A stretch of DNA of 64,000 nucleotides from Sporosarcina sp. (GTDB lineage Bacteria > Bacillota > Bacilli > Bacillales_A > Planococcaceae), in NCBI GenBank assembly GCA_029263895.1, contig JARIDO010000035.1, forward strand, positions 124,001 to 188,000, written 5' to 3'. A model generated the notes under the pieces. It worked only from the letters and a program-made list of their open reading frames with translations. It had not been told where the DNA came from and ran no database searches. Positions 1 through 64,000 of the stretch are shown here, piece by piece. Every line of letters starts with the position of its first letter. Position 1 is the stretch's first letter. The position numbers and the translations under genes are program-made.

Positions 1-1386
1 ATTGTGTGCAGACCCAATTATTCCTTTTGATGATGCATGACCTTGTTTTTGTAAGTCATTAACTATGTCGCTAAATAGTTCATCTTCTATTTTATCAGAA
101 TCAACCGTTGAGCAGTTAAAACGAAGAATTCTATGTTCTTTTCTTGCGCTGCCATTATGTATGGCGTGTGCAAAGAGCTCTTTCCCTGTTCCCACTTCAC
201 CTCGAAGTAAAACAGGAACATCTGATTTAGCTGCAAGTTTTGCCTGTTCAATTGAGATCGATATATCTTGTGAACCGCCGAAAATATCATCGAACGTAAA
301 CGTTGATTCAAGCTTTCGAATAATTGTTCGTGCGTGGTCAAGTTCTTTCATCAAACCTCGGATTTCAGTCACATCGTGAATAACACCGACACTGCCCTTG
401 ATTTGATTGTTCACAATAATCGGCGCTACGTTTACAATTACTTCTCGATTGTTTTCTCCAATGCGTAAATTGACACCACGTAAAGGTTTTTGTGTTTCTA
501 AAACTTTCATATGGATGCTATCTCCATGGTTAATATCAGCAGTCGCTGGTTTACCGATGACTTCATCCTTAGAGAGTCCGGTTATTCTTGTATAAGCAGG
601 GTTGACCATTATTCCGTATCCCTTGTCATCCACTACTGAAATCGCATCATCACTCGATTGAATGATTGCTTCTAACATTGTTTTTACTTTATTTAAATCT
701 GTAATTTCCTCAGCGAGCGAAAGTACTTCACTAATATCTTTAAAAACTGCAAAAGCACCTATGCGATCGCCATCCGAATTTAATAAAGGAAATCTTGAAG
801 TAACAATTTTCAAACCGTTGCTAAGTCGTAATTCTCTATTAGATTCAGTATTACCTGTACGGAAAACGTTTGGTAATTCCGATGTAGGAATCACTTGACG
901 TATTGGTTTCCCTAAAGCATCTTCAATCGATATGCCTGTCATTTTAGAAGCGCTTTTATTGAAAAAATTAACAATCCCCTCACTGTCACTGCCAATCATG
1001 CCTTCTTCAACAGAATCAAAGATTATTCGCTGTTTGTACATTTCAGTATGCAATTGTTTCGTATACGTTAGGTTTTCTTCAATTAGTTTAACTAGTAAGT
1101 TTGCAACAGTACCTGGAATGAGTACAGTTTGTGAAGAAATACTCTTTTGTATTTCTAAAAATACTGCTGGATCATCTGTCACATCAAATATAATTTGTAA
1201 GTCACCAGAAAGATACTTTTTCCAATCCCCTCCGTGTGGAATGCCTTCTATTTGCGCTCGTAAAATGCCAGGGGCTTGATCATTTGTATCGATAATGGCA
1301 ACAACATTCATAGAGTGTAAATTTTTCAGAAGGTCCAGCATTATCGTACCACCAGTTCCTGCTCCAACAATTAGAACATTTTGCAA
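1..1386 (-). CDS. bkdR: BkdR-like sigma-54-activator-type regulator (5' part, runs off left edge)
   Basis: 462 in-frame codons are present; the 3' end lies outside the window. The TTG start at 1386 follows a GAAAGGGA ribosome site. Domain order: an NAD-like glycine-rich N-terminus (IVGAGTGG, residues 6-13), two PAS domains (about 115-220 and 235-342), then an AAA+ domain with Walker A GEVGTGKE (396-403). The family member in B. subtilis, next to yqzF, activates the branched-chain keto acid operon with SigL. Odd point: after ELF (436-438), where the GAFTGA loop that contacts sigma-54 should follow, there is an unrelated stretch (SDIVNDLQKQ...), so the protein may not act through sigma-54. Family assignment is firm; the target operon is inferred from context. 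Confidence 0.8.
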   Translation of the reverse strand, partial: MQNVLIVGAGTGGTIMLDLLKNLHSMNVVAIIDTNDQAPGILRAQIEGIPHGGDWKKYLSGDLQIIFDVTDDPAVFLEIQKSISSQTVLIPGTVANLLVKLIEENLTYTKQLHTEMYKQRIIFDSVEEGMIGSDSEGIVNFFNKSASKMTGISIEDALGKPIRQVIPTSELPNVFRTGNTESNRELRLSNGLKIVTSRFPLLNSDGDRIGAFAVFKDISEVLSLAEEITDLNKVKTMLEAIIQSSDDAISVVDDKGYGIMVNPAYTRITGLSKDEVIGKPATADINHGDSIHMKVLETQKPLRGVNLRIGENNREVIVNVAPIIVNNQIKGSVGVIHDVTEIRGLMKELDHARTIIRKLESTFTFDDIFGGSQDISISIEQAKLAAKSDVPVLLRGEVGTGKELFAHAIHNGSARKEHRILRFNCSTVDSDKIEDELFSDIVNDLQKQGHASSKGIIGSAHN

Positions 1387-1461
1387 AGATATTCATTCCC
1401 TTTCTTTAAATTCATGCAAACATTTGCAATTACAATAATAGCATACATGATTCCTAACTTC

Positions 1462-1489
1462 TTGACAATAACTGTCCAATAGATAGAAT
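1462..1489 (+). promoter_or_regulatory. Sigma-A promoter of yqzF
   Basis: A consensus TTGACA (1462-1467) is followed after 16 bp by TAGAAT (1484-1489). It lies just upstream of the yqzF ribosome site, in the gap between divergent bkdR and yqzF. Confidence 0.6.
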
Positions 1490-1516
1490 TAAATATATAG
1501 TTAGGAGTTGTTGAGC

Positions 1517-1747
1517 ATGGCTCGTCTTGCGGCATTTATTGTTTTACTAATACCTGGATTTGCTGCGGCAGGTGGTATAAAGTTAATGAGAGATTCATTA
1601 TTTGGTGTTCTATTCAATCCATTCCCTTTCATATGGCTACAATTTATTATTGGTTTTCTTCTTTTTGCACTAGGTCTTGGCTTTTTTGCAGGATTTCTTT
1701 TGCGTAGAGATCGTCGAAAAGGTAGAGTTCAAACGAAGTTTAAATAA
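1517..1747 (+). CDS. yqzF: DUF2627 small membrane protein YqzF
   Basis: A 76-residue protein with two hydrophobic segments (about 5-25 and 35-62) and a basic tail (RRDRRKGR), as expected for a small inner-membrane protein. The ATG at 1517 has AGGAG nine bases upstream; an earlier in-frame TTG at 1508 touches that site and is unlikely. Matches the DUF2627 family, which neighbours bkdR in B. subtilis. Function unknown. Confidence 0.75.
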   Translation: MARLAAFIVLLIPGFAAAGGIKLMRDSLFGVLFNPFPFIWLQFIIGFLLFALGLGFFAGFLLRRDRRKGRVQTKFK

Positions 1748-1778
1748 CAAATGTTTTATGAAAAAAATAAAGATAGAA

Positions 1779-1818
1779 AAAGACCACAACTGTTTTTTTG
1801 CAGTGTTGTGGTCTTTTT
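1779..1818. terminator. Bidirectional terminator between yqzF and the glycerophosphodiesterase gene
   Basis: Stem AAAGACCACAAC / GTTGTGGTCTTT around a T-rich loop, with A and T tracts on the two sides. It serves two convergent genes. Confidence 0.85.
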
Positions 1819-1820
1819 TC

Positions 1821-2522
1821 TTAAAAGCGATCTGGATAGTCTGTAATCCAACCTTTTACGTAATGAGGTGGTGTAACAATATAACTTTCGTTACCGGTTA
1901 CACCATAGACTCGAATGTTCTTTTTTGTATCAATCAATTGTTTAATATAAGGTTCTTTCATTAATCGTTTATGGATATGAAAACAGTCCGCAGCATGTAG
2001 GGAACTAAGATGACTCCAATGATCACTATTTTTTCGTATGAGTAATGCTGTTTCCATTTGAGAATCGTATGTCTTTACAATTTCTAACAATTCATAGTGA
2101 AATGTAGAAATATGGACCTCATTAATGACTGATAATAGTGCAAGCATATCTTTTATTGTATCTGGACTTTCAATTACGCTTTCCTTAAGTTCGACATTAA
2201 GAGCAAGGTTGTTACTCTGACAAAACAAAACAGCATCAAGTAACGTAGGTATACGATTACCTCGAAAGAGTCTTTTGAATTTAGTCCCCACTCGAATTCG
2301 TTCGATTTCCTTATAGGTTAATGTCGTAACAGATTTACGTACACCAGCAAGTCTTGAAAGCTCAAGATCATGAATTACAATAGGAATATTGTCTTCTGTC
2401 AATTGAACATCTAACTCAATGCCGTCCGCTCCCAATTCTTTAGCTACACGGAATGCAGCCATTGTATTTTCAAAACGAATGCTGGAAGCGCCACGATGTG
2501 CAAATACTAATGGCTTATACAT
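1821..2522 (-). CDS. Glycerophosphodiester phosphodiesterase family protein (YqiK type)
   Basis: 233 residues. The GDPD catalytic pattern is visible near the N-terminus: HRG (FAHRGAS), E-N-T, then ELD and the second His (VIHD). The enzyme family hydrolyses glycerophosphodiesters to glycerol-3-phosphate and an alcohol. There is no signal peptide, so it should be cytoplasmic. The ATG at 2522 overlaps the TAA of the upstream gene and has GGGG just upstream; an in-frame ATG at 2534 is possible but poorly placed. The overlap points to coupled translation with the DUF342 gene. B. subtilis YqiK sits in the same neighbourhood. Confidence 0.8.
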   Translation of the reverse strand: MYKPLVFAHRGASSIRFENTMAAFRVAKELGADGIELDVQLTEDNIPIVIHDLELSRLAGVRKSVTTLTYKEIERIRVGTKFKRLFRGNRIPTLLDAVLFCQSNNLALNVELKESVIESPDTIKDMLALLSVINEVHISTFHYELLEIVKTYDSQMETALLIRKNSDHWSHLSSLHAADCFHIHKRLMKEPYIKQLIDTKKNIRVYGVTGNESYIVTPPHYVKGWITDYPDRF

Positions 2523-4077
2523 TGAGTACCCCATCCACTACAGCAAATGTACCTTTCGTAGCTTTGTGTAGTGTTGACGACTTGGATCCAATTTGTATTA
2601 TGGTGCCTGCATGAGCTTCTCTAGTGACCTCAATCTTTGTAGGTACAGTTGTTTTTAACTTTTTAAGGTCTAGTTGGATTTCTTCATCTAATTCCAAAAT
2701 TTCCTTACGATTTGTGTCGATAGTAGTTTTCATTTTTAGAAGTGCCATTTTTTGTTGGGAATTAGTAGGTCCACCTGTTTGAGTAAATTGTTTAACATGT
2801 GTTTCTAATTTTGTAATTACTTCTTGACGCTCTTTCAAATCTTTTGCCATTGCTTGTATCTCACTAAGTAAGCGGTCTTTATCAATTCCTTTTGCTTGTA
2901 AAGTAGTTGTTCTCTCATGTGTATTGCCAGCAATTGCACATTCGATTGTAAACTGTGCTTCAATATGACCACCGATAATTTTGCCCCTGCTTTTATCGAG
3001 GATGACGTGTTCCGCAATTACATCTGAACCTAAAATATAAAGACCAGCATGAACTTCTTTAGCATATAATTTGCAGTTATTCGCATGTTTGATATAGATG
3101 TTTCCATACGCTTCAATTACTGATTCGCCACCACCAAAGATTCCACCTTTTATATAGACATCACCTTCGGAGGATTGGATGACTCTTGAGTTTGTTACAC
3201 CTTCATTACCCTCTATAGATATATCTCCTGTCGCATTTATAGAGAAGCCAGCTAATACAGTACCCATTACAAGGACTGAACCATCAAACGTAATCGAACC
3301 AGTTTCGGGTCCTACATCACCCGTAACGACTAGTTGCTTTCCAATACTGAGAACACCGTTTGTTTGTTGTAATGCACCACCGAATTGTGCTCTTAAGACA
3401 ATTTTCCCGTTTTCAAAAACTTCGGAAATGGCTTTTTTATCATATTCTAATGTTCTGTCCAAACCTTTTTCTGCAGCAATTGAATTACCGAATACATCGA
3501 TACCTTCTACACCATCTTGCGCCGGGATTTTTTCTCCTAACCATTCTCCCTCGTTTACGGCTGTAACAAAATTCATTTCATAATAGTCAGCAGAACCATC
3601 TTCGCGGATGACCGGTTTTTTTTCTGGAATTTCAATATACTTGATGATTGCATCTGCTCCAACTTGTGGCTTTGTAGCTATTGCGGCATCACCTGGCACC
3701 GAAGAAGCTAGAATTGCCTCTTCTAAATTTGTTCTACCATGTATTATAGCTTTTTCATCAAGCGCTTCATTTATTAATTGGATAAACTTTTGTTTATTGT
3801 CAGTTATCTCAGATTGCGTTTCGTTTATAATATATTGAGCGGACATTTTATCTGCTGATACAGCAATTTCTACAATGGGTAGCCATCTAGCGATACTTGC
3901 TTCAGCACCTGGTTCCGTAAGCGCTTTCCTTAGTGCGGGGAATGACTGGATTTTAATTCTAGGGTATTCTCTCGTTATCTTATCGAACGATTTTAATGGA
4001 TAACCAATTTTCTTTGTACGAATAAGAACCTTTTCCTCTTGTACTAATAAATCAAAAAATTCATTTTGAACTAACAT
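2515..4077 (-). CDS. FapA / DUF342 family protein
   Basis: 520 residues. The N-terminal third is mixed. The central part (about 170-390) is a run of glycine-rich beta repeats (GDVGPETGSITFDGSV, GDISIEG, GDVYIKGG, GNIYIKHA), the parallel beta-helix of the DUF342/FapA family. A charged coiled coil (about 400-475) and a short C-terminal beta part follow. Some relatives assist flagellar assembly or polar localisation; there are no flagellar genes here, so the role is unknown. ATG 4077 has AAGGTG seven bases upstream and is preferred over ATG 4083. Confidence 0.75.
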   Translation of the reverse strand: MLVQNEFFDLLVQEEKVLIRTKKIGYPLKSFDKITREYPRIKIQSFPALRKALTEPGAEASIARWLPIVEIAVSADKMSAQYIINETQSEITDNKQKFIQLINEALDEKAIIHGRTNLEEAILASSVPGDAAIATKPQVGADAIIKYIEIPEKKPVIREDGSADYYEMNFVTAVNEGEWLGEKIPAQDGVEGIDVFGNSIAAEKGLDRTLEYDKKAISEVFENGKIVLRAQFGGALQQTNGVLSIGKQLVVTGDVGPETGSITFDGSVLVMGTVLAGFSINATGDISIEGNEGVTNSRVIQSSEGDVYIKGGIFGGGESVIEAYGNIYIKHANNCKLYAKEVHAGLYILGSDVIAEHVILDKSRGKIIGGHIEAQFTIECAIAGNTHERTTTLQAKGIDKDRLLSEIQAMAKDLKERQEVITKLETHVKQFTQTGGPTNSQQKMALLKMKTTIDTNRKEILELDEEIQLDLKKLKTTVPTKIEVTREAHAGTIIQIGSKSSTLHKATKGTFAVVDGVLNV

Positions 4078-4356
4078 ACTCATTCACCTTTTTTCTTTTA
4101 TTATATAATACGCTAACAAATTAAGGAGTTTGTATCAATACAAATAATTTGAAAAGTATAACTGATTGGATTTGTAGTAAGCTAGGACTTTTCTGATAGA
4201 TATTTCTACTCACGTAGTTATGAAGACTTATTAAGTTTTTAGATTTTAATACTTTGTTAGTTCATTATATCCTATTTCTTCAAATAAAAGCATTCAATTT
4301 GTAGAACTTTTAACTTTATTATTTTGAAATAGTTAACTAGAACGTATCTAATTGAA

Positions 4357-4392
4357 AAATAGTCCAATGAAATGTTCTTCATTGGACTATTT
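4357..4392 (-). terminator. Perfect 15-bp hairpin, probable terminator
   Basis: Arms AAATAGTCCAATGAA and its exact complement, 6-base loop. On the minus strand the right arm runs into ATTTTTC, so it best fits a minus-strand terminator, although no intact minus-strand gene lies between it and spo0A. It may be the terminator of a lost gene or a distal one for spo0A. Confidence 0.6.
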
Positions 4393-4606
4393 AAGGTCTA
4401 CATCAAAATCTGTTCTTAACTAAAAAAATAGTACAAAAAAACATCTGTAATCGCTAGAGTTGAGAGTACAACTAAACAACAAAGCGAGATATACAGATGC
4501 TTTCGTATTTATCAAAGATATGTGGGATTTAGCATAGTTAAGAATTGTTACAATCGAAAATAGATAACAAATTTTCATTGAAGTAATTCTTATGGATCAT
4601 CTTTAA

Positions 4607-4771
4607 ATTTGTCCGAAATGCACGTACAAACAAGCGTTAAGTGGATACGCGAAATCTTTGAACACCCAGCTATCGAGACTGTCTGAAAACGATGAAAAAA
4701 CGGCAAACGGAAAATTGTTTTTCCATCAATTGCGCATTACCAACTTAGCAGCGAAAGGAAAAACAATTTAA
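4607..4771 (+). pseudogene. Short zinc-ribbon-like reading frame, probable gene fragment
   Basis: An open stretch of 54 codons beginning ICPKCTYKQALSGYAK and ending in AAKGKTI before TAA. It has a CxxC pair and a protein-like composition. There is no start codon in the open part: an ATG a few codons upstream (4592) is cut off by an in-frame TAA at 4604-4606. It may be the end of a broken gene, or chance. I do not recognise the family. Confidence 0.3.
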
Positions 4772-4912
4772 TTAAATCCATACAACGATACCGCTTTTTC
4801 TCGCGAAATCCACAGTGTAGTAAAGAGTAGATTGAGTATGGCAATTAGTCTAGCAAATGTTTTGCTAAGAGTTTCAACTAATTATATTAGTATGATAGCG
4901 TTGCCAATTTTA

Positions 4913-5704
4913 TTAACTCGCCATGTGTTCCAAACGGATCTTATCAGCGATCATTGCGATGAATTCAGAATTTGTTGGTTTACTTTTCAGATGATGAACC
5001 GTATAACCGAACATTTTAGAGATGACGTCATAATTGCCGCGATTCCAAGCTACTTCAATAGCATGCCGAATTGCACGTTCGACACGTGATGGTGTCGTAT
5101 TATACTTTTTTGCAATGTCTGGATACAGAACTTTTGTAACGGAGCCAAGCAAATCAACATCTGTGTACACCATTTGAATTGCTTCACGTAGAAATGCATA
5201 TCCTTTTATATGTGCAGGGACACCAATTTCTTTAATAATACCTGTAATGGTCGTATCTAACATTTTTTGACTTACTGCCCCTTTTTGAATTTGTTCGCTT
5301 TGTATATTGTTTGAAATTGTGTTTTTACGTTTACCAGCAACTTGGAAAATCTGATTGGCTAATCGATCAAACTCAAAAGGTTTAAGCATGAAATATGAAG
5401 CACCTAGACTGGCAGCTTGAGCCATTACATCTTCTTGACCAAAGGCAGTTAACATAATAATATGCATATTTGAAAAGTCATTACTTCCGCCCAAAGTTTC
5501 CATTACTGCAATTCCGTCTAAATGTGGCATAATAATATCAAGCAATAAAATATCTGGTTTTCTTTCTTCTAATAGTGACAAACATACTTTACCATTATGC
5601 GCTGTCCAAATAATTTCAATTTCAGGAAGACCTTCAAAGTATGTCACCATTGTTTTTACAAGTTCCTTATTGTCGTCAACGATTGCCAACTTCAGCTTAT
5701 CCAT
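4913..5704 (-). CDS. spo0A: Sporulation master regulator Spo0A
   Basis: 263 residues, close to the usual 267. Receiver domain (1-120) with acidic pocket D10/D11, phospho-acceptor D56 (LLLDIIMP) and the conserved Lys in LKPFEF. The C-terminal effector domain (about 150-263) carries the recognition region around [19 protein letters not shown], very close to B. subtilis. Phosphorylated by the phosphorelay, it binds 0A boxes (TGTCGAA) and commits cells to sporulation, biofilm or competence-related states. It lies downstream of spoIVB, the conserved order. No residue looks damaged. Confidence 0.98.
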
Positions 5705-5789
5705 TCTCTCACATTCCTCTCCTGTACGTATGATGTAAGTGTGCTTTCTTTAGAAATGAAACGGAACTATAAATTCTAGTCCACAGGGA

Positions 5790-5905
5790 GATTTCGATAA
5801 ATTAAAAGGTATTCCTCTTTTTTCTGACTAAAATGAATCTTTTGACATATGTTTTCTTCATGTTTCGACGAATTCATTTACTTTTTGGTTAATTGTCGAA
5901 TTATA
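5790..5905 (-). promoter_or_regulatory. spo0A promoter region: sigma-H-like promoter and two 0A boxes
   Basis: On the minus strand AGAGGAATA (5810-5818) and ATCGAAATC (5790-5798), 11 bp apart, resemble the sigma-H -35 and -10 elements. Upstream are a perfect 0A box TGTCGAA (plus strand, 5894-5900) and a one-mismatch box TTCGACG (5864-5870). TATAAT (complement of 5900-5905) overlaps the perfect box and could be the -10 of a vegetative promoter, but I see no good -35. The arrangement mirrors the autoregulated spo0A promoters of B. subtilis. Confidence 0.55.
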
Positions 5906-5926
5906 CCTTAAGTTTAACACTACAAG

Positions 5927-5964
5927 AAAATTGCGCCAACCCATTTATTGGATTGGCGCAATTT
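5927..5964 (-). terminator. spoIVB terminator
   Basis: Stem AATTGCGCCAA / TTGGCGCAATT immediately after the spoIVB stop codon, followed on the minus strand by TTTTC. It separates spoIVB from the spo0A promoters. Confidence 0.85.
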
Positions 5965-6933
5965 TTATTTTTCACCTTGTATCATCGTTTGTAAATATAA
6001 TCCTGCACCCTTTGTGGGATCGTCGACAAACATATGTGTAACCGCCCCTGCAAACTTGCCGTTTTGAATGACAGGACTCCCACTCATACCTTGCAGAATT
6101 CCGCCAGTAAACTCAAGCAATTTTGGATCAGTTAAGACGAATTGAAACTGTTCATTGTCAACTTCGGAAATTTGAATATCGAATTTTTCTACTTTTTTTC
6201 CTTTTACCGTTGTATAGATTTGGGCATCACCCGCAACTACTTCAGTTGATTGCATAATTTCTAACGGTTTAGCCAACACTTCTGTATAAGTGTTATTCCA
6301 AGTTCCGAAAATACCGTAGATCCCATTAGTTTTTATTGTTCCTAGAAAATCTTCGTCATCAACAATGGAAGAAATCTTATAGCCTGGCACACCAGGAACA
6401 CTTTTTTTGATTTGATTTATTTCCGACAAAAAAATGGCACCCTTATTAAAAGATGGTGGTGATTTTAATGCACTATCGATAATTTGATGTCCTAAAGCAC
6501 CGTAAGTTTTTTTATGTGGATCAACATACGTTAATGTACCTGTTCCTTCAGTTCGGTCCTTTAGGAATGGAATGAGACGTTTTATGGATTCTTTATCCAC
6601 GCTTAAATTACTTTCATTACCATTTCGAATAACGTCCAAATCGTGATGCGTTTTTTCTTGTGTTAATGAAAGTATTTTTTCTAAATCTGCTAACGTTTTT
6701 ATTTCTTTACTGTCGACTTGTTCAATTAAATCTCCGGCCATTAACCACTTGTCATCTCCAATCGAGACATCGTTAGTGATGAAAATGCCTGTCAAATCCA
6801 TATGAATTCCAATGGATTGTCCCATGGGGATTAGTGTCTTAGAATTAGCCATCGCTGTTAACTGTGCAAAAGGCATGAACACCAGCAAGAGAGCAATTGT
6901 GACAGTTATTTTGAGTTGCCTACTCCATCCCAT
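5965..6933 (-). CDS. spoIVB: SpoIVB, S55 serine peptidase of the sigma-K checkpoint
   Basis: 322 residues, about 100 shorter than the B. subtilis protein. An N-terminal membrane/signal segment (about 8-28), a PDZ-like domain (about 38-115), then the S55 peptidase: His149 in YGALGHQ, Asp269 in VLTDPKLL, Ser285 in GMSGSPV. In the family it is secreted from the forespore and cleaves SpoIVFA to trigger sigma-K activation in the mother cell. The ATG has an excellent AAGGAGGTG site. The shortening is mostly in the N-terminal half; the catalytic triad is intact. Confidence 0.93.
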   Translation of the reverse strand: MGWSRQLKITVTIALLLVFMPFAQLTAMANSKTLIPMGQSIGIHMDLTGIFITNDVSIGDDKWLMAGDLIEQVDSKEIKTLADLEKILSLTQEKTHHDLDVIRNGNESNLSVDKESIKRLIPFLKDRTEGTGTLTYVDPHKKTYGALGHQIIDSALKSPPSFNKGAIFLSEINQIKKSVPGVPGYKISSIVDDEDFLGTIKTNGIYGIFGTWNNTYTEVLAKPLEIMQSTEVVAGDAQIYTTVKGKKVEKFDIQISEVDNEQFQFVLTDPKLLEFTGGILQGMSGSPVIQNGKFAGAVTHMFVDDPTKGAGLYLQTMIQGEK

Positions 6934-6960
6934 ACTTCACCTCCTTACGAAAGATACCTT

Positions 6961-6989
6961 TGGTATGTCCGTTCGCGCAATTGTTATGA
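6961..6989 (-). promoter_or_regulatory. Possible sigma-G-type promoter of spoIVB
   Basis: On the minus strand TCATA (6985-6989) and CATACCA (6961-6967), 17 bp apart, resemble forespore promoter elements (-35 xxATA, -10 CATACTA with one mismatch). Position is 28 bases before the start codon, consistent with known forespore expression of spoIVB. Weak evidence by itself. Confidence 0.35.
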
Positions 6990-7031
6990 CAGGTTAAAAT
7001 AAGCAATCCGCTTACTTTTTATTTCCAAGTA

Positions 7032-7059
7032 CAAAAAAACGCACATTATATAATGTGCG
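7032..7059 (-). terminator. recN terminator
   Basis: Perfect palindrome CGCACATTATATAATGTGCG (7040-7059) overlapping the recN stop codon, followed on the minus strand by TTTTTTTG. Confidence 0.85.
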
Positions 7060-8764
7060 CATCTTGTTCTCTGAAAAGTTTTTTTCGTTCTTTACCGAGA
7101 TTCAGTAATTCTTCTGCATGTTCTAAAGTTAGAGGAGTGATTTCAGCTCCTGAAAGCATTCTTGATAGTTCTCTCGCTCGATCCTTTTGCTTAACGTCAT
7201 GAATGGAAGTAATTGTTCGATTAGCTTGAACATCTTTAGCGATTAAGTAATGATGGTCTGCCATAGCTGCAACTTGCGGTAAATGTGAAATACAAAGAAC
7301 TTGGGAGTGTGTGGCAATTACAGCTATTTTGTCCGCAATCGCTTGTGCAACGCGTCCGCTGACACCTGTATCAACTTCATCAAATATTAACGAAGTTACG
7401 CCTTGGTGTTTAGAAAAAATTGTTTTTAAAGCGAGCATAATTCGTGAAAGTTCACCGCCCGAAGCTACTTTAACTAACGGTTTTAATGGTTCTCCAATAT
7501 TTGCCGAGATTAAAAAAGTGATATCATTTAAACCGTTACTATCAAAAGATTCATCTGTTCTTTGTTTAATTTCTACTTTAAATGAAGCCTTTTCCATATG
7601 GAGTTGTTGGAGCTGTTCCATTATAGCGTTCTCTAATATTAAAGCTGCTTTTTGACGTATAAATGTTAGTTCATCCGCTTCTACTTTTAAATCTTTAATA
7701 AGATGGTTTAATCTTTCTTTTTCTGCATCTACTCTCTCATCACGTGATACTAAGTCTTCTAGTTTTTCGGCTATTTCGTCACGATATATTAATATATCTT
7801 CGATAGACTTTCCATATTTTCGTTTTAGTGTTACATGTAAAGCTAATCTACTTTCGACAAATTCTAAACGACTAGGGTTAAATTCCATTCCATCAAGCGT
7901 GCTTTTAAGATCATGAGCTGTATCTTGTAAAGAATAGAAACTGGCAGCTACTGTATCAGAATGAACTTTTAAGTTTTCATCGACAGAAGAGGCATCTTCC
8001 AATTCTGTCATAGCAGATCCTACCCAGTCTAAAGCATGATTTTCACTACTAATTGCTTCATAAGCGGTATGTAAACTTTCATATAGCCTATGGAAATTTT
8101 GCAATAATAGTTGTTCTTCTTCGAGTGCTTGTTCTTCCCCGATTTCTAGACATGCTTCATCGATTTCTTTTATTTGAAAAGAATACAAGTCAATACGTTG
8201 AGCAACTTGCTGATCATTTTCGTTTGCCGTTTCTAATTTTCTTTTTAACTTGCGATATTGCTCATAGAGTTCACTATAGTTAGAATGAGCATTTTTTAAC
8301 TGGTCATTTGCAAACTGGTCCAACATAAAAACATGTCTTTTTTCTTGCATTAATTCTTGATTTTCATGTTGACCGTGGATATCTATTAGTTGGGATCCGA
8401 TTTCTCTTAGTATCGCAATTGTTACTAGTTTGCCGTTTATTCTACAAACATTTTTTCCGTTTGCATTGATATCTCTTCGTAATATTATGACATTTTCATC
8501 TACTTCAATTCCTATTTCAGCGAGTTTTTCGATAACTGAGTGACGTTCATTATCAATTCGAAAAAGACCTTGTAATTCCGCTTTGGATTCTCCATGACGA
8601 ATATACTCTTGTGAACCTCTACCACCTGCTAGTAATTGGACTGCATCAATAATGATTGATTTACCGGCACCTGTTTCACCTGTCAAAACAGTAAGTCCTT
8701 CTTCAAAAGTTATTTCTAGATTTTCAATGATTGCGAAGTTTTTGATGGAAATTTCATTTAACAT
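7046..8764 (-). CDS. recN: DNA repair protein RecN
   Basis: 572 residues, normal length. SMC-like ATPase: Walker A GETGAGKS (29-36), coiled-coil arms (about 155-390), ABC signature SGGELSR and Walker B LIFDEVDTGVSG near the C-terminus. It acts early at double-strand breaks, gathering ends for RecA-dependent repair. It lies 15 bases after ahrC, as in other Bacilli, and probably shares its transcript. Confidence 0.97.
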   Translation of the reverse strand: MLNEISIKNFAIIENLEITFEEGLTVLTGETGAGKSIIIDAVQLLAGGRGSQEYIRHGESKAELQGLFRIDNERHSVIEKLAEIGIEVDENVIILRRDINANGKNVCRINGKLVTIAILREIGSQLIDIHGQHENQELMQEKRHVFMLDQFANDQLKNAHSNYSELYEQYRKLKRKLETANENDQQVAQRIDLYSFQIKEIDEACLEIGEEQALEEEQLLLQNFHRLYESLHTAYEAISSENHALDWVGSAMTELEDASSVDENLKVHSDTVAASFYSLQDTAHDLKSTLDGMEFNPSRLEFVESRLALHVTLKRKYGKSIEDILIYRDEIAEKLEDLVSRDERVDAEKERLNHLIKDLKVEADELTFIRQKAALILENAIMEQLQQLHMEKASFKVEIKQRTDESFDSNGLNDITFLISANIGEPLKPLVKVASGGELSRIMLALKTIFSKHQGVTSLIFDEVDTGVSGRVAQAIADKIAVIATHSQVLCISHLPQVAAMADHHYLIAKDVQANRTITSIHDVKQKDRARELSRMLSGAEITPLTLEHAEELLNLGKERKKLFREQDAHII

Positions 8765-8779
8765 ATCAATGCACCTCTC

Positions 8780-9229
8780 TCAAAGCATAGCGAGTAGTCT
8801 ATCTTTAACAGTAACCGTCAATGATTCTTCTCTGCAAATAATTAAGCATGTATCGTCTCCACAAATTGTCCCCAATATATCTTCCCAACCGAGGTGATCA
8901 AGTAAAGAACCAACGGCATGAGCATTTCCTGGTAATGTTTTTAACACTAAAAAATAACCAGCACCATCAATACTCACGAAAGCATCTGTTAACATTCGAT
9001 TCAATTTTTCTTGTGTATTGTATTTTTGAACTTGCGGTAAACTATATTTATAACGACCGTCCTGTAACGGTGTTTTCATTAAATGCATTTCTTTAATATC
9101 TCTAGAAATGGTTGCTTGCGTTATGACGTAACCTGCTAGTTTCAATGCATCTACCAGTTGATCTTGTGTTTCAATTTCTCGATTTGAAATAATATCACGA
9201 ATGAGTACGTGTCTATGGCCCTTTTTCAT
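8780..9229 (-). CDS. ahrC: Arginine repressor/activator AhrC (ArgR)
   Basis: 149 residues, the length of B. subtilis AhrC. N-terminal winged helix (about 1-70, with [15 protein letters not shown]) and C-terminal arginine-binding/hexamerisation domain with the [11 protein letters not shown] motif. It represses arginine synthesis and activates catabolism. The ATG at 9229 has GGAG eight bases upstream; the in-frame GTG at 9238 overlaps that site and is rejected. Confidence 0.96.
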
Positions 9230-9301
9230 CCTGTTCACTCCAATACTGTAAATAACAGTTCTTTATTTTTAACTTTACCATCGTTTATTTTAATCAACAA
9301 C

Positions 9302-9325
9302 AAAAGCGCGCAATTTCTTGCGCGT
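9302..9325 (-). terminator. tlyA terminator
   Basis: Stem CGCGCAA / TTGCGCG with a GAAA tetraloop on the minus strand, then TTTTG. It touches the tlyA stop codon, so ahrC–recN downstream should have their own promoter. Confidence 0.7.
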
Positions 9326-10146
9326 TAAAGTAAGTTCGCATAGCTTAAATCAATTATATCGTCGAAATCTTTCATTTCGAACTCCGTAGTTGGTATGGCT
9401 TCCGATTTTAGATGAAAAAGGAATTCTATATTCCCCTCACCACCAGTAACTGGTGAAAAGGATATTCCTTTTAGACTAAAACCTTCAGTTACTGCCATAG
9501 CCGAAATCCTTGTTAACACTTCGAAATGTGTAGAGCGTTCTCTAACAATCCCCTTTTTTCCAACTTTACCTTTACCAGCTTCAAATTGAGGTTTTATAAG
9601 TGCGATAACATTGCCATCCTCTTTAAGAATTCGTTTTAAAGCAGGTAAAATGAGTGATAGCGATATAAAAGAAACGTCTATCGTCGCAAATTCAGGAGTC
9701 CCATTAGTAAACATTTCAGGTGTAGAATGACGAAAATTGGTCCGTTCCATTACTGTAACACGCGCATCCTGTCTAATTTTCCACGCTAATTGGTTATAAC
9801 CGACATCTAAGGCGTAGCAATGTTTGGCGCCATTTTGAAGTGCGCAATCTGTAAATCCACCTGTTGATGAACCGATATCTAATACGATTTTATTTGATAC
9901 GTCCACATCAAATGTTTCTAAAGCTTTTTCTAGCTTTAAACCACCACGACTAACATATTTAAGTGTTGGCCCCTTTACTGTTAATGGGGCATCAGAAAAG
10001 ATTTTCTCGCCAGGTTTATCTAATCTTGTTTCGGCTGTATAAATAATTCCTGCCATAATTGAGCGCTTCGCTTGTTCTCTCGTTTCAAATAACCCACGTT
10101 CAACTAAGAGTACATCCACTCGTTCTTTTGGCATTTTATTGTTCAT
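9325..10146 (-). CDS. yqxC: TlyA-family rRNA (cytidine-2'-O)-methyltransferase / hemolysin-like YqxC
   Basis: 273 residues. An N-terminal S4 RNA-binding domain (about 7-66, [22 protein letters not shown]) and a C-terminal FtsJ-type methyltransferase with SAM-binding [16 protein letters not shown]. Related proteins 2'-O-methylate rRNA cytidines. The ATG overlaps the dxs stop (ATGA) and has GAGGA seven bases upstream, so it is coupled to dxs. Confidence 0.9.
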
Positions 10147-12044
10147 ATCGTTTCCTCACGAGATTTAACCGTGTTTACAAAAGCACTCATTTTTAGAGCG
10201 ATGTTTTGTGATGTCATCCCTATTTCTTCGAGTAACATATCAACACTACCGTGTTCAATGAATTGATCAGGAATACCTACTCTTTCGACTGGATGATCAA
10301 CTTTACAACCATCGTTTATAAATTCTAAAACAGCACTTCCAAATCCGCCTGCCAATACAGCTTCTTCAACTGTCATAATCGGAATTTGTTTTGATACTAA
10401 ATCTAGAATCATTGCATTGTCTAAAGGTTTTATAAATCGAGCATTAATGACTTTTATACATAAACCTTTAGTTGATAACATTTCTGCTGCTTCTAAAGCC
10501 ATAGGAATTGTAGTACCAAACGTTAAGATTGCTGCATCAGTACCTTCTCTTAAAACTTCCCAAGAACCAATAGGGATAGATTTCAATTCAGAATCCATTT
10601 CAACGCCGTATCCGTTTCCGCGAGGATATCTTAATGCAATAGGACCATCATTATACTCAAAAGCAGTTTTAACCATATGTTGCCCTTCATTTTCGTCTTT
10701 AGGCATCATGATAACAAGATTTGGCATATGACGTAAAAAAGCAATATCAAATACGCCTTGATGTGTTTCTCCGTCTGCACCAACGAGGCCAGAACGGTCT
10801 ATACCAATTACAACATTTAGATTTTGTCTAGCCACGTCATGGAGCATTTGATCGTATGCCCTTTGTAAAAATGTCGAGTAAATTGCTAAAAATGGTTTCA
10901 TATCTTGCGTTGCTAATCCCGCAGCCATCGTAGTCGCATGTTGTTCAGCAATTCCCACATCAAAGAACCGATCTGGAAATTCAGAAGCAAAGCCTTCTAG
11001 TTTAGAACCTACTGGCATTGCGGGTGTAATTGTAACAATTCGACGATCGGTACGTGCTAATTTCGTAACAGTATTTGCAATAAGTCCGCTCCACGAAGGT
11101 GCTGAAGAAGACGATTTTACGAAATCACCCGTTTCAATTTTATAAGGTCCAGTTCCATGCCAAGTACCAATTCTATCATCTTCTGCTGGTCTGTAGCCTT
11201 TCCCCTTTTTAGTCAAAACGTGTAACAATACAGGTCCTTCTACTTTTTTTGCATATTGGAGTTGGCGTTCCAACTCATTAAAATCATGGCCATCTACTGG
11301 TCCTAAATAAGTAAAACCTAATTCTTCAAAGAAAATACCGGAAACGAGGAGGTATTTCAAACTATCCTTTACTCTTTCTGCAGCAGCTGCAACTTTCCCG
11401 CCAACTGCTGGAATCTTTTTTAAAATAAATTCCAATTCGTCTTTTGCAGAATTATATTTACCAGCAGTTCTAAGTTTACCTAAAATGGTGTGAAGTGCTC
11501 CTACGTTGGGTGCTATCGACATTTCATTATCATTTAATATAACTATCATATTCGTTTTTTTATGACCGATATGATTTAGTGCTTCTAACGCCATTCCACC
11601 TGTTAAGGCGCCATCTCCAATGACTGGTATTACAAAATTAGAATCACCTTTTACATCGCGCGCAACAGCCATTCCCATTGCTGCGGATAATGAAGTGGAA
11701 CTATGCCCAGTTTCCCAAACATCATGGTCACTTTCATTTCTCTTTGGAAAGCCACAAAGCCCTTTGAATTGTCTTAGTGTATCAAATTCTTTTGCACGTC
11801 CTGTTAATATTTTATGAACGTAAGCTTGATGGCCTACATCCCATATAATTTTGTCTGTCGGGCTATCAAAAAAACGATGTAGAGCGATTGTTAACTCTAC
11901 TACACCTAGGTTAGGTCCTATATGTCCGCCAGTAATCGATAATTTCTCAATTAAAAAACTACGGATTTCTTCCGCAAGTTCAATCATTTGTTCATGATCG
12001 AGTTTTTTAATAAAAGATGGATTAGTTATTTCGGTTAGATCCAT
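10143..12044 (-). CDS. dxs: 1-deoxy-D-xylulose-5-phosphate synthase
   Basis: 633 residues, full length. A thiamine-diphosphate enzyme that condenses pyruvate and glyceraldehyde-3-phosphate, the first step of the MEP isoprenoid pathway. Visible motifs: GHIGPNLG and [16 protein letters not shown] in the N-terminus, [15 protein letters not shown] with the downstream NDNEMSI for the ThDP diphosphate, and the central E in [12 protein letters not shown] 12044 aligns with the B. subtilis start (MDL); upstream GTG codons are less likely. ispG and ispH of the same pathway are elsewhere in this window. Confidence 0.97.
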
Positions 12045-12140
12045 CACTATCACACACCTTCATAAAATGATTGCTACCGTTCATATAGCGTTTTACTAAT
12101 TATAACAAGAAGTATTTGGAGTACAACCTAAACGTTCTAA

Positions 12141-13025
12141 TTATGTGGTTCTGTTAACAATATAATCCGCAAAAAGTTTTAGTAATATGGGTTCTTTGTT
12201 AAATGGTTGCAGCGCTTCAATCGCTAATCGGTGATGCGTTGACAGACGCTCTATAGCACCGTCTACACCAAGTAATGATGGGTATGTAGATTTATGACTT
12301 GTCGCGTCACTCCCAACAGTCTTGCCAAGTTGCTCTGTTGTAGACGTAATATCAAGGATGTCATCTTTAATTTGAAAAGCTAAACCTATATTTGAAGCGT
12401 ATTTTTCTAGTTGTTTTGTTAGATTCTCACTTAAGCCCGCTAAAATAGCGCCCGCTTCTACACAGTAAGAAAGTAAAGCGCCTGTTTTATTTAAATGAAC
12501 TATTTCCAAATCGTCAAGAGATAAAGATTTGGACTCACCTTCAATATCAAGAATTTGGCCACCTACCATACCGTTGGCCCCTGAAGCTTTTGATAATTTA
12601 TTGATTAGCTTGAGTGAACTTTCTGCCGAGGTACTTGATAAATTCGTTAAGTTTTCAAAAGCAAGTGCTTGTAATGCATCGCCTGCAAGAACAGCTGCTG
12701 CTTCACCATACACTTTATGATTCGTTAACTTTCCGCGTCTATAATCATCATCATCCATACTTGGAAGATCATCATGTATTAATGAATATGTATGAATTAA
12801 CTCGATTGAACACGCCACTGCAAGTCCATCTGTTGAATTCACACCAAGATCTTCTAATGTCGCTAGAACTAATAGAGGTCGAATTCTCTTGCCACCAGCT
12901 TTCACTGAATAGATCATAGATTCTTGGAGTGTATTGGCTATTTGCGCTTTTGAAAGCAGTTCATCTAGTTGCTGATCGATTAACGCTGTGTTTTTCTTTA
13001 TGAATTCATCGAGCGTATTATTCAT
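12141..13025 (-). CDS. ispA: Geranyl/farnesyl diphosphate synthase
   Basis: 294 residues. Trans-prenyltransferase with both aspartate-rich motifs: DDLPSMDDDD (about 81-90, first motif) and FQIKDDILD (second). It condenses IPP with DMAPP/GPP to make farnesyl diphosphate for quinone and undecaprenyl lipids. The ATG overlaps the xseB stop by eight bases, so it is translationally coupled, and dxs follows in the same direction. Confidence 0.95.
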   Translation of the reverse strand: MNNTLDEFIKKNTALIDQQLDELLSKAQIANTLQESMIYSVKAGGKRIRPLLVLATLEDLGVNSTDGLAVACSIELIHTYSLIHDDLPSMDDDDYRRGKLTNHKVYGEAAAVLAGDALQALAFENLTNLSSTSAESSLKLINKLSKASGANGMVGGQILDIEGESKSLSLDDLEIVHLNKTGALLSYCVEAGAILAGLSENLTKQLEKYASNIGLAFQIKDDILDITSTTEQLGKTVGSDATSHKSTYPSLLGVDGAIERLSTHHRLAIEALQPFNKEPILLKLFADYIVNRTT

Positions 13026-13260
13026 CTGTTTCTTGTCCTTTTGTTAAGTCAAACGGTATTTCTGTACCGTCTTTGTCAATGATTGATATGAGTTGTTGTT
13101 CCGCATCTTGTAACCTACTATGACAGTGTGAAGACAATTCCATCCCTTTTTTATATAAAGTGATAGCGTCTTCAAGAGGAACGTCGCCCGTTTCAAGTTT
13201 CCGAACAACTTCTTCTAACTCTACCATTGCTTCTTCAAAGCGTATTGTATCTTTTTTCAA
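13018..13260 (-). CDS. xseB: Exonuclease VII small subunit
   Basis: 80 residues, typical. Helical-hairpin family sequence with FEEAMVELEEVVRKLETGDVPLEDAITLYKKGMEL. It forms exonuclease VII with XseA and degrades single-stranded DNA. The TTG start directly follows the xseA stop, with GGGAGG eight bases upstream. Confidence 0.94.
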   Translation of the reverse strand: MKKDTIRFEEAMVELEEVVRKLETGDVPLEDAITLYKKGMELSSHCHSRLQDAEQQLISIIDKDGTEIPFDLTKGQETDE

Positions 13261-14616
13261 TTAAGATTCCTCCCTGTCTATTTTTGTGATTTCTTTGACA
13301 GTCGCTTGAACAATTCCATCTTGAAGATGTATTTTAACATCTGTGTTCACTTCAAGAGCATCGGTTGTATTCGCAACAACACCATCTCGATAAATAATTG
13401 AGTAACCTCTTTCCATAATATTTAATGGATTTAAAGCTTTTAACATTCTAAGAGATGCTTGAAATTGGCTGTTCTTCAGTTGGATTGTTTGTTGGCTTGC
13501 TCTTGTCAATCTTTCAGTAAGCATAAGCGTTGTTCTTGTTGCGTCTTGTGTTTTACGATTTGGCGAATAAGACGTTAGTAATGTTTTGAGTCGATGTAGT
13601 TCCACTGAACGCGTTTTTGTTATTTCAAAACGATTGCGTTGAAGTCGGTCATCTAACGCAATTAGTTTCTCAGTAAATGGTCTGTAAAGTCTATCTGGAT
13701 ATTGTAGCGGATATGCGCTTTGTAAAGATAAAAGGCGTTTCGTTTCTTGATTAATTTTATTTGAAAAAGATGCGTGTAAAGATCGTTTACGCTCTACTAA
13801 TGTATTTATTATTTCAGTGCGTGCTGGCACTGCGATTTCAGCTGCAGCTGTTGGAGTAGGTGCTCGTCTATCTGCTACAAAATCAGCGATTGTTGTATCT
13901 GTTTCATGACCAACTGCACTAATTGTTGGAATGGTGCAAGAAAATATTGCCCTGGCAACTGACTCTTCATTGAAGGCCCATAAGTCCTCAATTGAACCAC
14001 CCCCACGTCCTACAATTAACACATCAATTTCACGATGCATTTGAGCTTGCTCAACTGCTCTTATGATAGAAGGGGCCGCTTGCGCTCCTTGAACTACAGC
14101 AGGGAACAAAATGATTTTGGCTAAAGGATATCTTCTATTAATTGTCGTACAAATATCTTGTATAGCTGCACCAGACTGAGCAGTAATCACACCTACTGTG
14201 TTTGGATAAATTGGGAGTTCTTTTTTCCAACGAGTGTCGAATAATCCTTCATTACCAAGAGTTCTTTTTAATTGTTCAAAAGCAAGATATAGAGCACCGA
14301 CACCATCGGGTTCCATCGTTTGTGCATATAATTGGTAGTTTCCGCTACTTTCATAAACACTCACATCACCTGTAATTAGAACATTCATGCCATTTTCGGG
14401 CTTGAACTTTAAAGTAGATGCGTTTGAACGAAACATAGCAGATTGAATTCTACTTTTATCATCTTTTAAAGTGAAGTAAATATGTCCACTCGGATGGCTT
14501 TTGACATTGGATAACTCACCTTTAACATAGACATTTCGTAAATGTGGGTCAGCATCAAATTTACGTTTAACATACTTAGTTAATGCTTGTACAGTTAAGT
14601 ATGGATTAGACGTCAC
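13261..14616 (-). CDS. xseA: Exonuclease VII large subunit
   Basis: 451 residues. N-terminal OB fold (about 5-105), then the catalytic domain with GVITAQSGAAIQDI, DVLIVGRGGGSIEDLWAFNEE and SAVGHETDTTIADFVADRRAPTPT, followed by a long coiled coil. GTG start with a strong GAGGAGG site. Partner of the downstream xseB. Confidence 0.96.
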   Translation of the reverse strand: MTSNPYLTVQALTKYVKRKFDADPHLRNVYVKGELSNVKSHPSGHIYFTLKDDKSRIQSAMFRSNASTLKFKPENGMNVLITGDVSVYESSGNYQLYAQTMEPDGVGALYLAFEQLKRTLGNEGLFDTRWKKELPIYPNTVGVITAQSGAAIQDICTTINRRYPLAKIILFPAVVQGAQAAPSIIRAVEQAQMHREIDVLIVGRGGGSIEDLWAFNEESVARAIFSCTIPTISAVGHETDTTIADFVADRRAPTPTAAAEIAVPARTEIINTLVERKRSLHASFSNKINQETKRLLSLQSAYPLQYPDRLYRPFTEKLIALDDRLQRNRFEITKTRSVELHRLKTLLTSYSPNRKTQDATRTTLMLTERLTRASQQTIQLKNSQFQASLRMLKALNPLNIMERGYSIIYRDGVVANTTDALEVNTDVKIHLQDGIVQATVKEITKIDREES

Positions 14617-14645
14617 TCTATTACCTCCTCATTCAAGACGTATAG

Positions 14646-14677
14646 AGACGCTGTCTTTCGTAAGAAAAACAGCGTCT
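14646..14677 (-). terminator. Hairpin between folD and xseA (attenuator or processing site)
   Basis: Stem AGACGCTGT / ACAGCGTCT, with further pairing possible inside the 14-base loop. No T tract follows on the minus strand, so it may only partly terminate or may stabilise the folD message. Confidence 0.45.
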
Positions 14678-14694
14678 GCATATCATATTTTCTT

Positions 14695-15561
14695 TCATTT
14701 ACAACTTCCTTGTGCGTAGTATTTCTTCGCACTGTGCAGTGTATTTTTAAGAAGCATAGTAATGGTCATAGGACCGACACCACCTGGAACAGGAGTAATG
14801 GCAGAAGCTTTTTCGATTGCTTTACTAAAATCTACATCACCACATAGTTTACCGTTTGCATCTCGATTCATGCCTACATCAATAACGACAGCACCCTCTT
14901 TCACATGCTCATCCGTTATATAATTCGCACGACCTATCGCTACTATTAAAATATCGGCTTGTTTTGTTAAAGTAGAAAGGTTTTTTGTTTTAGAGTGACA
15001 ATAAGTAACGGTAGCATCCCGTTGAAGCAATAGTTGGCCCATTGGTTTACCGACGATATTACTTCGTCCTACAATGACGGCGTGTTTACCAGACATTTCT
15101 GTGCCTGTCCGTTCCAATAATTTGATAATGCCATATGGTGTACAAGATAAAAATGAATCTTGACCGATAATCATTTTTCCAACATTTATTGGGTGGAAAC
15201 CATCCACGTCTTTTTCTGGGTCTATTGATTGAATAATTATATTTTCATCAATTTGTTTAGGTAAAGGTAACTGGACGAGTATGCCGTGAATTGATGTATC
15301 GTTATTTAATTGAATGATGTGGTCGAGTAATGTTTGTTGGCTGACTGTCATAGGAAGTTCTATTAGTTCTGATTTAATCCCAACTTCTGCTGAAGATTTT
15401 TGCTTGTTTTTAACGTATGTACGAGATGCAGGATTATCACCTACTAAAATAACGGCTAATCCTGGTGTGCATCCTTTTTCTATAAGTGCTGAAACATTTT
15501 TCTTAATCTCACTTCTAATTTCTTTCCCGATTGCAACGCCATCGATCAACTTTTCACTCAT
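14695..15561 (-). CDS. folD: Methylene-THF dehydrogenase / methenyl-THF cyclohydrolase FolD
   Basis: 288 residues. Catalytic Lys in the YVKNKQKSS motif (about 50-58), QLPLPKQ, and the NADP-binding VIVGRSNIVGKP plus the C-terminal TPVPGGVGPMT signature. It interconverts methylene- and formyl-THF in one-carbon metabolism and fits with the glycine cleavage operon further right. ATG with GGAGG eight bases upstream. Confidence 0.97.
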   Translation of the reverse strand: MSEKLIDGVAIGKEIRSEIKKNVSALIEKGCTPGLAVILVGDNPASRTYVKNKQKSSAEVGIKSELIELPMTVSQQTLLDHIIQLNNDTSIHGILVQLPLPKQIDENIIIQSIDPEKDVDGFHPINVGKMIIGQDSFLSCTPYGIIKLLERTGTEMSGKHAVIVGRSNIVGKPMGQLLLQRDATVTYCHSKTKNLSTLTKQADILIVAIGRANYITDEHVKEGAVVIDVGMNRDANGKLCGDVDFSKAIEKASAITPVPGGVGPMTITMLLKNTLHSAKKYYAQGSCK

Positions 15562-15585
15562 CGTATTGCCTCCAAACGCCGTTTG

Positions 15586-15969
15586 TTAACTCACGGCAAA
15601 TTTTGATAAGACACCGTTGACGAAACGACCAGATTTCTCATCGCCAAATACTTTACATAATTCAATTGCTTCATTAAGCACGACTCGATGTGGGGTTTCA
15701 GTGTCGTATAGCAACTCATATACTGCTAAACGAAGGACTGTTCGTTCGATTTTCGGCAATCGATCCAGAGACCAATTCTCTAGTTTCTCTGCTATTGTAT
15801 GGTCAATGACAGCTTTATTGTCAAAAGTACCTCTAACAAGTTTTTCGTAAAATACATTTTTAGGATCTTCAACGATATACATAATCGCCTCGTCAACACT
15901 TAACTGTTCTGTATTATCAAGTTGGAAAAGTGTTTGTATTGCTTTTTCACGTGCTTCTCTTCGTTTCAT
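15586..15969 (-). CDS. nusB: Transcription antitermination factor NusB
   Basis: 127 residues, all-helical NusB fold with REAREKAIQTLFQLD at the start and the C-terminal RVVLNEAIELCKVFGDEKSGRFVNGVL. It acts in rRNA antitermination with NusE/S10. The ATG at 15969 has GGAGGAG at the right distance; the longer reading frame upstream is not supported. Confidence 0.96.
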   Translation of the reverse strand: MKRREAREKAIQTLFQLDNTEQLSVDEAIMYIVEDPKNVFYEKLVRGTFDNKAVIDHTIAEKLENWSLDRLPKIERTVLRLAVYELLYDTETPHRVVLNEAIELCKVFGDEKSGRFVNGVLSKFAVS

Positions 15970-16044
15970 CTTCAATCTCCTCCACCTTACCATTAGAGCC
16001 TCATTGTAACATAAATAGCTAGCCTAGATAAAGTAGATTAAATT

Positions 16045-16080
16045 AAAAAGCACTATCCTTTTAGAATTGGATAGTGCTTT
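16045..16080 (-). terminator. yqhY terminator
   Basis: Stem AAAGCACTATCC / GGATAGTGCTTT with a 10-base loop and a T run on the minus strand, between yqhY and nusB. Confidence 0.8.
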
Positions 16081-16085
16081 CCAAT

Positions 16086-16487
16086 TTAAACTGTCTCTGT
16101 TCCTGCTTCCAACTGTATGCCAGTAATATGGATGTTAACTTCTTTCGTTTCCAAAGATGTCATGTGGAAAATTGCATCTCGTACTTTTTCCTGAATCTTT
16201 TTCGCGATTTCCGGAACCGAAAAGCCATATTCTATTACACAGTATACATCGATTGTAAGTCCTTCTTTGGACCACTCGGTTTTTACACCTTTACCATGCA
16301 TAACCTTACCGAATTTTTCAGCTACACCTGTTGCAAAATTACCTCTTGTATTGGCAACACCTTTAATTTCGTTTGTAGCAATACCAATAATAACTTCAAG
16401 TACTTCAGGGGCAAGTTGAACTTTACCTAATTCCGCATCTCCTGAAGGTGTCATTCCAACAAAGGATGAACTATTCTTTTCAGACAT
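16086..16487 (-). CDS. yqhY: Asp23/Gls24 family protein YqhY
   Basis: 133 residues. The Asp23 pattern is clear: GKVQLAPEVLEVIIGIATNEIKGVANT, GKGVKTEWSKEGLTIDVYCVIEYGFSVPEIAKKIQ. In B. subtilis YqhY is conserved beside accBC and genetically linked to acetyl-CoA carboxylase activity. Here it is 17 bases after accC, with a terminator behind it, forming an accB–accC–yqhY unit. Confidence 0.93.
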   Translation of the reverse strand: MSEKNSSSFVGMTPSGDAELGKVQLAPEVLEVIIGIATNEIKGVANTRGNFATGVAEKFGKVMHGKGVKTEWSKEGLTIDVYCVIEYGFSVPEIAKKIQEKVRDAIFHMTSLETKEVNIHITGIQLEAGTETV

Positions 16488-16504
16488 TCAGATTCCCTTC
16501 TTTC

Positions 16505-17851
16505 TTAATCCATTATTTTATATTTTTCAAGAAACTTTGTATCGAAGTCGCCCGACTTAAAAACTTCATGATTCATTAGGTTAGAGTGGAATGGAATAGT
16601 CGTATCGACACCATCAATTATAAATTCATCTAAAGCGCGTCTCATACGTGCAATCGCTTCTTCTCTTGTGTCTCCGTGGACAATCAATTTTGCGACCATA
16701 GAGTCATAAAAAGGAGGAATTGTATACCCTGTATAAACTGCTGAGTCCACTCTAACACCGTATCCACCAGGAGCTACATACATTGTAACATTTCCTGGAG
16801 AAGGTATGAAATTTTTTGATGGGTTTTCAGCATTAATACGACATTCAATCGACCAACCGTTTAGTTTAATATCTTCTTGTTTATAAAATAAAGTTTCACC
16901 AGAAGCGATCTTCAACTGTTGTTTAATTAAATCAATTCCTGTAATCATTTCAGTAACAGGGTGTTCGACTTGAATTCGGGTATTCATTTCCATGAAATAG
17001 AATTTTTGATTGATATGATCAAAAATGAATTCTACAGTACCCGCTCCACGGTAGTTAACTGCTTTTGCTGCTTGAACTGCTGCTTCGCCCATTTCAGTTC
17101 GTAAAGCACTTGTTAAAGCAGGTGAAGGTGCTTCTTCAACTAGTTTCTGCATACGACGCTGAATCGAACAATCACGTTCGCCTAAATATATAGTGTTGCC
17201 GTATTTATCGGCAAGAACTTGAATTTCAATATGTCGAAACACTTCAATAAACTTTTCAAGATAAACGCCAGGATTCCCAAACGCTGCAGCAGCCTCCTTT
17301 TGTGTTATCTTAATGCCTTTTATTAGCTCTTCGGCATTTCTTGCGACTCGAATTCCTTTTCCACCACCGCCAGCAGTCGCTTTTATAATTACTGGAAATC
17401 CAATATCTGTTGCAATTTTAAGCGCTACTTCATCGTTTTCGACGATTCCAGTTGAGCCAGGAACAATTGGGACGCCTGCTTCACGCATTGTTTCTCGAGC
17501 AACGTCTTTTGTACCCATACGTGAAATTGCATCTGCTGTTGGACCAATGAATTCAATATTTACTTCTTCACAAAGTTCAGCGAAACTAGCATTTTCAGCA
17601 AGAAAACCGTAACCGGGATGTATGCCATCACAACCGGTCAATTTAGCAACACTAATTACATTTGAGAAGTTTAAATAACTGTCTTTTGATAAACGTGGAC
17701 CTATGCAGTATGCCTCATCTGCAAGTTCAACATGCAATGCATCACGATCCGCTTCAGAATATACAGCTACAGTTTTTATATCTAATTCTTTACACGCCCG
17801 AATAATTCGAACGGCAATTTCTCCGCGATTTGCGATCAAAACTTTTTTCAT
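16505..17851 (-). CDS. accC: Acetyl-CoA carboxylase, biotin carboxylase subunit
   Basis: 448 residues. ATP-grasp enzyme: N-terminal [23 protein letters not shown], glycine-rich ATP loop [14 protein letters not shown], and catalytic [18 protein letters not shown]. It carboxylates the biotin on AccB. ATG 17851 has AGGAAGGTG upstream and gives the standard N-terminus; a longer TTG-initiated frame contains this site and is rejected. Confidence 0.97.
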
Positions 17852-17865
17852 AACTTTCACCTTCC

Positions 17866-18369
17866 TCAATCTACTTTTACAAGGAAGAGTGGTTGGCCAT
17901 ATTCTACTAACTGCCCATCTTTTACAAGAATTTCAACAATCTCCCCAGAGATTTCTGATTCAATTTCATTAAAAAGTTTCATTGCTTCTACAATACATAC
18001 AATTGATTCTAATGTGATTTTATCACCCTTTTTAACAAAGGCTGGAATGTCTGGTGATGAAGCTGCATAAAAAGTACCGACCATTGGCGATACGATATTT
18101 TTCAAATTGGGATCAGTTGCTGCGTCTACCGAAAGTGCAACTGGCTCTTTTTCACCATTTTGTTCAATTTCTCGTTCAATTAATTGAGATTTCCTATCAG
18201 TTGACACTTCAACAACTTGTTGCGCTTGTTGAGTAGATTCCTCAGTAACTTTCCCCATATTCCCTTTAGTTAACTTTATTTTTGCACCTTCGAATTCGTA
18301 AGAAAATTTTTCGATTGACGATTGATCAATCAGTTTAATGATTTCACGTATTTCTTGAATTTTAAGCAT
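17866..18369 (-). CDS. accB: Biotin carboxyl carrier protein of acetyl-CoA carboxylase
   Basis: 167 residues. Helical N-terminus, Gln/Glu-rich linker (about 55-90), and C-terminal biotinyl domain with the biotinylation motif EAMKLFNEI. First gene of accB–accC–yqhY, 14 bases before accC. ATG 18369 has AGGGGA eight bases upstream; the ATG at 18387 does not. Confidence 0.96.
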
Positions 18370-18465
18370 AACCGATTCCCCTAACATCGTTTTTTAAAGT
18401 TCTTATCCATTTTAGACGTTTTCACTTCATAATGAAATAGAAAATGAATGAATGTATGTAAAATC

Positions 18466-18495
18466 ATTATACATGATGAAATGTCTTAGCGACAA
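18466..18495 (-). promoter_or_regulatory. Candidate accB promoter
   Basis: On the minus strand TTGTCG (18490-18495) and TATAAT (18466-18471) are 18 bp apart, downstream of the spoIIIAH terminator and about 100 bases before accB. Confidence 0.45.
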
Positions 18496-18504
18496 AAAAA
18501 GAAC

Positions 18505-18533
18505 AAAAAAAAAGAAAGACCCTTGTAAGGGTC
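18505..18533 (-). terminator. spoIIIAH terminator
   Basis: Stem GACCCTT / AAGGGTC with a 2-base loop, followed on the minus strand by a T-rich run ending in nine T. It closes the spoIIIA operon. Confidence 0.8.
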
Positions 18534-18540
18534 ATCATAC

Positions 18541-19089
18541 TCATAGTCCGTCAGAGAAATCAACTTGCACTTTTTGTGCATCTGCCCAGCTCGTTCTTAC
18601 ATAGTGAATAATTTCATCTGCCTGAGCCTTTGATTGACCTTCTGTCGACAAAACAGTTATCTTTACAATATCTTTTTCCGTTCTAACAAATGCTTCTGGA
18701 TAGCCTAAGGATTTGATTTGTAATTCCATCAAAGCTTCTTCCGTATCTTGTTTGTCCAATAGAGCCATTTCTTCATATGCGCTGTTCTTTTGGACTGCTG
18801 TATAGTCTCCAGAATTAATTTTCGTTGTCAGTTGTTCTTTTAATTTACCGCGCTGATTTCTTACTTCCATTCTCATTTCCTCGAAATTAGCTGCTACTGC
18901 AAATGATACAGGTGTTTTTTCTCCATCTTTTTTTCCTTCTGGATTTTTCTCGGATAGCTTTATCGCATCCCCAAAAATCGTTATTCCATCAAACGGTGTT
19001 GCAGCTTTTTCCTTCAACGTGTAGATAGATATAACAGCAACTAAACTTAGTAATGTTAAAAACCACACAGTTCTTTTATTCGTTTTCAT
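18541..19089 (-). CDS. spoIIIAH: SpoIIIAH, mother-cell engulfment channel protein
   Basis: 182 residues, about 35 shorter than in B. subtilis. One N-terminal transmembrane segment (about 8-25), a variable linker, then the YscJ/FliF-like ring-building domain (about 75-180, SGDYTAVQKNSAYEEMALLDKQDTEEALMELQIKSLGYPEAFV). In the family it pairs with forespore SpoIIQ across the engulfment septum. It overlaps spoIIIAG by 14 bases. Confidence 0.92.
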   Translation of the reverse strand: MKTNKRTVWFLTLLSLVAVISIYTLKEKAATPFDGITIFGDAIKLSEKNPEGKKDGEKTPVSFAVAANFEEMRMEVRNQRGKLKEQLTTKINSGDYTAVQKNSAYEEMALLDKQDTEEALMELQIKSLGYPEAFVRTEKDIVKITVLSTEGQSKAQADEIIHYVRTSWADAQKVQVDFSDGL

Positions 19090-19498
19090 TAGTAATCCCC
19101 CTTTTCTTCATTTCGACAATGACGATACGATGTTCTGGAAGTTGGAGAACGACTGATAGGATACGTGATAATTCACTCCTAACTTTCAAATCCTCAGCAC
19201 CTTCAGCAATTACAAGTATTCCTTTTAACTGATTTTGTTTCTTAGAAGTGCTTGTTATAGAAAAGTAATCAGTTAGGGGTTTTTGCGCTGCATTTTCATC
19301 AAAATGTAAATATAATGCAACTTCCCCAATCCCTTTGATTTTCATTAATGTCTTCTCCAATTGTTGCACTTCACTTAATTCAACATCGTCTCCTTTCTTA
19401 GTTCCAAAACTACTCATACCGGAATTGATGAAAATGATAACTACTACAATAGTTATTCCTAACAAAATTGTTTGAATTTTCTTTGAAGGTTTCTGCAT
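19076..19498 (-). CDS. spoIIIAG: SpoIIIAG, short form
   Basis: 140 residues against about 229 in B. subtilis. N-terminal transmembrane helix (about 10-27), then a single ring-building-motif-like domain containing EVQQLEKTLMKIKGIGEVALYLHFDE and a C-terminal RVLQLPEHRIVIVEMKK-like strand. SpoIIIAG builds the large ring of the feeding-tube complex. The long insert of the B. subtilis protein is missing here, although the frame is intact. Confidence 0.85.
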   Translation of the reverse strand: MQKPSKKIQTILLGITIVVVIIFINSGMSSFGTKKGDDVELSEVQQLEKTLMKIKGIGEVALYLHFDENAAQKPLTDYFSITSTSKKQNQLKGILVIAEGAEDLKVRSELSRILSVVLQLPEHRIVIVEMKKRGITNENE

Positions 19499-19563
19499 AT
19501 TATCACCATTTCCGCTAATAGCGTCAGTTCTTAACTGTCATCAATGAATCATTTTATGCTTTT

Positions 19564-19742
19564 TCAATTGAAACTATGCCCTAAAAACATCATAATTCCT
19601 CTAATTATCCAAATTGCCATTAATAACTTAATAATCGGTAATAGATCTTGCTGACTATTGTCCGGGAGGATAAGTAAAAGTGTAGAAGATAATAAAGAAA
19701 TTAATAGAACACCTATTAAAAAGACTCCATAACACTCATCAT
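19564..19742 (-). pseudogene. spoIIIAF: spoIIIAF remnant: frameshifted and C-terminally truncated
   Basis: An ATG at 19742 overlaps the spoIIIAE stop (ATGA), where spoIIIAF should start, and reads MMSVMESF before TAA within a T5 run (19718-19722). One more T would join it to an open frame with two hydrophobic helices (LIGVLLISLLSSTLLLILPDN...LLMAIWIIRGIMMFLG) resembling the SpoIIIAF N-terminus. That frame stops at 19564 after roughly 60 residues, and only 65 bases remain before spoIIIAG, so the soluble C-terminal domain (over 100 residues) is absent. Translation could otherwise begin at a TTG at 19749, which has no ribosome site. A sequencing error would explain the frameshift but not the truncation. 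Confidence 0.6.
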
Positions 19743-20638
19743 CTCGCAATCGTGAATAGTTTAATAATAATGACAGAAAAGAGAGCTGTATAAATAAAAG
19801 CAAAAGAAATTAAGAACGAAATAGCGCAAAGTACAAACAGTGTTTTACCAATGTCGTCCATGATGCCTGTAATATCTCCGTGTGCAAAAGGTTCAATAAT
19901 TGCCGCAGTCCATCTATAAAAAAAAGCGGTTAGCAACGTTTTGAGTGAAGGGACTAATGCAACCGTCCATATGGTTGTTATAAGCCATCCTCCTGCGAAA
20001 ATACTTACCCCAGAAGAATAACGTCCAATCGTTCCCATACTTTCAGTTACAAAAGAACCGATAAGTGGCACGTTTTGACTAATTAATTCTTTAAGTGGTT
20101 CACTTGTTAAACCAGATAATGCCCAGGACATTGTTCCACCAGCTGTTATGAATATAGAATAGGCAGCAACAATTGCTGATACAGCTCCAAGAAGAGTTGT
20201 CCTAATTAGTTCTGACATTTTGGTCAATGAAACTTCTGGTAATATTCTTGAAGATAAATCGAATACAAATGTAGCTGTTAGTAAAGGTATAAGAATCTGT
20301 TGTGCAAAGACAACTGCACCATTTGCGAAAAGCAACATACTCGGTTGAAAGTTCAACATACTAAACGCTCCACCAGACGCCACCATCGCCGCAGTTAAAA
20401 TAGGATAAACCGAAATGAACATCATTGAAATGGAGTTTGCTAAATCCCTTATTAAAATCAAATGATCGAATGCGGGTTGTAATACGACCGTTACTACAAT
20501 GAAAAGCATTATCATTCTTGTCCATTTAGAGAATGACGGAAATAGAAAATCAACAATTAAAGCTAGTAGAACTGAAATGATTACAATGATAAAACTTGAA
20601 ATGACCCCTCCGAGAACCGTTTCAACTAAAGACATCAT
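19739..20638 (-). CDS. spoIIIAE: SpoIIIAE, N-terminally short polytopic membrane protein
   Basis: 299 residues against about 399 in B. subtilis. The polytopic membrane core is kept (six or more hydrophobic segments, e.g. 11-33, 40-58, 72-90, 150-170, 215-235, 270-295, with GGWLITTIWTVALVPSLKTLLTAFFYRWTAAIIEPF). The signal peptide and N-terminal extracytoplasmic region of the family are missing. No upstream in-frame continuation is possible because spoIIIAD ends 14 bases before. Part of the spoIIIA feeding-tube complex. Confidence 0.85.
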   Translation of the reverse strand: MMSLVETVLGGVISSFIIVIISVLLALIVDFLFPSFSKWTRMIMLFIVVTVVLQPAFDHLILIRDLANSISMMFISVYPILTAAMVASGGAFSMLNFQPSMLLFANGAVVFAQQILIPLLTATFVFDLSSRILPEVSLTKMSELIRTTLLGAVSAIVAAYSIFITAGGTMSWALSGLTSEPLKELISQNVPLIGSFVTESMGTIGRYSSGVSIFAGGWLITTIWTVALVPSLKTLLTAFFYRWTAAIIEPFAHGDITGIMDDIGKTLFVLCAISFLISFAFIYTALFSVIIIKLFTIAR

Positions 20639-20652
20639 GTAGGCTCATCCAT

Positions 20653-21030
20653 TCAATTTTTAATAAGAGTAGAAAGAAATTCTATAATTGTAGATGTGTA
20701 TTGTAGCCACATTGTCAATATTGAAATCTTAATAGCGAAATGACTGATTGTCGAAAGAGAACCGTATCCCGCTTCTTTTAACTGTTGTGCGATAACTTCT
20801 GAAATGAAGAGGATAATCGCACTTCCGACAAGCAATTTAGAAAACGGTTCAGGTATAGCATCAAAAAGACTGATGATTCTTAAACCAAATGGAAAAACAA
20901 TAGTTGTCAGAAAATACAATAAAAAATAACTGAAGATTGCTATATACAGTAAAGGATGAAGTTTAGGCGTTGCAAATGAAATACTTAACAATAGGAGAAC
21001 GAGAACGATAACTTGAAATAATGTAATCAT
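20653..21030 (-). CDS. spoIIIAD: SpoIIIAD membrane protein
   Basis: 125 residues with four hydrophobic segments; the motif region ISEVIAQQLKEAGYGSLSTISHFAIKISILTMWL resembles the family's conserved stretch. The ATG at 21030 shares its A with the spoIIIAC stop (TAATG), indicating coupling; an in-frame ATG at 21051 is less likely. Confidence 0.85.
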   Translation of the reverse strand: MITLFQVIVLVLLLLSISFATPKLHPLLYIAIFSYFLLYFLTTIVFPFGLRIISLFDAIPEPFSKLLVGSAIILFISEVIAQQLKEAGYGSLSTISHFAIKISILTMWLQYTSTIIEFLSTLIKN

Positions 21031-21239
21031 TAAACGGACATAGATAACCATTGGAAGAATTCAGCGATTTCAGTGAAAAAGATTTTCAAAAATCGAATCA
21101 TCTCAACAGTAATATAAATGTATGCGATAAAAAAAAGGAAAAACGAAAACTCTTTTTTTCCTGTTTGTTCAAAAAAAATGTGCAATAAACCTATTACTAA
21201 ACCGATACCGGCAACCCGTAACAGATCATTAAGTTCCAT
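21030..21239 (-). CDS. spoIIIAC: SpoIIIAC membrane protein, first gene of the reduced operon
   Basis: 69 residues, normal length, two transmembrane helices; contains VAGIGLVIGLLHIFFEQTGKKEFSFF, which matches the family pattern (GIG..V.....L...GKKEYA). In other spore-formers spoIIIAA (ATPase) and spoIIIAB precede it. Here it comes straight after a sigma-E-like promoter and the efp terminator. Ribosome site GGGGGGAG. Confidence 0.9.
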   Translation of the reverse strand: MELNDLLRVAGIGLVIGLLHIFFEQTGKKEFSFFLFFIAYIYITVEMIRFLKIFFTEIAEFFQWLSMSV

Positions 21240-21262
21240 CCGCTACTCCCCCCAATACCTTA

Positions 21263-21291
21263 ATACTATGTTGAACCTAACAAGAATATGA
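21263..21291 (-). promoter_or_regulatory. Sigma-E-like promoter of the spoIIIA operon
   Basis: On the minus strand TCATATT (21285-21291) and CATAGTAT (21263-21270) are 14 bp apart, close to the sigma-E elements (ATATT / CATACAnT). It lies 24 bases before the spoIIIAC start. B. subtilis spoIIIA is sigma-E dependent, so the promoter seems to have stayed while the first two genes were lost. Confidence 0.6.
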
Positions 21292-21331
21292 AAAAGCACA
21301 TTACGAGTTAGTAAACTCGTAATGTGCTTTT
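21292..21331 (-). terminator. efp terminator
   Basis: Perfect 18-bp stem AAAAGCACATTACGAGTT with its complement and a 4-base loop. It separates efp from the spoIIIA promoter, which begins right next to it. Confidence 0.88.
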
Positions 21332-21376
21332 AGTAAGTGTTAAATATTGAAAGCTTGATTGTCCATTGCAGTGTGA

Positions 21377-21934
21377 TTATGCTCTAGAAACATATTCACC
21401 TTCTGTAGTATTGATGATTAACTTGTCCCCAATGTTTATAAAGAATGGTACTTGTACAGTTAAACCAGTTTCCATTTTAGCTGGTTTAGAGCCACCACTT
21501 GCAGTGTCACCTTTAATGCCTGGCTCCGTTTCTGCAACTTCTAATACGACTGTAACTGGTAGTTCTACACCTAGCACTTCTTCTTTGTATTGGATAATGT
21601 GTACTTCCATATTTTCTTTAAGGTATTTTAATTCTTCTTCAATTTGTTTTTCTGGAAGTTCGATTTGTTCGTAAGATTCATTATCCATGAATACATGCTC
21701 ATCGCCATTCGCATATAGATACTGCATACGTTTATTATCGATTTGAGCTTTCGCAACTTTTTCGCCAGCGCGAAACGTTTTTTCGTTTACGTTTCCTGAA
21801 CGAAGGTTTCTTAGTTTTGAGCGAACGAAAGCCGCACCTTTACCAGGCTTTACGTGTTGGAAATCCATCACACGCCATATATCACCATCTACCTCTATTG
21901 TTAAGCCCGTTTTAAAATCATTTACTGAAATCAT
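21377..21934 (-). CDS. efp: Translation elongation factor P
   Basis: 185 residues, three beta-barrel domains. Domain I has the loop [17 protein letters not shown] with Lys32 at the modification position; the C-terminus has the [29 protein letters not shown] signature. It relieves ribosome stalling at polyproline. It lies 23 bases after the peptidase gene and ends with its own terminator. Confidence 0.97.
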
Positions 21935-21957
21935 AATTCATCCTCCAATTTGTGTGT

Positions 21958-23019
21958 CTATCCTAGTATTTGTAATTCTTTTGTAGATTGGGTTAGACGT
22001 TCGTTACCCGTATCAGTCATCACTATATCATCTTCTATACGGACTCCGCCAATACCGGGCAAGTATATGCCTGGTTCAACCGTTACCGCCATATTAGATT
22101 CCAAAATTGTTTCTGAACGGAATGATAATCCTGGTCCCTCGTGAACTTCAAGTCCAATACCATGACCAGTCGAATGCCCGAATGCATCCCCATACCCTTT
22201 AGAAATAATATAGTCTCTAGCTATTGAATCAGCCTCAATACCTGTCATACCTGGCTTGATTTTAGATACTGCGAGTTGTTGTGCAGCAAGCGTTATTTCG
22301 TATACTTCCCTCATTTTTTTTGAAGGTTCCCCTACTGATACGGTTCGTGTAATATCGGAAATATAACCATTGTATAACGCGCCGTAATCAAGCGTTACAA
22401 GTTCTCCAGCTTCAATTACTTTATCAGTAGCGACACCGTGTGGCAAAGCGCCACGAACACCCGAAGCAACAATAATATCAAAAGAAGAAGATGTAGCTCC
22501 TTGTTTTCGCATATAGAACTCTAGTTCATTCGAGACCTCTATTTCGGTAACGCCCGGACGAATGAATGTACATATATGCGTAAATGCATCATCAGCTATT
22601 TTAGCAGCTTGTTTAAGAATCGTTATTTCATCGTCCGTCTTTATAAGCCTAATCTTTTCAACAATTCCAGATACAGGCTTTAATTGACATTGTACAAACT
22701 TATTATAAAGTTCATACATACCATATGTCATGTCATCCTTTTCAAATCCGATAGATGCAAGTTTCATAATTTTAACTTGTTCAGCTACTTCTTCAATAAT
22801 TGTTTTCTCGTGTTTAACAATGCGAAATCCTGAAATTTGTTTTTCAGCTTGTTCTGTATATCGAAAATCGGTAATGAATACTGCATCCGTTTTGGATACT
22901 ATCGCTAAACCCGCGCTACCTGTAAATCCTGTCATGTATCTTCGGTTATAAGAATTCGTAATCAATAGAGCATCCAGGTTATGTTCCACTAGTAATTCAC
23001 GTAATTTAGTTAGTTTCAT
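21958..23019 (-). CDS. yqhT: M24 family Xaa-Pro peptidase (YqhT)
   Basis: 353 residues. N-terminal creatinase-like domain and C-terminal pita-bread domain with the metal ligands in VTLDYGALYNGYISDITRT, GHSTGHGIGLEVHEGP, VEPGIYLPGIGGVRIEDDI. It cleaves X-Pro peptide bonds. The ATG at 23019 is two bases after the aroQ stop with AAAGGGGA upstream; the longer frame into aroQ is not real. The yqhS(aroQ)–yqhT–efp order is conserved. Confidence 0.93.
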   Translation of the reverse strand: MKLTKLRELLVEHNLDALLITNSYNRRYMTGFTGSAGLAIVSKTDAVFITDFRYTEQAEKQISGFRIVKHEKTIIEEVAEQVKIMKLASIGFEKDDMTYGMYELYNKFVQCQLKPVSGIVEKIRLIKTDDEITILKQAAKIADDAFTHICTFIRPGVTEIEVSNELEFYMRKQGATSSSFDIIVASGVRGALPHGVATDKVIEAGELVTLDYGALYNGYISDITRTVSVGEPSKKMREVYEITLAAQQLAVSKIKPGMTGIEADSIARDYIISKGYGDAFGHSTGHGIGLEVHEGPGLSFRSETILESNMAVTVEPGIYLPGIGGVRIEDDIVMTDTGNERLTQSTKELQILG

Positions 23020-23021
23020 CG

Positions 23022-23462
23022 TCAATCCCCTTTTCTTTGGCTGAGGAAGTATCTGAAGGCCAATTCGTATCCAAACACTCCTAAACCAGTTACTTGACCG
23101 ATACAAACAGGGGCGATTATAGACGTATGTCTAAATGTTTCTCTACTATGTATATTCGAGATATGAATCTCAACTACTGGAACGTCGACAGATGCTACTG
23201 CATCGCGAAGAGCAATACTATAATGACTAAAAGCGCCTGGGTTAAATACGATACCATCTCCACCAGAATCCGCCAATTCATGAATCTTATCTATTAAATC
23301 TCCTTCAGAATTAGATTGAAAAAAATCAATATCCACATTATGCTCCGTAGCAAGTTTAAGTATGTCAGATTCAATATCTACTAAAGATTTAGTACCATAG
23401 ACTTCGGGTTCACGTTTTCCGAGCCTATTTAGGTTTGGACCGTTAAGTATAAGCAAGCGCAC
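23022..23462 (-). CDS. aroQ: 3-dehydroquinate dehydratase, type II
   Basis: 146 residues with the family start RLLILNGPNLNRLGKREPEVYG, the catalytic Tyr in that segment, and VEIHISNIHSRETFRHTS with the catalytic His and Arg. Third step of the shikimate pathway; aroK is also in this window. The GTG start at 23462 follows GGGGGAGG and gives the standard N-terminus. Confidence 0.96.
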   Translation of the reverse strand: MRLLILNGPNLNRLGKREPEVYGTKSLVDIESDILKLATEHNVDIDFFQSNSEGDLIDKIHELADSGGDGIVFNPGAFSHYSIALRDAVASVDVPVVEIHISNIHSRETFRHTSIIAPVCIGQVTGLGVFGYELAFRYFLSQRKGD

Positions 23463-23522
23463 TGTCTTTTCCTCCCCCTGCGTTTTCTTTCCTATTTTAT
23501 CACATCGTTCCATTGTCGCAAC

Positions 23523-23951
23523 TCATTTTCTGTTTTCTAGAGAAAGTTTCTTCATGAATACAGCAGTTCCTGTTATAAATCTTGTAGCAATCGCTATCAT
23601 GACAAAGAAAGGTATAGAAATTGACTTTATAGTGTTAATAGGTGTTTTATTTGATTCTATCGTCCATTCAACCAAAAATACAATTAGAATGCCGAGTAAT
23701 ATTGCTGTTACACTTGGAGGTATAGAAGCAGTGAACGAAACGATAATATATAGCAGTGCAAAAATAATAATAACGATGATGAATAATACAACCCACTGAA
23801 TGATAAAATGGTGTGATGTGAATGAAAAAGCTTTTTTTATCCATTTCGTTGGTGACCATTGTATAAAATTAAAAAACTTTAAAAAACTTAAACTTATTGT
23901 TGTGTACGTCGCCGCAATTATCGTAGTCCAAAACCATGTGTTGTTAAACAT
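23523..23951 (-). CDS. yqhR: YqhR-like membrane protein
   Basis: 142 residues with four hydrophobic helices and the motif FFNFIQWSPTKWIKKAF, which resembles B. subtilis YqhR; position next to aroQ and divergent from yqhQ also matches. Shorter than YqhR at the N-terminus. AAGGAGGAG ribosome site. Function unknown. Confidence 0.65.
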   Translation of the reverse strand: MFNNTWFWTTIIAATYTTISLSFLKFFNFIQWSPTKWIKKAFSFTSHHFIIQWVVLFIIVIIIFALLYIIVSFTASIPPSVTAILLGILIVFLVEWTIESNKTPINTIKSISIPFFVMIAIATRFITGTAVFMKKLSLENRK

Positions 23952-24076
23952 TTAATCTCCTCCTTAAAGAAGTGTAGGGAGGAATTATTATTTTTAAACA
24001 TAAATTCTGGAGTGTCATACCGTTTTTTAGTATAATACAATATAAATTCGATTTAAACGAAAGTGTGGGAATGAAT

Positions 24077-25060
24077 ATGGGGAAAGAACAACAACAGGCC
24101 ACATATGGTGGGCAGGCTTTAGTTGAAGGTGTTATGTTCGGTGGGAAAAATGACACCGTTACAGCTATCCGTCGAAAAAATGGTTCAATTGACTATTTTC
24201 ATTTACCTAAAGAACAAAATAAAACTAGAATGAAACTCAAGAAGATACCTTTTATAAGAGGCATCATCGCATTAATAGAATCGGCAGGAATTGGATCCAG
24301 ACACCTTACGTATTCGAGTGAACGCTATGATGTAGAACCGGGCGAAGAAGAAAAGTCCCAAAACGAAGAGCAATCAAAACTTGCGATGATCATTGGTGTT
24401 GCTGCGGTGGGTGTATTATCTTTCCTATTCGGTAAATTCGTTTTTACACTCGTCCCTGTTTTCCTAGCCCAACTTTTACAACCTATTGCACCCGATAAAA
24501 CAATCCAAATACTTATTGAGAGTTTATTTAAACTCATTTTACTGCTAACGTATATCAAACTTGTATCCATGACACCGCTTATTAAAAGAGTGTTTCAATA
24601 TCATGGTGCTGAACATAAAGTCATTAATACATTTGAAAATAATTTGCCGCTAACCGTTGAAAATGTGCAATCTCAATCACGTTTACACTTCCGTTGTGGC
24701 AGCAGTTTCATGCTTTTCACTGTTATCGTTGGTATGTTTATCTACTTTTTTGTGGATGCTGACCCGTTTTGGTGGCGTATCGTTAATCGGATTCTACTCA
24801 TCCCAGTCGTTCTTGGGGTTTCATTTGAAGTTTTACAAGTGACGAACTCACTTCGCAACGTTCCTATTTTAAAATACCTTGGGTATCCTGGACTTTGGTT
24901 ACAATTACTCACAACAAAAGAACCTGATGATAGTCAAGTTGAAGTCGCAATTGCGTCTTTTGAAAAGTTAATAGAAGTTGAAAAATACGGATCAAGTATA
25001 ATGGAAAACGAAATACCTTCAACTATTGATATTAAGAGCGAAACAATACCTATCAATTAA
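24077..25060 (+). CDS. yqhQ: DUF1385 family membrane protein YqhQ
   Basis: 327 residues. Family signature YGGQALVEGVMFGG at the N-terminus, FIRGIIALIES, then a membrane region with QYHGAEHKVINTFE and RCGSSFMLF, both typical of DUF1385. Function not established. ATG 24077 is six bases after GGGA; ATG 24071 is an alternative. Divergent from yqhR and the aroQ–efp operon. Confidence 0.9.
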   Translation: MGKEQQQATYGGQALVEGVMFGGKNDTVTAIRRKNGSIDYFHLPKEQNKTRMKLKKIPFIRGIIALIESAGIGSRHLTYSSERYDVEPGEEEKSQNEEQSKLAMIIGVAAVGVLSFLFGKFVFTLVPVFLAQLLQPIAPDKTIQILIESLFKLILLLTYIKLVSMTPLIKRVFQYHGAEHKVINTFENNLPLTVENVQSQSRLHFRCGSSFMLFTVIVGMFIYFFVDADPFWWRIVNRILLIPVVLGVSFEVLQVTNSLRNVPILKYLGYPGLWLQLLTTKEPDDSQVEVAIASFEKLIEVEKYGSSIMENEIPSTIDIKSETIPIN

Positions 25061-25061
25061 T

Positions 25062-25098
25062 AAAACCGGAAGTCACCTTAACAGGTACTTCCGGTTTT
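25062..25098. terminator. Bidirectional terminator between yqhQ and lipM
   Basis: Stem AAAACCGGAAGT / ACTTCCGGTTTT, A/T flanks, between convergent genes. Confidence 0.85.
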
Positions 25099-25113
25099 AA
25101 TTTTTATTTATGT

Positions 25114-25950
25114 TCACTTCTTATATGTCCAATCATCGGCGGCATATTTTGCTTCTTGAATTTCTTTCACCCGGTTCAATTGTTTGTCTGACAATTCCAG
25201 TGGTTCGAGTTTTATATGTAACGCTTTTTCAAATCCACTTGAAAAAGCTTCAACACATTCTTCTATAGTAACTTTACGATTAATTAAACGATCAATGGAA
25301 ATAGCTTTCTCCGGAAGTTCCAATCGAATTTTATTTTGTCGCTCAATTGATTGGAATTTAAACAATGACACAAGTTTTTCTTCATCTAGACTTAGTAAAA
25401 TTGCGCCGTGTTGTAAAATAGTACCTTTTTGTCTAGTTTGTGCACTGCCTGCAACCTTTTTACCTTCAACGACAAGTTCGTACCAACTCGGTGCATCAAA
25501 ACAAACCGCACTTTTCGGTTTTTTTAAAATTTCGTTCTGTTCATCAGTCATTGGTATTGAAAACTCCGCATGTAACCCGAGATTTCGAAAGCCTTCTAAT
25601 AAACCAGATGAAATCGTACGATAAGATTCCGTAACACTTTCAGGCATGGCAGGATAATCTTCACTTACAATAACGCTATATGTTAACTCATGTTCATGTA
25701 AAACGCCTCTTCCCCCAGTCGGTCTGCGGACAAGAGCTAGTTTATGTTTCTCTAATTGCGCTAAATCTATTTCCTTATGAACATTTTGAAAATATCCGAT
25801 TGATAAAGTAGGCTGTTGCCATTCATAAAAACGAAGGACAGAGCCTATTTCGCCTACCCTGTTCCATTCCATTAATGCCTCATCCAGAGCCATATTATAA
25901 GAAGGTGAACACTTTCCTGAATTGATGAAATGCCATGTTTTAGATTCCAT
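25114..25950 (-). CDS. lipM: Octanoyl-[GcvH]:protein transferase LipM
   Basis: 278-residue class BPL/LplA-fold protein: N-terminal MESKTWHFINSGKCSPSYNMALDEAL, the lipoyl-site loop RRPTGGRGVLHEHELTYSV, the catalytic Cys in SAVCFDAPSWYEL, and KVAGSAQTR. It moves octanoyl from ACP to GcvH in lipoate assembly, which fits the glycine cleavage genes nearby. The ATG at 25950 has AAGGGGGAG upstream. Confidence 0.93.
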   Translation of the reverse strand: MESKTWHFINSGKCSPSYNMALDEALMEWNRVGEIGSVLRFYEWQQPTLSIGYFQNVHKEIDLAQLEKHKLALVRRPTGGRGVLHEHELTYSVIVSEDYPAMPESVTESYRTISSGLLEGFRNLGLHAEFSIPMTDEQNEILKKPKSAVCFDAPSWYELVVEGKKVAGSAQTRQKGTILQHGAILLSLDEEKLVSLFKFQSIERQNKIRLELPEKAISIDRLINRKVTIEECVEAFSSGFEKALHIKLEPLELSDKQLNRVKEIQEAKYAADDWTYKK

Positions 25951-26131
25951 TAATGCTCCCCCTTTACTACCAATTTCTATTTTAGCACTCAATCTTGAAA
26001 ATTAGCTATAGATATATAATTAAGTAGTCCCTTCATTACGAGACGATATTGTTAAGACATCTAGCTCTTTCTCATTGAACTCGTACGGACATGTCTTTAT
26101 AATGAGAATGAAGAGAGAAAGGGGAATTTCT

Positions 26132-26509
26132 GTGAATTTTTATATTCTAGGAGCTGCAGTAGTTGTTCTAATCATTTATATGGTTGTAATGATGTTGCGT
26201 CTTCGTAAAGCAGTTACCAACTTAACGCAAGATGAATTTATTGAAGGTTATCGTAAAGCGCAATTAATTGATGTTCGCGAACCTAAAGATTTTGATGCAG
26301 GACATATTCTTGGCGCAAGAAATGTTCCATATTCTCAATTCCGCCAACGTTACAAAGAGATTCGACCTGATAAACCTGTTTATCTATACGATCAAAATGG
26401 AGGAAAGAGTGCACGGTTCGCTCTCCTGTTAAAGAAAAAGGGATACGCACAATTATTTCATCTACAAGGTGGATTCCGCCAATGGTCAGGGAAAGTAAAG
26501 AGTAAGTAA
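26132..26509 (+). CDS. yqhL: Membrane-anchored rhodanese-like protein YqhL
   Basis: 125 residues. One N-terminal transmembrane helix (about 4-23) and a rhodanese domain (LIDVREPKDFDAGHILGARNVPYSQF ... HLQGGFRQWSGK). The position of the catalytic Cys (YLYDQNGGKSAR) holds Asp, so sulfur transfer is unlikely. GTG start after AAAGGGG; the longer upstream frame has no ribosome site. It lies between lipM and gcvPB, as in B. subtilis. Confidence 0.85.
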   Translation: MNFYILGAAVVVLIIYMVVMMLRLRKAVTNLTQDEFIEGYRKAQLIDVREPKDFDAGHILGARNVPYSQFRQRYKEIRPDKPVYLYDQNGGKSARFALLLKKKGYAQLFHLQGGFRQWSGKVKSK

Positions 26510-26554
26510 TAAGAAAAGCTCTTTAACAAAAGAAAAATAGTACTCTCATTTTTA

Positions 26555-26590
26555 AAAAAGAACCTACAACATTGTTGTAGGTTCTTTAAC
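26555..26590. terminator. Bidirectional terminator between yqhL and gcvPB
   Basis: Stem AAAGAACCTACAAC / GTTGTAGGTTCTTT with a 3-base loop between convergent genes. Confidence 0.85.
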
Positions 26591-26601
26591 TTAGTTATAA
26601 G

Positions 26602-28074
26602 TTATTCGTTAGTCATTTTTTTACTGTACCTTAAAACAGGTTGACGTGCAGCCTTTGTTTCATCTAGTCGATTAATAACTGTTGTATGTGGAGCATTTTG
26701 GACAATCTCTGGGTTCTCCTCAACCTCTTTGGCAATCTGGATCATTGCATCAATGAATGAATCCAATGTTTCTTTAGATTCTGTTTCGGTTGGTTCAATC
26801 ATCATGCCCTCTTCCACATTTAACGGAAAATATATTGTTGGCGGATGATAACCAAAGTCTAACAATCGCTTCGCCATATCCAAAGTACGAACACCTAATT
26901 TTTTTTGTCGACGACCAGATATAACAAACTCGTGTTTACAATGTTGTGTAAATGGCAAGTCGAAATAAGGTTCTAATTTTCTCATCATATAATTCGCATT
27001 TAATACTGCATACTCCGTGACGGCTTTTAAACCATCTGGTCCCATTGAACGAATATACGTATATGCGCGTAAGTAAATTCCGAAGTTACCATAGAATGGT
27101 TTAACGCGACCGATTGACTGTGGTCGGTTATGTTCAAATGTGATTCTCTCTTTTTTCTTTACAAGAACTGGTTTTGGTAAATATGGTATTAACTCTTTTT
27201 TCACTCCAACTGGTCCAGATCCAGGACCACCTCCGCCATGTGGCCCAGTGAAAGTTTTGTGCAAATTCAAGTGAACTGCATCAAAGCCCATATCTCCTGG
27301 TCTAGCTTTTGATAACACAGCATTTAAATTTGCACCATCATAATACAATTTACCACCAACACCATGAACAATTGCTGCCATTTCAAGAATATCTTCCTCG
27401 AATAACCCTAATGTATTGGGGTTTGTTAGCATAAGAGCAGCTGTATCAGTACCTACTTTTGCTTTTAAATCTTCAATATCAACGAGACCATTGTCATTCG
27501 ACTTAACCGTAACAGTATCAAATCCAGCAACAGTTGCAGAAGCAGGATTCGTTCCATGAGCTGAATCTGGAACTAATACTTTTGTACGATGCGTTTCCCC
27601 ATTTGCTTCGTGGAAAGCACGTATCATCATTAAAGCAGTCCATTCACCATGAGCACCCGCTGCTGGTTGGAGAGTTACTTCATCCATTCCAGTAATTTCA
27701 ACTAGATGTTGTTGTAGATCGTACATCATTTCAAGTGCGCCTTGAACAGTTGATTCATCTTGCAATGGATGAATATTTGCAAATCCAGGGAACCGAGCAA
27801 CAGACTCGTTAATTTTAGGATTATACTTCATTGTACAAGACCCTAATGGATAGAAGCCACTGTCTACCCCATGATTACGATTAGATAGCGCCGTGTAATG
27901 TCGCATAATATCTAGCTCAGACACTTCGGGTAATTCAGCTTCCACTTGTCGGATATTCCCTTCTGGTAATAGATCAGATAAATCTAATTGAGGTACATCT
28001 AATTCAGGCAAGCTATAACCTATACGACCTTCTTTTGTAATTTCGAAAATCAACGCTTGATTGTCTTTATGCAT
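26602..28074 (-). CDS. gcvPB: Glycine dehydrogenase (decarboxylating) subunit 2
   Basis: 490 residues. PLP enzyme half with [28 protein letters not shown], and the PLP lysine in [16 protein letters not shown]. With GcvPA it decarboxylates glycine in the cleavage system. The ATG at 28074 has GGAGG and overlaps the gcvPA stop by eight bases. Last gene of gcvT–gcvPA–gcvPB. Confidence 0.97.
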
Positions 28075-29434
28075 GAAGGGCCTCCAATTTCTGTACATGT
28101 GTTTTTACTTCCTGTACAAGTACATCGATTTCCTCTTTAGTACGTTGCTCTGTAACAGCTATAAGTGCTCTATTTGTCATCGCTGGATACGTTAAACTTA
28201 GATCATAACCGCCGATGATACCTTTTTTGAATAGTTCTGCATTTAATTCTTTTACTGGATGCTTCAAATCCACAACAATCTCATTGAAATGAGCCCCGTT
28301 AAACACAATTGAAAAACCTTCTTTTTCAAAAGCCTCTTTTGCATATCGTGTCTTAACGATGTTTTGATAGGCGATTTCTTTTGTCCCTTTTTTTCCAAGT
28401 GCTGTCATCGCAACTGATGCCGCTAATGCATTCAAGGCTTGGTTAGAACAAATATTAGATGTCGCTTTATCCCGACGGATATGTTGTTCACGTGCTTGTA
28501 GTGTTAACACATAACCTCTACGCCCCTCATCATCCGTTGTTTCTCCAACGAGACGTCCAGGTACTTTTCGCATCAACTTTTTCGTAACGGCAAAATAACC
28601 ACAATGCGGTCCGCCGAATTGTTCAGAGATACCAAAAGGTTGTGCATCCCCAACTGTAATATCTGCTCCGAGTTGTCCAGGAGGCGTTAAGATACCAAGC
28701 GCTAAAGGATTTGACGACACTACGAATAATGAATTGTTTCGATGCGCAACTTCTCCTATTGTTTGCAAATCTTCTATTTGACCAAAAAAGTTTGGATATT
28801 GAACAAGGACAGCGGCGGTATCTTCATCCATTAAAGAATTTAATTGATTTAAATCTGTCATACCATCTACTTCCGGTATCACGACAACATCAATGGATTG
28901 ACCAGCTGCATATGCAATTACGACATCACGTGACTCAGGATTAACTGTTTCTGAAATAAGAAGTTTTTTACGGCGTGTATGACCTGCCGCTAAATTCCCT
29001 GCTTCAGCTAGCGCGGTACCCCCGTCGTACATAGAAGAATTAGCGAGATCCATACCAGTTAATTCGCAAATCATTGTCTGAAATTCAAATATTGCTTGTA
29101 ATTCACCTTGAGATATTTCTGGTTGATAAGGTGTATATGCTGTATAAAATTCAGATCTAGAAATTACATGATCCACGATGATTGGTTTGTAATGGTCATA
29201 TACCCCAGCCCCTAGGAATGAAGTATATAATTGAGAGTTAGCGTTTTTTGAAGCTAAATGAGATAGTTCTTTTAGTAAAGAAGACTCGGACTTTGCTTTT
29301 TTTATATTTAGTTCACCTTTAAAGCGAACTTTCTCTGGAATATCATCAAATAACTCATCGATTGATGATATTCCAATTGTTTTCAACATTTCTTCACGAT
29401 CACTATCAGTCATTGGAAGGTAACGATGCTTCAT
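28067..29434 (-). CDS. gcvPA: Glycine dehydrogenase (decarboxylating) subunit 1
   Basis: 455 residues. Family landmarks: [56 protein letters not shown], and [16 protein letters not shown]. Partner of GcvPB; two-subunit P-proteins are typical of Bacilli. 28 bases after gcvT; GGGG ribosome site before ATG 29434. Confidence 0.97.
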
Positions 29435-29462
29435 ATCCACTAGCCCCTTTTCTAAATATCTT

Positions 29463-30563
29463 TTATTTACGCTTATAAAATGGTGTTTCGACGATTACGG
29501 CTTGTAATCGTTTGTTTCGTATTTCCACTTCTACTTTCGTCCCGATATCTGCATGTTGGCGTTTTAATAGTGCTAAACCAATATTCTTTTTAAGAGTAGG
29601 TGACTGAGTACCTGTTGTAACTCGTCCTATTTCTGTATCATCTATAAAAACTTTGTAACCAGTACGTGGAATCCCTTTGTCAATCATTTCAAGACCTATA
29701 AGTTTACGTGGTATACCGTTTGTTTTTTGTGAAACTAAACAATCTTTACCGTTATAATCTTCTTCTTTATTTACTTTCACAACAAAGCCAATCCCGGCTT
29801 CTAACGGCGAAATATCTTTGGATAATTCTTGGCCATACAATGGGAGACATGCTTCAAATCGTAATGTATCTCTAGCACCTAGACCTGCTGGTATAACGCC
29901 TTCACTTTCCCCAGCTTTAAGTATTTCTGACCATAGACTAACTAAAGACTCTGGGGAACCATAAATCTCAAATCCATCTTCGCCTGTGTAACCAGTTCTT
30001 GAAATGAGAACCTTATGATCTGCTACCGCTACATTCTCTTTAAACCGAAAGAATTTAATAGTTTCAAGCGGTTCATCAGTTAATTTTTGAAGTACTTGCT
30101 GTGCCGCTGGGCCTTGCAAAGCTAATAATCCATATGAAGTAGATTCATCGATAATTTCGACATCGCTAGTGGCAAATTTATTCATCCATTCAAGGTCTTT
30201 TTCAATGTTGGAAGCATTGACAACAAGAAGATAATTATTTTCTGAACGTTTATAAATTAATAGATCATCAACTGTACCGCCATCTACGTAACACATTGCA
30301 GTATATTGAGCTTGTCCATCTTGTAATTTTGAAACATCATTAGTAACCATTTTTTGGAGAAAAGGTAATGCACCTTGTCCGCGAACGATTACTTCTCCCA
30401 TATGTGAGACATCGAAAAGACCAGCTTTTGTTCGTACCGCTTCGTGCTCAGCCTTAATGCTTGAAAATTGAACAGGCAATTCCCAACCACCAAAATCAAT
30501 GGTTTTACCACCATATGTAGCATACAAATCAAATAATGCAGTCCGTTTTAAATTTCCCGTCAT
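29463..30563 (-). CDS. gcvT: Aminomethyltransferase (glycine cleavage T protein)
   Basis: 366 residues. Contains [35 protein letters not shown], the catalytic Asp region, and [11 protein letters not shown]. It transfers the methylene group from the lipoyl arm of GcvH to THF. First gene of the operon behind the glycine riboswitch; ATG 30563 with AAGGGGGA upstream. Confidence 0.97.
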
Positions 30564-30599
30564 CAATGGTTCCCCCTTATTAGATAAAGTCATAAAAAA

Positions 30600-30795
30600 A
30601 GACAGAAGTCCCCCTGTTAAAGAGAACCTCTGTCCTTGTACCTGAAAGTTTGACCTTGCGGCTTTCCTCGTTGGTGGCCGATAAAATACGGCACTCTCCA
30701 GAGTTGCGTCCTGTACGAGTCTTTTTACCTGAGAGATTCATAACATATGTTACTTGCTCCTTCGGCGACGCCCAAGCATGCTCTCCCCGTACAAT
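30600..30795 (-). ncRNA. Tandem glycine riboswitch with terminator/antiterminator
   Basis: On the minus strand two gcvT-type aptamers follow one another: the first starts GGGGAGAGC, with GCCGAAGGAGCAA and CTCTCAGGTA; the second has GGAGAGTGCC, GAGGAAAGCCGCAAGG and CTTTCAGGTACAAGGACAGAGG. A GACAGAAG-type hairpin with TTTTTTT lies just before gcvT and is probably the expression platform. Glycine binding should allow read-through and switch on glycine cleavage. Confidence 0.93.
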
Positions 30796-31022
30796 CATTC
30801 GCGTTATTAAGATGAAATTAAATTAGAGTAATATTCAGATGATTAACATACTTTCATCTTATATCTTAACATTGGAAAGAGTTCTATGCAATTGTTTTTA
30901 ACAAATGTGTTATTTGACGAACATTCAATGCTATTAATTATTAATTGTTCGCCTTTAGAAAAATATTTAAAATAAACAAGCATTGCAACTATAATTAACT
31001 TAGTAATCTGATCACTTGCGCA

Positions 31023-31541
31023 TTAATCATCATGACTTCTCAATCGTTCTATTTGAAACATTATATAATTCGTAATTTCACGCAACGATCTTCTTTCTGT
31101 TTCAACTTTAAAGTGAGCTCCTTTTAAATAAAGCGGTTTTCTTTCATCGTACAATGCTTCAAGTTCTTCTCTTGTTGATCTTTGAACAATAGGTCGATTC
31201 CGATCAGTTGCAATCCTTCTCCATATATCTTTAAATGGTGCATTCAAATAAAACACTAATCCAGTTTTCCTCATAATTTCTCGATTAATCTTCCGCATAG
31301 CTACACCACCGCCGGTTGAGATGATACAAAATTCATCCCTAAACGTACGAAGAAAGTCAGTTTCCAAATCTCGAAAATATTCCTCACCGTATTGTTCAAA
31401 AATTTCCGGGATTGTCATACCTGTTTTTCTTTTAATTTCGGCATCCATATCATAGAATGGTATTTTCGTAGCAAAACTCAACCTTCTACCAATTGCACTT
31501 TTGCCACAGCCCATGTATCCGATTAAATAGATTTTCTTCAT
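31023..31541 (-). CDS. aroK: Shikimate kinase
   Basis: 172 residues. P-loop GYMGCGKSAIGRRL, shikimate-binding DMDAEIKRKTG, STGGG (about 78-82), and RNRPIV in the lid. It phosphorylates shikimate in chorismate synthesis. ATG 31541 follows GGGTGGGTG. It is 26 bases after comGG and may be co-transcribed with comG. Confidence 0.94.
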   Translation of the reverse strand: MKKIYLIGYMGCGKSAIGRRLSFATKIPFYDMDAEIKRKTGMTIPEIFEQYGEEYFRDLETDFLRTFRDEFCIISTGGGVAMRKINREIMRKTGLVFYLNAPFKDIWRRIATDRNRPIVQRSTREELEALYDERKPLYLKGAHFKVETERRSLREITNYIMFQIERLRSHDD

Positions 31542-31567
31542 TTTACACCCACCCAGCAAATTGTAGC

Positions 31568-31747
31568 TTAACTACTTTGCTTCATTAATTTTTTCGTTTC
31601 ATTGTCATAATACAATTCAAGTGAATCGTAAGTTCTATATATACTACCATGCCATGAAACGAGTGAAAAGAGAAAGAGACTAACGAAAAATAATGTAATA
31701 ATCGCAAGTGCAAGTATCGCACCATGTTCATTTCGTAGATAGTCCAA
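31568..31747 (-). CDS. comGG: Very short ComGG-like pseudopilin
   Basis: 59 residues: short polar start (LDYLRNEHG), one hydrophobic helix (about 10-33, AILALAIITLFFVSLFLFSLV), then a short polar tail with YDNETKKLMKQSS. TTG start with an exact AGGAG eight bases upstream, overlapping comGF by 20 bases, the place of comGG in the operon. ComGG of B. subtilis is about 124 residues, so nearly all of the globular part is missing. Gene status is likely; function less certain. Confidence 0.6.
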   Translation of the reverse strand: MDYLRNEHGAILALAIITLFFVSLFLFSLVSWHGSIYRTYDSLELYYDNETKKLMKQSS

Positions 31748-32171
31748 CTACTAAACTCCTCTTCTTTATAGTATTATCCTCCATTGTGGCTTGTATTGTA
31801 AGCACTTCTTGCTCATAAATGAATTGAATTGTTCTAATTCCAGTGAGTAATGGTAGATGACCTTCACCATTCTTTTGTTGACGAAGTACACTTCCTTTTT
31901 GATTAAATGAATATACGCTATTGTCCTTTTTAAAAGTGAATGAGGCGTCTTTTACGGATAAGTCAGTGACTTCAGCTAAACCAACCTGCATTTCTGTTAA
32001 AAATAATTCCCATTCGGTATTGGCATAATTCGTATATTGCATTTCAATTGTATATTTCCAAAAAAAGAACATTAAAAAAAGTTGTATAAACAAACAAGTA
32101 ATCAATAATTGAAACATACTTTCTATTAATGTATAACCTGATTCATCTTTTAATTTTCGTGACTTATACAT
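31728..32171 (-). CDS. comGF: Competence pseudopilin ComGF
   Basis: 147 residues. Type-IV-pilin-like N-terminus (GYTLIESMFQLLITCLFIQLFLMFFFW) and a C-terminal beta region with VYSFNQKGSVLRQQKNGEGHLPLLTGI, typical of ComGF. Minor pseudopilin of the DNA-uptake machine. GAGG ribosome site; overlaps comGE. Confidence 0.88.
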   Translation of the reverse strand: MYKSRKLKDESGYTLIESMFQLLITCLFIQLFLMFFFWKYTIEMQYTNYANTEWELFLTEMQVGLAEVTDLSVKDASFTFKKDNSVYSFNQKGSVLRQQKNGEGHLPLLTGIRTIQFIYEQEVLTIQATMEDNTIKKRSLVVGLSTK

Positions 32172-32455
32172 TTTTCTACCTCGTTATTATGTCTGGCATA
32201 TGTCACACAAATAGTGTGTTCAGTGTAAGTCCATTCATAGAAAGTACGACCCACTTGACGCCTCCCGTTTAATTCCCCTTTATTTTTATGCAAAATTGCA
32301 CCTTGAAACGCTGTTTCTGCAGCTATCATTGCTAACTTTTTCTCTTCAAGTTTTGTCGTTAATGACGAAGAAAAAGGAATTAGTGTTCCAAAAACAACCA
32401 TTATTATCGTTAGTGTCAACATCGCTTCTGGCCAAGAATATCCTTTTTCATTCAT
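32150..32455 (-). CDS. comGE: Competence minor pseudopilin ComGE
   Basis: 101 residues with a pilin-like N-terminus (NEKGYSWPEAMLTLTIIMVVFGTLIPF) in which W-P replaces the usual T-L before the Glu. The position between comGD and comGF supports the call. ATG 32455 follows AGGA. Overlaps both neighbours. Confidence 0.75.
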   Translation of the reverse strand: MNEKGYSWPEAMLTLTIIMVVFGTLIPFSSSLTTKLEEKKLAMIAAETAFQGAILHKNKGELNGRRQVGRTFYEWTYTEHTICVTYARHNNEVEKCISHEN

Positions 32456-32924
32456 ATATAATAATCCTGCCTCGTACAAGTTGAAAGCGAATTTCTAAAA
32501 TTTGAGTGTTTAAATTAAATGCCATGACGCCAGATTTTAATATGTTACCATTCGGCAAAAACTCAACGACTCTCATATTAGAATGATTGGAAAGTCTCAT
32601 ATCTTGCTGGAATGATCCACTACAAATAATTTCAAATCCGCTAGCTATTGAAGCGGCATATGTTGTACCGTTATTTTTAAACACTAGTTTAGAAGATACG
32701 TTATGAGCCATGGAGTAGGTTTGCATATTATACACACACGAAACAAAGCTATTTAAGTTATCCTTTTCTATCTTTTCTTTAAACCATCGATTCCCCAGTG
32801 GTAAAATAATTAAAGTTAAAAGTGACACTACTCCTAAAACAAGTACTAACTCAATAAAGGTAAAACCAAATGGATTATTTATGATTCTATTTGCTCTACT
32901 TACCTTCAATAAATTATGGGGCAT
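32448..32924 (-). CDS. comGD: Competence pseudopilin ComGD
   Basis: 158 residues. Pilin motif FGFTFIELVLVLGVVSLLTLIILPL, then a beta-rich region ending in VRGRIIIYE. Here the motif starts about 17 residues in. The ATG at 32924 overlaps the comGC stop; other in-frame starts upstream exist inside comGC, so the start is uncertain. Confidence 0.85.
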   Translation of the reverse strand: MPHNLLKVSRANRIINNPFGFTFIELVLVLGVVSLLTLIILPLGNRWFKEKIEKDNLNSFVSCVYNMQTYSMAHNVSSKLVFKNNGTTYAASIASGFEIICSGSFQQDMRLSNHSNMRVVEFLPNGNILKSGVMAFNLNTQILEIRFQLVRGRIIIYE

Positions 32925-33216
32925 CCACTTTACCCGAATCTGATATAGTGATTTTTTTCCCATTCGGACACGCTGGATTTTCTGTTAAATATGAATCTGC
33001 GACTAACTCCCCTACGGTAGGTACTCTATTATTATCAATTTTATAAGCTTCTACTTGGCCCTGAACCATTTGTACATAGGCTTTACAACCTTTTTTATCA
33101 ATTGTTTGAGAATGCTTCGTCACATTTGGTATTGCGATCAAAATCAAAACGGAGATTATTAAAAGTACAATCATCATTTCGATAAGAGTAAAACCATCTT
33201 CATTCATCGTTTTCAA
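32914..33216 (-). CDS. comGC: Major competence pseudopilin ComGC
   Basis: 100 residues. Prepilin signature with G-FTLIEMMIVLLIISVLILIAIPN, then KGCKAYVQMVQGQVEAY and a second Cys (NPACPNGK) for the family's disulfide. Major subunit of the transformation pseudopilus. TTG start seven bases after AAGGAGGGG; the ATG three codons later is also possible. Confidence 0.95.
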   Translation of the reverse strand: MKTMNEDGFTLIEMMIVLLIISVLILIAIPNVTKHSQTIDKKGCKAYVQMVQGQVEAYKIDNNRVPTVGELVADSYLTENPACPNGKKITISDSGKVDAP

Positions 33217-33230
33217 ATTTAAACCCCTCC

Positions 33231-34298
33231 TTAAAATTGATCCATCATCCTATAAACAGGTAACAATAAAGCTAAATACGCAGCTAATATGCAAATTGCT
33301 ATAATCGAAAAGAGTATTGGCTGGATCATGTTGAATACTTTGGACAATTTCTCATCAATGCTTGTTGTTAAATGATTGCTATAGAGTAGTAGTTCTTTCG
33401 CTAGATACCCACTATTTTCTCCGTGTTTCACAAAACGAAAAAATAATTTTGTGAAACCTGGTGTAATTTGTACTGCTGCATGAAATTCATCACCAAAAAT
33501 AATACGTTCTTTTATGTTTTGTGCCATAGTACTAATCACACCATCTTGTTGTTGCGTAATTAAAACTTCTAATGCGTTTTGTATAGATAGACCACTATTT
33601 AATAGACTGCCGAGTTCACTTGCGAAGTCTCGTGTTCTAAACATGGGGAAAAAGCTCTTCAATACAGGTATTTTTAACATTAATTCGATTTGGTTAAGCG
33701 GACTAGTATTTTTAAGTCTATACAGAATGATGGACGAGATTACGACGGTTAAAATCAAAAGACCAAGTAAAACATCCGGTATTCTCGTAACTAATGATGG
33801 TAAAAGGTCAATAATGCTAGTACTTGTAGCCGGGCGGGAACTTGCTAGCAATTCTAAATTGGGTAAGAAATATTCTTTAAATGAGAGTAATAAAGCTGAA
33901 ATAAAAAACAGCAATATGAATGGATAAGCAAGAATACTCATTAATTTTTTTTTACGTTCTCCCCTTTTTAGAATTCGCATTGCAAGGCTATTTAAAGCAT
34001 CTGCTAAAGTCCCATCAATTTCTGCAATCGCTATTGGAAGTAAATCATCGGGAGAAAAACCCAAATTCTCGAAGATTTTAGTTGGTCCAAAGCCACTCTT
34101 AAAATCCACTAGCAACTGTTTTTCAATTGTCTCGTATTGACTACAGTGGTGAGGTATTAATAATCGTAAACTCTCTTCAAATGTATAGCCTTCAATTAAT
34201 AATTCAGATAGCTTTTTCAAAAAGTCTGCTTGATTATTAATCTTTTTTTTATTGGTGTTGTAAAGGATGGGAAATGTATTATTCAATTCTGGAGGCAT
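33231..34298 (-). CDS. comGB: Competence membrane protein ComGB
   Basis: About 355 residues. GspF/PilC family with two related halves (about 30-160 and 220-350), and transmembrane helices around 120-145, 180-200 and at the C-terminus. Platform protein for pseudopilus assembly. Overlaps comGA by 20 bases; start choice (ATG 34298) is tentative. Confidence 0.9.
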   Translation of the reverse strand: MPPELNNTFPILYNTNKKKINNQADFLKKLSELLIEGYTFEESLRLLIPHHCSQYETIEKQLLVDFKSGFGPTKIFENLGFSPDDLLPIAIAEIDGTLADALNSLAMRILKRGERKKKLMSILAYPFILLFFISALLLSFKEYFLPNLELLASSRPATSTSIIDLLPSLVTRIPDVLLGLLILTVVISSIILYRLKNTSPLNQIELMLKIPVLKSFFPMFRTRDFASELGSLLNSGLSIQNALEVLITQQQDGVISTMAQNIKERIIFGDEFHAAVQITPGFTKLFFRFVKHGENSGYLAKELLLYSNHLTTSIDEKLSKVFNMIQPILFSIIAICILAAYLALLLPVYRMMDQF

Positions 34299-35286
34299 CC
34301 TGTAGCCTGTATTTTTGAACGAGAGTACCAATTGCTATATCTTTTGATCTTGTTATTTTTTCTCCTCTTGCAATACTATCTATGATAAGTTCTACTTGAT
34401 TTTCTTCAATGATTTCAAAAACAGCTTTTGTATTTCCATTCGGATTACTGATGATACGTTGTGTTGATATACATACTACTGTTTGACGTAATTCTTCTAA
34501 TGTAATGCCGAAATCCATCATTCTATATAAACTTCCGATTGGATCTTTTGAATGCACCGTTGTTAAAACGAGATGGCCTGTTAAGGAAGCTTGAATAGCA
34601 ATTTGCGCTGTTTCTCTATCTCTTATCTCCCCTATCATAATGACATCAGGAGAATGACGTAAAATTGCTTTTAAGCCGGAAGAATAACTTATCCCGGATT
34701 GCTCATTTACTTGTACTTGCAATAAATGCCGAAGATTATTTTCAACTGGATCTTCGAGTGAAATGACTTGTCGATTTAATTCATTTACACAGTAAGCGGT
34801 TAATGAATAAATTGTCGTTGTCTTCCCAGAACCTGTAGGTCCTGTCAACAAAACAAGACCTTGTTCATTGGCTACAGCTATCCGTAACTTTTCTGACCAT
34901 TCTTTTTCAAAACAAAGCTTGTCCAGATTAATAATCCGATTATGTTTTTGAATACGAATGACAACACTCTCCTTTAAATGAATTGAAGGGATTGTTGAGA
35001 CACGAAAAGAATAGTTTTCATTAAAAATCTGTTTATGGAACGAACCGCTTTGTGGTGTTCTTTTCACACTGATATCAAGTGAGGATAAGTACTTATAAAA
35101 AGAAATCATACGAATCACTAGTTGTGGAGTTATGTTAGTAAAATGAGTTAATCTTGAATGGATTTTGAAAGAAACGTTATAGCTATCTTTTGTTGGAATC
35201 AAATGAATATCCGAAGCGTTAAGATGTATTGCTTTTTGTAATAGTTCAAAACAATTTCGTTCCACAACATTTTTTTCAGTCTGCAT
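34279..35286 (-). CDS. comGA: Competence ATPase ComGA
   Basis: 335 residues. GspE/PilB-family ATPase: N-domain with NASDIHLIP, Walker A GPTGSGKTTT, Asp box and Walker B VIMIGEIRDRETA, and His box TGHLVLTTVHS. No tetracysteine zinc motif is visible. It powers pseudopilus assembly for DNA uptake. First gene of comGA–GG. Confidence 0.95.
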   Translation of the reverse strand: MQTEKNVVERNCFELLQKAIHLNASDIHLIPTKDSYNVSFKIHSRLTHFTNITPQLVIRMISFYKYLSSLDISVKRTPQSGSFHKQIFNENYSFRVSTIPSIHLKESVVIRIQKHNRIINLDKLCFEKEWSEKLRIAVANEQGLVLLTGPTGSGKTTTIYSLTAYCVNELNRQVISLEDPVENNLRHLLQVQVNEQSGISYSSGLKAILRHSPDVIMIGEIRDRETAQIAIQASLTGHLVLTTVHSKDPIGSLYRMMDFGITLEELRQTVVCISTQRIISNPNGNTKAVFEIIEENQVELIIDSIARGEKITRSKDIAIGTLVQKYRLQDASRIE

Positions 35287-35592
35287 ACTTCCTTCCACCT
35301 TCCGAAGTTGACTAAAGTGATACTAATAATTGATGGAAGACCGCTTCACATCTTAACGAAAAGTATAAACTAATAAAAATAAATAAAAACACATTTTCCT
35401 AAAGTCGAATTGTGTAGGGCTATAAACGACCAAAGTCGAATTGTTTAAATGTTTTTGTGCATTATATATACGATTCCTTGTAATACACTTCTTTGTCACA
35501 ATGAAAGCAGGATTTAAGTTTACATCTACAGGTACTATCCTATATAATGAATAGGAGCTTATTGTAATGTTTTATTAAGGAGGGACGCACGC
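35287..35592. promoter_or_regulatory. comGA / yqgY divergent control region with AT-box and direct repeat
   Basis: 306 bases without a gene. One ComK-type AT-box AAAA-N5-TTTT (35385-35397) sits about 100 bases before comGA. Next to it AAAGTCGAATTGT occurs twice exactly (35401-35413 and 35432-35444), 31 bp apart (about three helical turns). Each copy contains AGTCGAA, one base from the Spo0A box TGTCGAA. I could not place a second AT-box with confidence. Confidence 0.5.
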
Positions 35593-35835
35593 ATGGATAA
35601 CATGTTCAAGTTGATGGCTTTCTGGACAGGTATTTTTGCTGTAATGTTTTATATCGGTGACATGCCTCAGGCCGCACTTCTATTTGTAGCGAACACAGGG
35701 TTCTTCTTATTACTTGGATTCTTGAACCTAACTGAGCGTATGTACATGTACTTATTCGGAGCATATCTGATGATTTTTATGGTTGGTTTCAGCTATTACT
35801 CAACGTTTATACACGTACCAGGTGCTGGTCACTAA
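35593..35835 (+). CDS. yqgY: DUF2626 small membrane protein YqgY
   Basis: 80 residues, almost entirely hydrophobic, three helices, start MDNMFKLMAFWTGIFAVMFYIGDM. Matches DUF2626. Strong AAGGAGG site. Function unknown; flanked by comGA and yqgX as in relatives. Confidence 0.8.
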   Translation: MDNMFKLMAFWTGIFAVMFYIGDMPQAALLFVANTGFFLLLGFLNLTERMYMYLFGAYLMIFMVGFSYYSTFIHVPGAGH

Positions 35836-35845
35836 AAGTACATAC

Positions 35846-35877
35846 AAAAAAACAGCCTACTATAGGCTGTTTTTTTG
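35846..35877. terminator. Bidirectional terminator between yqgY and yqgX
   Basis: Stem ACAGCCTA / TAGGCTGT with a 3-base loop and A7/T7 flanks. Confidence 0.85.
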
Positions 35878-35880
35878 TTT

Positions 35881-36519
35881 CTAGAAACCGTTTAAATATG
35901 GATTCGTTTCCTTTTCAATAGCAATTGTTGTGGACGATCCATGGCCTGGGTAAATAATGATATCATCGTTTAAAGTTAATAGCCTATCGTGTATTGATTG
36001 GATTAATTCTTGTTGATTGCCACCTGGCAGATCGGTACGACCAATACTTTGCTTGAAAAGTGTATCCCCTACAATAGCAAATCCCTCTTCATTAAATACA
36101 AATGAAATACTACCTGGTGAATGTCCGGGCGTATGTCTGATTTCAAATTTAAAATCTTTTATTTGCATAAACCCTTCTTCTGAAATAAGTGTGTCGGCTA
36201 ATTTCACTTTGACGATTGGTAAGCTTGGATATTTGGCGGAACCATTTAATTTTGGATTCTCTAACCATTCATTTTCATCAATATGAACATATACAGGTAT
36301 ATGGTAATAATCTCTTACCTTATCAACGGCGCCTATATGATCGAAATGTGCATGTGTTAATAAAATTCCAATGGGCGTAAGCTCTTTCTTTTTTAAGACA
36401 TTAATAATTCTTGATCCTTCTTCTCCTGGATCAATCACTAAGCATTGATTATTTTCATCTCTAATAATATAGCAATTTGTTTCAATTGGTCCTAAAGGAT
36501 ATGTATGCACTTTTAACAT
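35881..36519 (-). CDS. yqgX: Metallo-beta-lactamase fold hydrolase YqgX (glyoxalase II-like)
   Basis: 212 residues. Metal-binding THAHFDHIG (about 56-64), GHSPGSI, VGDTLF and the C-terminal YPGHGSSTT. It belongs to the small glyoxalase II-like group and probably hydrolyses thioesters. ATG 36519 has AGGAGG upstream. Confidence 0.88.
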   Translation of the reverse strand: MLKVHTYPLGPIETNCYIIRDENNQCLVIDPGEEGSRIINVLKKKELTPIGILLTHAHFDHIGAVDKVRDYYHIPVYVHIDENEWLENPKLNGSAKYPSLPIVKVKLADTLISEEGFMQIKDFKFEIRHTPGHSPGSISFVFNEEGFAIVGDTLFKQSIGRTDLPGGNQQELIQSIHDRLLTLNDDIIIYPGHGSSTTIAIEKETNPYLNGF

Positions 36520-36677
36520 GTTTTTCGCCTCCTGCAAATAGTTTACACAGTTTAAATATCGAATTCAAACAAACGTCACTAATTTTCCTCGACAAAATTC
36601 AATGTTAACAGTACAATAGAAGAGGAATAACACTATATTGGCATTCATTTTTTTGATTTGAAAGGAGTGTCTTCCTA

Positions 36678-36857
36678 ATGAACTTATTAATGGTTATTTT
36701 CGGCTTAATTGCCATCCTTGCTGTCGTTGGTACTTTCCAAGCATTCAAGGAACGTAACGTATTAAGCATTGTTTTCAATGCTGGTGCTGCCGTTGTATTT
36801 GGTGGATTCACAATCCTAACGATTGTTTATCAAGGTTTCCCACCTACATTACACTAA
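36678..36857 (+). CDS. yqgW: DUF2759 small membrane protein YqgW
   Basis: 59 residues: MNLLMVIFGLIAILAVVGTFQ then a second helix with FNAGAAVVFGGFTIL. AAAGGAG ribosome site. Two membrane helices, function unknown. Its place between yqgX and yqgU matches B. subtilis yqgW. Confidence 0.75.
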   Translation: MNLLMVIFGLIAILAVVGTFQAFKERNVLSIVFNAGAAVVFGGFTILTIVYQGFPPTLH

Positions 36858-36862
36858 AAATA

Positions 36863-36900
36863 AACGCTTCAATCGATACTTGTCGATTGAGGCGTTTTTT
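36863..36900 (+). terminator. yqgW terminator
   Basis: Stem AACGCTTCAATCGA / TCGATTGAGGCGTT (one G-T pair), then T7. Confidence 0.8.
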
Positions 36901-36950
36901 TATTCTCGTTGTATTATATCTGTAAAACTGCTCTATTGTACTTTATTCAT

Positions 36951-38045
36951 TCATTCATTATATAAAGACATCCAACGCTCTTCACTGTGCGACTTCAACG
37001 TGTATACTATTTCACCATTACTACCAAATAAACAACGCTCACCATTCGGTGTACAAGATGAAAAAGAACTTATACTAGCTTCAGATATATTAACATTCTT
37101 ATTCCCATTAAAATGTCTATGAACGTATACGGGATTACTGTCTTCTGAAAACTTAGAATCGTTTAAAATAGACGTTATTACTTCATCTTCTGATAACCAC
37201 TCTATAGTCGGTTGTTGCGTACCCATCTCATCATTTGTTGTTTGAATAGACCAGCTATGTATGTCAGCACCATCTAAATTATAGATTATGAAGTTTAACA
37301 CGCCATCCAATTCATCTATCGTCAGTAAACGTTCTTTATATGTATCAAACCATTTGGAACTAGTTACTTTTTTATCTTCAATTTCTTTTGAAGTTAAATT
37401 GTAAACTTTTAAGATATCATTACGCATTTCATTCTCATTTAAGTCACTGTAAATTATTTCATCTTTTCCTATCCATTTCGGAAAAGGGTTTTCAATTGTC
37501 AAAAGAGCTAGATCGGAAGTATCCATCTGATATAAAAATACATCATATGACCAATCTTCATCAAAAGCTGTTATCAACAAAAGCATTGGATCAAGATCAT
37601 TCCATTCCACCGAAACTTCTGAAGACTCAACTGTAATTTCGTTAACAGGAGCGCCTGTCTTAGTAATGATTTTAACGGTCGCTGAGTGATTATCACTACC
37701 AGTATGTAATAATATATACTCTTTTGAAGAATGAACCAATACGTCAATTATGTACGAGGATTCTTTAAATAGAATGGTGTTTTTACCAGAGCTTAAATTA
37801 AAACTCTTCAATACAAAACTATCTCCTTGTTGTTCAACGTATAAAATTTCCTCGTTAGATAACCAACCTGCGGTATATCTAAACTTTTTTGAATCCACGG
37901 TTAAATTTCTAACTTGTTCTATCTTATCGCTTTCCTTATTGTTCATAGCTGTATCCTTTGGAACAACTTTTCCGGCTTGGCTTGTTTGGCTACAACCCGT
38001 GACTAACAACAGACATAAAACAATTAGAAATCTATTTTTCATCAT
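36951..38045 (-). CDS. yqgU: YqgU-like lipoprotein
   Basis: 364 residues. Lipobox LLVTGCSQ with Cys18 or so, then a beta-propeller-like domain with repeated W-x-D/E strands (GWLSNEEILYVEQQGD, KWIGKDEIIYSDL, EWLSEDEVITSIL). Surface-anchored; function unknown. Position beside yqgS and yqgW fits YqgU. Ribosome site GGGGAGGAG; ATG 38042 is equally possible. Confidence 0.75.
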   Translation of the reverse strand: MMKNRFLIVLCLLLVTGCSQTSQAGKVVPKDTAMNNKESDKIEQVRNLTVDSKKFRYTAGWLSNEEILYVEQQGDSFVLKSFNLSSGKNTILFKESSYIIDVLVHSSKEYILLHTGSDNHSATVKIITKTGAPVNEITVESSEVSVEWNDLDPMLLLITAFDEDWSYDVFLYQMDTSDLALLTIENPFPKWIGKDEIIYSDLNENEMRNDILKVYNLTSKEIEDKKVTSSKWFDTYKERLLTIDELDGVLNFIIYNLDGADIHSWSIQTTNDEMGTQQPTIEWLSEDEVITSILNDSKFSEDSNPVYVHRHFNGNKNVNISEASISSFSSCTPNGERCLFGSNGEIVYTLKSHSEERWMSLYNE

Positions 38046-38206
38046 CGCAACTCCTCCCCAGCCATTATTAGATCTATAAACACAACCCCCTAGTTAATAC
38101 TTAAACGTTTGAACAATTTAATTCAATAGCATTGACATAACAAAATTGAACTAAAAAAATAGGTGTAAAAAGGGATAAAGTATGTATTTTTACATGATTA
38201 CTTTAA

Positions 38207-38243
38207 AAAAAGACTGCACGGTAATTACCATGCAGTACTTTTT
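38207..38243 (-). terminator. yqgS terminator
   Basis: Imperfect palindrome ACTGCAYGGTAATTACC...TGCAGT with A/T flanks, directly after the yqgS stop on the minus strand. Confidence 0.75.
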
Positions 38244-38245
38244 AA

Positions 38246-40156
38246 TTATTTACTATTTGAATCCTTTAGTTCGGTTTCATTAGGATTTTGTTCGCTCTGC
38301 TCATCTTTAAAACGAAGAAGATCTCCATTGATAATTAAATCTGAATAATTTAATTCGACAGCAGCGCGTTCTATGAAAGGCTCACATTCTGCAAGGTCAG
38401 TTTCTTCACCAGTTTCTTTATCGTAACAAACTTCTTGTGTATACACATTCTTATCTGTCACAAGGCGTCCATCCCGGAAAATTAGGAACGGTTCATGGTT
38501 TGGTGAGAAGATATCAGCACCAAGCTGCATGTCTTCCTTCGTATCGATGCCAAGTAAATGAAGAATTGTTGGCCGTAAATCCATCTGGCCAGATAGTTCA
38601 TCCATCTCTTTACCTTGCTCAATACCCGGTATATGAACAAATAAAGGAACTTTTTGAAGAATTGCATTGTCATAAGGAGTTATTTCCTTATCCATATACA
38701 TACCCATTGCTTTATTATGATTTTCAGAAATTCCGTAATGATCTCCATACATCACAATAATAGAATTGTCATAGAGTCCACTCTCTTTCAATTTATCAAA
38801 GAAGACTTTTACAGCCTCATCCATATAACGAACTGTTTGGAAGTATTTGTTTAAAGCGTTCGAATTCGATGTATAAGCTGGTATTAGCATATCTTCTTCT
38901 TCTAAATCAAAAGGATAATGGTTTGTAAGTGTAATTAATCTAGAAGAAAACGGTTGTGGCATATCTTTCATTAATTCAACTGATTGCTCGAAAAATGGAA
39001 TGTCTTTCATACCCCAGTTAACAGATTGACCTTCTTCAATCTCATAACTCTCAACATCGTAAAACTTCTGGGTGTCTAGCGAGTTATACATAATGTCACG
39101 ATTCCAGAAACTTCTGTTATTCGCATGCATTACATTTGTAAAGTAACCATTTTCACCAAGTCGTTTAGACATAGACTGATACGTATTGCCGCTATTCGTA
39201 AAGAATACAGCTCCTCCATTACGACCAAATAACGAATTTTCAAGAATGAACTCTGAATCTGATGTTTTCCCTAAACCAGTCTGATGGTAAAAGTTATTGA
39301 AATAAAATGTGTCTTTATCCTTCGTTAATTCGTTAAGGAAAGGTGTAATTACATGACCATCCATTTCATTGTTGATAACGAAATTTTGAAGTGATTCTAA
39401 TGATATGGTAATCACGTTACGTCCTTTTGCTGCTCCAAACATATCAGGATTTGGCTCTTTATAGTTAGCGTTGATATAGTTTCGAGCTTCAACTAGTTCA
39501 CTACCATCAGCTAACGCACGCTGAGCATGTGATTTTGATTGGATGAAAAGATCATAGATATGATAATTATATGTTCCTATATTTTTAACCAATAGTTCTC
39601 TATCGAAACTTCTGGTTAGTAATTGTGGTCTTTCCATCTCGGCAAGCCCTAAGTTAACCATAAATAAAGCAGCAGTCATAATAAAGTAAAGTTTACGACC
39701 TACTTTTCTAGTAGTAGTTGCAGAGGTTTTTTCTTGAATCATACGTGTTGCTAAGTAAACAATTAATACGTCGGTGAAAAAGAAAATATCTGTCCAGTAC
39801 ATATTCGCAGTAACAGAGGACGATAAATCTCTAAAATTATTCGTCTGAAACAGTACAGGTAATGTTATAAAATCATTGAAAAATCTATAAAAAACAGCAT
39901 TACTAAACATGACAATTGATGTTAAAATACTCACCGTTAGTAAATAAATATTTCTGCGTTTGACTGTTTTTATAAATAGCGCTATTCCGTAAACAAATAA
40001 TAAAAAACTTAAAGGGTTCAAAAACAGTATGAACGCCTGCATTGTATTATCGATTTTCATATTAAAACTCGTTTTATAACCAACATATGTTGTTAGCCAT
40101 GTTGCGACAATCGCAATGACGAGTACGGAATGTTTTGGCCACACTATTTTCTTCAT
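38246..40156 (-). CDS. yqgS: Lipoteichoic acid synthase family protein YqgS
   Basis: 636 residues. Five N-terminal transmembrane helices (about 8-200), then an extracellular sulfatase-fold domain with NVITISLESLQNF (metal Glu), the catalytic Thr in GLGKTSDSEF, WNRD, and MYGDHYG. It polymerises or primes glycerol-phosphate onto glycolipid. ATG 40156 lies seven bases after GGAAGAG; the preceding 15 codons lack a site. Confidence 0.9.
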   Translation of the reverse strand: MKKIVWPKHSVLVIAIVATWLTTYVGYKTSFNMKIDNTMQAFILFLNPLSFLLFVYGIALFIKTVKRRNIYLLTVSILTSIVMFSNAVFYRFFNDFITLPVLFQTNNFRDLSSSVTANMYWTDIFFFTDVLIVYLATRMIQEKTSATTTRKVGRKLYFIMTAALFMVNLGLAEMERPQLLTRSFDRELLVKNIGTYNYHIYDLFIQSKSHAQRALADGSELVEARNYINANYKEPNPDMFGAAKGRNVITISLESLQNFVINNEMDGHVITPFLNELTKDKDTFYFNNFYHQTGLGKTSDSEFILENSLFGRNGGAVFFTNSGNTYQSMSKRLGENGYFTNVMHANNRSFWNRDIMYNSLDTQKFYDVESYEIEEGQSVNWGMKDIPFFEQSVELMKDMPQPFSSRLITLTNHYPFDLEEEDMLIPAYTSNSNALNKYFQTVRYMDEAVKVFFDKLKESGLYDNSIIVMYGDHYGISENHNKAMGMYMDKEITPYDNAILQKVPLFVHIPGIEQGKEMDELSGQMDLRPTILHLLGIDTKEDMQLGADIFSPNHEPFLIFRDGRLVTDKNVYTQEVCYDKETGEETDLAECEPFIERAAVELNYSDLIINGDLLRFKDEQSEQNPNETELKDSNSK

Positions 40157-40297
40157 TCCATCTCTTCCTTTCAAATATAGTAATTTAATCCAAGTTCTCA
40201 TAAATCATATCACTTTACACTTAGATTAGACGTAATAGAACTCAAATAGTTTCAAATTCCGTTCAATTTAGTCCGTAAGGACTAGAAGAAGTGTTTC

Positions 40298-40489
40298 TTA
40301 CTCTTCTTTTATCGCTTCTTGTCGAAGAATCATAATTGCCAGTAAGTAATCTTCTTTCAATAATAGATGATTATCGAATAGATCTTTCACTTCTGAATGC
40401 ATTAACATAATATCATTTTTTCGATTACCGGTATATATATAGATGCCAAACCGCTTCAATAATTTGATAACACCGTATAAATCCTTCAT
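40298..40489 (-). CDS. yqgQ: DUF910 protein YqgQ
   Basis: 63 residues: MKDLYGVIKLLKRFGIYIYTGNRKNDIMLMHSEVKDLFD..., the YqgQ pattern (xxVxxLLKxxG..Y.G.R..DI..M..E...L). Possibly nucleic-acid binding; role unknown. In B. subtilis yqgP and glcK flank it; both are absent here. Confidence 0.85.
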   Translation of the reverse strand: MKDLYGVIKLLKRFGIYIYTGNRKNDIMLMHSEVKDLFDNHLLLKEDYLLAIMILRQEAIKEE

Positions 40490-40497
40490 CTATTTCG

Positions 40498-41067
40498 TTA
40501 CCCCTTTTTGTAATGAATAATTTGTGTGGGTGTGTAAATTGTTTGAACTGGAATATCATGATTTTCAATAGCAAAAGTGTTTCTTATTTGTTGTTCAAAA
40601 GCTAAAGAGACAACACTTCCATTATATTGTTCTAAGTATCGATCATAATATCCGCCGCCGAATCCAATTCTATATCCCTCGTCATTAAACACAACTCCAG
40701 GTACTATTTGAATATCAATATCTGTTTTAGTTAAGGATATTGTTTCGCTAATTTTCGGCTCTAATAAATCCATGTAAACTGTTTCTAACATATCGAATGT
40801 ATTTATACTCCGAAAGTCCATCGTTCGATCATTTGGATTACACTTTGGTATAGCAATACGTTTTCCAGCTCGCCATGCCGCTTCAATAATTTGTTTAGTG
40901 GCTACTTCTGGGAACCGAGAAATCGTAATACCGATTGTTGTAGCATTTGCAAATTGTTTTGAAGATATCAATTGTGTTGTTATTTCGCTCGATAAACGGT
41001 TATGTTCTATTAAGGTTAGGGAGCTCAAGCTAGATAGAACTTCATCTCTCAAATTCTTCTTTTTCAA
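40498..41067 (-). CDS. yqgN: 5-formyltetrahydrofolate cyclo-ligase YqgN
   Basis: 189 residues, with the family's phosphate-binding IGFGGGYYDRYL, DIQIVPGVVFNDEGYRIGFGGG, and an N-terminal helix KKKNLRDEVL. ATP-dependent conversion of 5-formyl-THF to methenyl-THF; belongs with FolD and GcvT in one-carbon metabolism. TTG start after AAAGGGGG gives the typical length. Confidence 0.92.
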   Translation of the reverse strand: MKKKNLRDEVLSSLSSLTLIEHNRLSSEITTQLISSKQFANATTIGITISRFPEVATKQIIEAAWRAGKRIAIPKCNPNDRTMDFRSINTFDMLETVYMDLLEPKISETISLTKTDIDIQIVPGVVFNDEGYRIGFGGGYYDRYLEQYNGSVVSLAFEQQIRNTFAIENHDIPVQTIYTPTQIIHYKKG

Positions 41068-41090
41068 AGTGTATACCCCCTTTTGAAAAG

Positions 41091-41117
41091 AAAAAACCAA
41101 AACCGTGAAGGTTTTGG
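41091..41117 (-). terminator. rpmG terminator
   Basis: Stem CCAAAACC / GGTTTTGG with a 5-base loop and a T6 run on the minus strand, eight bases after the rpmG stop. Confidence 0.75.
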
Positions 41118-41124
41118 CAAACAA

Positions 41125-41274
41125 TCATTTCGTTTCACGGTGCAAAGTTTGTTTCATTTCACGTGAGCAATATTTTTTCATTTCAAGACGTTCCGGATTG
41201 TTACGCTTGTTTTTCTTTGAAATATAGTTTCGCTCGCCGCATTCTGTGCAAGCAAGTGTAATATTTACGCGCAT
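41125..41274 (-). CDS. rpmG: Ribosomal protein L33
   Basis: 49 residues, [36 protein letters not shown]..., ending HRETK. Three cysteines (C9, C12, C36), the fourth zinc position being Glu; several Bacillales L33 have a similar set. GGGAGG ribosome site. Too short for a 60-residue cutoff but certain. Confidence 0.95.
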
Positions 41275-41444
41275 TGTTGTCCCTCCCACTCATCAGGAAT
41301 ATAAAGTTTAATGTGAGCATTCTTTATACGACTTATTAATTGTACCACATTCATTCTGTATAGCAAATAAAAGTTTTTAAAATGCTTAGCTCTTTTTTTT
41401 GTGTTAAGATTACTTCAAATCTCAAATTAAGAAGGTGTGAAAAA

Positions 41445-41819
41445 TTGAACGTACCTATCATTTTATTTATAGTAGGAATCATAACAAGCATTGCTTCTTT
41501 CTTCTTTGGAAAGTCTTCATCTAAATATGTAGATGAGCTGGAAAAGGTTTCAATTAGCCTTCATCAAGAAACGAATAGTTTGAAGAAAAGATTGAAAAAC
41601 GTTGAAGAAGAACTAATGATTAGCGCTACACCAGTGATGTTTAATGACTCCATACAACAATCCCTTAAACCGAAAACAAAAGCAGTTCACGAAATAATCG
41701 TTAATCAAATCTTGTCTCTTCATTCACAGGGGTATTCAATTAACGAAATTGCTAACCGTGCTTCTTTAGCTAAGTCAGATGTCCAAACTGTTTTACAATC
41801 AAAGGGTGTGATAGCATGA
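41445..41819 (+). CDS. Single-pass membrane protein with coiled coil and helix-turn-helix-like C-terminus
   Basis: 124 residues. One transmembrane helix at the N-terminus (about 3-20), a coiled coil (about 25-58, VDELEKVSISLHQETNSLKKRLKNVEEEL) and a C-terminal segment VNQILSLHSQGYSINEIANRASLAKSDVQTVLQSKG that reads like a sigma-70 region 4/resolvase-type helix-turn-helix. TTG start after AGAAGGTG. Not recognised by name; it shares a transcript with the next gene (ATGA overlap). Confidence 0.65.
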   Translation: MNVPIILFIVGIITSIASFFFGKSSSKYVDELEKVSISLHQETNSLKKRLKNVEEELMISATPVMFNDSIQQSLKPKTKAVHEIIVNQILSLHSQGYSINEIANRASLAKSDVQTVLQSKGVIA

Positions 41820-42292
41820 TGCGAACTCTCTTACGCTCAATCGGTATTGGTTGTATCGTAGCTGGCGCAATCCTATACTTTAGTTCACAAACAACTTCTG
41901 GAGTCGCAAAAGAGAAAGCAAAATTATCGGCAACAATTACACAATTAGAAACAGAATTAGCCACGACGAAGGAAGCGTTAGCAGTCGCTCAAACTGTAAG
42001 CTCTTCCGAAGAAAAGAATATTACTGGAAAAGAAACTTCAACTGATGCTGGTGGGACAGAGTTGGATGATTCCTCTGGAATTGTTAAAGCTGTCCTAATC
42101 ATTGAAAAAGGTTCTAATTCAGCATCGGTATCTAAGTCTTTGCAGAAGTTTGGAATAATTGAAAATGCAAATGACTTTAACGACTATTTAGCAGCTCAAA
42201 AAGCAGCTGGCAAAATACAAATTGGTGAGTATAACGTTGATTCAACGATGAACTTTTCAAAACTTTCACAGATAATTACAAGAGGAAGATAA
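41816..42292 (+). CDS. Membrane-anchored MltG-like LysM-like domain protein
   Basis: 158 residues. N-terminal transmembrane helix (about 9-25), coiled-coil linker (32-65), then about 70 residues (VKAVLIIEKGSNSASVSKSLQKFGIIENANDFNDYLAAQKAAGKIQIGEYNVDSTMNFSKLSQIITRG) that look like the LysM-like subdomain preceding the catalytic part in MltG endolytic transglycosylases. The catalytic domain is absent, so it may regulate or bind peptidoglycan. It starts at the ATG overlapping the preceding stop. Confidence 0.65.
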   Translation: MMRTLLRSIGIGCIVAGAILYFSSQTTSGVAKEKAKLSATITQLETELATTKEALAVAQTVSSSEEKNITGKETSTDAGGTELDDSSGIVKAVLIIEKGSNSASVSKSLQKFGIIENANDFNDYLAAQKAAGKIQIGEYNVDSTMNFSKLSQIITRGR

Positions 42293-42311
42293 CAAACCTA
42301 CAAATACTATA

Positions 42312-42352
42312 AAAAAAGATCTTTTGCTTATGTCATAAGCAAAAGATCTTTT
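42312..42352. terminator. Bidirectional terminator before pbpA
   Basis: Long stem AAAAAAGATCTTTTGCTTAT with its complement, two-to-three-base centre, between convergent genes. Confidence 0.88.
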
Positions 42353-42353
42353 T

Positions 42354-44534
42354 TTATTCGCCTATCGTCAACGCTTCTGGTGTCTTAATCTTAACTGATG
42401 ACGTTCCTTCTGATTGTTCAGTTGCTCTCTTTTGTTTTAATTCGAAAAATAAATCTGTTGCTGCCCTAGCGACTTCATTATTGGGGTGAGGTGTATTTTT
42501 AACATTTGCCGTTGCAACATGTGGGAAAACTACTGCATATGCAATTTCAGGTTTGTCAAACGGCGCAAAACCGACATGGGTTACAGAAATCGTGCGTGTT
42601 CCCCATAAATTCCGATCTTCACCTTCATAGTATCCAGCTTCTGCTGTACCTGTTTTTCCTGCTGCTTCATAACTCGCACCTTTAAATAATGAACCTGCTG
42701 TACCGTTTGGTCCATAATACGTATAGTACATACCTTGTTTTACTTGTTCTATTTCTTTCGCAGAGTTATTAATACGATTCAAGACTTTTACACCATTCTC
42801 TTCAATTAGAGAACCTAACACTTCTCCGTCTGGTGAAGGTTCATGTATTTCTTTTAATACACGAGGAGCAATTCGATATCCTCCGTTGGCAACTGTGGAT
42901 ACATATTGCACCATTTGTAATGGTGTATACGTATCATATTGGCCAATTGCTAAATCTAACAATTTACCTGCTTCTTTTCCTTCAGAAATACCAGTAACTT
43001 CTCCTGGTAAGTCTATTTCTGTCTTAGCCCCAAGTCCAAATGACGCATAACTATTCCGCATTTTATCAAATGCAGCTAAATCAATTCTAAATGGACTATT
43101 TCTAACATAACTATAATTCCCTATTCCCATTGCAATCTTAAACATATAAACGTTCGAAGAACGACCTATAGCTTGAATATCATTTGTTGGTATTCTTGAT
43201 TCGCCTTTGTTAAATAGTGTTCGCTTTACTTTTGTACCTTTTAAATAAATCGGTTCATCAATCTTCGTTTCACCAATCTTTGCTGCCCCATACTCATAGC
43301 CGGTTAATAATGTTGCCAATTTTACGGTAGAACCCATTTCATATGATGTCCCAAAAGTTCCTATCGTATAATCACGAATTTCATTTTTTCCGGTATCGCT
43401 ATTTTTAACAATTTTTTTCCCGACCATTGATAATACTTCACCTGTATTAGGATTCATCATCACAAGAAATGCACGGTCTAAAAATTGTGCATATTGACTC
43501 GTTTTTAATTCTAACAGTTTAGATGAAATTAATTCTTCCATACCTTCTTGTAATTCATTGTCAATCGTTAACACAAGATCTTTACCTGGTTCTCCTTCTC
43601 TTACGGTTTTCGTTTCAATAACACGGCCAGTACGATCTTTAATATTTTTCACAACTGTTTTTTGACCTTTTAGTAATTCCTCATAATAACTTTCAAAGTA
43701 ACTCTTTCCAACACGATCATTCCTTGAATAATCTCTTGCTAAGAAATAATTCAAATCTGCAAACGGAATTCCTTCTAAAGGACTCGTCGTTGAACCAAGA
43801 ATTGTATTTTGGGATATTTTCACTCTCTCCCAATCGGTCGTTGTATCTACTCCCTGAAGATCATTCAACCTTTCAGATACTGCTGCAAACTCTTCGTCTG
43901 TTACTTCCTCGTTTTTCACAATTTGAGGTGAGTATGCATACCCGGAAACCATTTCACGATAGATTGCCAACACTTTCAATTCTTGTTCTGAAAACGAATC
44001 TATTTCTTCTTCAGTTATTCGATCTCTTGTTAACTTATTTAATTTTCTAGTTTTTTCTTTCTGAGATAAGTCACTTTCATTTAAAATGGTAGTTTGTTCT
44101 TCTTTCGTAACTTTCTTTATTGCTTCTTTAGGATGTAAAAGAATCCAAAAGTCTTTCTTATCTGCTACATTCACACGTTTAGTATCTTTTTCAATTAAAT
44201 CAGCTAATTTAACAGCGGTTTTGTACATATCTTCTGCTGTTGTTGATGTAGTTTTAGTATATGTAATTGCTTTTTGTGGGTTGTTCCCAACAAGTAGCGT
44301 TCCATTTCGATCGTATATTCTACCTCTTGGAACACTTGTGTTTACAGGGATTTCTTCTTTTCTTTCTAATTCCAGCGTATAGGTTTCACCTTTGACTATC
44401 TGCAAATAGCCTAACCGAAGTATTAATAATGAAAAAAGAATGAATATCGAAAAGAATAAAAAGTTCATACGAAATGCAATATGTTTTCGTTGCTTAATTT
44501 TTGGTTGATCTGCTTTACGCATTTGTTTTTTCAT
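42354..44534 (-). CDS. pbpA: Class B penicillin-binding protein (PBP2a-type PbpA)
   Basis: 726 residues. Cytoplasmic basic tail, one transmembrane helix (about 20-45), dimerisation domain with PRGRIYDRNG, then the transpeptidase: nucleophile Ser402 in GSTVK, SSN in GRSSNVYMFK, and KTGT in AAGKTGTAEAG. It cross-links peptidoglycan during elongation. ATG 44534 follows GGAGGG. pbpA–sodA order as in B. subtilis. Confidence 0.93.
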   Translation of the reverse strand: MKKQMRKADQPKIKQRKHIAFRMNFLFFSIFILFSLLILRLGYLQIVKGETYTLELERKEEIPVNTSVPRGRIYDRNGTLLVGNNPQKAITYTKTTSTTAEDMYKTAVKLADLIEKDTKRVNVADKKDFWILLHPKEAIKKVTKEEQTTILNESDLSQKEKTRKLNKLTRDRITEEEIDSFSEQELKVLAIYREMVSGYAYSPQIVKNEEVTDEEFAAVSERLNDLQGVDTTTDWERVKISQNTILGSTTSPLEGIPFADLNYFLARDYSRNDRVGKSYFESYYEELLKGQKTVVKNIKDRTGRVIETKTVREGEPGKDLVLTIDNELQEGMEELISSKLLELKTSQYAQFLDRAFLVMMNPNTGEVLSMVGKKIVKNSDTGKNEIRDYTIGTFGTSYEMGSTVKLATLLTGYEYGAAKIGETKIDEPIYLKGTKVKRTLFNKGESRIPTNDIQAIGRSSNVYMFKIAMGIGNYSYVRNSPFRIDLAAFDKMRNSYASFGLGAKTEIDLPGEVTGISEGKEAGKLLDLAIGQYDTYTPLQMVQYVSTVANGGYRIAPRVLKEIHEPSPDGEVLGSLIEENGVKVLNRINNSAKEIEQVKQGMYYTYYGPNGTAGSLFKGASYEAAGKTGTAEAGYYEGEDRNLWGTRTISVTHVGFAPFDKPEIAYAVVFPHVATANVKNTPHPNNEVARAATDLFFELKQKRATEQSEGTSSVKIKTPEALTIGE

Positions 44535-44582
44535 TGTTTCCCTCCGACCTTTGTACACGTTGCATTATACCACTGAAAATAG

Positions 44583-44620
44583 AAAAAGCACATATCTTGA
44601 CGAACAAGATGTGTGCTTTG
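44583..44620 (-). terminator. sodA terminator
   Basis: Stem AAAGCACATATCTTG / CAAGATGTGTGCTTT (one wobble), with T-rich flank, between sodA and pbpA. Confidence 0.75.
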
Positions 44621-44641
44621 TTCCACTTCTATTCATAAAAG

Positions 44642-45244
44642 TTATTTAGAGAAGCGTTTTTCTACTTCATCCCAATTTACAACGTTCCAAAATGCAGAAA
44701 TGTAATCGGGACGACGATTTTGATAATTTAAATAATATGCATGCTCCCACACATCAAGACCGAGTAGAGGCGTCTTACCATCCATCAAAGGAGAATCTTG
44801 GTTTGGTGTAGACATTAACTCTAGTTCGCCATTATTAAGAACAAGCCAAGCCCAGCCTGAACCAAAACGAGTTGTTGCTGCTTTGGCAAACTCTTCTTTG
44901 AACTTATCGAAACTGCCAAACTTCTGATCAATAGCTTGAGCAAGTGAACCTGTTGGAGTTCCCCCACCATTTGGAGATAGAAGCTCCCAGAAAAGTGAGT
45001 GGTTCGCATGACCGCCACCATTGTTACGGACAGCAGTTCTTACCGCTTCAGGTACAGCATCCATATTAGAAATTAACTCTTCTACAGACTTAGATAGTAA
45101 ATCTTCTTGACCTGCAAGTGCATTATTAAGATTTGTTACGTATGTGTTGTGATGTTTCGTGTGGTGAATAGTCATTGTTTCTTTGTCGATATGAGGCTCC
45201 AATGCATCATATGCATAAGGTAGTTCTGGTAGTTTGTAAGTCAT
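44642..45244 (-). CDS. sodA: Manganese superoxide dismutase
   Basis: 200 residues. Metal ligands: His in HHTKHH, His in [12 protein letters not shown], and DVWEHAYY with Asp and His; [13 protein letters not shown] and Gln in the MnSOD position (TPNQDSP) support Mn. Converts superoxide to peroxide. Its own terminator follows. Confidence 0.96.
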
Positions 45245-45351
45245 TTTCCATTCCTCCTTGAGATTATCAATAAGTACGCTACAACTTAAACTTTATCAAA
45301 TAGAAAGAAAACGTACAAATATTTTGGACTAAGTTCTTTGAATTAGGAGAT

Positions 45352-45834
45352 TCAATTTATAAAAACAAAAAACAACACAATCATTATAAGGAGTATTATT
45401 CCTTTCGTAATAACTGAAGTAAGAAAGCCCACAAGTGAGCCGAAACCTGTTTTAACAGCTTGTCTAAAAGTACTTTTTGAAACGATTAGTTCTGCGATGA
45501 CTGCCCCTAAGAAAGGACCTATTAAAATTCCTGCTACCGGGATGATAAATGGACCCGTTAGAAGACCAATCGTACTTCCCCATAAACCAGCTCGGGAACC
45601 GCCAAACTTTTTCACTCCAATTAAGTTAGCAAGCATATCCGCTCCAAATAATAACAAAACAAATAATAATTCAATTGTCCAAAATAGCCAGTTCAATTCT
45701 TCAAATGACCATAGCCATCCATAAACAAAAAATCCGGTAAGTATAAAGAGTGCAGAAGGGATAATCGGATAAACAAGACCGGCAAAAGCAATTATGAAAA
45801 ATACAAGACATAATCCTAAAGCTGTATATTCCAA
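45352..45834 (-). CDS. yqgC: DUF456 family membrane protein YqgC
   Basis: 160 residues with five hydrophobic segments; the glycine-rich pair [38 protein letters not shown] is typical of DUF456. TTG start after GAGGGTG. Beside sodA as in B. subtilis. Function unknown. Confidence 0.85.
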
Positions 45835-45857
45835 CTAAACACCCTCTTTACATATTT

Positions 45858-47489
45858 TTACCCTCTTGTACCAAGAACAGCTTCTGCAATATTTACAGCG
45901 TGGTCACCAACGCGTTCTAAGTTTGAAACAATATCTACGAATACAATACCCGCTTGTGCACTACAATCCCCGTCATTTAACCTGACAATATGATTTTTTC
46001 TAAATTTCCGTTCCATCTTATCAATTAAATCTTCTTTCTCTGTAACGGAACGCGCTAAATCTACATCACCTAAGTTAAGACATTCGACTGCTCTAGCGAC
46101 TGTTTCAATTGTCAATGTAAACATTTCGGTAAGGTCATCCATTGCGCCCGTCGTTAATTTAACTCGGTTAACGTCTCGGAAATCAATTAATTCAACAATG
46201 TTTTCAAAATGATCACCAATACGTTCAATATCTCTTACTGTATCCATCAGAACCATATGTCGATTCGATTCTAATGGAGAAATGCTGTACGCAGAAATTT
46301 CAATTAAGTAATCGGTTATTTTTCGATCCAAATTATTAATAGCATCTTCTATTTGATACGCAGTTTCTGCATATTTTTTATTTCCTGTTTTTAAATATTC
46401 AAATGTTTTTTCTAATCCTTGCACACTGAATTCACCCATGCGAATGATTTCTTCCTTCGCCTGTCCAATTGCTACAGATGGCGCTTGATCAATAAAATGT
46501 CGATCTAAATGCTTCGGCTTGTACTCAATTGTTACATCTTCACCAGGTATGATTTTAGTTACAAAATACGCCCATGTCCCGATTAGAGGAAACTGAAGGA
46601 TTGTATTTGCAACATTGAAAGAGCCATGTGCAAAAGCAATTTGCATTTTACTTTCAAGATGCAACAGTGCTGAAATCCATTCTACATAAGCAGTGAATGG
46701 TATTAGAAGTAACATAAAGACAACTGTTCCTACGATGTTAAAAAGTACATGTGCAGCTGCAGCTCGTTTAGCTGCAATTGATGCACCAATTGAAGCAAGG
46801 ACAGCTGTAATCGTCGTACCAATATTATCACCAAACAAAATAGGCAATGCACCGTTAATGTTAATAAGGTTTTCAGCATATAAGCCTTGTAATATACCTA
46901 CCGTTGCACTTGAACTTTGAACAACCAATGTAAAGATTGTTCCAACGACAACACTCAGCATTGGCTGGTCGCTCATAGAAATCATTAAATCTGTAAAACC
47001 TTGAAGACTTCTTAATGGTTTCATACCCTCACTCATTAATTCTAAGCCTAGGAATAGTCCACCAAACCCGAAAATGACTTCACCAAAGTTTCGCGTTTTT
47101 GTATTCTTAATAAAAAATATTAAAAAAGCACCGAACGCCATTATTGGAAGTGCATATGCGCCCACATCAAGACCGATAATAAACGCAGTAATGGTCGTTC
47201 CAATATTCGCCCCCATAATAACACCAATCGCTTGTCTGAGTGACATAAAACCAGCACTCACAAGTCCAACAGTAATAACGGTCGTGCCTGAACTTGATTG
47301 GATTAATACTGTAACGATAATCCCAACTAATACACCCATAAAAGGATTTGTAGTAAATCGATCTAAGATTGTACGTAATCGATCTCCTGCGGTCTTCTGA
47401 AGTCCGTCACCCATATACTTAATTGCAAACAGGAATATTCCTAGTCCGCCAAGAAATTGAAAAATCATTTCCTGCCAATTAATCTCCAT
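45858..47489 (-). CDS. Na/Pi cotransporter family protein (NptA/PhoU-domain type)
   Basis: 543 residues. N-terminal transporter domain with two inverted QSSS repeats (LIQSSSGTTVITVG, VVQSSSATVGILQG; about 63-70 and 188-195) and NIGTT motifs, eight or more helices. C-terminal PhoU-like helical domain (about 345-543, MVLMDTVRDIERIGDHFENIVELIDF). It probably imports phosphate with sodium or exports it. In B. subtilis the pst phosphate operon lies in this general region and is absent here. GGAGG ribosome site. Confidence 0.88.
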   Translation of the reverse strand: MEINWQEMIFQFLGGLGIFLFAIKYMGDGLQKTAGDRLRTILDRFTTNPFMGVLVGIIVTVLIQSSSGTTVITVGLVSAGFMSLRQAIGVIMGANIGTTITAFIIGLDVGAYALPIMAFGAFLIFFIKNTKTRNFGEVIFGFGGLFLGLELMSEGMKPLRSLQGFTDLMISMSDQPMLSVVVGTIFTLVVQSSSATVGILQGLYAENLININGALPILFGDNIGTTITAVLASIGASIAAKRAAAAHVLFNIVGTVVFMLLLIPFTAYVEWISALLHLESKMQIAFAHGSFNVANTILQFPLIGTWAYFVTKIIPGEDVTIEYKPKHLDRHFIDQAPSVAIGQAKEEIIRMGEFSVQGLEKTFEYLKTGNKKYAETAYQIEDAINNLDRKITDYLIEISAYSISPLESNRHMVLMDTVRDIERIGDHFENIVELIDFRDVNRVKLTTGAMDDLTEMFTLTIETVARAVECLNLGDVDLARSVTEKEDLIDKMERKFRKNHIVRLNDGDCSAQAGIVFVDIVSNLERVGDHAVNIAEAVLGTRG

Positions 47490-47685
47490 TCAAGTGTCAA
47501 CCTCCATTTATATGTAGTTGTTCTCCTTATTATGCAAATAACGAAAGTGAATTGTAAATAGGACAAACCCAATCTTTACATAGCCTTTACAATCGAAAGG
47601 ATTTGACAATATTATGGATTCATTCACTAATCACCAATTTCATCAATTAAAATGGTAAACTGAAGAATAGTTAGGAGGTTTGTCT

Positions 47686-48189
47686 GTGAAGTTTCACCAA
47701 TTATTTATAGCTGCTATACTCGAACCAAAAAAACTTGCAGCATTTCGATTATTACCTATCGGAAAAGTTATTCGATATGTTTTTTATTTTATTCTTTTCA
47801 TGACTTTGCTTTCTATATCTCGCTATAGTCTCGATGACTATTCTATTTTTGATGCTTCCATGGAACTACAAGAATATATAGAGACAATTGGTTGGTTAAT
47901 CTACCCTGTTGCATTTATTTTACAGTTAATCATTAGTACATTTTATATTTTCTTTCGAATTACATTTTTCGCTACCCTCGGTTTTTACTTATTGAAAGTT
48001 AATAAAAGACGTGGTGAATACCGCCATATATGGAGAACGTCCGCATTTGCAATTACGGTTCCACTAATCGTGTCAATTTGCTTAGACTTATTCTCACTTT
48101 TTCCGAATCAAATTATATGGATAACTTCAACCATCCATTTACTTTACATTGTTTTCGCACTCTATTATTATCCTAAAGTGAAGAAATAA
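47686..48189 (+). CDS. yqgB: DUF1189 family membrane protein YqgB
   Basis: 167 residues, four to five transmembrane helices, N-terminal KFHQLFIAAILEPKKLAAFRLLPIGKVIRYVFYFILF with the basic patch of DUF1189. GTG start after AGGAGG. Function unknown; in the YqgB position upstream of a YqgA-like gene. Confidence 0.8.
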   Translation: MKFHQLFIAAILEPKKLAAFRLLPIGKVIRYVFYFILFMTLLSISRYSLDDYSIFDASMELQEYIETIGWLIYPVAFILQLIISTFYIFFRITFFATLGFYLLKVNKRRGEYRHIWRTSAFAITVPLIVSICLDLFSLFPNQIIWITSTIHLLYIVFALYYYPKVKK

Positions 48190-48237
48190 TGCATATTTAT
48201 CTTTCTTAAGCATACATTTGTCTTGAGGAGGGGTTAT

Positions 48238-48579
48238 ATGAGAATACTATTATTAGCCATTTTACTTTTCGCAACAATCCATTTCGTTCGGCTAGACTTA
48301 GCTGAAGGCACCATAAAACTCGCCTCATTTGCAAATGAACCACCTCAGTGTGATGAGGAATTCAATGTGAAGTCTATCCCGATAACAACTGTCAAAGGGG
48401 ATTCAATTGAAACGCTATTTGCCCTGTACCCTATTGAAAATTCAAATTTCATGGAACGATTAACTTTGTTTTATAAATTAAATCCACACTTGCAAAATCA
48501 ACAACTCATTGGGGGTCAACAAATCGACTTGCCTTTAACGCTCGAACAAATCCATAAATGTAGTAATACTACGAGATAA
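48238..48579 (+). CDS. Secreted LysM-like protein (YqgA-like)
   Basis: 113 residues. A signal or anchor helix (about 3-20), a mature start APQCDEEFN-like region, then VKGDSIETLFALYPIENSNFMERLTLFYKLNPHLQNQQLIGGQQIDLPL, which follows the LysM pattern (G-D-S...L...NP....I.GQ.I.LP). It may bind cell wall. ATG 48238 after GAGGAGG. Position resembles yqgA, but I am not sure of identity. Confidence 0.6.
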   Translation: MRILLLAILLFATIHFVRLDLAEGTIKLASFANEPPQCDEEFNVKSIPITTVKGDSIETLFALYPIENSNFMERLTLFYKLNPHLQNQQLIGGQQIDLPLTLEQIHKCSNTTR

Positions 48580-48683
48580 GGGGTGTCCCTTGTCTTTTTA
48601 CTATATAAGTTGATAAAATAGAAGAAGTTGTATTGTACGGTCAATGCTAAATACAGCATTTGCCCATTAAGGAGAGAGTTAAG

Positions 48684-49808
48684 ATGAATGAAATGTTACA
48701 CAGATCAAAGACCCGTCCTGTCCGAGTTGGAAATTTAACAATAGGCGGAAGTGACGAGTTATTCATACAAAGTATGACTACAACAAAAACCCATGACGTT
48801 GAGGCGACAGTAGCAGAAATATTACGTCTTGAAGAGGCTGGTTGCCAAATCGTCAGAGTCGCTTGTCCAGATGAACGTGCTGCCTACTCAATTGGGGAAA
48901 TTAAAAAAAGAATTAATATTCCACTCGTTGTGGATATTCACTTTGACTATAAGCTTGCACTAATAGCCATCGAACAAGGTGCCGACAAAATCCGCATAAA
49001 CCCTGGAAATATCGGACGTCAACACAAAGTAGAAGCAGTTGTAAATGCTGCAAAAGCTAAAGGTATTCCGATTCGTATCGGCGTAAATGCTGGTTCTCTT
49101 GAAAAGAAAATATTAGAAAAATACGGTTATCCAACAGCGGATGGTATGGTTGAAAGTGCCCTTCACCACATAAAGATTTTAGAAGATCTAGATTTTCATG
49201 ATATTATCGTTTCTTTAAAGGCATCAGATGTTAACTTAGCTGTTGAAGCATATAAGAAAGCCTCTGCTGCATTTGACTACCCTCTTCACTTAGGGATAAC
49301 TGAATCTGGAACTTTGTTTGCAGGTTCTATTAAAAGTGCTGCCGGTCTAGGTACGTTATTGTCTGCTGGCATCGGTAATACAATGCGCGTTTCGCTTAGT
49401 GCTGATCCTGTTCAAGAAGTCAAAGTTGCACGCGAGTTATTAAAAGTATTCGGCCTTTCATCGAACGCAGCAACGTTAATTTCATGTCCGACTTGTGGTC
49501 GTATCGAAATCGATTTAATCGCTATTGCAAATGAAGTTGAAGAATATATATCAACGATTAAGGCTCCTTTAAAGGTAGCTGTTCTCGGTTGTGCTGTGAA
49601 CGGACCTGGTGAAGCTCGCGAGGCAGATATAGGTATCGCAGGAGCTCGTGGTGAAGGCCTCCTCTTTATGAAAGGGGAAATTGTTCGTAAAGTACCGGAA
49701 GCAACAATGGTAGATGAATTAAAGATTGAAATTGATAAACTTGCAGCTGAGTATTTTGAAAATAAACGACAAGAAGAATTATTACTCCAAAGTGGACATA
49801 CAGAATGA
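48684..49808 (+). CDS. ispG: 4-hydroxy-3-methylbut-2-enyl diphosphate synthase (flavodoxin)
   Basis: 374 residues. TIM-barrel N-domain ([40 protein letters not shown]) and C-terminal 4Fe-4S domain with SCPTCGR and [10 protein letters not shown] (cluster Cys3/Glu). Penultimate step of the MEP pathway; dxs and ispH are also in this window. ATG 48684 after AAGGAGAG. Confidence 0.97.
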
Positions 49809-50386
49809 GACAGTATCGGTTCGGAATTGATATAGACGGAACTGTTACTTGTCCTACATCATTACTTCCACATATTAACGCACACTTCGGCTGTGAATTA
49901 ATACTGGATGATATTAAAGAATATGATCTAACAAAAGCATTCCCTGTCGAAGAAGAAGATTTTTATACATGGTATAAAACAGTAGAAGCATCTATCTATG
50001 CTTGTTCTCCTCCACAAGAACACGCTAAATATGTTCTTGAGAACTGGAAGTCGCAATTTGAGTTGTTTTATATTTCCGCAAGAGGTAATCACGTCTATGA
50101 CGAAACCATTGAATGGTTTAATCGCCAAGAGATTCCCTATGACCAAATCGAATTAATTGGTAGTCATTATAAAATTGAAGCGGCAAAGAAATTCAATGTG
50201 GATGCTTTTTTTGAGGACAAGCATGACAATGCTGTTGATATTCACGAAGAACTCAATATCCCTGTCCTTCTCTTTGATACGCCCTACAATCGCATGCCTA
50301 TTCCTGAGGGTGTAATTAGAGTTTACGATTGGAAGCAAGCTGATGAAGAAATCGGTAAGCTCTTCCCGCTAAATATTACTTCTTAA
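49805..50386 (+). CDS. yqfW: HAD-family 5'-nucleotidase-like protein YqfW
   Basis: 193 residues. HAD motif I at the N-terminus [11 protein letters not shown] (Asp nucleophile), motif II in YISARGN, and motif III/IV in [12 protein letters not shown]. Probably a deoxyribonucleotide or sugar-phosphate phosphatase. The ATG overlaps the ispG stop (ATGA), so the two are coupled. Confidence 0.85.
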
Positions 50387-50391
50387 ATGTT

Positions 50392-50429
50392 AAAAAGAGA
50401 ACAAACCTCTTAAGGTTTGTTCTCTTTTT
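50392..50429. terminator. Bidirectional terminator between yqfW and zur
   Basis: Perfect 17-bp stem AAAAAGAGAACAAACCT with its complement around CTTA. Confidence 0.9.
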
Positions 50430-50842
50430 CATAACACGCAGTTTGGACAGGTTCCGTAAACTTCAAACTTATGCCCTTCTATCTCATAGTTAGGAAGATT
50501 TAACGCAATCATTTCCATCGGACAATGAGGGATGCTCTTGGTTTTACCGCAAGTTCTACAAATAAAATGATGATGATGAACGCCCACATTACATTGCATT
50601 CTAAAATTCCTCTCACCATTTAAATCTGTTTCTTCCAGTATTCCTAATTCTACGAACGTTGCTAAATTTCGATATATTGTATCAAAACTAATACCTGGAT
50701 TGTCAGGCTCTAAAAAGTTCCGTACTTCTAATGCAGTCATATATCGATCATTTGAAGAAAAAAACTGAAGGATTGTTTCTCTGTTTTTCGTTCGTTTAAA
50801 CTGACTATCTTGTAAAATACGCCATGCTTCATCTAAACTCAC
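50429..50842 (-). CDS. zur: Zinc uptake regulator Zur (Fur family)
   Basis: 137 residues. N-terminal winged helix (about 15-80, SFDTIYRNLATFVELGILEE) and metal domain with HHHHF, CRTCGKTKSIPHC and a C-terminal CPNC (structural zinc). Zinc-loaded Zur represses zinc uptake. Its position as third gene of znuC–znuB–zur and the Zur box upstream of znuC identify the subtype among Fur proteins. Confidence 0.92.
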   Translation of the reverse strand: MSLDEAWRILQDSQFKRTKNRETILQFFSSNDRYMTALEVRNFLEPDNPGISFDTIYRNLATFVELGILEETDLNGERNFRMQCNVGVHHHHFICRTCGKTKSIPHCPMEMIALNLPNYEIEGHKFEVYGTCPNCVL

Positions 50843-51705
50843 AGAACCCCCTCCTTACTCAATAATTTACGAGGTTTTTGTTGTAGTCTTTTCCATCCCA
50901 ATACAAACATCAACATCATTATTGAAGTAATCACAATGGTACCACCTGGCGCAATATCCATATAATATGCAGCTATTAACCCAATCACGACAGCTGATTC
51001 ACCAAAAATGATTGAGTAAATCATTGCGCCTTTAAAGCTTTTTGCAATTTGAATTGCAGCGGCTACAGGAATCGTCATTAAAGATGATACTAGCAATATA
51101 CCGACTATACGCATGGATGCACCAATAACAAGTGCAGTTATTACCATAAAGCCGATTTGAATATATTTTGAATTAACTCCAGCAACTTTTGCGTATTCTT
51201 GATCAAATGAAATCGCAAATAACTCTTTTGAAAAGAAGTAAATATAAAGAATAACTACTAGCGCTATAACAACAACAATGAATAAATCCTGTTTGCTAAC
51301 TGCTGATACTGAACCAAACAAATAACCAATTAAATCTGAACCGAATCCTTTAGACAAGGAAATAAAAATAGCACCGAGACCAATACCCGTCGATAAAATA
51401 ATTGGAATTGCCAATTCTTCATAATGTCGATAGGCTCCTCTAAGCCTTTCAATTAGTAAAGAACCGCCTACAGCAGATACAATCCCTAAATATACAGGGT
51501 TTAATGCTGCAAGAAATAAAAACTGTTGACTCAAATATAAACTACCCGCTATACCAGCGAGAGCGACATGACTCAATGCATCTGCAATAAGCGCAAGACG
51601 TCTAACAACAATAAATAAGCCTAATAAAGGAGCAATAATACCAATAATTAATCCGGATAAAAATGCATTTTGAAGAAATTCATATGTCGTCAAAGCATGA
51701 ATCAT
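50839..51705 (-). CDS. znuB: Zinc ABC transporter permease ZnuB
   Basis: 288 residues with eight or nine transmembrane helices; ABC-3 family sequence with RRLALIADALSHVALAGIA and IVGILLVSSLMTIPVAAA. Overlaps zur by four bases and znuC by four. The substrate-binding lipoprotein ZnuA is not adjacent. Confidence 0.92.
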   Translation of the reverse strand: MIHALTTYEFLQNAFLSGLIIGIIAPLLGLFIVVRRLALIADALSHVALAGIAGSLYLSQQFLFLAALNPVYLGIVSAVGGSLLIERLRGAYRHYEELAIPIILSTGIGLGAIFISLSKGFGSDLIGYLFGSVSAVSKQDLFIVVVIALVVILYIYFFSKELFAISFDQEYAKVAGVNSKYIQIGFMVITALVIGASMRIVGILLVSSLMTIPVAAAIQIAKSFKGAMIYSIIFGESAVVIGLIAAYYMDIAPGGTIVITSIMMLMFVLGWKRLQQKPRKLLSKEGVL

Positions 51706-52472
51706 GATTGTACCTCCTTATGGCTTTGATGGACACGTCTAACCGGATGTCCGTACCATTTTGAAATATCAACCTCATCCATTTTTGTATAATCGGCTTG
51801 TATCCCATGAAAATGCATCGTTTTATTTAAACAAGCAACATGAGTTGCAAGTTCAGTTACAAGATCAATTTCATGTGTAACGATTACAATAGCGAGACCG
51901 TGTTCCCTATTTAACTCATTAAGCATAGAATAAAACGATGCAACATTTTGCTGATCTATTCCAACTGTGGGTTCGTCCATAATTAGTAGTTCCGGGTCAC
52001 CTACAAGCGCACGTGCGATAAAGACTCGCTGTTGTTGTCCACCGGATAATTCCCCGATATTATTTTCCGCAAAATTAGACATACCGACAATTTCTAGCGC
52101 TTCCATTGCCTTAGCAATATCGTTCTTGTTAAACCGTTTATATAAACCTTTTTTTCGAGTTAATCCACTTCTAACAACTTCTACTACTGTTGCCGGAAAT
52201 CCAGAATTAAACGAGTTCGACTTTTGAGAAACATAACCGATTCGTTCTCTCTTCTTAAATGATTCAAGTGGTGCACCAAATAGCTTAATAGTACCACTAC
52301 TAGGTTTTAGTAATCCCAAAACAATATTGAGTAACGTAGACTTACCAGATCCATTAGGTCCAATTAACGCCCAAAATTCGCCCTTATTTACCGTTAGATT
52401 AATATCTTTTAATATCGATGACTGTCCATAATTAAAACTAACGTCATCTAGTTGTATCAATAAGTTATTCAT
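51702..52472 (-). CDS. znuC: Zinc ABC transporter ATP-binding protein ZnuC
   Basis: 256 residues. Walker A GPNGSGKS, Q-loop YVSQKS, signature LSGGQQQR, Walker B LLIMDEPTVG and His switch VTHEID. First gene of the zinc operon; AAAGGA ribosome site eight bases before the ATG. Confidence 0.94.
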   Translation of the reverse strand: MNNLLIQLDDVSFNYGQSSILKDINLTVNKGEFWALIGPNGSGKSTLLNIVLGLLKPSSGTIKLFGAPLESFKKRERIGYVSQKSNSFNSGFPATVVEVVRSGLTRKKGLYKRFNKNDIAKAMEALEIVGMSNFAENNIGELSGGQQQRVFIARALVGDPELLIMDEPTVGIDQQNVASFYSMLNELNREHGLAIVIVTHEIDLVTELATHVACLNKTMHFHGIQADYTKMDEVDISKWYGHPVRRVHQSHKEVQS

Positions 52473-52489
52473 TCAAGTAGTCCTTTCTT

Positions 52490-52548
52490 AAATAGGAACG
52501 ATTACGATTCACTTTGTAAATTATAAGCTACAGTAATAGGAATTACAA
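52490..52548 (-). promoter_or_regulatory. znuC promoter with Zur box
   Basis: On the minus strand TTGTAA (52543-52548), 17 bp, TATAAT (52520-52525). Just past the -10, 52490-52510 reads AAAT-x-G-xx-A-A, then ATTACGATT, matching 16 of the 20 defined positions of the palindromic Bacillus Zur operator (AAATCGTAAT-N-ATTACGATTT). Binding there would block transcription start. yqfT runs the other way from 52578. Confidence 0.65.
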
Positions 52549-52577
52549 ATGATTAAGATTGTAGAAAGGATGGAAAA

Positions 52578-52823
52578 GTGGATTATGCTCATTTTTTAAA
52601 TGAAGTGAAAACTAAAAGTGACCATGAAGTACAACAATTAGCCATGAAATATGGATTACCTCTCACTAGTAAAGAGATTAGAGGACTTAGACCTTTACTA
52701 GATCACATTTCCTTTCATTGGTTATTTACAGGAGTACCTGACAGTTTCATATCCAAAGTTGAGTCAGTTTTAGGTAAAGAAAAAACGGATTATTTATTTC
52801 GTAAATATATGGATACAATTTAA
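52578..52823 (+). CDS. yqfT: DUF2624 protein YqfT
   Basis: 81 residues, helical, KYGLPLTSKEIRGLRPLLDHISFHWLFTGVPDSFISKV, as in DUF2624/YqfT. GTG start after AAAGGA. Divergent from znuC. Function unknown. Confidence 0.8.
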   Translation: MDYAHFLNEVKTKSDHEVQQLAMKYGLPLTSKEIRGLRPLLDHISFHWLFTGVPDSFISKVESVLGKEKTDYLFRKYMDTI

Positions 52824-52838
52824 ATATATATTCACCAT

Positions 52839-52879
52839 AAAAAACCACCTTTTAATTTGTTAATCAAAAGGTGGTTTTT
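52839..52879. terminator. Bidirectional terminator between yqfT and nfo
   Basis: Stem AAAAACCACCTTTT with its complement AAAAGGTGGTTTTT between convergent genes. Confidence 0.85.
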
Positions 52880-52882
52880 GCA

Positions 52883-53788
52883 TTATTTTCTTAATGCGTC
52901 GATCTTTTCGGGCTGAAATTTATTCGATTTAAACATTTCAATTTCAAATTCATATGGTGCTTTTTTATTTTTAGGATCTTCTCCTACAAATGGTGTCTCC
53001 AAAATTTTTGGTATAGATACAAAATCTTCATGATGGACGATATAGTTTAGAGGATCAAATCCTATTTGACCAAAACCGATATTTTCGTGTCGATCTTTCA
53101 TAGCCCCGCAACTATTTTTACTATCATTTACGTGGATGACGGAGATGCGATCTTTACCTACAATCTGATTGAATTCTTTGAGAACACCTTCAAAATCATT
53201 AACGATATCGTAACCAGCATCATGAACGTGACACGTATCAAAACAGACTGATAGCCGCTCATTGTTTTTTACTCCATCAATAATTTGGGCAATCTCATCA
53301 AAGTTACGTCCACATTCAGTCCCTTTACCTGCCATTGTTTCAAGCGCAATACGTACGGGATAATCTTGTGAAAGAACTTCATTTAGACCTTCGATTATTT
53401 TTGCGATTCCAACATCTTTACCTGCCCCGACATGCGCACCAGGATGAAGTACAATTTGATTTGCTCCAAGAGCGGCAGTACGTTCAATTTCCTTTTGTAG
53501 GAAATCTACACCTAATGCGAAGGTTTCAGGTTTAGTTGTATTTGCAATGTTGATGATATATGGAGCGTGAACGACAATATTAGATAGGTCATTTTCCTTC
53601 ATATGTGAAATTCCAGCATCAATATTTAATTCTTCGATAGGTTTACGTCTAGTGTTTTGGGGTGCACCTGTGTAAATCATAAATGTTTTTGCTCCGTAGC
53701 TTGCTGCTTCTTCACTTGAGCCTAATAGCATTTTTTTACCACTCATGGATACATGTGAACCTATTAAAAGTTGTTTAGAATTACTCAT
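52883..53788 (-). CDS. nfo: Endonuclease IV (deoxyribonuclease IV)
   Basis: 301 residues, TIM barrel with zinc ligands in [36 protein letters not shown] and [25 protein letters not shown]. Cuts at abasic sites in base-excision repair. The ATG overlaps the cshB stop. Confidence 0.96.
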
Positions 53789-55080
53789 TTTTTTCGTGTA
53801 ATTCTCCTTTCCCGTTTCTTGATTTTAGCAACTTGTTCAGCCATCTTCTTTTTATAACCGGGTTTTACTTTAGCAGGTTTTTGTACGATTGAATTCGCTT
53901 TTTTATCAATTGAATCTTCTTGTTTAACACGATTTTGACGTGCATGACGTTCTTTTACCTCAACCCATTCACCATCTTTAACTTCTTCGTGTACAAAAGG
54001 AATACCCATTTTTTCAATGCGGACAACTTTATCATCTTCAGAAGGTTCGTATAAAGTAATCGCAGTTCCTATATTACCAGCTCTAGCTGTTCTACCCACA
54101 CGATGAATAAAAAACTCAAGATCATCTGGAAGTTCATAGTTAATTACATGACTGACTCCTGGGATATCAATGCCCCTTGCAGCCAAATCTGTTGCAACAA
54201 TGTATTGAAAATCAAGATCCCTAATTTGCTTCATCATTCGTGTACGTTCTCTTGGCGACAAATCACCATGAATCCTTCCAGTTTTAACACCATGTTCAGC
54301 TAGATAGTTCGCAAGTGCATCCGCATTTTGCCTTGTGTTTGTGAAAATAATTGCTAAGTATGGATTGATACCAGTCATAACCTGTAGCAACTTTTTTCGC
54401 TTATGCATGCTACGTACAGGAACAAGTGAATAGTGCATTCCTTCGGTTAAAGGCTTTCGTTCACCAATTTTCACGTGAACAGGAGAATTCATATATTTTA
54501 ATAAAAATGGTTTTAATTTTTCAGGAATTGTCGCAGAAAACACATACATTTCTAGATTTGCAGGCATTCTAGAAGCGAATTTATCAATGTCCTCTACAAA
54601 CCCCATATCAAATGCAAGATCAGCTTCGTCAATAACTAGAATAGAGGCTGTATGAATATCTAGCGCACCATTTTCAGCCATATCATTAATCCGTCCAGGG
54701 GTTCCAACAATAATATGAGGATTCGACTTTAACTTCACGATTGATCGTTGTTTATCTGTTCCGCCTATTAAAAGAGTACTTCGAACAGCAGTACCTGTTA
54801 TCATTTTTTCTAGTTCATTAAATAATTGTGTTGCAAGTTCCCTTGTTGGTGCAGTAATGACAGCTTGAAGTTGATCAATCGTTTCATTTGTTCGCTCTAC
54901 AACTGGTATAAGAAAACTATGTGATTTACCCGTACCTGTATGGGCCTGTCCAATTGCATTTGTCCCTTTTAAAATAAGGGGCATGATTTCTTTTTGGATC
55001 GGTGTCGGATTTTCAAAACCGAGCCTCCCGATTGCTTCGCGTAAAGATGGTTTAAATTGATAATCTGTAAATTTCGACAT
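53785..55080 (-). CDS. cshB: DEAD-box RNA helicase CshB
   Basis: 431 residues. Q motif, motif [15 protein letters not shown], motif [15 protein letters not shown] (VFSATIP), and [10 protein letters not shown], followed by a basic C-terminal tail ([26 protein letters not shown]). Cold-shock associated RNA helicase of the YqfR type. Confidence 0.94.
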
Positions 55081-55194
55081 ACTACTTCCTCCTCATATAT
55101 AACTCTATTGTAGCATGATTCCGTTCCACCGTATGCCATTTTTGCATAGTATACAATGTGAAAGTATATTTCAAACGTAAGAAAGGGGTTAATT

Positions 55195-55602
55195 ATGAGA
55201 TATGAGTCATTTTATCCGTTTACAAGAGAGCAATCATCGCCGTTCTCTTTAGGACAACCGAGCTTTGGACCTCCACCTCAAGGTAATCCGTCCCAACCAA
55301 ATATCTCTCCATTTCAAGGGGGAAATGCGCCTGTCGGTAATGGTTTTGGTAGCCCGGCACAAGGTTCTTCGAGAATGGAGACCTATATGCAAACAGCAAA
55401 TCGGTTTTTAAATACTGCACAACAATATGCTCCAGTAGTTCAACAATTCGCTCCAATGATGCAGAACTTACCCGCTATGTGGAAATTATATAAAGGATTC
55501 CAATCGCTACCAACGTCAGGTGCAGCATCTAGCGCCACTCAATCTAGTATTGCATCTAGTTCTGGAATTTCAATTCCCCGGATTTTTCAACCGCCCAATT
55601 GA
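55195..55602 (+). CDS. yqfQ: YqfQ/VrrA-like Pro-, Gln- and Gly-rich protein
   Basis: 135 residues, low complexity: a Pro/Gln/Gly-rich N-terminal half (SLGQPSFGPPPQGNPSQPN...), a central METYMQTANRFLNTAQQYAPVVQQFAPMMQNLPAMWKLYKGF core, and a Ser/Ala-rich tail. AAAGGGG ribosome site. In other Bacilli the VrrA repeat number varies between strains. Function unknown. Confidence 0.8.
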   Translation: MRYESFYPFTREQSSPFSLGQPSFGPPPQGNPSQPNISPFQGGNAPVGNGFGSPAQGSSRMETYMQTANRFLNTAQQYAPVVQQFAPMMQNLPAMWKLYKGFQSLPTSGAASSATQSSIASSSGISIPRIFQPPN

Positions 55603-55669
55603 GATTTTTGAAACAAGTGCCTCACTCCGCTATAATGTATAAGAGATACGTTTAGAGGAGTGGAACAAA

Positions 55670-56647
55670 ATGAAAGTGATGAAAATTTCGCCCAGAGGCT
55701 ATTGTTACGGTGTAGTCGATGCAATGATTATTGCTAGAAATGCGGCACTTGATAAATCGTTGCCAAGGCCAATCTATATATTAGGTATGATCGTTCATAA
55801 CAAACATGTAACGGATGCATTTGAAGAAGATGGCATCATTACACTAGATGGAGAAAACCGTTTAGAGATTCTTGAAAAAGTTGAAAAAGGTACAGTGATA
55901 TTCACAGCGCACGGCGTATCCCCGCAAGTACGTGAGTTGGCAAAACGTAAAGGTCTTGTTTCAATAGATGCTACTTGCCCTGATGTCACTGTCACGCATG
56001 ATTTAATAGAACAAAAAACAGCTGAAGGATACGGTATAATTTATATCGGTAAAAAAAATCATCCAGAACCTGAAGGTGCAATAGGTGTGGCACCTGATGA
56101 CGTTCATTTAATTGAAACACTTGAGGATGTTGAGAATCTTTCAGTTGAACACGATAAGTTGCTCGTAACAAACCAAACGACAATGAGTCAATGGGATGTC
56201 GTTCACATTATGGATGCACTAAAATTGAAATATCCACATATTGAAGTTCATAAAGAAATTTGTTTAGCAACACAAGTACGGCAAGAAGCTGTCGCCGAAC
56301 AAGCGGGTTCAGCTGATCTATTGCTAGTGGTCGGTGATCCAAAAAGTAATAACTCAAATCGACTAACACAAGTATCCGTTGAAATCGCGAACACTCCTTC
56401 ATATCGAATTTCAGATGTATCTGAATTAGATATTTCATGGTTAGATGGAGTTGAAACAGTGGCTGTAACTGCAGGTGCTTCTACACCAACATTAATTGTA
56501 AGGGAAGTTATTGCATTCCTTGAAAACTTCGATGTATCTAATCCTGATACGCATGAACCTATACGGAAATTTGAAATTAAAAAAATATTACCGAAAATAA
56601 AAAATCCAACACCCGTTACACGTATTGAACCATACACAAATCGTTAA
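55670..56647 (+). CDS. ispH: 4-hydroxy-3-methylbut-2-enyl diphosphate reductase
   Basis: 325 residues. Iron-sulfur Cys residues in [20 protein letters not shown], and [13 protein letters not shown]; His motifs VHNKHV and FTAHGVSP. Last step of the MEP pathway, yielding IPP and DMAPP. GAGGAG site before ATG 55670. Confidence 0.96.
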
Positions 56648-56683
56648 AAAACGGCCATCCGAATTTTTCGGATGGCCGTTTTT
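56646..56683. terminator. Bidirectional terminator between ispH and yqfO
   Basis: Perfect stem AAAAACGGCCATCCGAA with its complement and a T-rich 4-base loop. Confidence 0.9.
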
Positions 56684-57801
56684 CATATAAATCGAAAGGG
56701 TTCGGTATTCACTTCTGATTCAACAAAACGCACGTCGAAACCAGCATTTTCACATGCTTCACGCATGTAGGTGGCAACTCCTTCAATCATTACTTTTTCA
56801 ATATTATGACCTGGATCTACAACAGCTAATCCCATTGCTTCTGCATCATGAGCAACATGATAATATAGATCCCCTGTTACAAGAACATCTGCACCACTTC
56901 TCTTTGCCGCGTAAATATATTTGTTACCATCCCCACCAAGAACGGCTACTTTTTCGATGACTTGATCACCATTGCCAACATAACGTAATGCTGTAACATT
57001 AAATACTGTTTTTACGTGCTCAGCAAACTGTTGCAATGACATCGGCTCTTTTAGTTTCCCAATGCGTCCTATGCCTAATGCATCTGAAGGTTCATCAAGC
57101 ACAAAAACCTCGTATGCCGGCTCCTCATATGGATGTGCTATTAGCATAGCTTTTATAACTTTATCTTTGTTTTTTGATGTGATTAGAACTTCAATACGTG
57201 CTTCATTGACTTCTTCATTGGCACCTATTTGTCCAATTGATGGCACCGCTCCTTCTATTGGTGTAAAGCGACCGACACCTGTGCTTGTAAAGCTACATTT
57301 TGCATAATTCCCTAATGTTCCAGCACCTACACTAGCTAACGCTTCCCTAACAGTTGCAGCATCGGTTGTAGGGCAAAATACAACTAACTTCATAAGTTGT
57401 TCTTTGTATGTTTCTTCAAGAATTCGTGTGTCTTGAAGGCCAATCTTCTTAGCAATAAGATCATTTACACCTCCAGTAGCTACATCTAAATTAGTATGTG
57501 CAGCATAGACGGAGATATCATTCTTAATGCACGTTTCAATCATGCGACCTTGAACGGAATCTGTAAGAATGCTTTTTAAAGGTCTAAATAAAGGCGGATG
57601 ATGTGCGATTATGAGGTTTGCTTTGTGCTTAATAGCTTCTTCAATAACTTGCTGGTTAACATCCAATGTTACGAGAACAGTCGATGTGCTTCTATTTAAC
57701 TGACCTATATGTAAGCCGATTGGATCACCATCCATCGCTATTTTTTTGGGTGACCATTGTTCAAAAAGGTTTATGATCTCATGTCCGTTTACTTTTTTCA
57801 A
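56683..57801 (-). CDS. yqfO: Nif3-like dinuclear metal protein YqfO
   Basis: 372 residues. Nif3/DUF34 fold split by a PII/CutA-like insert (about 125-235, KLVVFCPTTDAATVREALASVGAG...). Metal-site motifs VLVTLDVNQQVIEEA, IIAHHPPLFRPLK, AAHTNLD, and VTGDLYYH..AEAMGLAVVDPGH. Function unsettled. TTG start overlaps the trmK stop. Confidence 0.92.
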   Translation of the reverse strand: MKKVNGHEIINLFEQWSPKKIAMDGDPIGLHIGQLNRSTSTVLVTLDVNQQVIEEAIKHKANLIIAHHPPLFRPLKSILTDSVQGRMIETCIKNDISVYAAHTNLDVATGGVNDLIAKKIGLQDTRILEETYKEQLMKLVVFCPTTDAATVREALASVGAGTLGNYAKCSFTSTGVGRFTPIEGAVPSIGQIGANEEVNEARIEVLITSKNKDKVIKAMLIAHPYEEPAYEVFVLDEPSDALGIGRIGKLKEPMSLQQFAEHVKTVFNVTALRYVGNGDQVIEKVAVLGGDGNKYIYAAKRSGADVLVTGDLYYHVAHDAEAMGLAVVDPGHNIEKVMIEGVATYMREACENAGFDVRFVESEVNTEPFRFI

Positions 57802-58496
57802 GTTGACAACACCTTTCCGATTAGTGCAAGATTGGTGATTAACTGCTCTTTTTTTGATTTAATCGCCATCGTTTCTTCTGCATTTTCCAAGGATTTCAGT
57901 ACACGTCTCCATTCGTTAGTTTCTCTCGTCCATTTCTCAATAAAGGCATCATTTTTAGATGAAATTAAAAAAGGCCCGACAAGAAGTTCTAGCTCGTTAT
58001 ATACTTCACTACCTTTTTCTAATACAACAATCTCATAAATTTTATCATCTTCATTCAAAATATCTTCCGCAACAATTTTCCACTTATTTTCTACAGCCCA
58101 CTGTCTTATTGCTTGTGCGTGTAGATTAGGTTGCAGAATTAATCTGCTCACATTCCCTAAAAGTGCTATTCCTTTATCCAATATTGTTGATATAAGCGTT
58201 CCACCCATACCAGCAATTATGACGGTATCTACATCATCAGATGGTTCTATTGCAAATAACCCATTCGCAAGGCGAACAGAAACGTGTTCTTGTAATCCGT
58301 TCTTTTTTACATTTCGTAACGCTGATTCGTATGGACCACGGACAACTTCTCCAGCAATCGCTTTATTTACTTTATTGTTTAAAACTAAATAACAAGGTAA
58401 ATAAGCATGATCACTACCGATGTCAGCAATCACAGCATCTTCTTTTACATATGAACATACTTTTTTTAATCGATTAGATAATTGTATACTATTCAA
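57798..58496 (-). CDS. trmK: tRNA (adenine-22-N1)-methyltransferase TrmK
   Basis: 232 residues. SAM motif VIADIGSDHAYLPCYLV, then GEVVRGPYESA and GMGGTLISTIL, LILQPNLHA, as in B. subtilis TrmK. Methylates A22 of tRNA. The TTG at 58496 aligns with the family start and follows AGAGGTG; a start at 58520 would have no ribosome site. Confidence 0.93.
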   Translation of the reverse strand: MNSIQLSNRLKKVCSYVKEDAVIADIGSDHAYLPCYLVLNNKVNKAIAGEVVRGPYESALRNVKKNGLQEHVSVRLANGLFAIEPSDDVDTVIIAGMGGTLISTILDKGIALLGNVSRLILQPNLHAQAIRQWAVENKWKIVAEDILNEDDKIYEIVVLEKGSEVYNELELLVGPFLISSKNDAFIEKWTRETNEWRRVLKSLENAEETMAIKSKKEQLITNLALIGKVLST

Positions 58497-58588
58497 TTTA
58501 GTGACACCTCTTACTCCCATTGTAAATCAAAAGAACTCATTTCACATTATATATGTATGTTTTTCTTATAGCATTTTAAGAATAGAAA

Positions 58589-58629
58589 TAGCTGATTGTC
58601 TGAGAAGTTATTCTACAGACAATCAGCTA
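58589..58629 (-). terminator. cccA terminator
   Basis: Perfect 14-bp stem TAGCTGATTGTCTG with its complement, 13-base loop, T-rich on the minus strand. Confidence 0.8.
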
Positions 58630-58646
58630 ATTGCAAAGACGATGAA

Positions 58647-59021
58647 TTATTTCAGTGATAGGATATAATCAGCCATCGCGTCAATATCAGCATCCGCAGA
58701 AATTAAACCCGGAGGCATAATACCTTTACCGTTTTTAATAACTTCGTGGATTTTTTCTTTAGAAAGCTTTGTTCCAACTAATGCAGGACCAGCTCCGCCT
58801 TCAAGATTTCCACCATGACAACTAATACATTTAGACTTTGCTACCGCTTCAGCATCAAAGTCAGCAGAAGCCTCTTCTTTTCCAGCTTCTTCAGTTGTTC
58901 CTTCGTCATTCTGTTTAGCGATTTCTTCTTTTTTATCAAGCCCATAGAGGGACATGAAGAAAATAAGACCAAGACCAAGCGCGAAAATCAGAATATAAGG
59001 CACTATAGGATTTTTACTCAA
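58647..59021 (-). CDS. cccA: Membrane-anchored cytochrome c-550
   Basis: 124 residues. N-terminal transmembrane anchor (about 8-27), acidic linker (30-55), then a c-type heme domain with CISCHGG and the axial Met in GIMPPG. Electron carrier facing the outside. TTG start after AAAGGAGGG. In B. subtilis it sits next to sigA. Confidence 0.95.
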   Translation of the reverse strand: MSKNPIVPYILIFALGLGLIFFMSLYGLDKKEEIAKQNDEGTTEEAGKEEASADFDAEAVAKSKCISCHGGNLEGGAGPALVGTKLSKEKIHEVIKNGKGIMPPGLISADADIDAMADYILSLK

Positions 59022-59158
59022 CGAATTACCCTCCTTTTAAGGAATTATTCTGTAATGATTACAGTATACCCTTTATATTGTACTGTATCTGTAACAAAAC
59101 TAAAAGGGTTATCGATTATGTTTTCTCCTATTGTGACAAAATCGACATTTTTTTGACA

Positions 59159-60298
59159 TTAACATCCTATTAATCTCGCAATGACCATTCTTTGTACCTC
59201 TGAGGTACCTTCACCGATTTCTAGTAATTTAGCATCTCGCAAATATCTTTCCACTTCATATTCTTTCATATATCCATAGCCACCATGAATTTGGATCGCC
59301 TCATTTGCAACTTGCATAGCAATTTCGGATGCGTAAAGTTTACACATCGATGCTTCTTTTGAAAAGGGTCTATTTTGATCTTTCAACCATGCCGCCTTGT
59401 AAACCATTGTTCGAGCCAATTCAATTTTCATAGCCATATCTGCTAGCTTAAACTGCGTAATTTGAAACTCTGATAAGGTTTTACCAAATTGTTTTCGTTC
59501 TTTTGCGTATTGTAGCGCACGATCAAACGCTGCTTGAGCTATCCCGACCGCCATAGCGCCAATTCCAATTCTTCCACCGTCTAACGTTACAAGAAACTGT
59601 TTAAAACCGTTACCACGTTTACCTAGTAAATTCTTTTTAGACACTCTCACATTATCCATTACTAACTCCGTTGTATTTGATGCATGTAAACCCATCTTTT
59701 CATATTTGTCTAATACAGTAAAACCTTCTGTATTCGTTGGTACAATTATTGCACTAATTTCTTTTTTTCCATTTACTTCTCCAGTAATTGCAGTTACCGC
59801 TAAATGTTTTGCGTAGCTAGCGTTTGTTATATATACTTTTGAACCATTTAGTATAAAGTCATCCCCATCTTCCACTGCTGTCGTCTGCGTCCCCCCCGCA
59901 TCTGAACCAGCGTTTGGTTCAGTTAAACCAAAAGCACCAAATGATTCCCCCGAACAAATTGGTGTTAGATATTTTTGTTTTTGTTCTTCCGTTCCGAAAA
60001 GATGAAGTGGTGCACCACCAAGTGAGATATGTGCTGAATAAGTGATGCCCGTCGAAGCACAAGCTCGACTTAATTCTTCAGTAACAATCGCGAAACTCAT
60101 TGTATCTGAATTCGACCCACCGTAATCTTCAGAAAAAGGTAACCCCATCATCCCCATTTCTGATAGTTGCTTAAAAATTTGAACAGGAAATTCTTTTGTT
60201 CTATCTCTGTCAATAGCCCCTGGTGCAACGACTTCATTTGCAAACTCTTTCATCATCTTTCTAACCATTTGCTGTTCTTGTGTCAAATCAAAATCCAT
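59159..60298 (-). CDS. Acyl-CoA dehydrogenase
   Basis: 379 residues. Family markers: GLTEPNAGSDAGGTQTTA, YITNASYA, GNGFKQFLVTLDGGRIGIGAMAVGIAQAAFDRAL, and IHGGYGYMKEYEVERYLRDAKLLEIGEGTSEVQRMVIAR (catalytic Glu region). FAD enzyme of fatty-acid or branched-chain acyl-CoA oxidation. Closest in style to BcdA/MmgC-type short-chain enzymes. It is inserted between cccA and sigA and has a perfect cre site just upstream. ATG 60298 is nine bases after AAAGGGG. Confidence 0.94.
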   Translation of the reverse strand: MDFDLTQEQQMVRKMMKEFANEVVAPGAIDRDRTKEFPVQIFKQLSEMGMMGLPFSEDYGGSNSDTMSFAIVTEELSRACASTGITYSAHISLGGAPLHLFGTEEQKQKYLTPICSGESFGAFGLTEPNAGSDAGGTQTTAVEDGDDFILNGSKVYITNASYAKHLAVTAITGEVNGKKEISAIIVPTNTEGFTVLDKYEKMGLHASNTTELVMDNVRVSKKNLLGKRGNGFKQFLVTLDGGRIGIGAMAVGIAQAAFDRALQYAKERKQFGKTLSEFQITQFKLADMAMKIELARTMVYKAAWLKDQNRPFSKEASMCKLYASEIAMQVANEAIQIHGGYGYMKEYEVERYLRDAKLLEIGEGTSEVQRMVIARLIGC

Positions 60299-60316
60299 TC
60301 GTTTCATCCCCTTTGT

Positions 60317-60330
60317 TGTAAACGCTTACA
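60317..60330 (-). promoter_or_regulatory. Catabolite-responsive element (cre)
   Basis: TGTAAACGCTTACA is a perfect match to TGWAANCGNTNWCA and lies 19 bases before the acyl-CoA dehydrogenase start codon. CcpA bound here would act as a roadblock and repress the gene on preferred carbon sources. Confidence 0.8.
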
Positions 60331-60394
60331 AAACAATTATATAGAATATATAGTTATTTTGATAGATTTATAATAAAGTTTTTTAAAACCATAG

Positions 60395-60428
60395 AAAAAA
60401 CCTTTATATAGAATATATAAAGGTTTTT
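60395..60428 (-). terminator. Terminator of the membrane-protein gene next to sigA
   Basis: Stem AAAAACCTTTATAT / ATATAAAGGTTTTT with a 5-6 base centre and T6 on the minus strand. Confidence 0.75.
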
Positions 60429-60496
60429 CAAAACGATGGACAGAATGAATAGTGGTTTATAAAACTATCAGATTAATACTAATTTAAAAAAGCACA

Positions 60497-61051
60497 TTAA
60501 AAAGATACAAATAAAAAACCAATAATCAAAAGTAAACCGATTGTTCCGGAAATAGTGAAATAGAGCAACTTCAATAAACGACCAGCGAATAACCATAATG
60601 CCGAATTTAACATGAGCAATCCTAATAAAAGCATTGTATGCCCTTCAAAATAAGTAAGCCATACCTTTAAAGACATTCCCAATAATAAAAAAGATGACAG
60701 TATATAAATAAATTGGTTGATGGTCTTTTTAGAAGCTTTTCGAAAGGATGAAAACATAAGAATAAGTGCTACGGTTGCAGCAAACAACAGTGTACTAACG
60801 GGATAATTAGTAATGACAAACATGCTAGCACCAGCCAAAAGAGCAAGCAACGTATACCCTAGAAACGTATATGATAGTATTCTTTTTTCTCTTCCTAAAA
60901 CGGAAACACTACTTGTGGTTTCTGGTATTATTTCATGTTCACCTTGAGCATAAAGCGTAATAAGAAAATCACAAAAATGTGCTGGTAAAAGTTTATTGCT
61001 TTTCCAATACCTTATTTCCGAAATAATAATTTGTTTTCGCTTTTCATTCAT
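60497..61051 (-). CDS. Unidentified polytopic membrane protein
   Basis: 184 residues. A cytoplasmic N-terminal part of about 55 residues (EIRYWKSNKLLPAHFCDFLITLYAQGE) followed by six hydrophobic helices. The N-terminus resembles the short DUF2157-type lead-in, but I do not recognise the family with confidence. It lies between the acyl-CoA dehydrogenase gene and sigA with its own terminator. Confidence 0.6.
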   Translation of the reverse strand: MNEKRKQIIISEIRYWKSNKLLPAHFCDFLITLYAQGEHEIIPETTSSVSVLGREKRILSYTFLGYTLLALLAGASMFVITNYPVSTLLFAATVALILMFSSFRKASKKTINQFIYILSSFLLLGMSLKVWLTYFEGHTMLLLGLLMLNSALWLFAGRLLKLLYFTISGTIGLLLIIGFLFVSF

Positions 61052-61076
61052 ACATTATTCTCTCCCTGGCAATGGC

Positions 61077-61106
61077 AAAAAGCACCGACAAGTCAATTGC
61101 CGATGC
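61077..61106 (-). terminator. sigA terminator
   Basis: Stem GCATCGGCAA / TTGTCGGTGC (two wobble pairs), 5-base loop and TTTTT, eight bases after sigA. Confidence 0.75.
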
Positions 61107-61113
61107 TGTCCAA

Positions 61114-62238
61114 TCATTCAAGAAAATCTTTAAGCCTTTTACTTCTAGAGGGGTGGCGTAACTTACGGAGTGCTTTCGCTTCGATTTGACGAATACGCTC
61201 ACGTGTTACTCCGAATACTTTGCCCACTTCTTCTAATGTACGAGTACGACCATCATCTAAACCGAATCGTAGTCTAAGTACATTTTCTTCACGATCTGTT
61301 AATGTATCGAGTACATCCTCAAGTTGTTCTTTTAATAATTCATAAGCAGCATGATCTGATGGTGATTGCGCTTCGGAATCTTCAATAAAATCACCTAAAT
61401 GTGAATCATCCTCTTCACCAATCGGTGTTTCAAGTGATACTGGTTCTTGTGCAATTTTAAGGATTTCTCGAACTTTTTCAGCGCTTAGTTCCATCTCTTC
61501 ACCAATTTCTTCAGGTGAAGGTTCACGTCCAAGATCTTGTAATAATTGACGTTGAACACGGATAAGTTTGTTGATTGTTTCAACCATATGAACTGGGATA
61601 CGGATTGTACGAGCTTGGTCAGCAATGGCCCGCGTTATTGCTTGGCGAATCCACCATGTCGCATACGTACTAAACTTAAATCCTTTTGTATGATCAAATT
61701 TTTCAACTGCTTTAATCAGACCCATATTCCCTTCTTGGATTAAGTCCAGGAATAACATGCCACGTCCAACATATCTCTTTGCGATACTAACAACAAGTCG
61801 TAAATTTGCTTCAGCGAGTCTTTTTTTAGCTTCTTCATCACCCGCAATAATACGAATGGCTAATTCAACTTCTTCTGGGCCTGTTAGAAGATCAACACGG
61901 CCAATTTCCTTTAAATACATACGAACTGGATCATTTATTTTAACCCCAGGAGGGACACTTAAGTCATTTAAATCAAACTGCGTTTCTTCTGTAGTCGGTT
62001 TTGCGCCATCTCTAGTTGGTTCTTCATCGGCTTTACGATCCATTTCAATACCTTGAGCTTCAACTTGGTCAAGAAATTCTTCAAATTGTTCCGGTTCCAT
62101 TTCAAATACAGCTAATTTTTCAGTTACTTCATCTAACGTTAGTTCACCTGTTTTTTTACCGGCTTCCAACAGGTTAGCTTTTGCTTCCTCAATTGTATGT
62201 TCAACTTCCATATCACCAGATAATTCTTTTTTAGTCAT
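61114..62238 (-). CDS. sigA: RNA polymerase primary sigma factor SigA
   Basis: 374 residues. Region 1.1 (1-95), 1.2 ([11 protein letters not shown], about 103-113), region 2 ([35 protein letters not shown], ... [13 protein letters not shown]), region 3 (about 215-295) and region 4 with the -35 helix ([23 protein letters not shown]). Housekeeping sigma. AAGGAGG site. dnaG precedes it with a 34-base gap, so dnaG–sigA form an operon. Confidence 0.98.
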
Positions 62239-62272
62239 CTTACCCGTTCCTCCTTAGTACACCGGAATACGC

Positions 62273-64000
62273 CTATAAGGCTGTAAATGATTTCCGGAGC
62301 TGAATTATTTCCCTGGCCAGCTCCAGCGCCCGGGTATGATCTTTCATTTTTTCTGCTTCTTTAGATTCATGCATCTTTGTTTCGATTAATAATTTAATCT
62401 TATAACGCTCTAAATGATGGATGCAATCTTTAATCTCTTCATCTACATGTTCCGGATCTCTTTCGACCATAGCTGCCTCTAATACAATTTTTCTTAGATC
62501 ACGGTTTTCTAATGATTCAGCGAATCTGTGAAAATCAGGTGTTTTATGTTGCTCATAAAATCCTGCTAAGTGCACGAAAATTGTTTTGTAATCATCCCGT
62601 ACAAAAGGAGATTCATTAGAACTACACAACCTATCAAAAAGTTCACCATCATTTAGCATATGAAATAATAGCAATCGTTCCGCCCGTTCAGTGCCGGTTA
62701 ACTTACGCTGTGGTACCGCTTTGAAATCTGATTTTTGGCGAGGTTCATTCCGTTGATTGTATTTTTCTTTAGTTGCTTGATGGCCAGCCAATTTTACCAA
62801 TTGTTGTTGAATAGACTCAATTGTCACACCCGTTTCTTCAGAGAGTTGCCGAATATATAAGTCTTTTTCAACAGGCGAAGTTCGTAAAACCAATTCTTCG
62901 AGTACTTCATGAATATATTGTAAAACATCATTCTCATACGACAAATTCTTGTTACGTTTTGCATATGACATGATGAAAGACATAAAAGAATGTGGATTTC
63001 CAATTACTTTTTCTTGAAAAGCTTCTCCACCATATTGAGAAATATAATCATCGGGATCCATTTTTCCTGGTAGTAGTGCAATTTGGACATTCATATCTTT
63101 CTTCGCAATTAGATGAGCAAAGCGCTTTGCGGCTTCCCAGCCAGCATCATCACCATCGCAACAAATAATAACCTCTTTTGATATTCGTTTTAACTTTACT
63201 AAATGCGTTTCCGACAAAGATGTCCCCATAACTGCAACTGAATTTGTTACACCAATTCGATCGGCAGAAATGGTATCCATAAAACCTTCAAACAGTATTA
63301 CTTTACCCGTTTTCCTTACGTTAAGACGTGCATTGTGAAAATTGTATAAAATTTGACTCTTTTCAAATATGGGGGTTTCTGGACTATTTAAGTATTTAGC
63401 TTCATTTTTAGTCTGTTGAAGCGTTCGTCCAGAAAAACCAACAACGTTTCCGTTGTCATCTCGTAACGGAAACATTATCCTACCCCGAAAGCGATCGAAA
63501 TAGCCTGTCCCATCTTCTTTCATAATAGCTAGACCTGCTTGTTCCATTTCTTTCATGTTAAAGTTCTTCCTCTTTAACAAAGAAGTAAGCGCCTCTCTAT
63601 CGTGTAGTGACCATCCGATACCATATTTTTCGATACTCTCTCTTGTAAATCCTCTTTTTTCAAGATATTCAAGTGCTTCTTCGCCTTCGATTGTATTTAA
63701 CAGCAAATGATTATAGAAATTCGCTGTTAAATCATGGGCTTCTAATAATTTCTTGTGCTCATGATTTTTGGGCGTTTGGGCTATCTGGCTTATAGAATCA
63801 TCAATTTCAATGCCTGTTCGATCGGCAAGTTTGATAACAGCATCTGTGAATGGAGTATTTTCAATATCCATTACGAAAGTGATAGCATTCCCACTAGCAC
63901 CACAACCAAAACAATGAAATATCTGCTTATCTTCAGAAACAGAAAATGAAGGAGAATTCTCACCATGGAATGGGCATAATCCAAACCAATTTCTACCTCT
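62273..64000 (-). CDS. dnaG: DNA primase (3' part, runs off right edge)
   Basis: 576 codons are inside the window; the start lies beyond 64000. The zinc-ribbon CHC2 domain is visible (CPFHGENSPSF ... CFGCGASGNAITFV), then the TOPRIM core with LFEGFMDTISADRIG and CCDGDDAGWEAAKRF, and a C-terminal helicase-binding domain with LRKIVLEAAM. Makes RNA primers at the fork. A reading frame starting at 63871 is only an internal part of this gene. Confidence 0.97.
   Translation of the reverse strand, partial: RGRNWFGLCPFHGENSPSFSVSEDKQIFHCFGCGASGNAITFVMDIENTPFTDAVIKLADRTGIEIDDSISQIAQTPKNHEHKKLLEAHDLTANFYNHLLLNTIEGEEALEYLEKRGFTRESIEKYGIGWSLHDREALTSLLKRKNFNMKEMEQAGLAIMKEDGTGYFDRFRGRIMFPLRDDNGNVVGFSGRTLQQTKNEAKYLNSPETPIFEKSQILYNFHNARLNVRKTGKVILFEGFMDTISADRIGVTNSVAVMGTSLSETHLVKLKRISKEVIICCDGDDAGWEAAKRFAHLIAKKDMNVQIALLPGKMDPDDYISQYGGEAFQEKVIGNPHSFMSFIMSYAKRNKNLSYENDVLQYIHEVLEELVLRTSPVEKDLYIRQLSEETGVTIESIQQQLVKLAGHQATKEKYNQRNEPRQKSDFKAVPQRKLTGTERAERLLLFHMLNDGELFDRLCSSNESPFVRDDYKTIFVHLAGFYEQHKTPDFHRFAESLENRDLRKIVLEAAMVERDPEHVDEEIKDCIHHLERYKIKLLIETKMHESKEAEKMKDHTRALELAREIIQLRKSFTAL

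Follow-up and report, generated by a model that had tools for sequence, protein, structure and literature searches.

Layout of the spoIIIA locus

Does a spoIIIA operon without spoIIIAA and spoIIIAB mark the loss of sporulation, or can a smaller set of proteins still serve the forespore? The question was raised by a 64,000-nt stretch of a Sporosarcina-type genome (the window), in which efp and accB flank spoIIIAC-AD-AE-AF-AG-AH and spoIIIAA and spoIIIAB are missing from the operon. We found that this operon is real and most likely not decaying.

The order on the minus strand is efp, terminator, sigma-E-like promoter, AC, AD, AE, an AF remnant, AG, AH and accB. The efp gene (21377..21934, a 185-aa ORF) is followed by an inverted repeat and then a T run (21291..21333), read directly in the sequence as its terminator. 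The sigma-E-like promoter, TCATATT-N14-CATAGTAT (21263..21291), lies 23 nt upstream of spoIIIAC and scored 13 out of 15 against the sigma-E consensus. The run from the efp terminator to the promoter and spoIIIAC had been described in the original prediction and was seen again here, and the open frames noted there for AC, AD, AE, AG and AH were recovered as ORFs, in order between efp and accB. spoIIIAC (21030..21239, 69 aa) matched TIGR02848 with an E-value of 5.5e-07 (30 bits, below the cut-off) and PF06686 with 22.9 bits (cut-off 24), while spoIIIAD (20653..21051, 132 aa) exceeded the PF06686 cut-off with 28 bits. spoIIIAH (18541..19089, 182 aa) matched PF12685 with 56.4 bits and was near full length by alignment. 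The NCBIfam profiles recognized AC, AE and AG, all three below the curated cut-offs; with Pfam profiles AD, AE and AH were above the cut-off and AC just under it.

The best sigma-E-like site in each of 66 loci had a mean score of 11.4, versus 9.7 in controls made by shuffling single bases, and it lay 18-30 nt 5' of AC in 51 of them. Sigma-E control is putative, with a conserved promoter-like site.

SpoIIIAA and SpoIIIAB were not found in the sampled family genomes

The prediction that the window holds neither spoIIIAA nor spoIIIAB was borne out, and the search was carried beyond it, since copies elsewhere in the genome would have refuted the prediction; none turned up. The genome itself, 79% complete, yielded no SpoIIIAB and no SpoIIIAA above the cut-off. 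SpoIIIAB was found in 0 of 81 family genomes, 77 of which are listed as at least 99% complete, and SpoIIIAA above the cut-off was likewise found in none, with up to 26 of 34 first-look candidates scored per genome. Among 249 Bacilli sampled across the class, SpoIIIAA at E-values up to 1e-20 gave 162 matches (158 above the curated cut-off; 9 first-look candidates scored per genome) and SpoIIIAB also gave 162, none of either from the family; at most 8 and 13 first-look candidates were scored for AE and AB, respectively. The same SpoIIIAA search also matched one non-Bacillus control, Thermus composti.

Several candidates were discarded. The best of the weak SpoIIIAA matches in the family (at most 29.1 bits) was Rho, and the ComGA of the window reached only 19 bits on the SpoIIIAA profile. 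When all family loci with efp-AC gaps above 330 nt were rechecked, no translation read like SpoIIIAA or SpoIIIAB: the content was nitronate-monooxygenase-like in groups g13, g14 and g18 and in a single g19 locus; in g19 a VWA-like gene lay, by reading, on the opposite strand; and the remaining gaps had some other frame, or no frame of at least 110 aa. By reading, a nitronate-monooxygenase-like gene also lies upstream in g15. The fetched stretch contained no efp match in five AC-bearing loci.

SpoIIIAE was kept by 56 of the 81 family genomes. Outside the family, all 161 AE carriers in the class sample had AB, AA (E-values up to 1e-20) and a full AF, versus 0 of 15 inside it, and no intermediate states of partial loss were seen among the 249 genomes. 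An AE tree placed all family sequences on one side of a branch (support 100/99), in a tree that carried a long-branch warning. The simplest reading would be that AA, AB and the AF domain were lost in one ancient event. Strong matches to the tandem Germane protein (GerM) were also missing in the family, with weak ones in 3 of 15 AE carriers. We rejected the idea that GerM belongs to the lost module, because 23 of the 161 outside AE carriers have no GerM match and yet keep AA and AB.

Another ATPase, such as ComGA or an unrecognised mother-cell ATPase, might have replaced the motor and drive the channel in trans. ComGA is of the same secretion-ATPase superfamily and is encoded in the window (34279-35298; 331.7 bits, NF041000), and the available text of PMC2703783 describes the ATPase motifs as essential in B. 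subtilis. We consider such a replacement unlikely, since reading of the efp-AC interval in the family loci turned up no ATPase gene, the likely partners of an ATPase (AB and the AF soluble domain) have been lost too, and this ComGA resembles an ordinary competence ATPase.

The retained proteins, some of them trimmed, are under purifying selection

We compared 67 family loci, of which at most 66 are independent because L006 and L124 are one genome. G053 gave two loci; one of its two operons resembles that of another genus. AE, AG, AH and accB were present in 67 of 67 loci in unchanged order, with accB (17866..18387 in the window) 3' of AH in each. AC was present in 66, and the 67th locus begins inside the operon. 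AD was matched by the window query in 48 loci, and a frame of its size stood at the same position in 18 more. The identity of efp to the window copy was 74-94% in the 60 other loci where it was found. Among 11 outgroup loci (L127-L137), the window query detected AE in nine (none in L134 and L135) and the family profile detected AF in six.

The original prediction had called spoIIIAF broken and its soluble domain lost. The soluble ring-building domain is indeed gone, but the remainder (mini-AF) is an uninterrupted 61-aa frame (19564..19749, minus strand) with a TTG start overlapping the AE stop, and its dN/dS shows that it is under purifying selection. Its two helices are kept, and hydropathy analysis indicates a membrane hairpin and nothing more. 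Using a family profile, whose E-values are partly circular because 13 loci were its seeds and the searched database consisted of local fragments, we found a mini-AF frame of 42-61 residues in all 67 loci; 10 of these frames had no ATG, GTG or TTG near the AE stop. The profile for full AF, PF09581, gave no match in the family genomes within the class sample. An hhalign comparison of mini-AF with full AF (76.8%, E-value 2.1e-5) links the two with moderate confidence.

SpoIIIAE (19739..20638, 299 aa; PF09546, 96.9 bits) was predicted to be short by about 100 N-terminal residues, and this held both in alignment with outgroup AE and in the profile match, which starts at position 103 of 381. SpoIIIAG (19076..19498; TIGR02830, 48.9 bits, below the cut-off), also noted earlier as shortened, has 140 aa versus 197-250 in the six outgroup loci aligned. 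Its membrane helix and ring-building motif remain and its cup insertion is deleted: the insertion site spans 26 residues in the window (family median 28, range 15-33, n=65) versus 62 in 6 of 6 outgroup proteins. The AlphaFold model has the order H-E-E-H-E, with block pLDDT values of 91-94 over residues 91-130, and its PDB neighbors are PrgK/MxiJ-type rings and 5wc3. SpoIIIAG is therefore predicted to keep its ring-building fold without the insertion, to which the accessible part of PMC6934232 assigns the building of the cup.

Median dN/dS over ten genus groups, from pairs with dS of 0.05-2.5 in which dS was partly saturated, was 0.00-0.05 for AC, 0.04-0.12 for AD, 0.025-0.05 for AE, 0.05-0.16 for mini-AF (few pairs in g4), 0.08-0.29 for AG and 0.02-0.22 for AH; the neighbors efp and accB gave 0.02-0.12 and 0.06-0.24. 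The check proposed with the original prediction thus returned low values for AC, AD, AE, AG and AH, and all six operon genes are under purifying selection. These values also bear on the idea that the remaining proteins form no channel and do another job, such as a SpoIIQ-SpoIIIAH zipper aiding engulfment. The lost parts are those that resemble secretion machinery (AA and AB with the AF and AG extensions) and AH is nearly full length (family median 180 versus 195 aa), as a zipper would have it. In most of the ten groups, however, dN/dS within the operon was lowest for AC and AE, and we know of no requirement for these membrane parts in a plain zipper; we hold this explanation to be improbable.

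The operon does not resemble a decaying one

The same genome has consecutive open frames for SpoIID, SpoIIQ and SpoIIID. The SpoIIQ partner, between spoIID and spoIIID, has 221 aa, and its best model was NF053738 (SpoIIQ) with 185.9 bits, under the 250-bit cut-off. SpoIVA is present, as are Spo0A and SpoIVB, both already named in the original prediction; the scores of SpoIIQ, SpoIIID and SpoIVB are below the curated cut-offs. SpoIVA was intact in 56 of 56 AE-bearing family genomes, while in the 25 without AE it was absent from 22 and broken in 3.

Could the short operon be a stage in the loss of sporulation? The sister genus g2 is losing sporulation genes, and in six other genera the genomes sampled have neither AE nor SpoIVA. 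Filibacter (L006/L124), which is not known to form spores, carries the same operon. In the decay control (G001, G038 and G054) only operon fragments were left, and six non-sporulator sites yielded none of the operon genes. The fragmented operon of the sister genus losing sporulation is what decay looks like, whereas here the frames are open and dN/dS is low. The same reduced set occurs in all 56 AE carriers, and it is reported from spore-forming species in the portions available of PMC7924749. Decay thus seems very unlikely, and of the two readings originally offered, a minimal feeding tube is favored over loss of sporulation.

An assembly or binning artefact, including an error at 21.24-21.38 kb of the kind that would have refuted the original prediction, is very unlikely: the assembly has 51 contigs and is 79% complete, but the arrangement is found again at 66 more family loci in other assemblies, several of them single-contig, with short efp-AC gaps of 105-290 bp again in g1, g2, g3, g5, g10 and g11, so that this reading is contradicted at the family level already.

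A proposed streamlined complex and its relation to known systems

The gene content and its sharing across the family, the selection, the domain losses, the predicted AG ring fold and the presence of SpoIIQ point to what is probably the normal, working spoIIIA operon of Planococcaceae/Caryophanaceae, encoding the mother-cell half of the SpoIIIA-SpoIIQ complex in streamlined form. The family ancestor would have lost the SpoIIIAA ATPase, SpoIIIAB, the SpoIIIAF soluble domain, the SpoIIIAG cup insertion and the SpoIIIAE N-terminal region, and would have retained a membrane platform of AC, AD, AE and the mini-AF hairpin, a plain AG ring, and AH. In B. subtilis, SpoIIIAH is bound to SpoIIQ from the forespore side. 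The reduced complex would most likely still bridge and open both membranes around the forespore and preserve the integrity of the forespore with no dedicated motor hydrolysing ATP, acting as a structural clamp and as a channel that is passive or driven by a gradient; its assembly, transport and energy source are inferred, like the single loss event. The joint loss suggests that the ATPase, AB, the AF soluble ring, the AG cup and the AE N-terminal region are a separable motor-and-cup module. We give about even chances to the stronger statement that this module was lost as one in the family ancestor and that AC-AD-AE-miniAF-AG-AH with SpoIIQ is a passive conduit sufficing for sporulation.

It is a long-standing question what the A-Q complex carries and whether ATP drives it as a secretion machine. 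A family sporulating without the ATPase amounts to an experiment done by nature and supplies a minimal list of parts; the need for ATP drive becomes directly testable, because its spore-formers keep the channel core and have lost its presumed motor, the ATPase.

The absence of AA, AB and AF from spore-forming Planococcaceae has already been published (PMC7924749, 2021, in its available text), a family trait that the original prediction could not have known of. In the literature searched we met no account of mini-AF, the cup-less AG, the shortened AE or the decay control. The accessible parts of PMC7924749 and PMC3533761 describe reduced spoIIIA sets in Planococcaceae and Lysinibacillus, of the same family, in which AA, AB and AF are missing alongside SpoIIM, SpoIIB and GerM, and the Planococcaceae table gives Sporosarcina AC, AD, AE, AG, AH and SpoIIQ. 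In contrast to our finding of mini-AF, AF is scored absent there. One passage of PMC7924749 also lists AG as absent, and its main text nowhere uses the stem 'truncat'. The available text also reports SpoIIIAA, without AC and AE, in Jeotgalibacillus malaysiensis, counted there in Planococcaceae. PMC3533761, in the part accessible, took the missing genes as grounds for judging the L. sphaericus genome unreliable. Presence/absence surveys overlooked a protein of 42-61 residues, and an eight-gene spoIIIA checklist would wrongly score such genomes as incomplete.

The window operon resembles that of the B. subtilis A-Q complex (feeding tube) in its AC-AD-AE-AF-AG-AH order between efp and accB, its sigma-E-like promoter, the forespore-side SpoIIQ and the AG ring-building fold, but differs from it in lacking AA, AB, the AF soluble domain, the AE N-terminal region and the AG cup insertion. 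In Erysipelotrichia no gain of AA, AB and AF was seen, according to the available text of PMC7924749, and this class may be a second case of their absence. The A-Q complex of Clostridioides difficile is likewise simplified, without GerM and SpoIIIL (PMC6934232, accessible part), and the Walker B motif of its SpoIIIAA matters little (PMC4605598, available portions). Unlike the operon described here, the C. difficile spoIIIA operon runs from spoIIIAA to spoIIIAH, and its Walker A motif matters.

Results

SpoIIIAA and SpoIIIAB are missing from the sampled genomes of the family

On the minus strand of the window, efp and its terminator are followed by a sigma-E-like promoter, spoIIIAC, spoIIIAD, spoIIIAE, a short spoIIIAF, spoIIIAG and spoIIIAH, and then by accB and accC. 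The profile scores of the spoIIIA genes were low: with NCBIfam, SpoIIIAC (30 bits), SpoIIIAE (75.5 bits) and SpoIIIAG (48.9 bits) all stayed under the cut-off, and with Pfam, SpoIIIAD (28 bits), SpoIIIAE (96.9 bits) and SpoIIIAH (56.4 bits) exceeded it and SpoIIIAC reached 22.9 bits against a cut-off of 24. SpoIIIAE was 68-79% identical across ten loci from named genomes, labelled Sporosarcina (8), Filibacter (1) and Arthrobacter (1). The record named Arthrobacter beigongshangensis (L005) carries a Sporosarcina-type operon and is probably mislabelled or contaminated. The sigma-E-like promoter lies 23 nt upstream of spoIIIAC in the window, and in 51 of 66 loci the best such site was 18-30 nt upstream (mean score over the 66 loci 11.4 vs 9.7 for shuffles). 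Between efp and spoIIIAC, the position of spoIIIAA and spoIIIAB in other Bacilli, loci L068, L080, L087, L088 and their relatives have a gene that reads as nitronate-monooxygenase-like; other loci of genus g19 have a VWA-like gene there on the opposite strand.

The original prediction that SpoIIIAA and SpoIIIAB are missing held beyond the window. SpoIIIAB was not found in the organism's own assembly (2.31 Mb, 51 contigs, 78.95% complete), and among 81 Planococcaceae genomes of 19 genera none had SpoIIIAA over the cut-off or any SpoIIIAB match; both searches recovered the Bacillus subtilis control. The best weak SpoIIIAA match in the family was Rho. SpoIIIAE was present in 56 of the 81 genomes, all with SpoIVA as a long open frame; three broken copies in genus g2 bring the SpoIVA matches to 59. 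A comG-like competence cluster (by reading) at 32448-35298 of the window encodes a ComGA ATPase, over its cut-off and of the same superfamily as SpoIIIAA.

Among 249 genomes drawn from Bacilli, SpoIIIAE occurred in 176, 15 in the family and 161 outside. SpoIIIAB (162 genomes), SpoIIIAA (162 with an E-value of 1e-20 or lower, 158 over the cut-off) and full-length SpoIIIAF (161) were each found in no family member, and a genome-by-genome comparison found all three in 161/161 SpoIIIAE carriers outside it. One fragmented genome (G120) had SpoIIIAA and SpoIIIAB and neither SpoIIIAE nor SpoIIIAF was found. The state without these three proteins is restricted to the family in this sample. In a SpoIIIAE tree of 76 rows a long branch set the family apart (support 100/99), and 10 of 12 listed groups were single clades; g10 and g19 were not, because of the second operon of genome G053. 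Of the two spoIIIA operons in G053, an 87% complete assembly (L112 and L076), one branches with genus g10, which may reflect contamination or transfer. Most simply, these proteins were lost once, long ago, and the reduced state was then inherited vertically.

A conserved short SpoIIIAF and reduced SpoIIIAE and SpoIIIAG

The original prediction had called spoIIIAF broken. A profile built from 13 seeds contradicted this, as it matched a conserved frame between spoIIIAE and spoIIIAG in 67/67 family loci (weakest E 5.1e-6, in a database of local fragments that included the seeds). In the window the frame runs from 19749 to 19564 on the minus strand, its TTG start overlapping the spoIIIAE stop. An ATG, GTG or TTG lay at -10 to +15 nt of that stop in 57 of the 67 loci, giving 42-61 residues. 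The other ten (L002, L003, L004, L009 and, in genus g4, L101, L104, L105, L108, L110 and L117) had none there; their frame is nonetheless open and conserved and may be translated from a non-canonical start codon or by frameshifting from spoIIIAE. By hydropathy, ten proteins of the family and two of the outgroup showed two hydrophobic stretches joined by a short polar loop, and the short protein matched the first ~50 residues of full SpoIIIAF (hhalign 76.8%, E 2.1e-5).

SpoIIIAE measured 299 residues in the window; family lengths, counted from the first start codon, were 252-347 (median 303, n=67), and those at nine outgroup loci 391-417; an alignment of 18 sequences was also used for this comparison. 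SpoIIIAG of the family has lost a linker and an insertion, leaving 26 residues between two core strands of the window protein and 15-33 across the family (median 28, n=65), compared with 62 in 6/6 outgroup proteins. SpoIIIAH was close to full length. The AlphaFold model of the window SpoIIIAG (mean pLDDT 72, pTM 0.54; pLDDT 91-94 over residues 91-130 and under 50 in two segments) predicts the helix-strand-strand-helix-strand order of the ring-building motif. A structure comparison placed the model next to type III secretion inner rings (4 matches, E up to 0.001), the MS ring of the flagellum and, at rank 7, a SpoIIIAG structure (5wc3, E 3.4e-3).

Constraint, decay and partner proteins

Median dN/dS (Nei-Gojobori, unsaturated pairs only) over ten genus groups was 0.00-0.05 for spoIIIAC, 0.04-0.12 for spoIIIAD, 0.025-0.05 for spoIIIAE, 0.05-0.16 for the short spoIIIAF, 0.08-0.29 for spoIIIAG and 0.02-0.22 for spoIIIAH, compared with 0.02-0.12 for efp and 0.06-0.24 for accB. 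Real operon loss is pictured in genus g2, which seems to have been caught losing sporulation, with differing fragments in three species: a 55-residue SpoIIIAH piece in G001 (L150), pieces of SpoIIIAG and SpoIIIAH in G038 (L151), and SpoIIIAC with a piece of SpoIIIAD in G054 (L152), all three with broken SpoIVA. G020 (L084) of the same genus retains the whole operon and intact SpoIVA, on a very long SpoIIIAE branch. At the efp-accB sites inspected in six of 22 genomes without SpoIIIAE, from six other genera, no operon gene was found at E up to 1e-3.

In the organism's own genome spoIID, spoIIQ and spoIIID are consecutive, with a murA-like gene before them and an mbl-like gene and then flagellar-type genes after them (these neighbours named by reading). 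SpoIID exceeded its cut-off; SpoIIQ (L159:2869-3534, 221 residues) scored 185.9 bits under a cut-off of 250, and SpoIIID 93.8 bits under 111.5, each nonetheless the top-scoring model for its protein. In the window Spo0A was over its cut-off (354.6 bits). SpoIVB (5965-6933, 322 residues) scored 236.9 bits vs a cut-off of 305 and may also be N-terminally shortened, since its match begins at profile position 87.

Discussion

One survey reports SpoIIIAA, SpoIIIAB and SpoIIIAF, with SpoIIM, SpoIIB and GerM, as absent from spore-forming Planococcaceae and Lysinibacillus, SpoIIIAD as missing in five species, SpoIIIAG as missing in one passage, and SpoIIIAA as present in Jeotgalibacillus malaysiensis; it describes the mechanism as still to be elucidated (PMC7924749). 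Another study lists SpoIIIAA, SpoIIIAB, SpoIIIAD, SpoIIIAF, gerM, spoIIM and others as lost from L. sphaericus C3-41, a genome that it rated unreliable (PMC3533761). Listings from searches of the open literature showed no mention of the short SpoIIIAF, the cup-less SpoIIIAG or the shortened SpoIIIAE in this family.

As to assembly, transport and energy source of the reduced complex, we infer that the kept set could form a membrane platform and SpoIIIAG/SpoIIIAH rings facing SpoIIQ. Missing from it are the ATPase, the likely partners of that ATPase, and the tall cup. Most simply, the complex would be a conduit, either passive or driven by a gradient, and would also clamp the two membranes. The cup of the B. 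subtilis ring consists mostly of an insertion in the ring-building motif (PMC6934232). Mutations across all four ATPase motifs of B. subtilis SpoIIIAA have the effect of a deletion (PMC2703783), and in Clostridioides difficile a Walker A mutation is severe and a Walker B mutation mild (PMC4605598).
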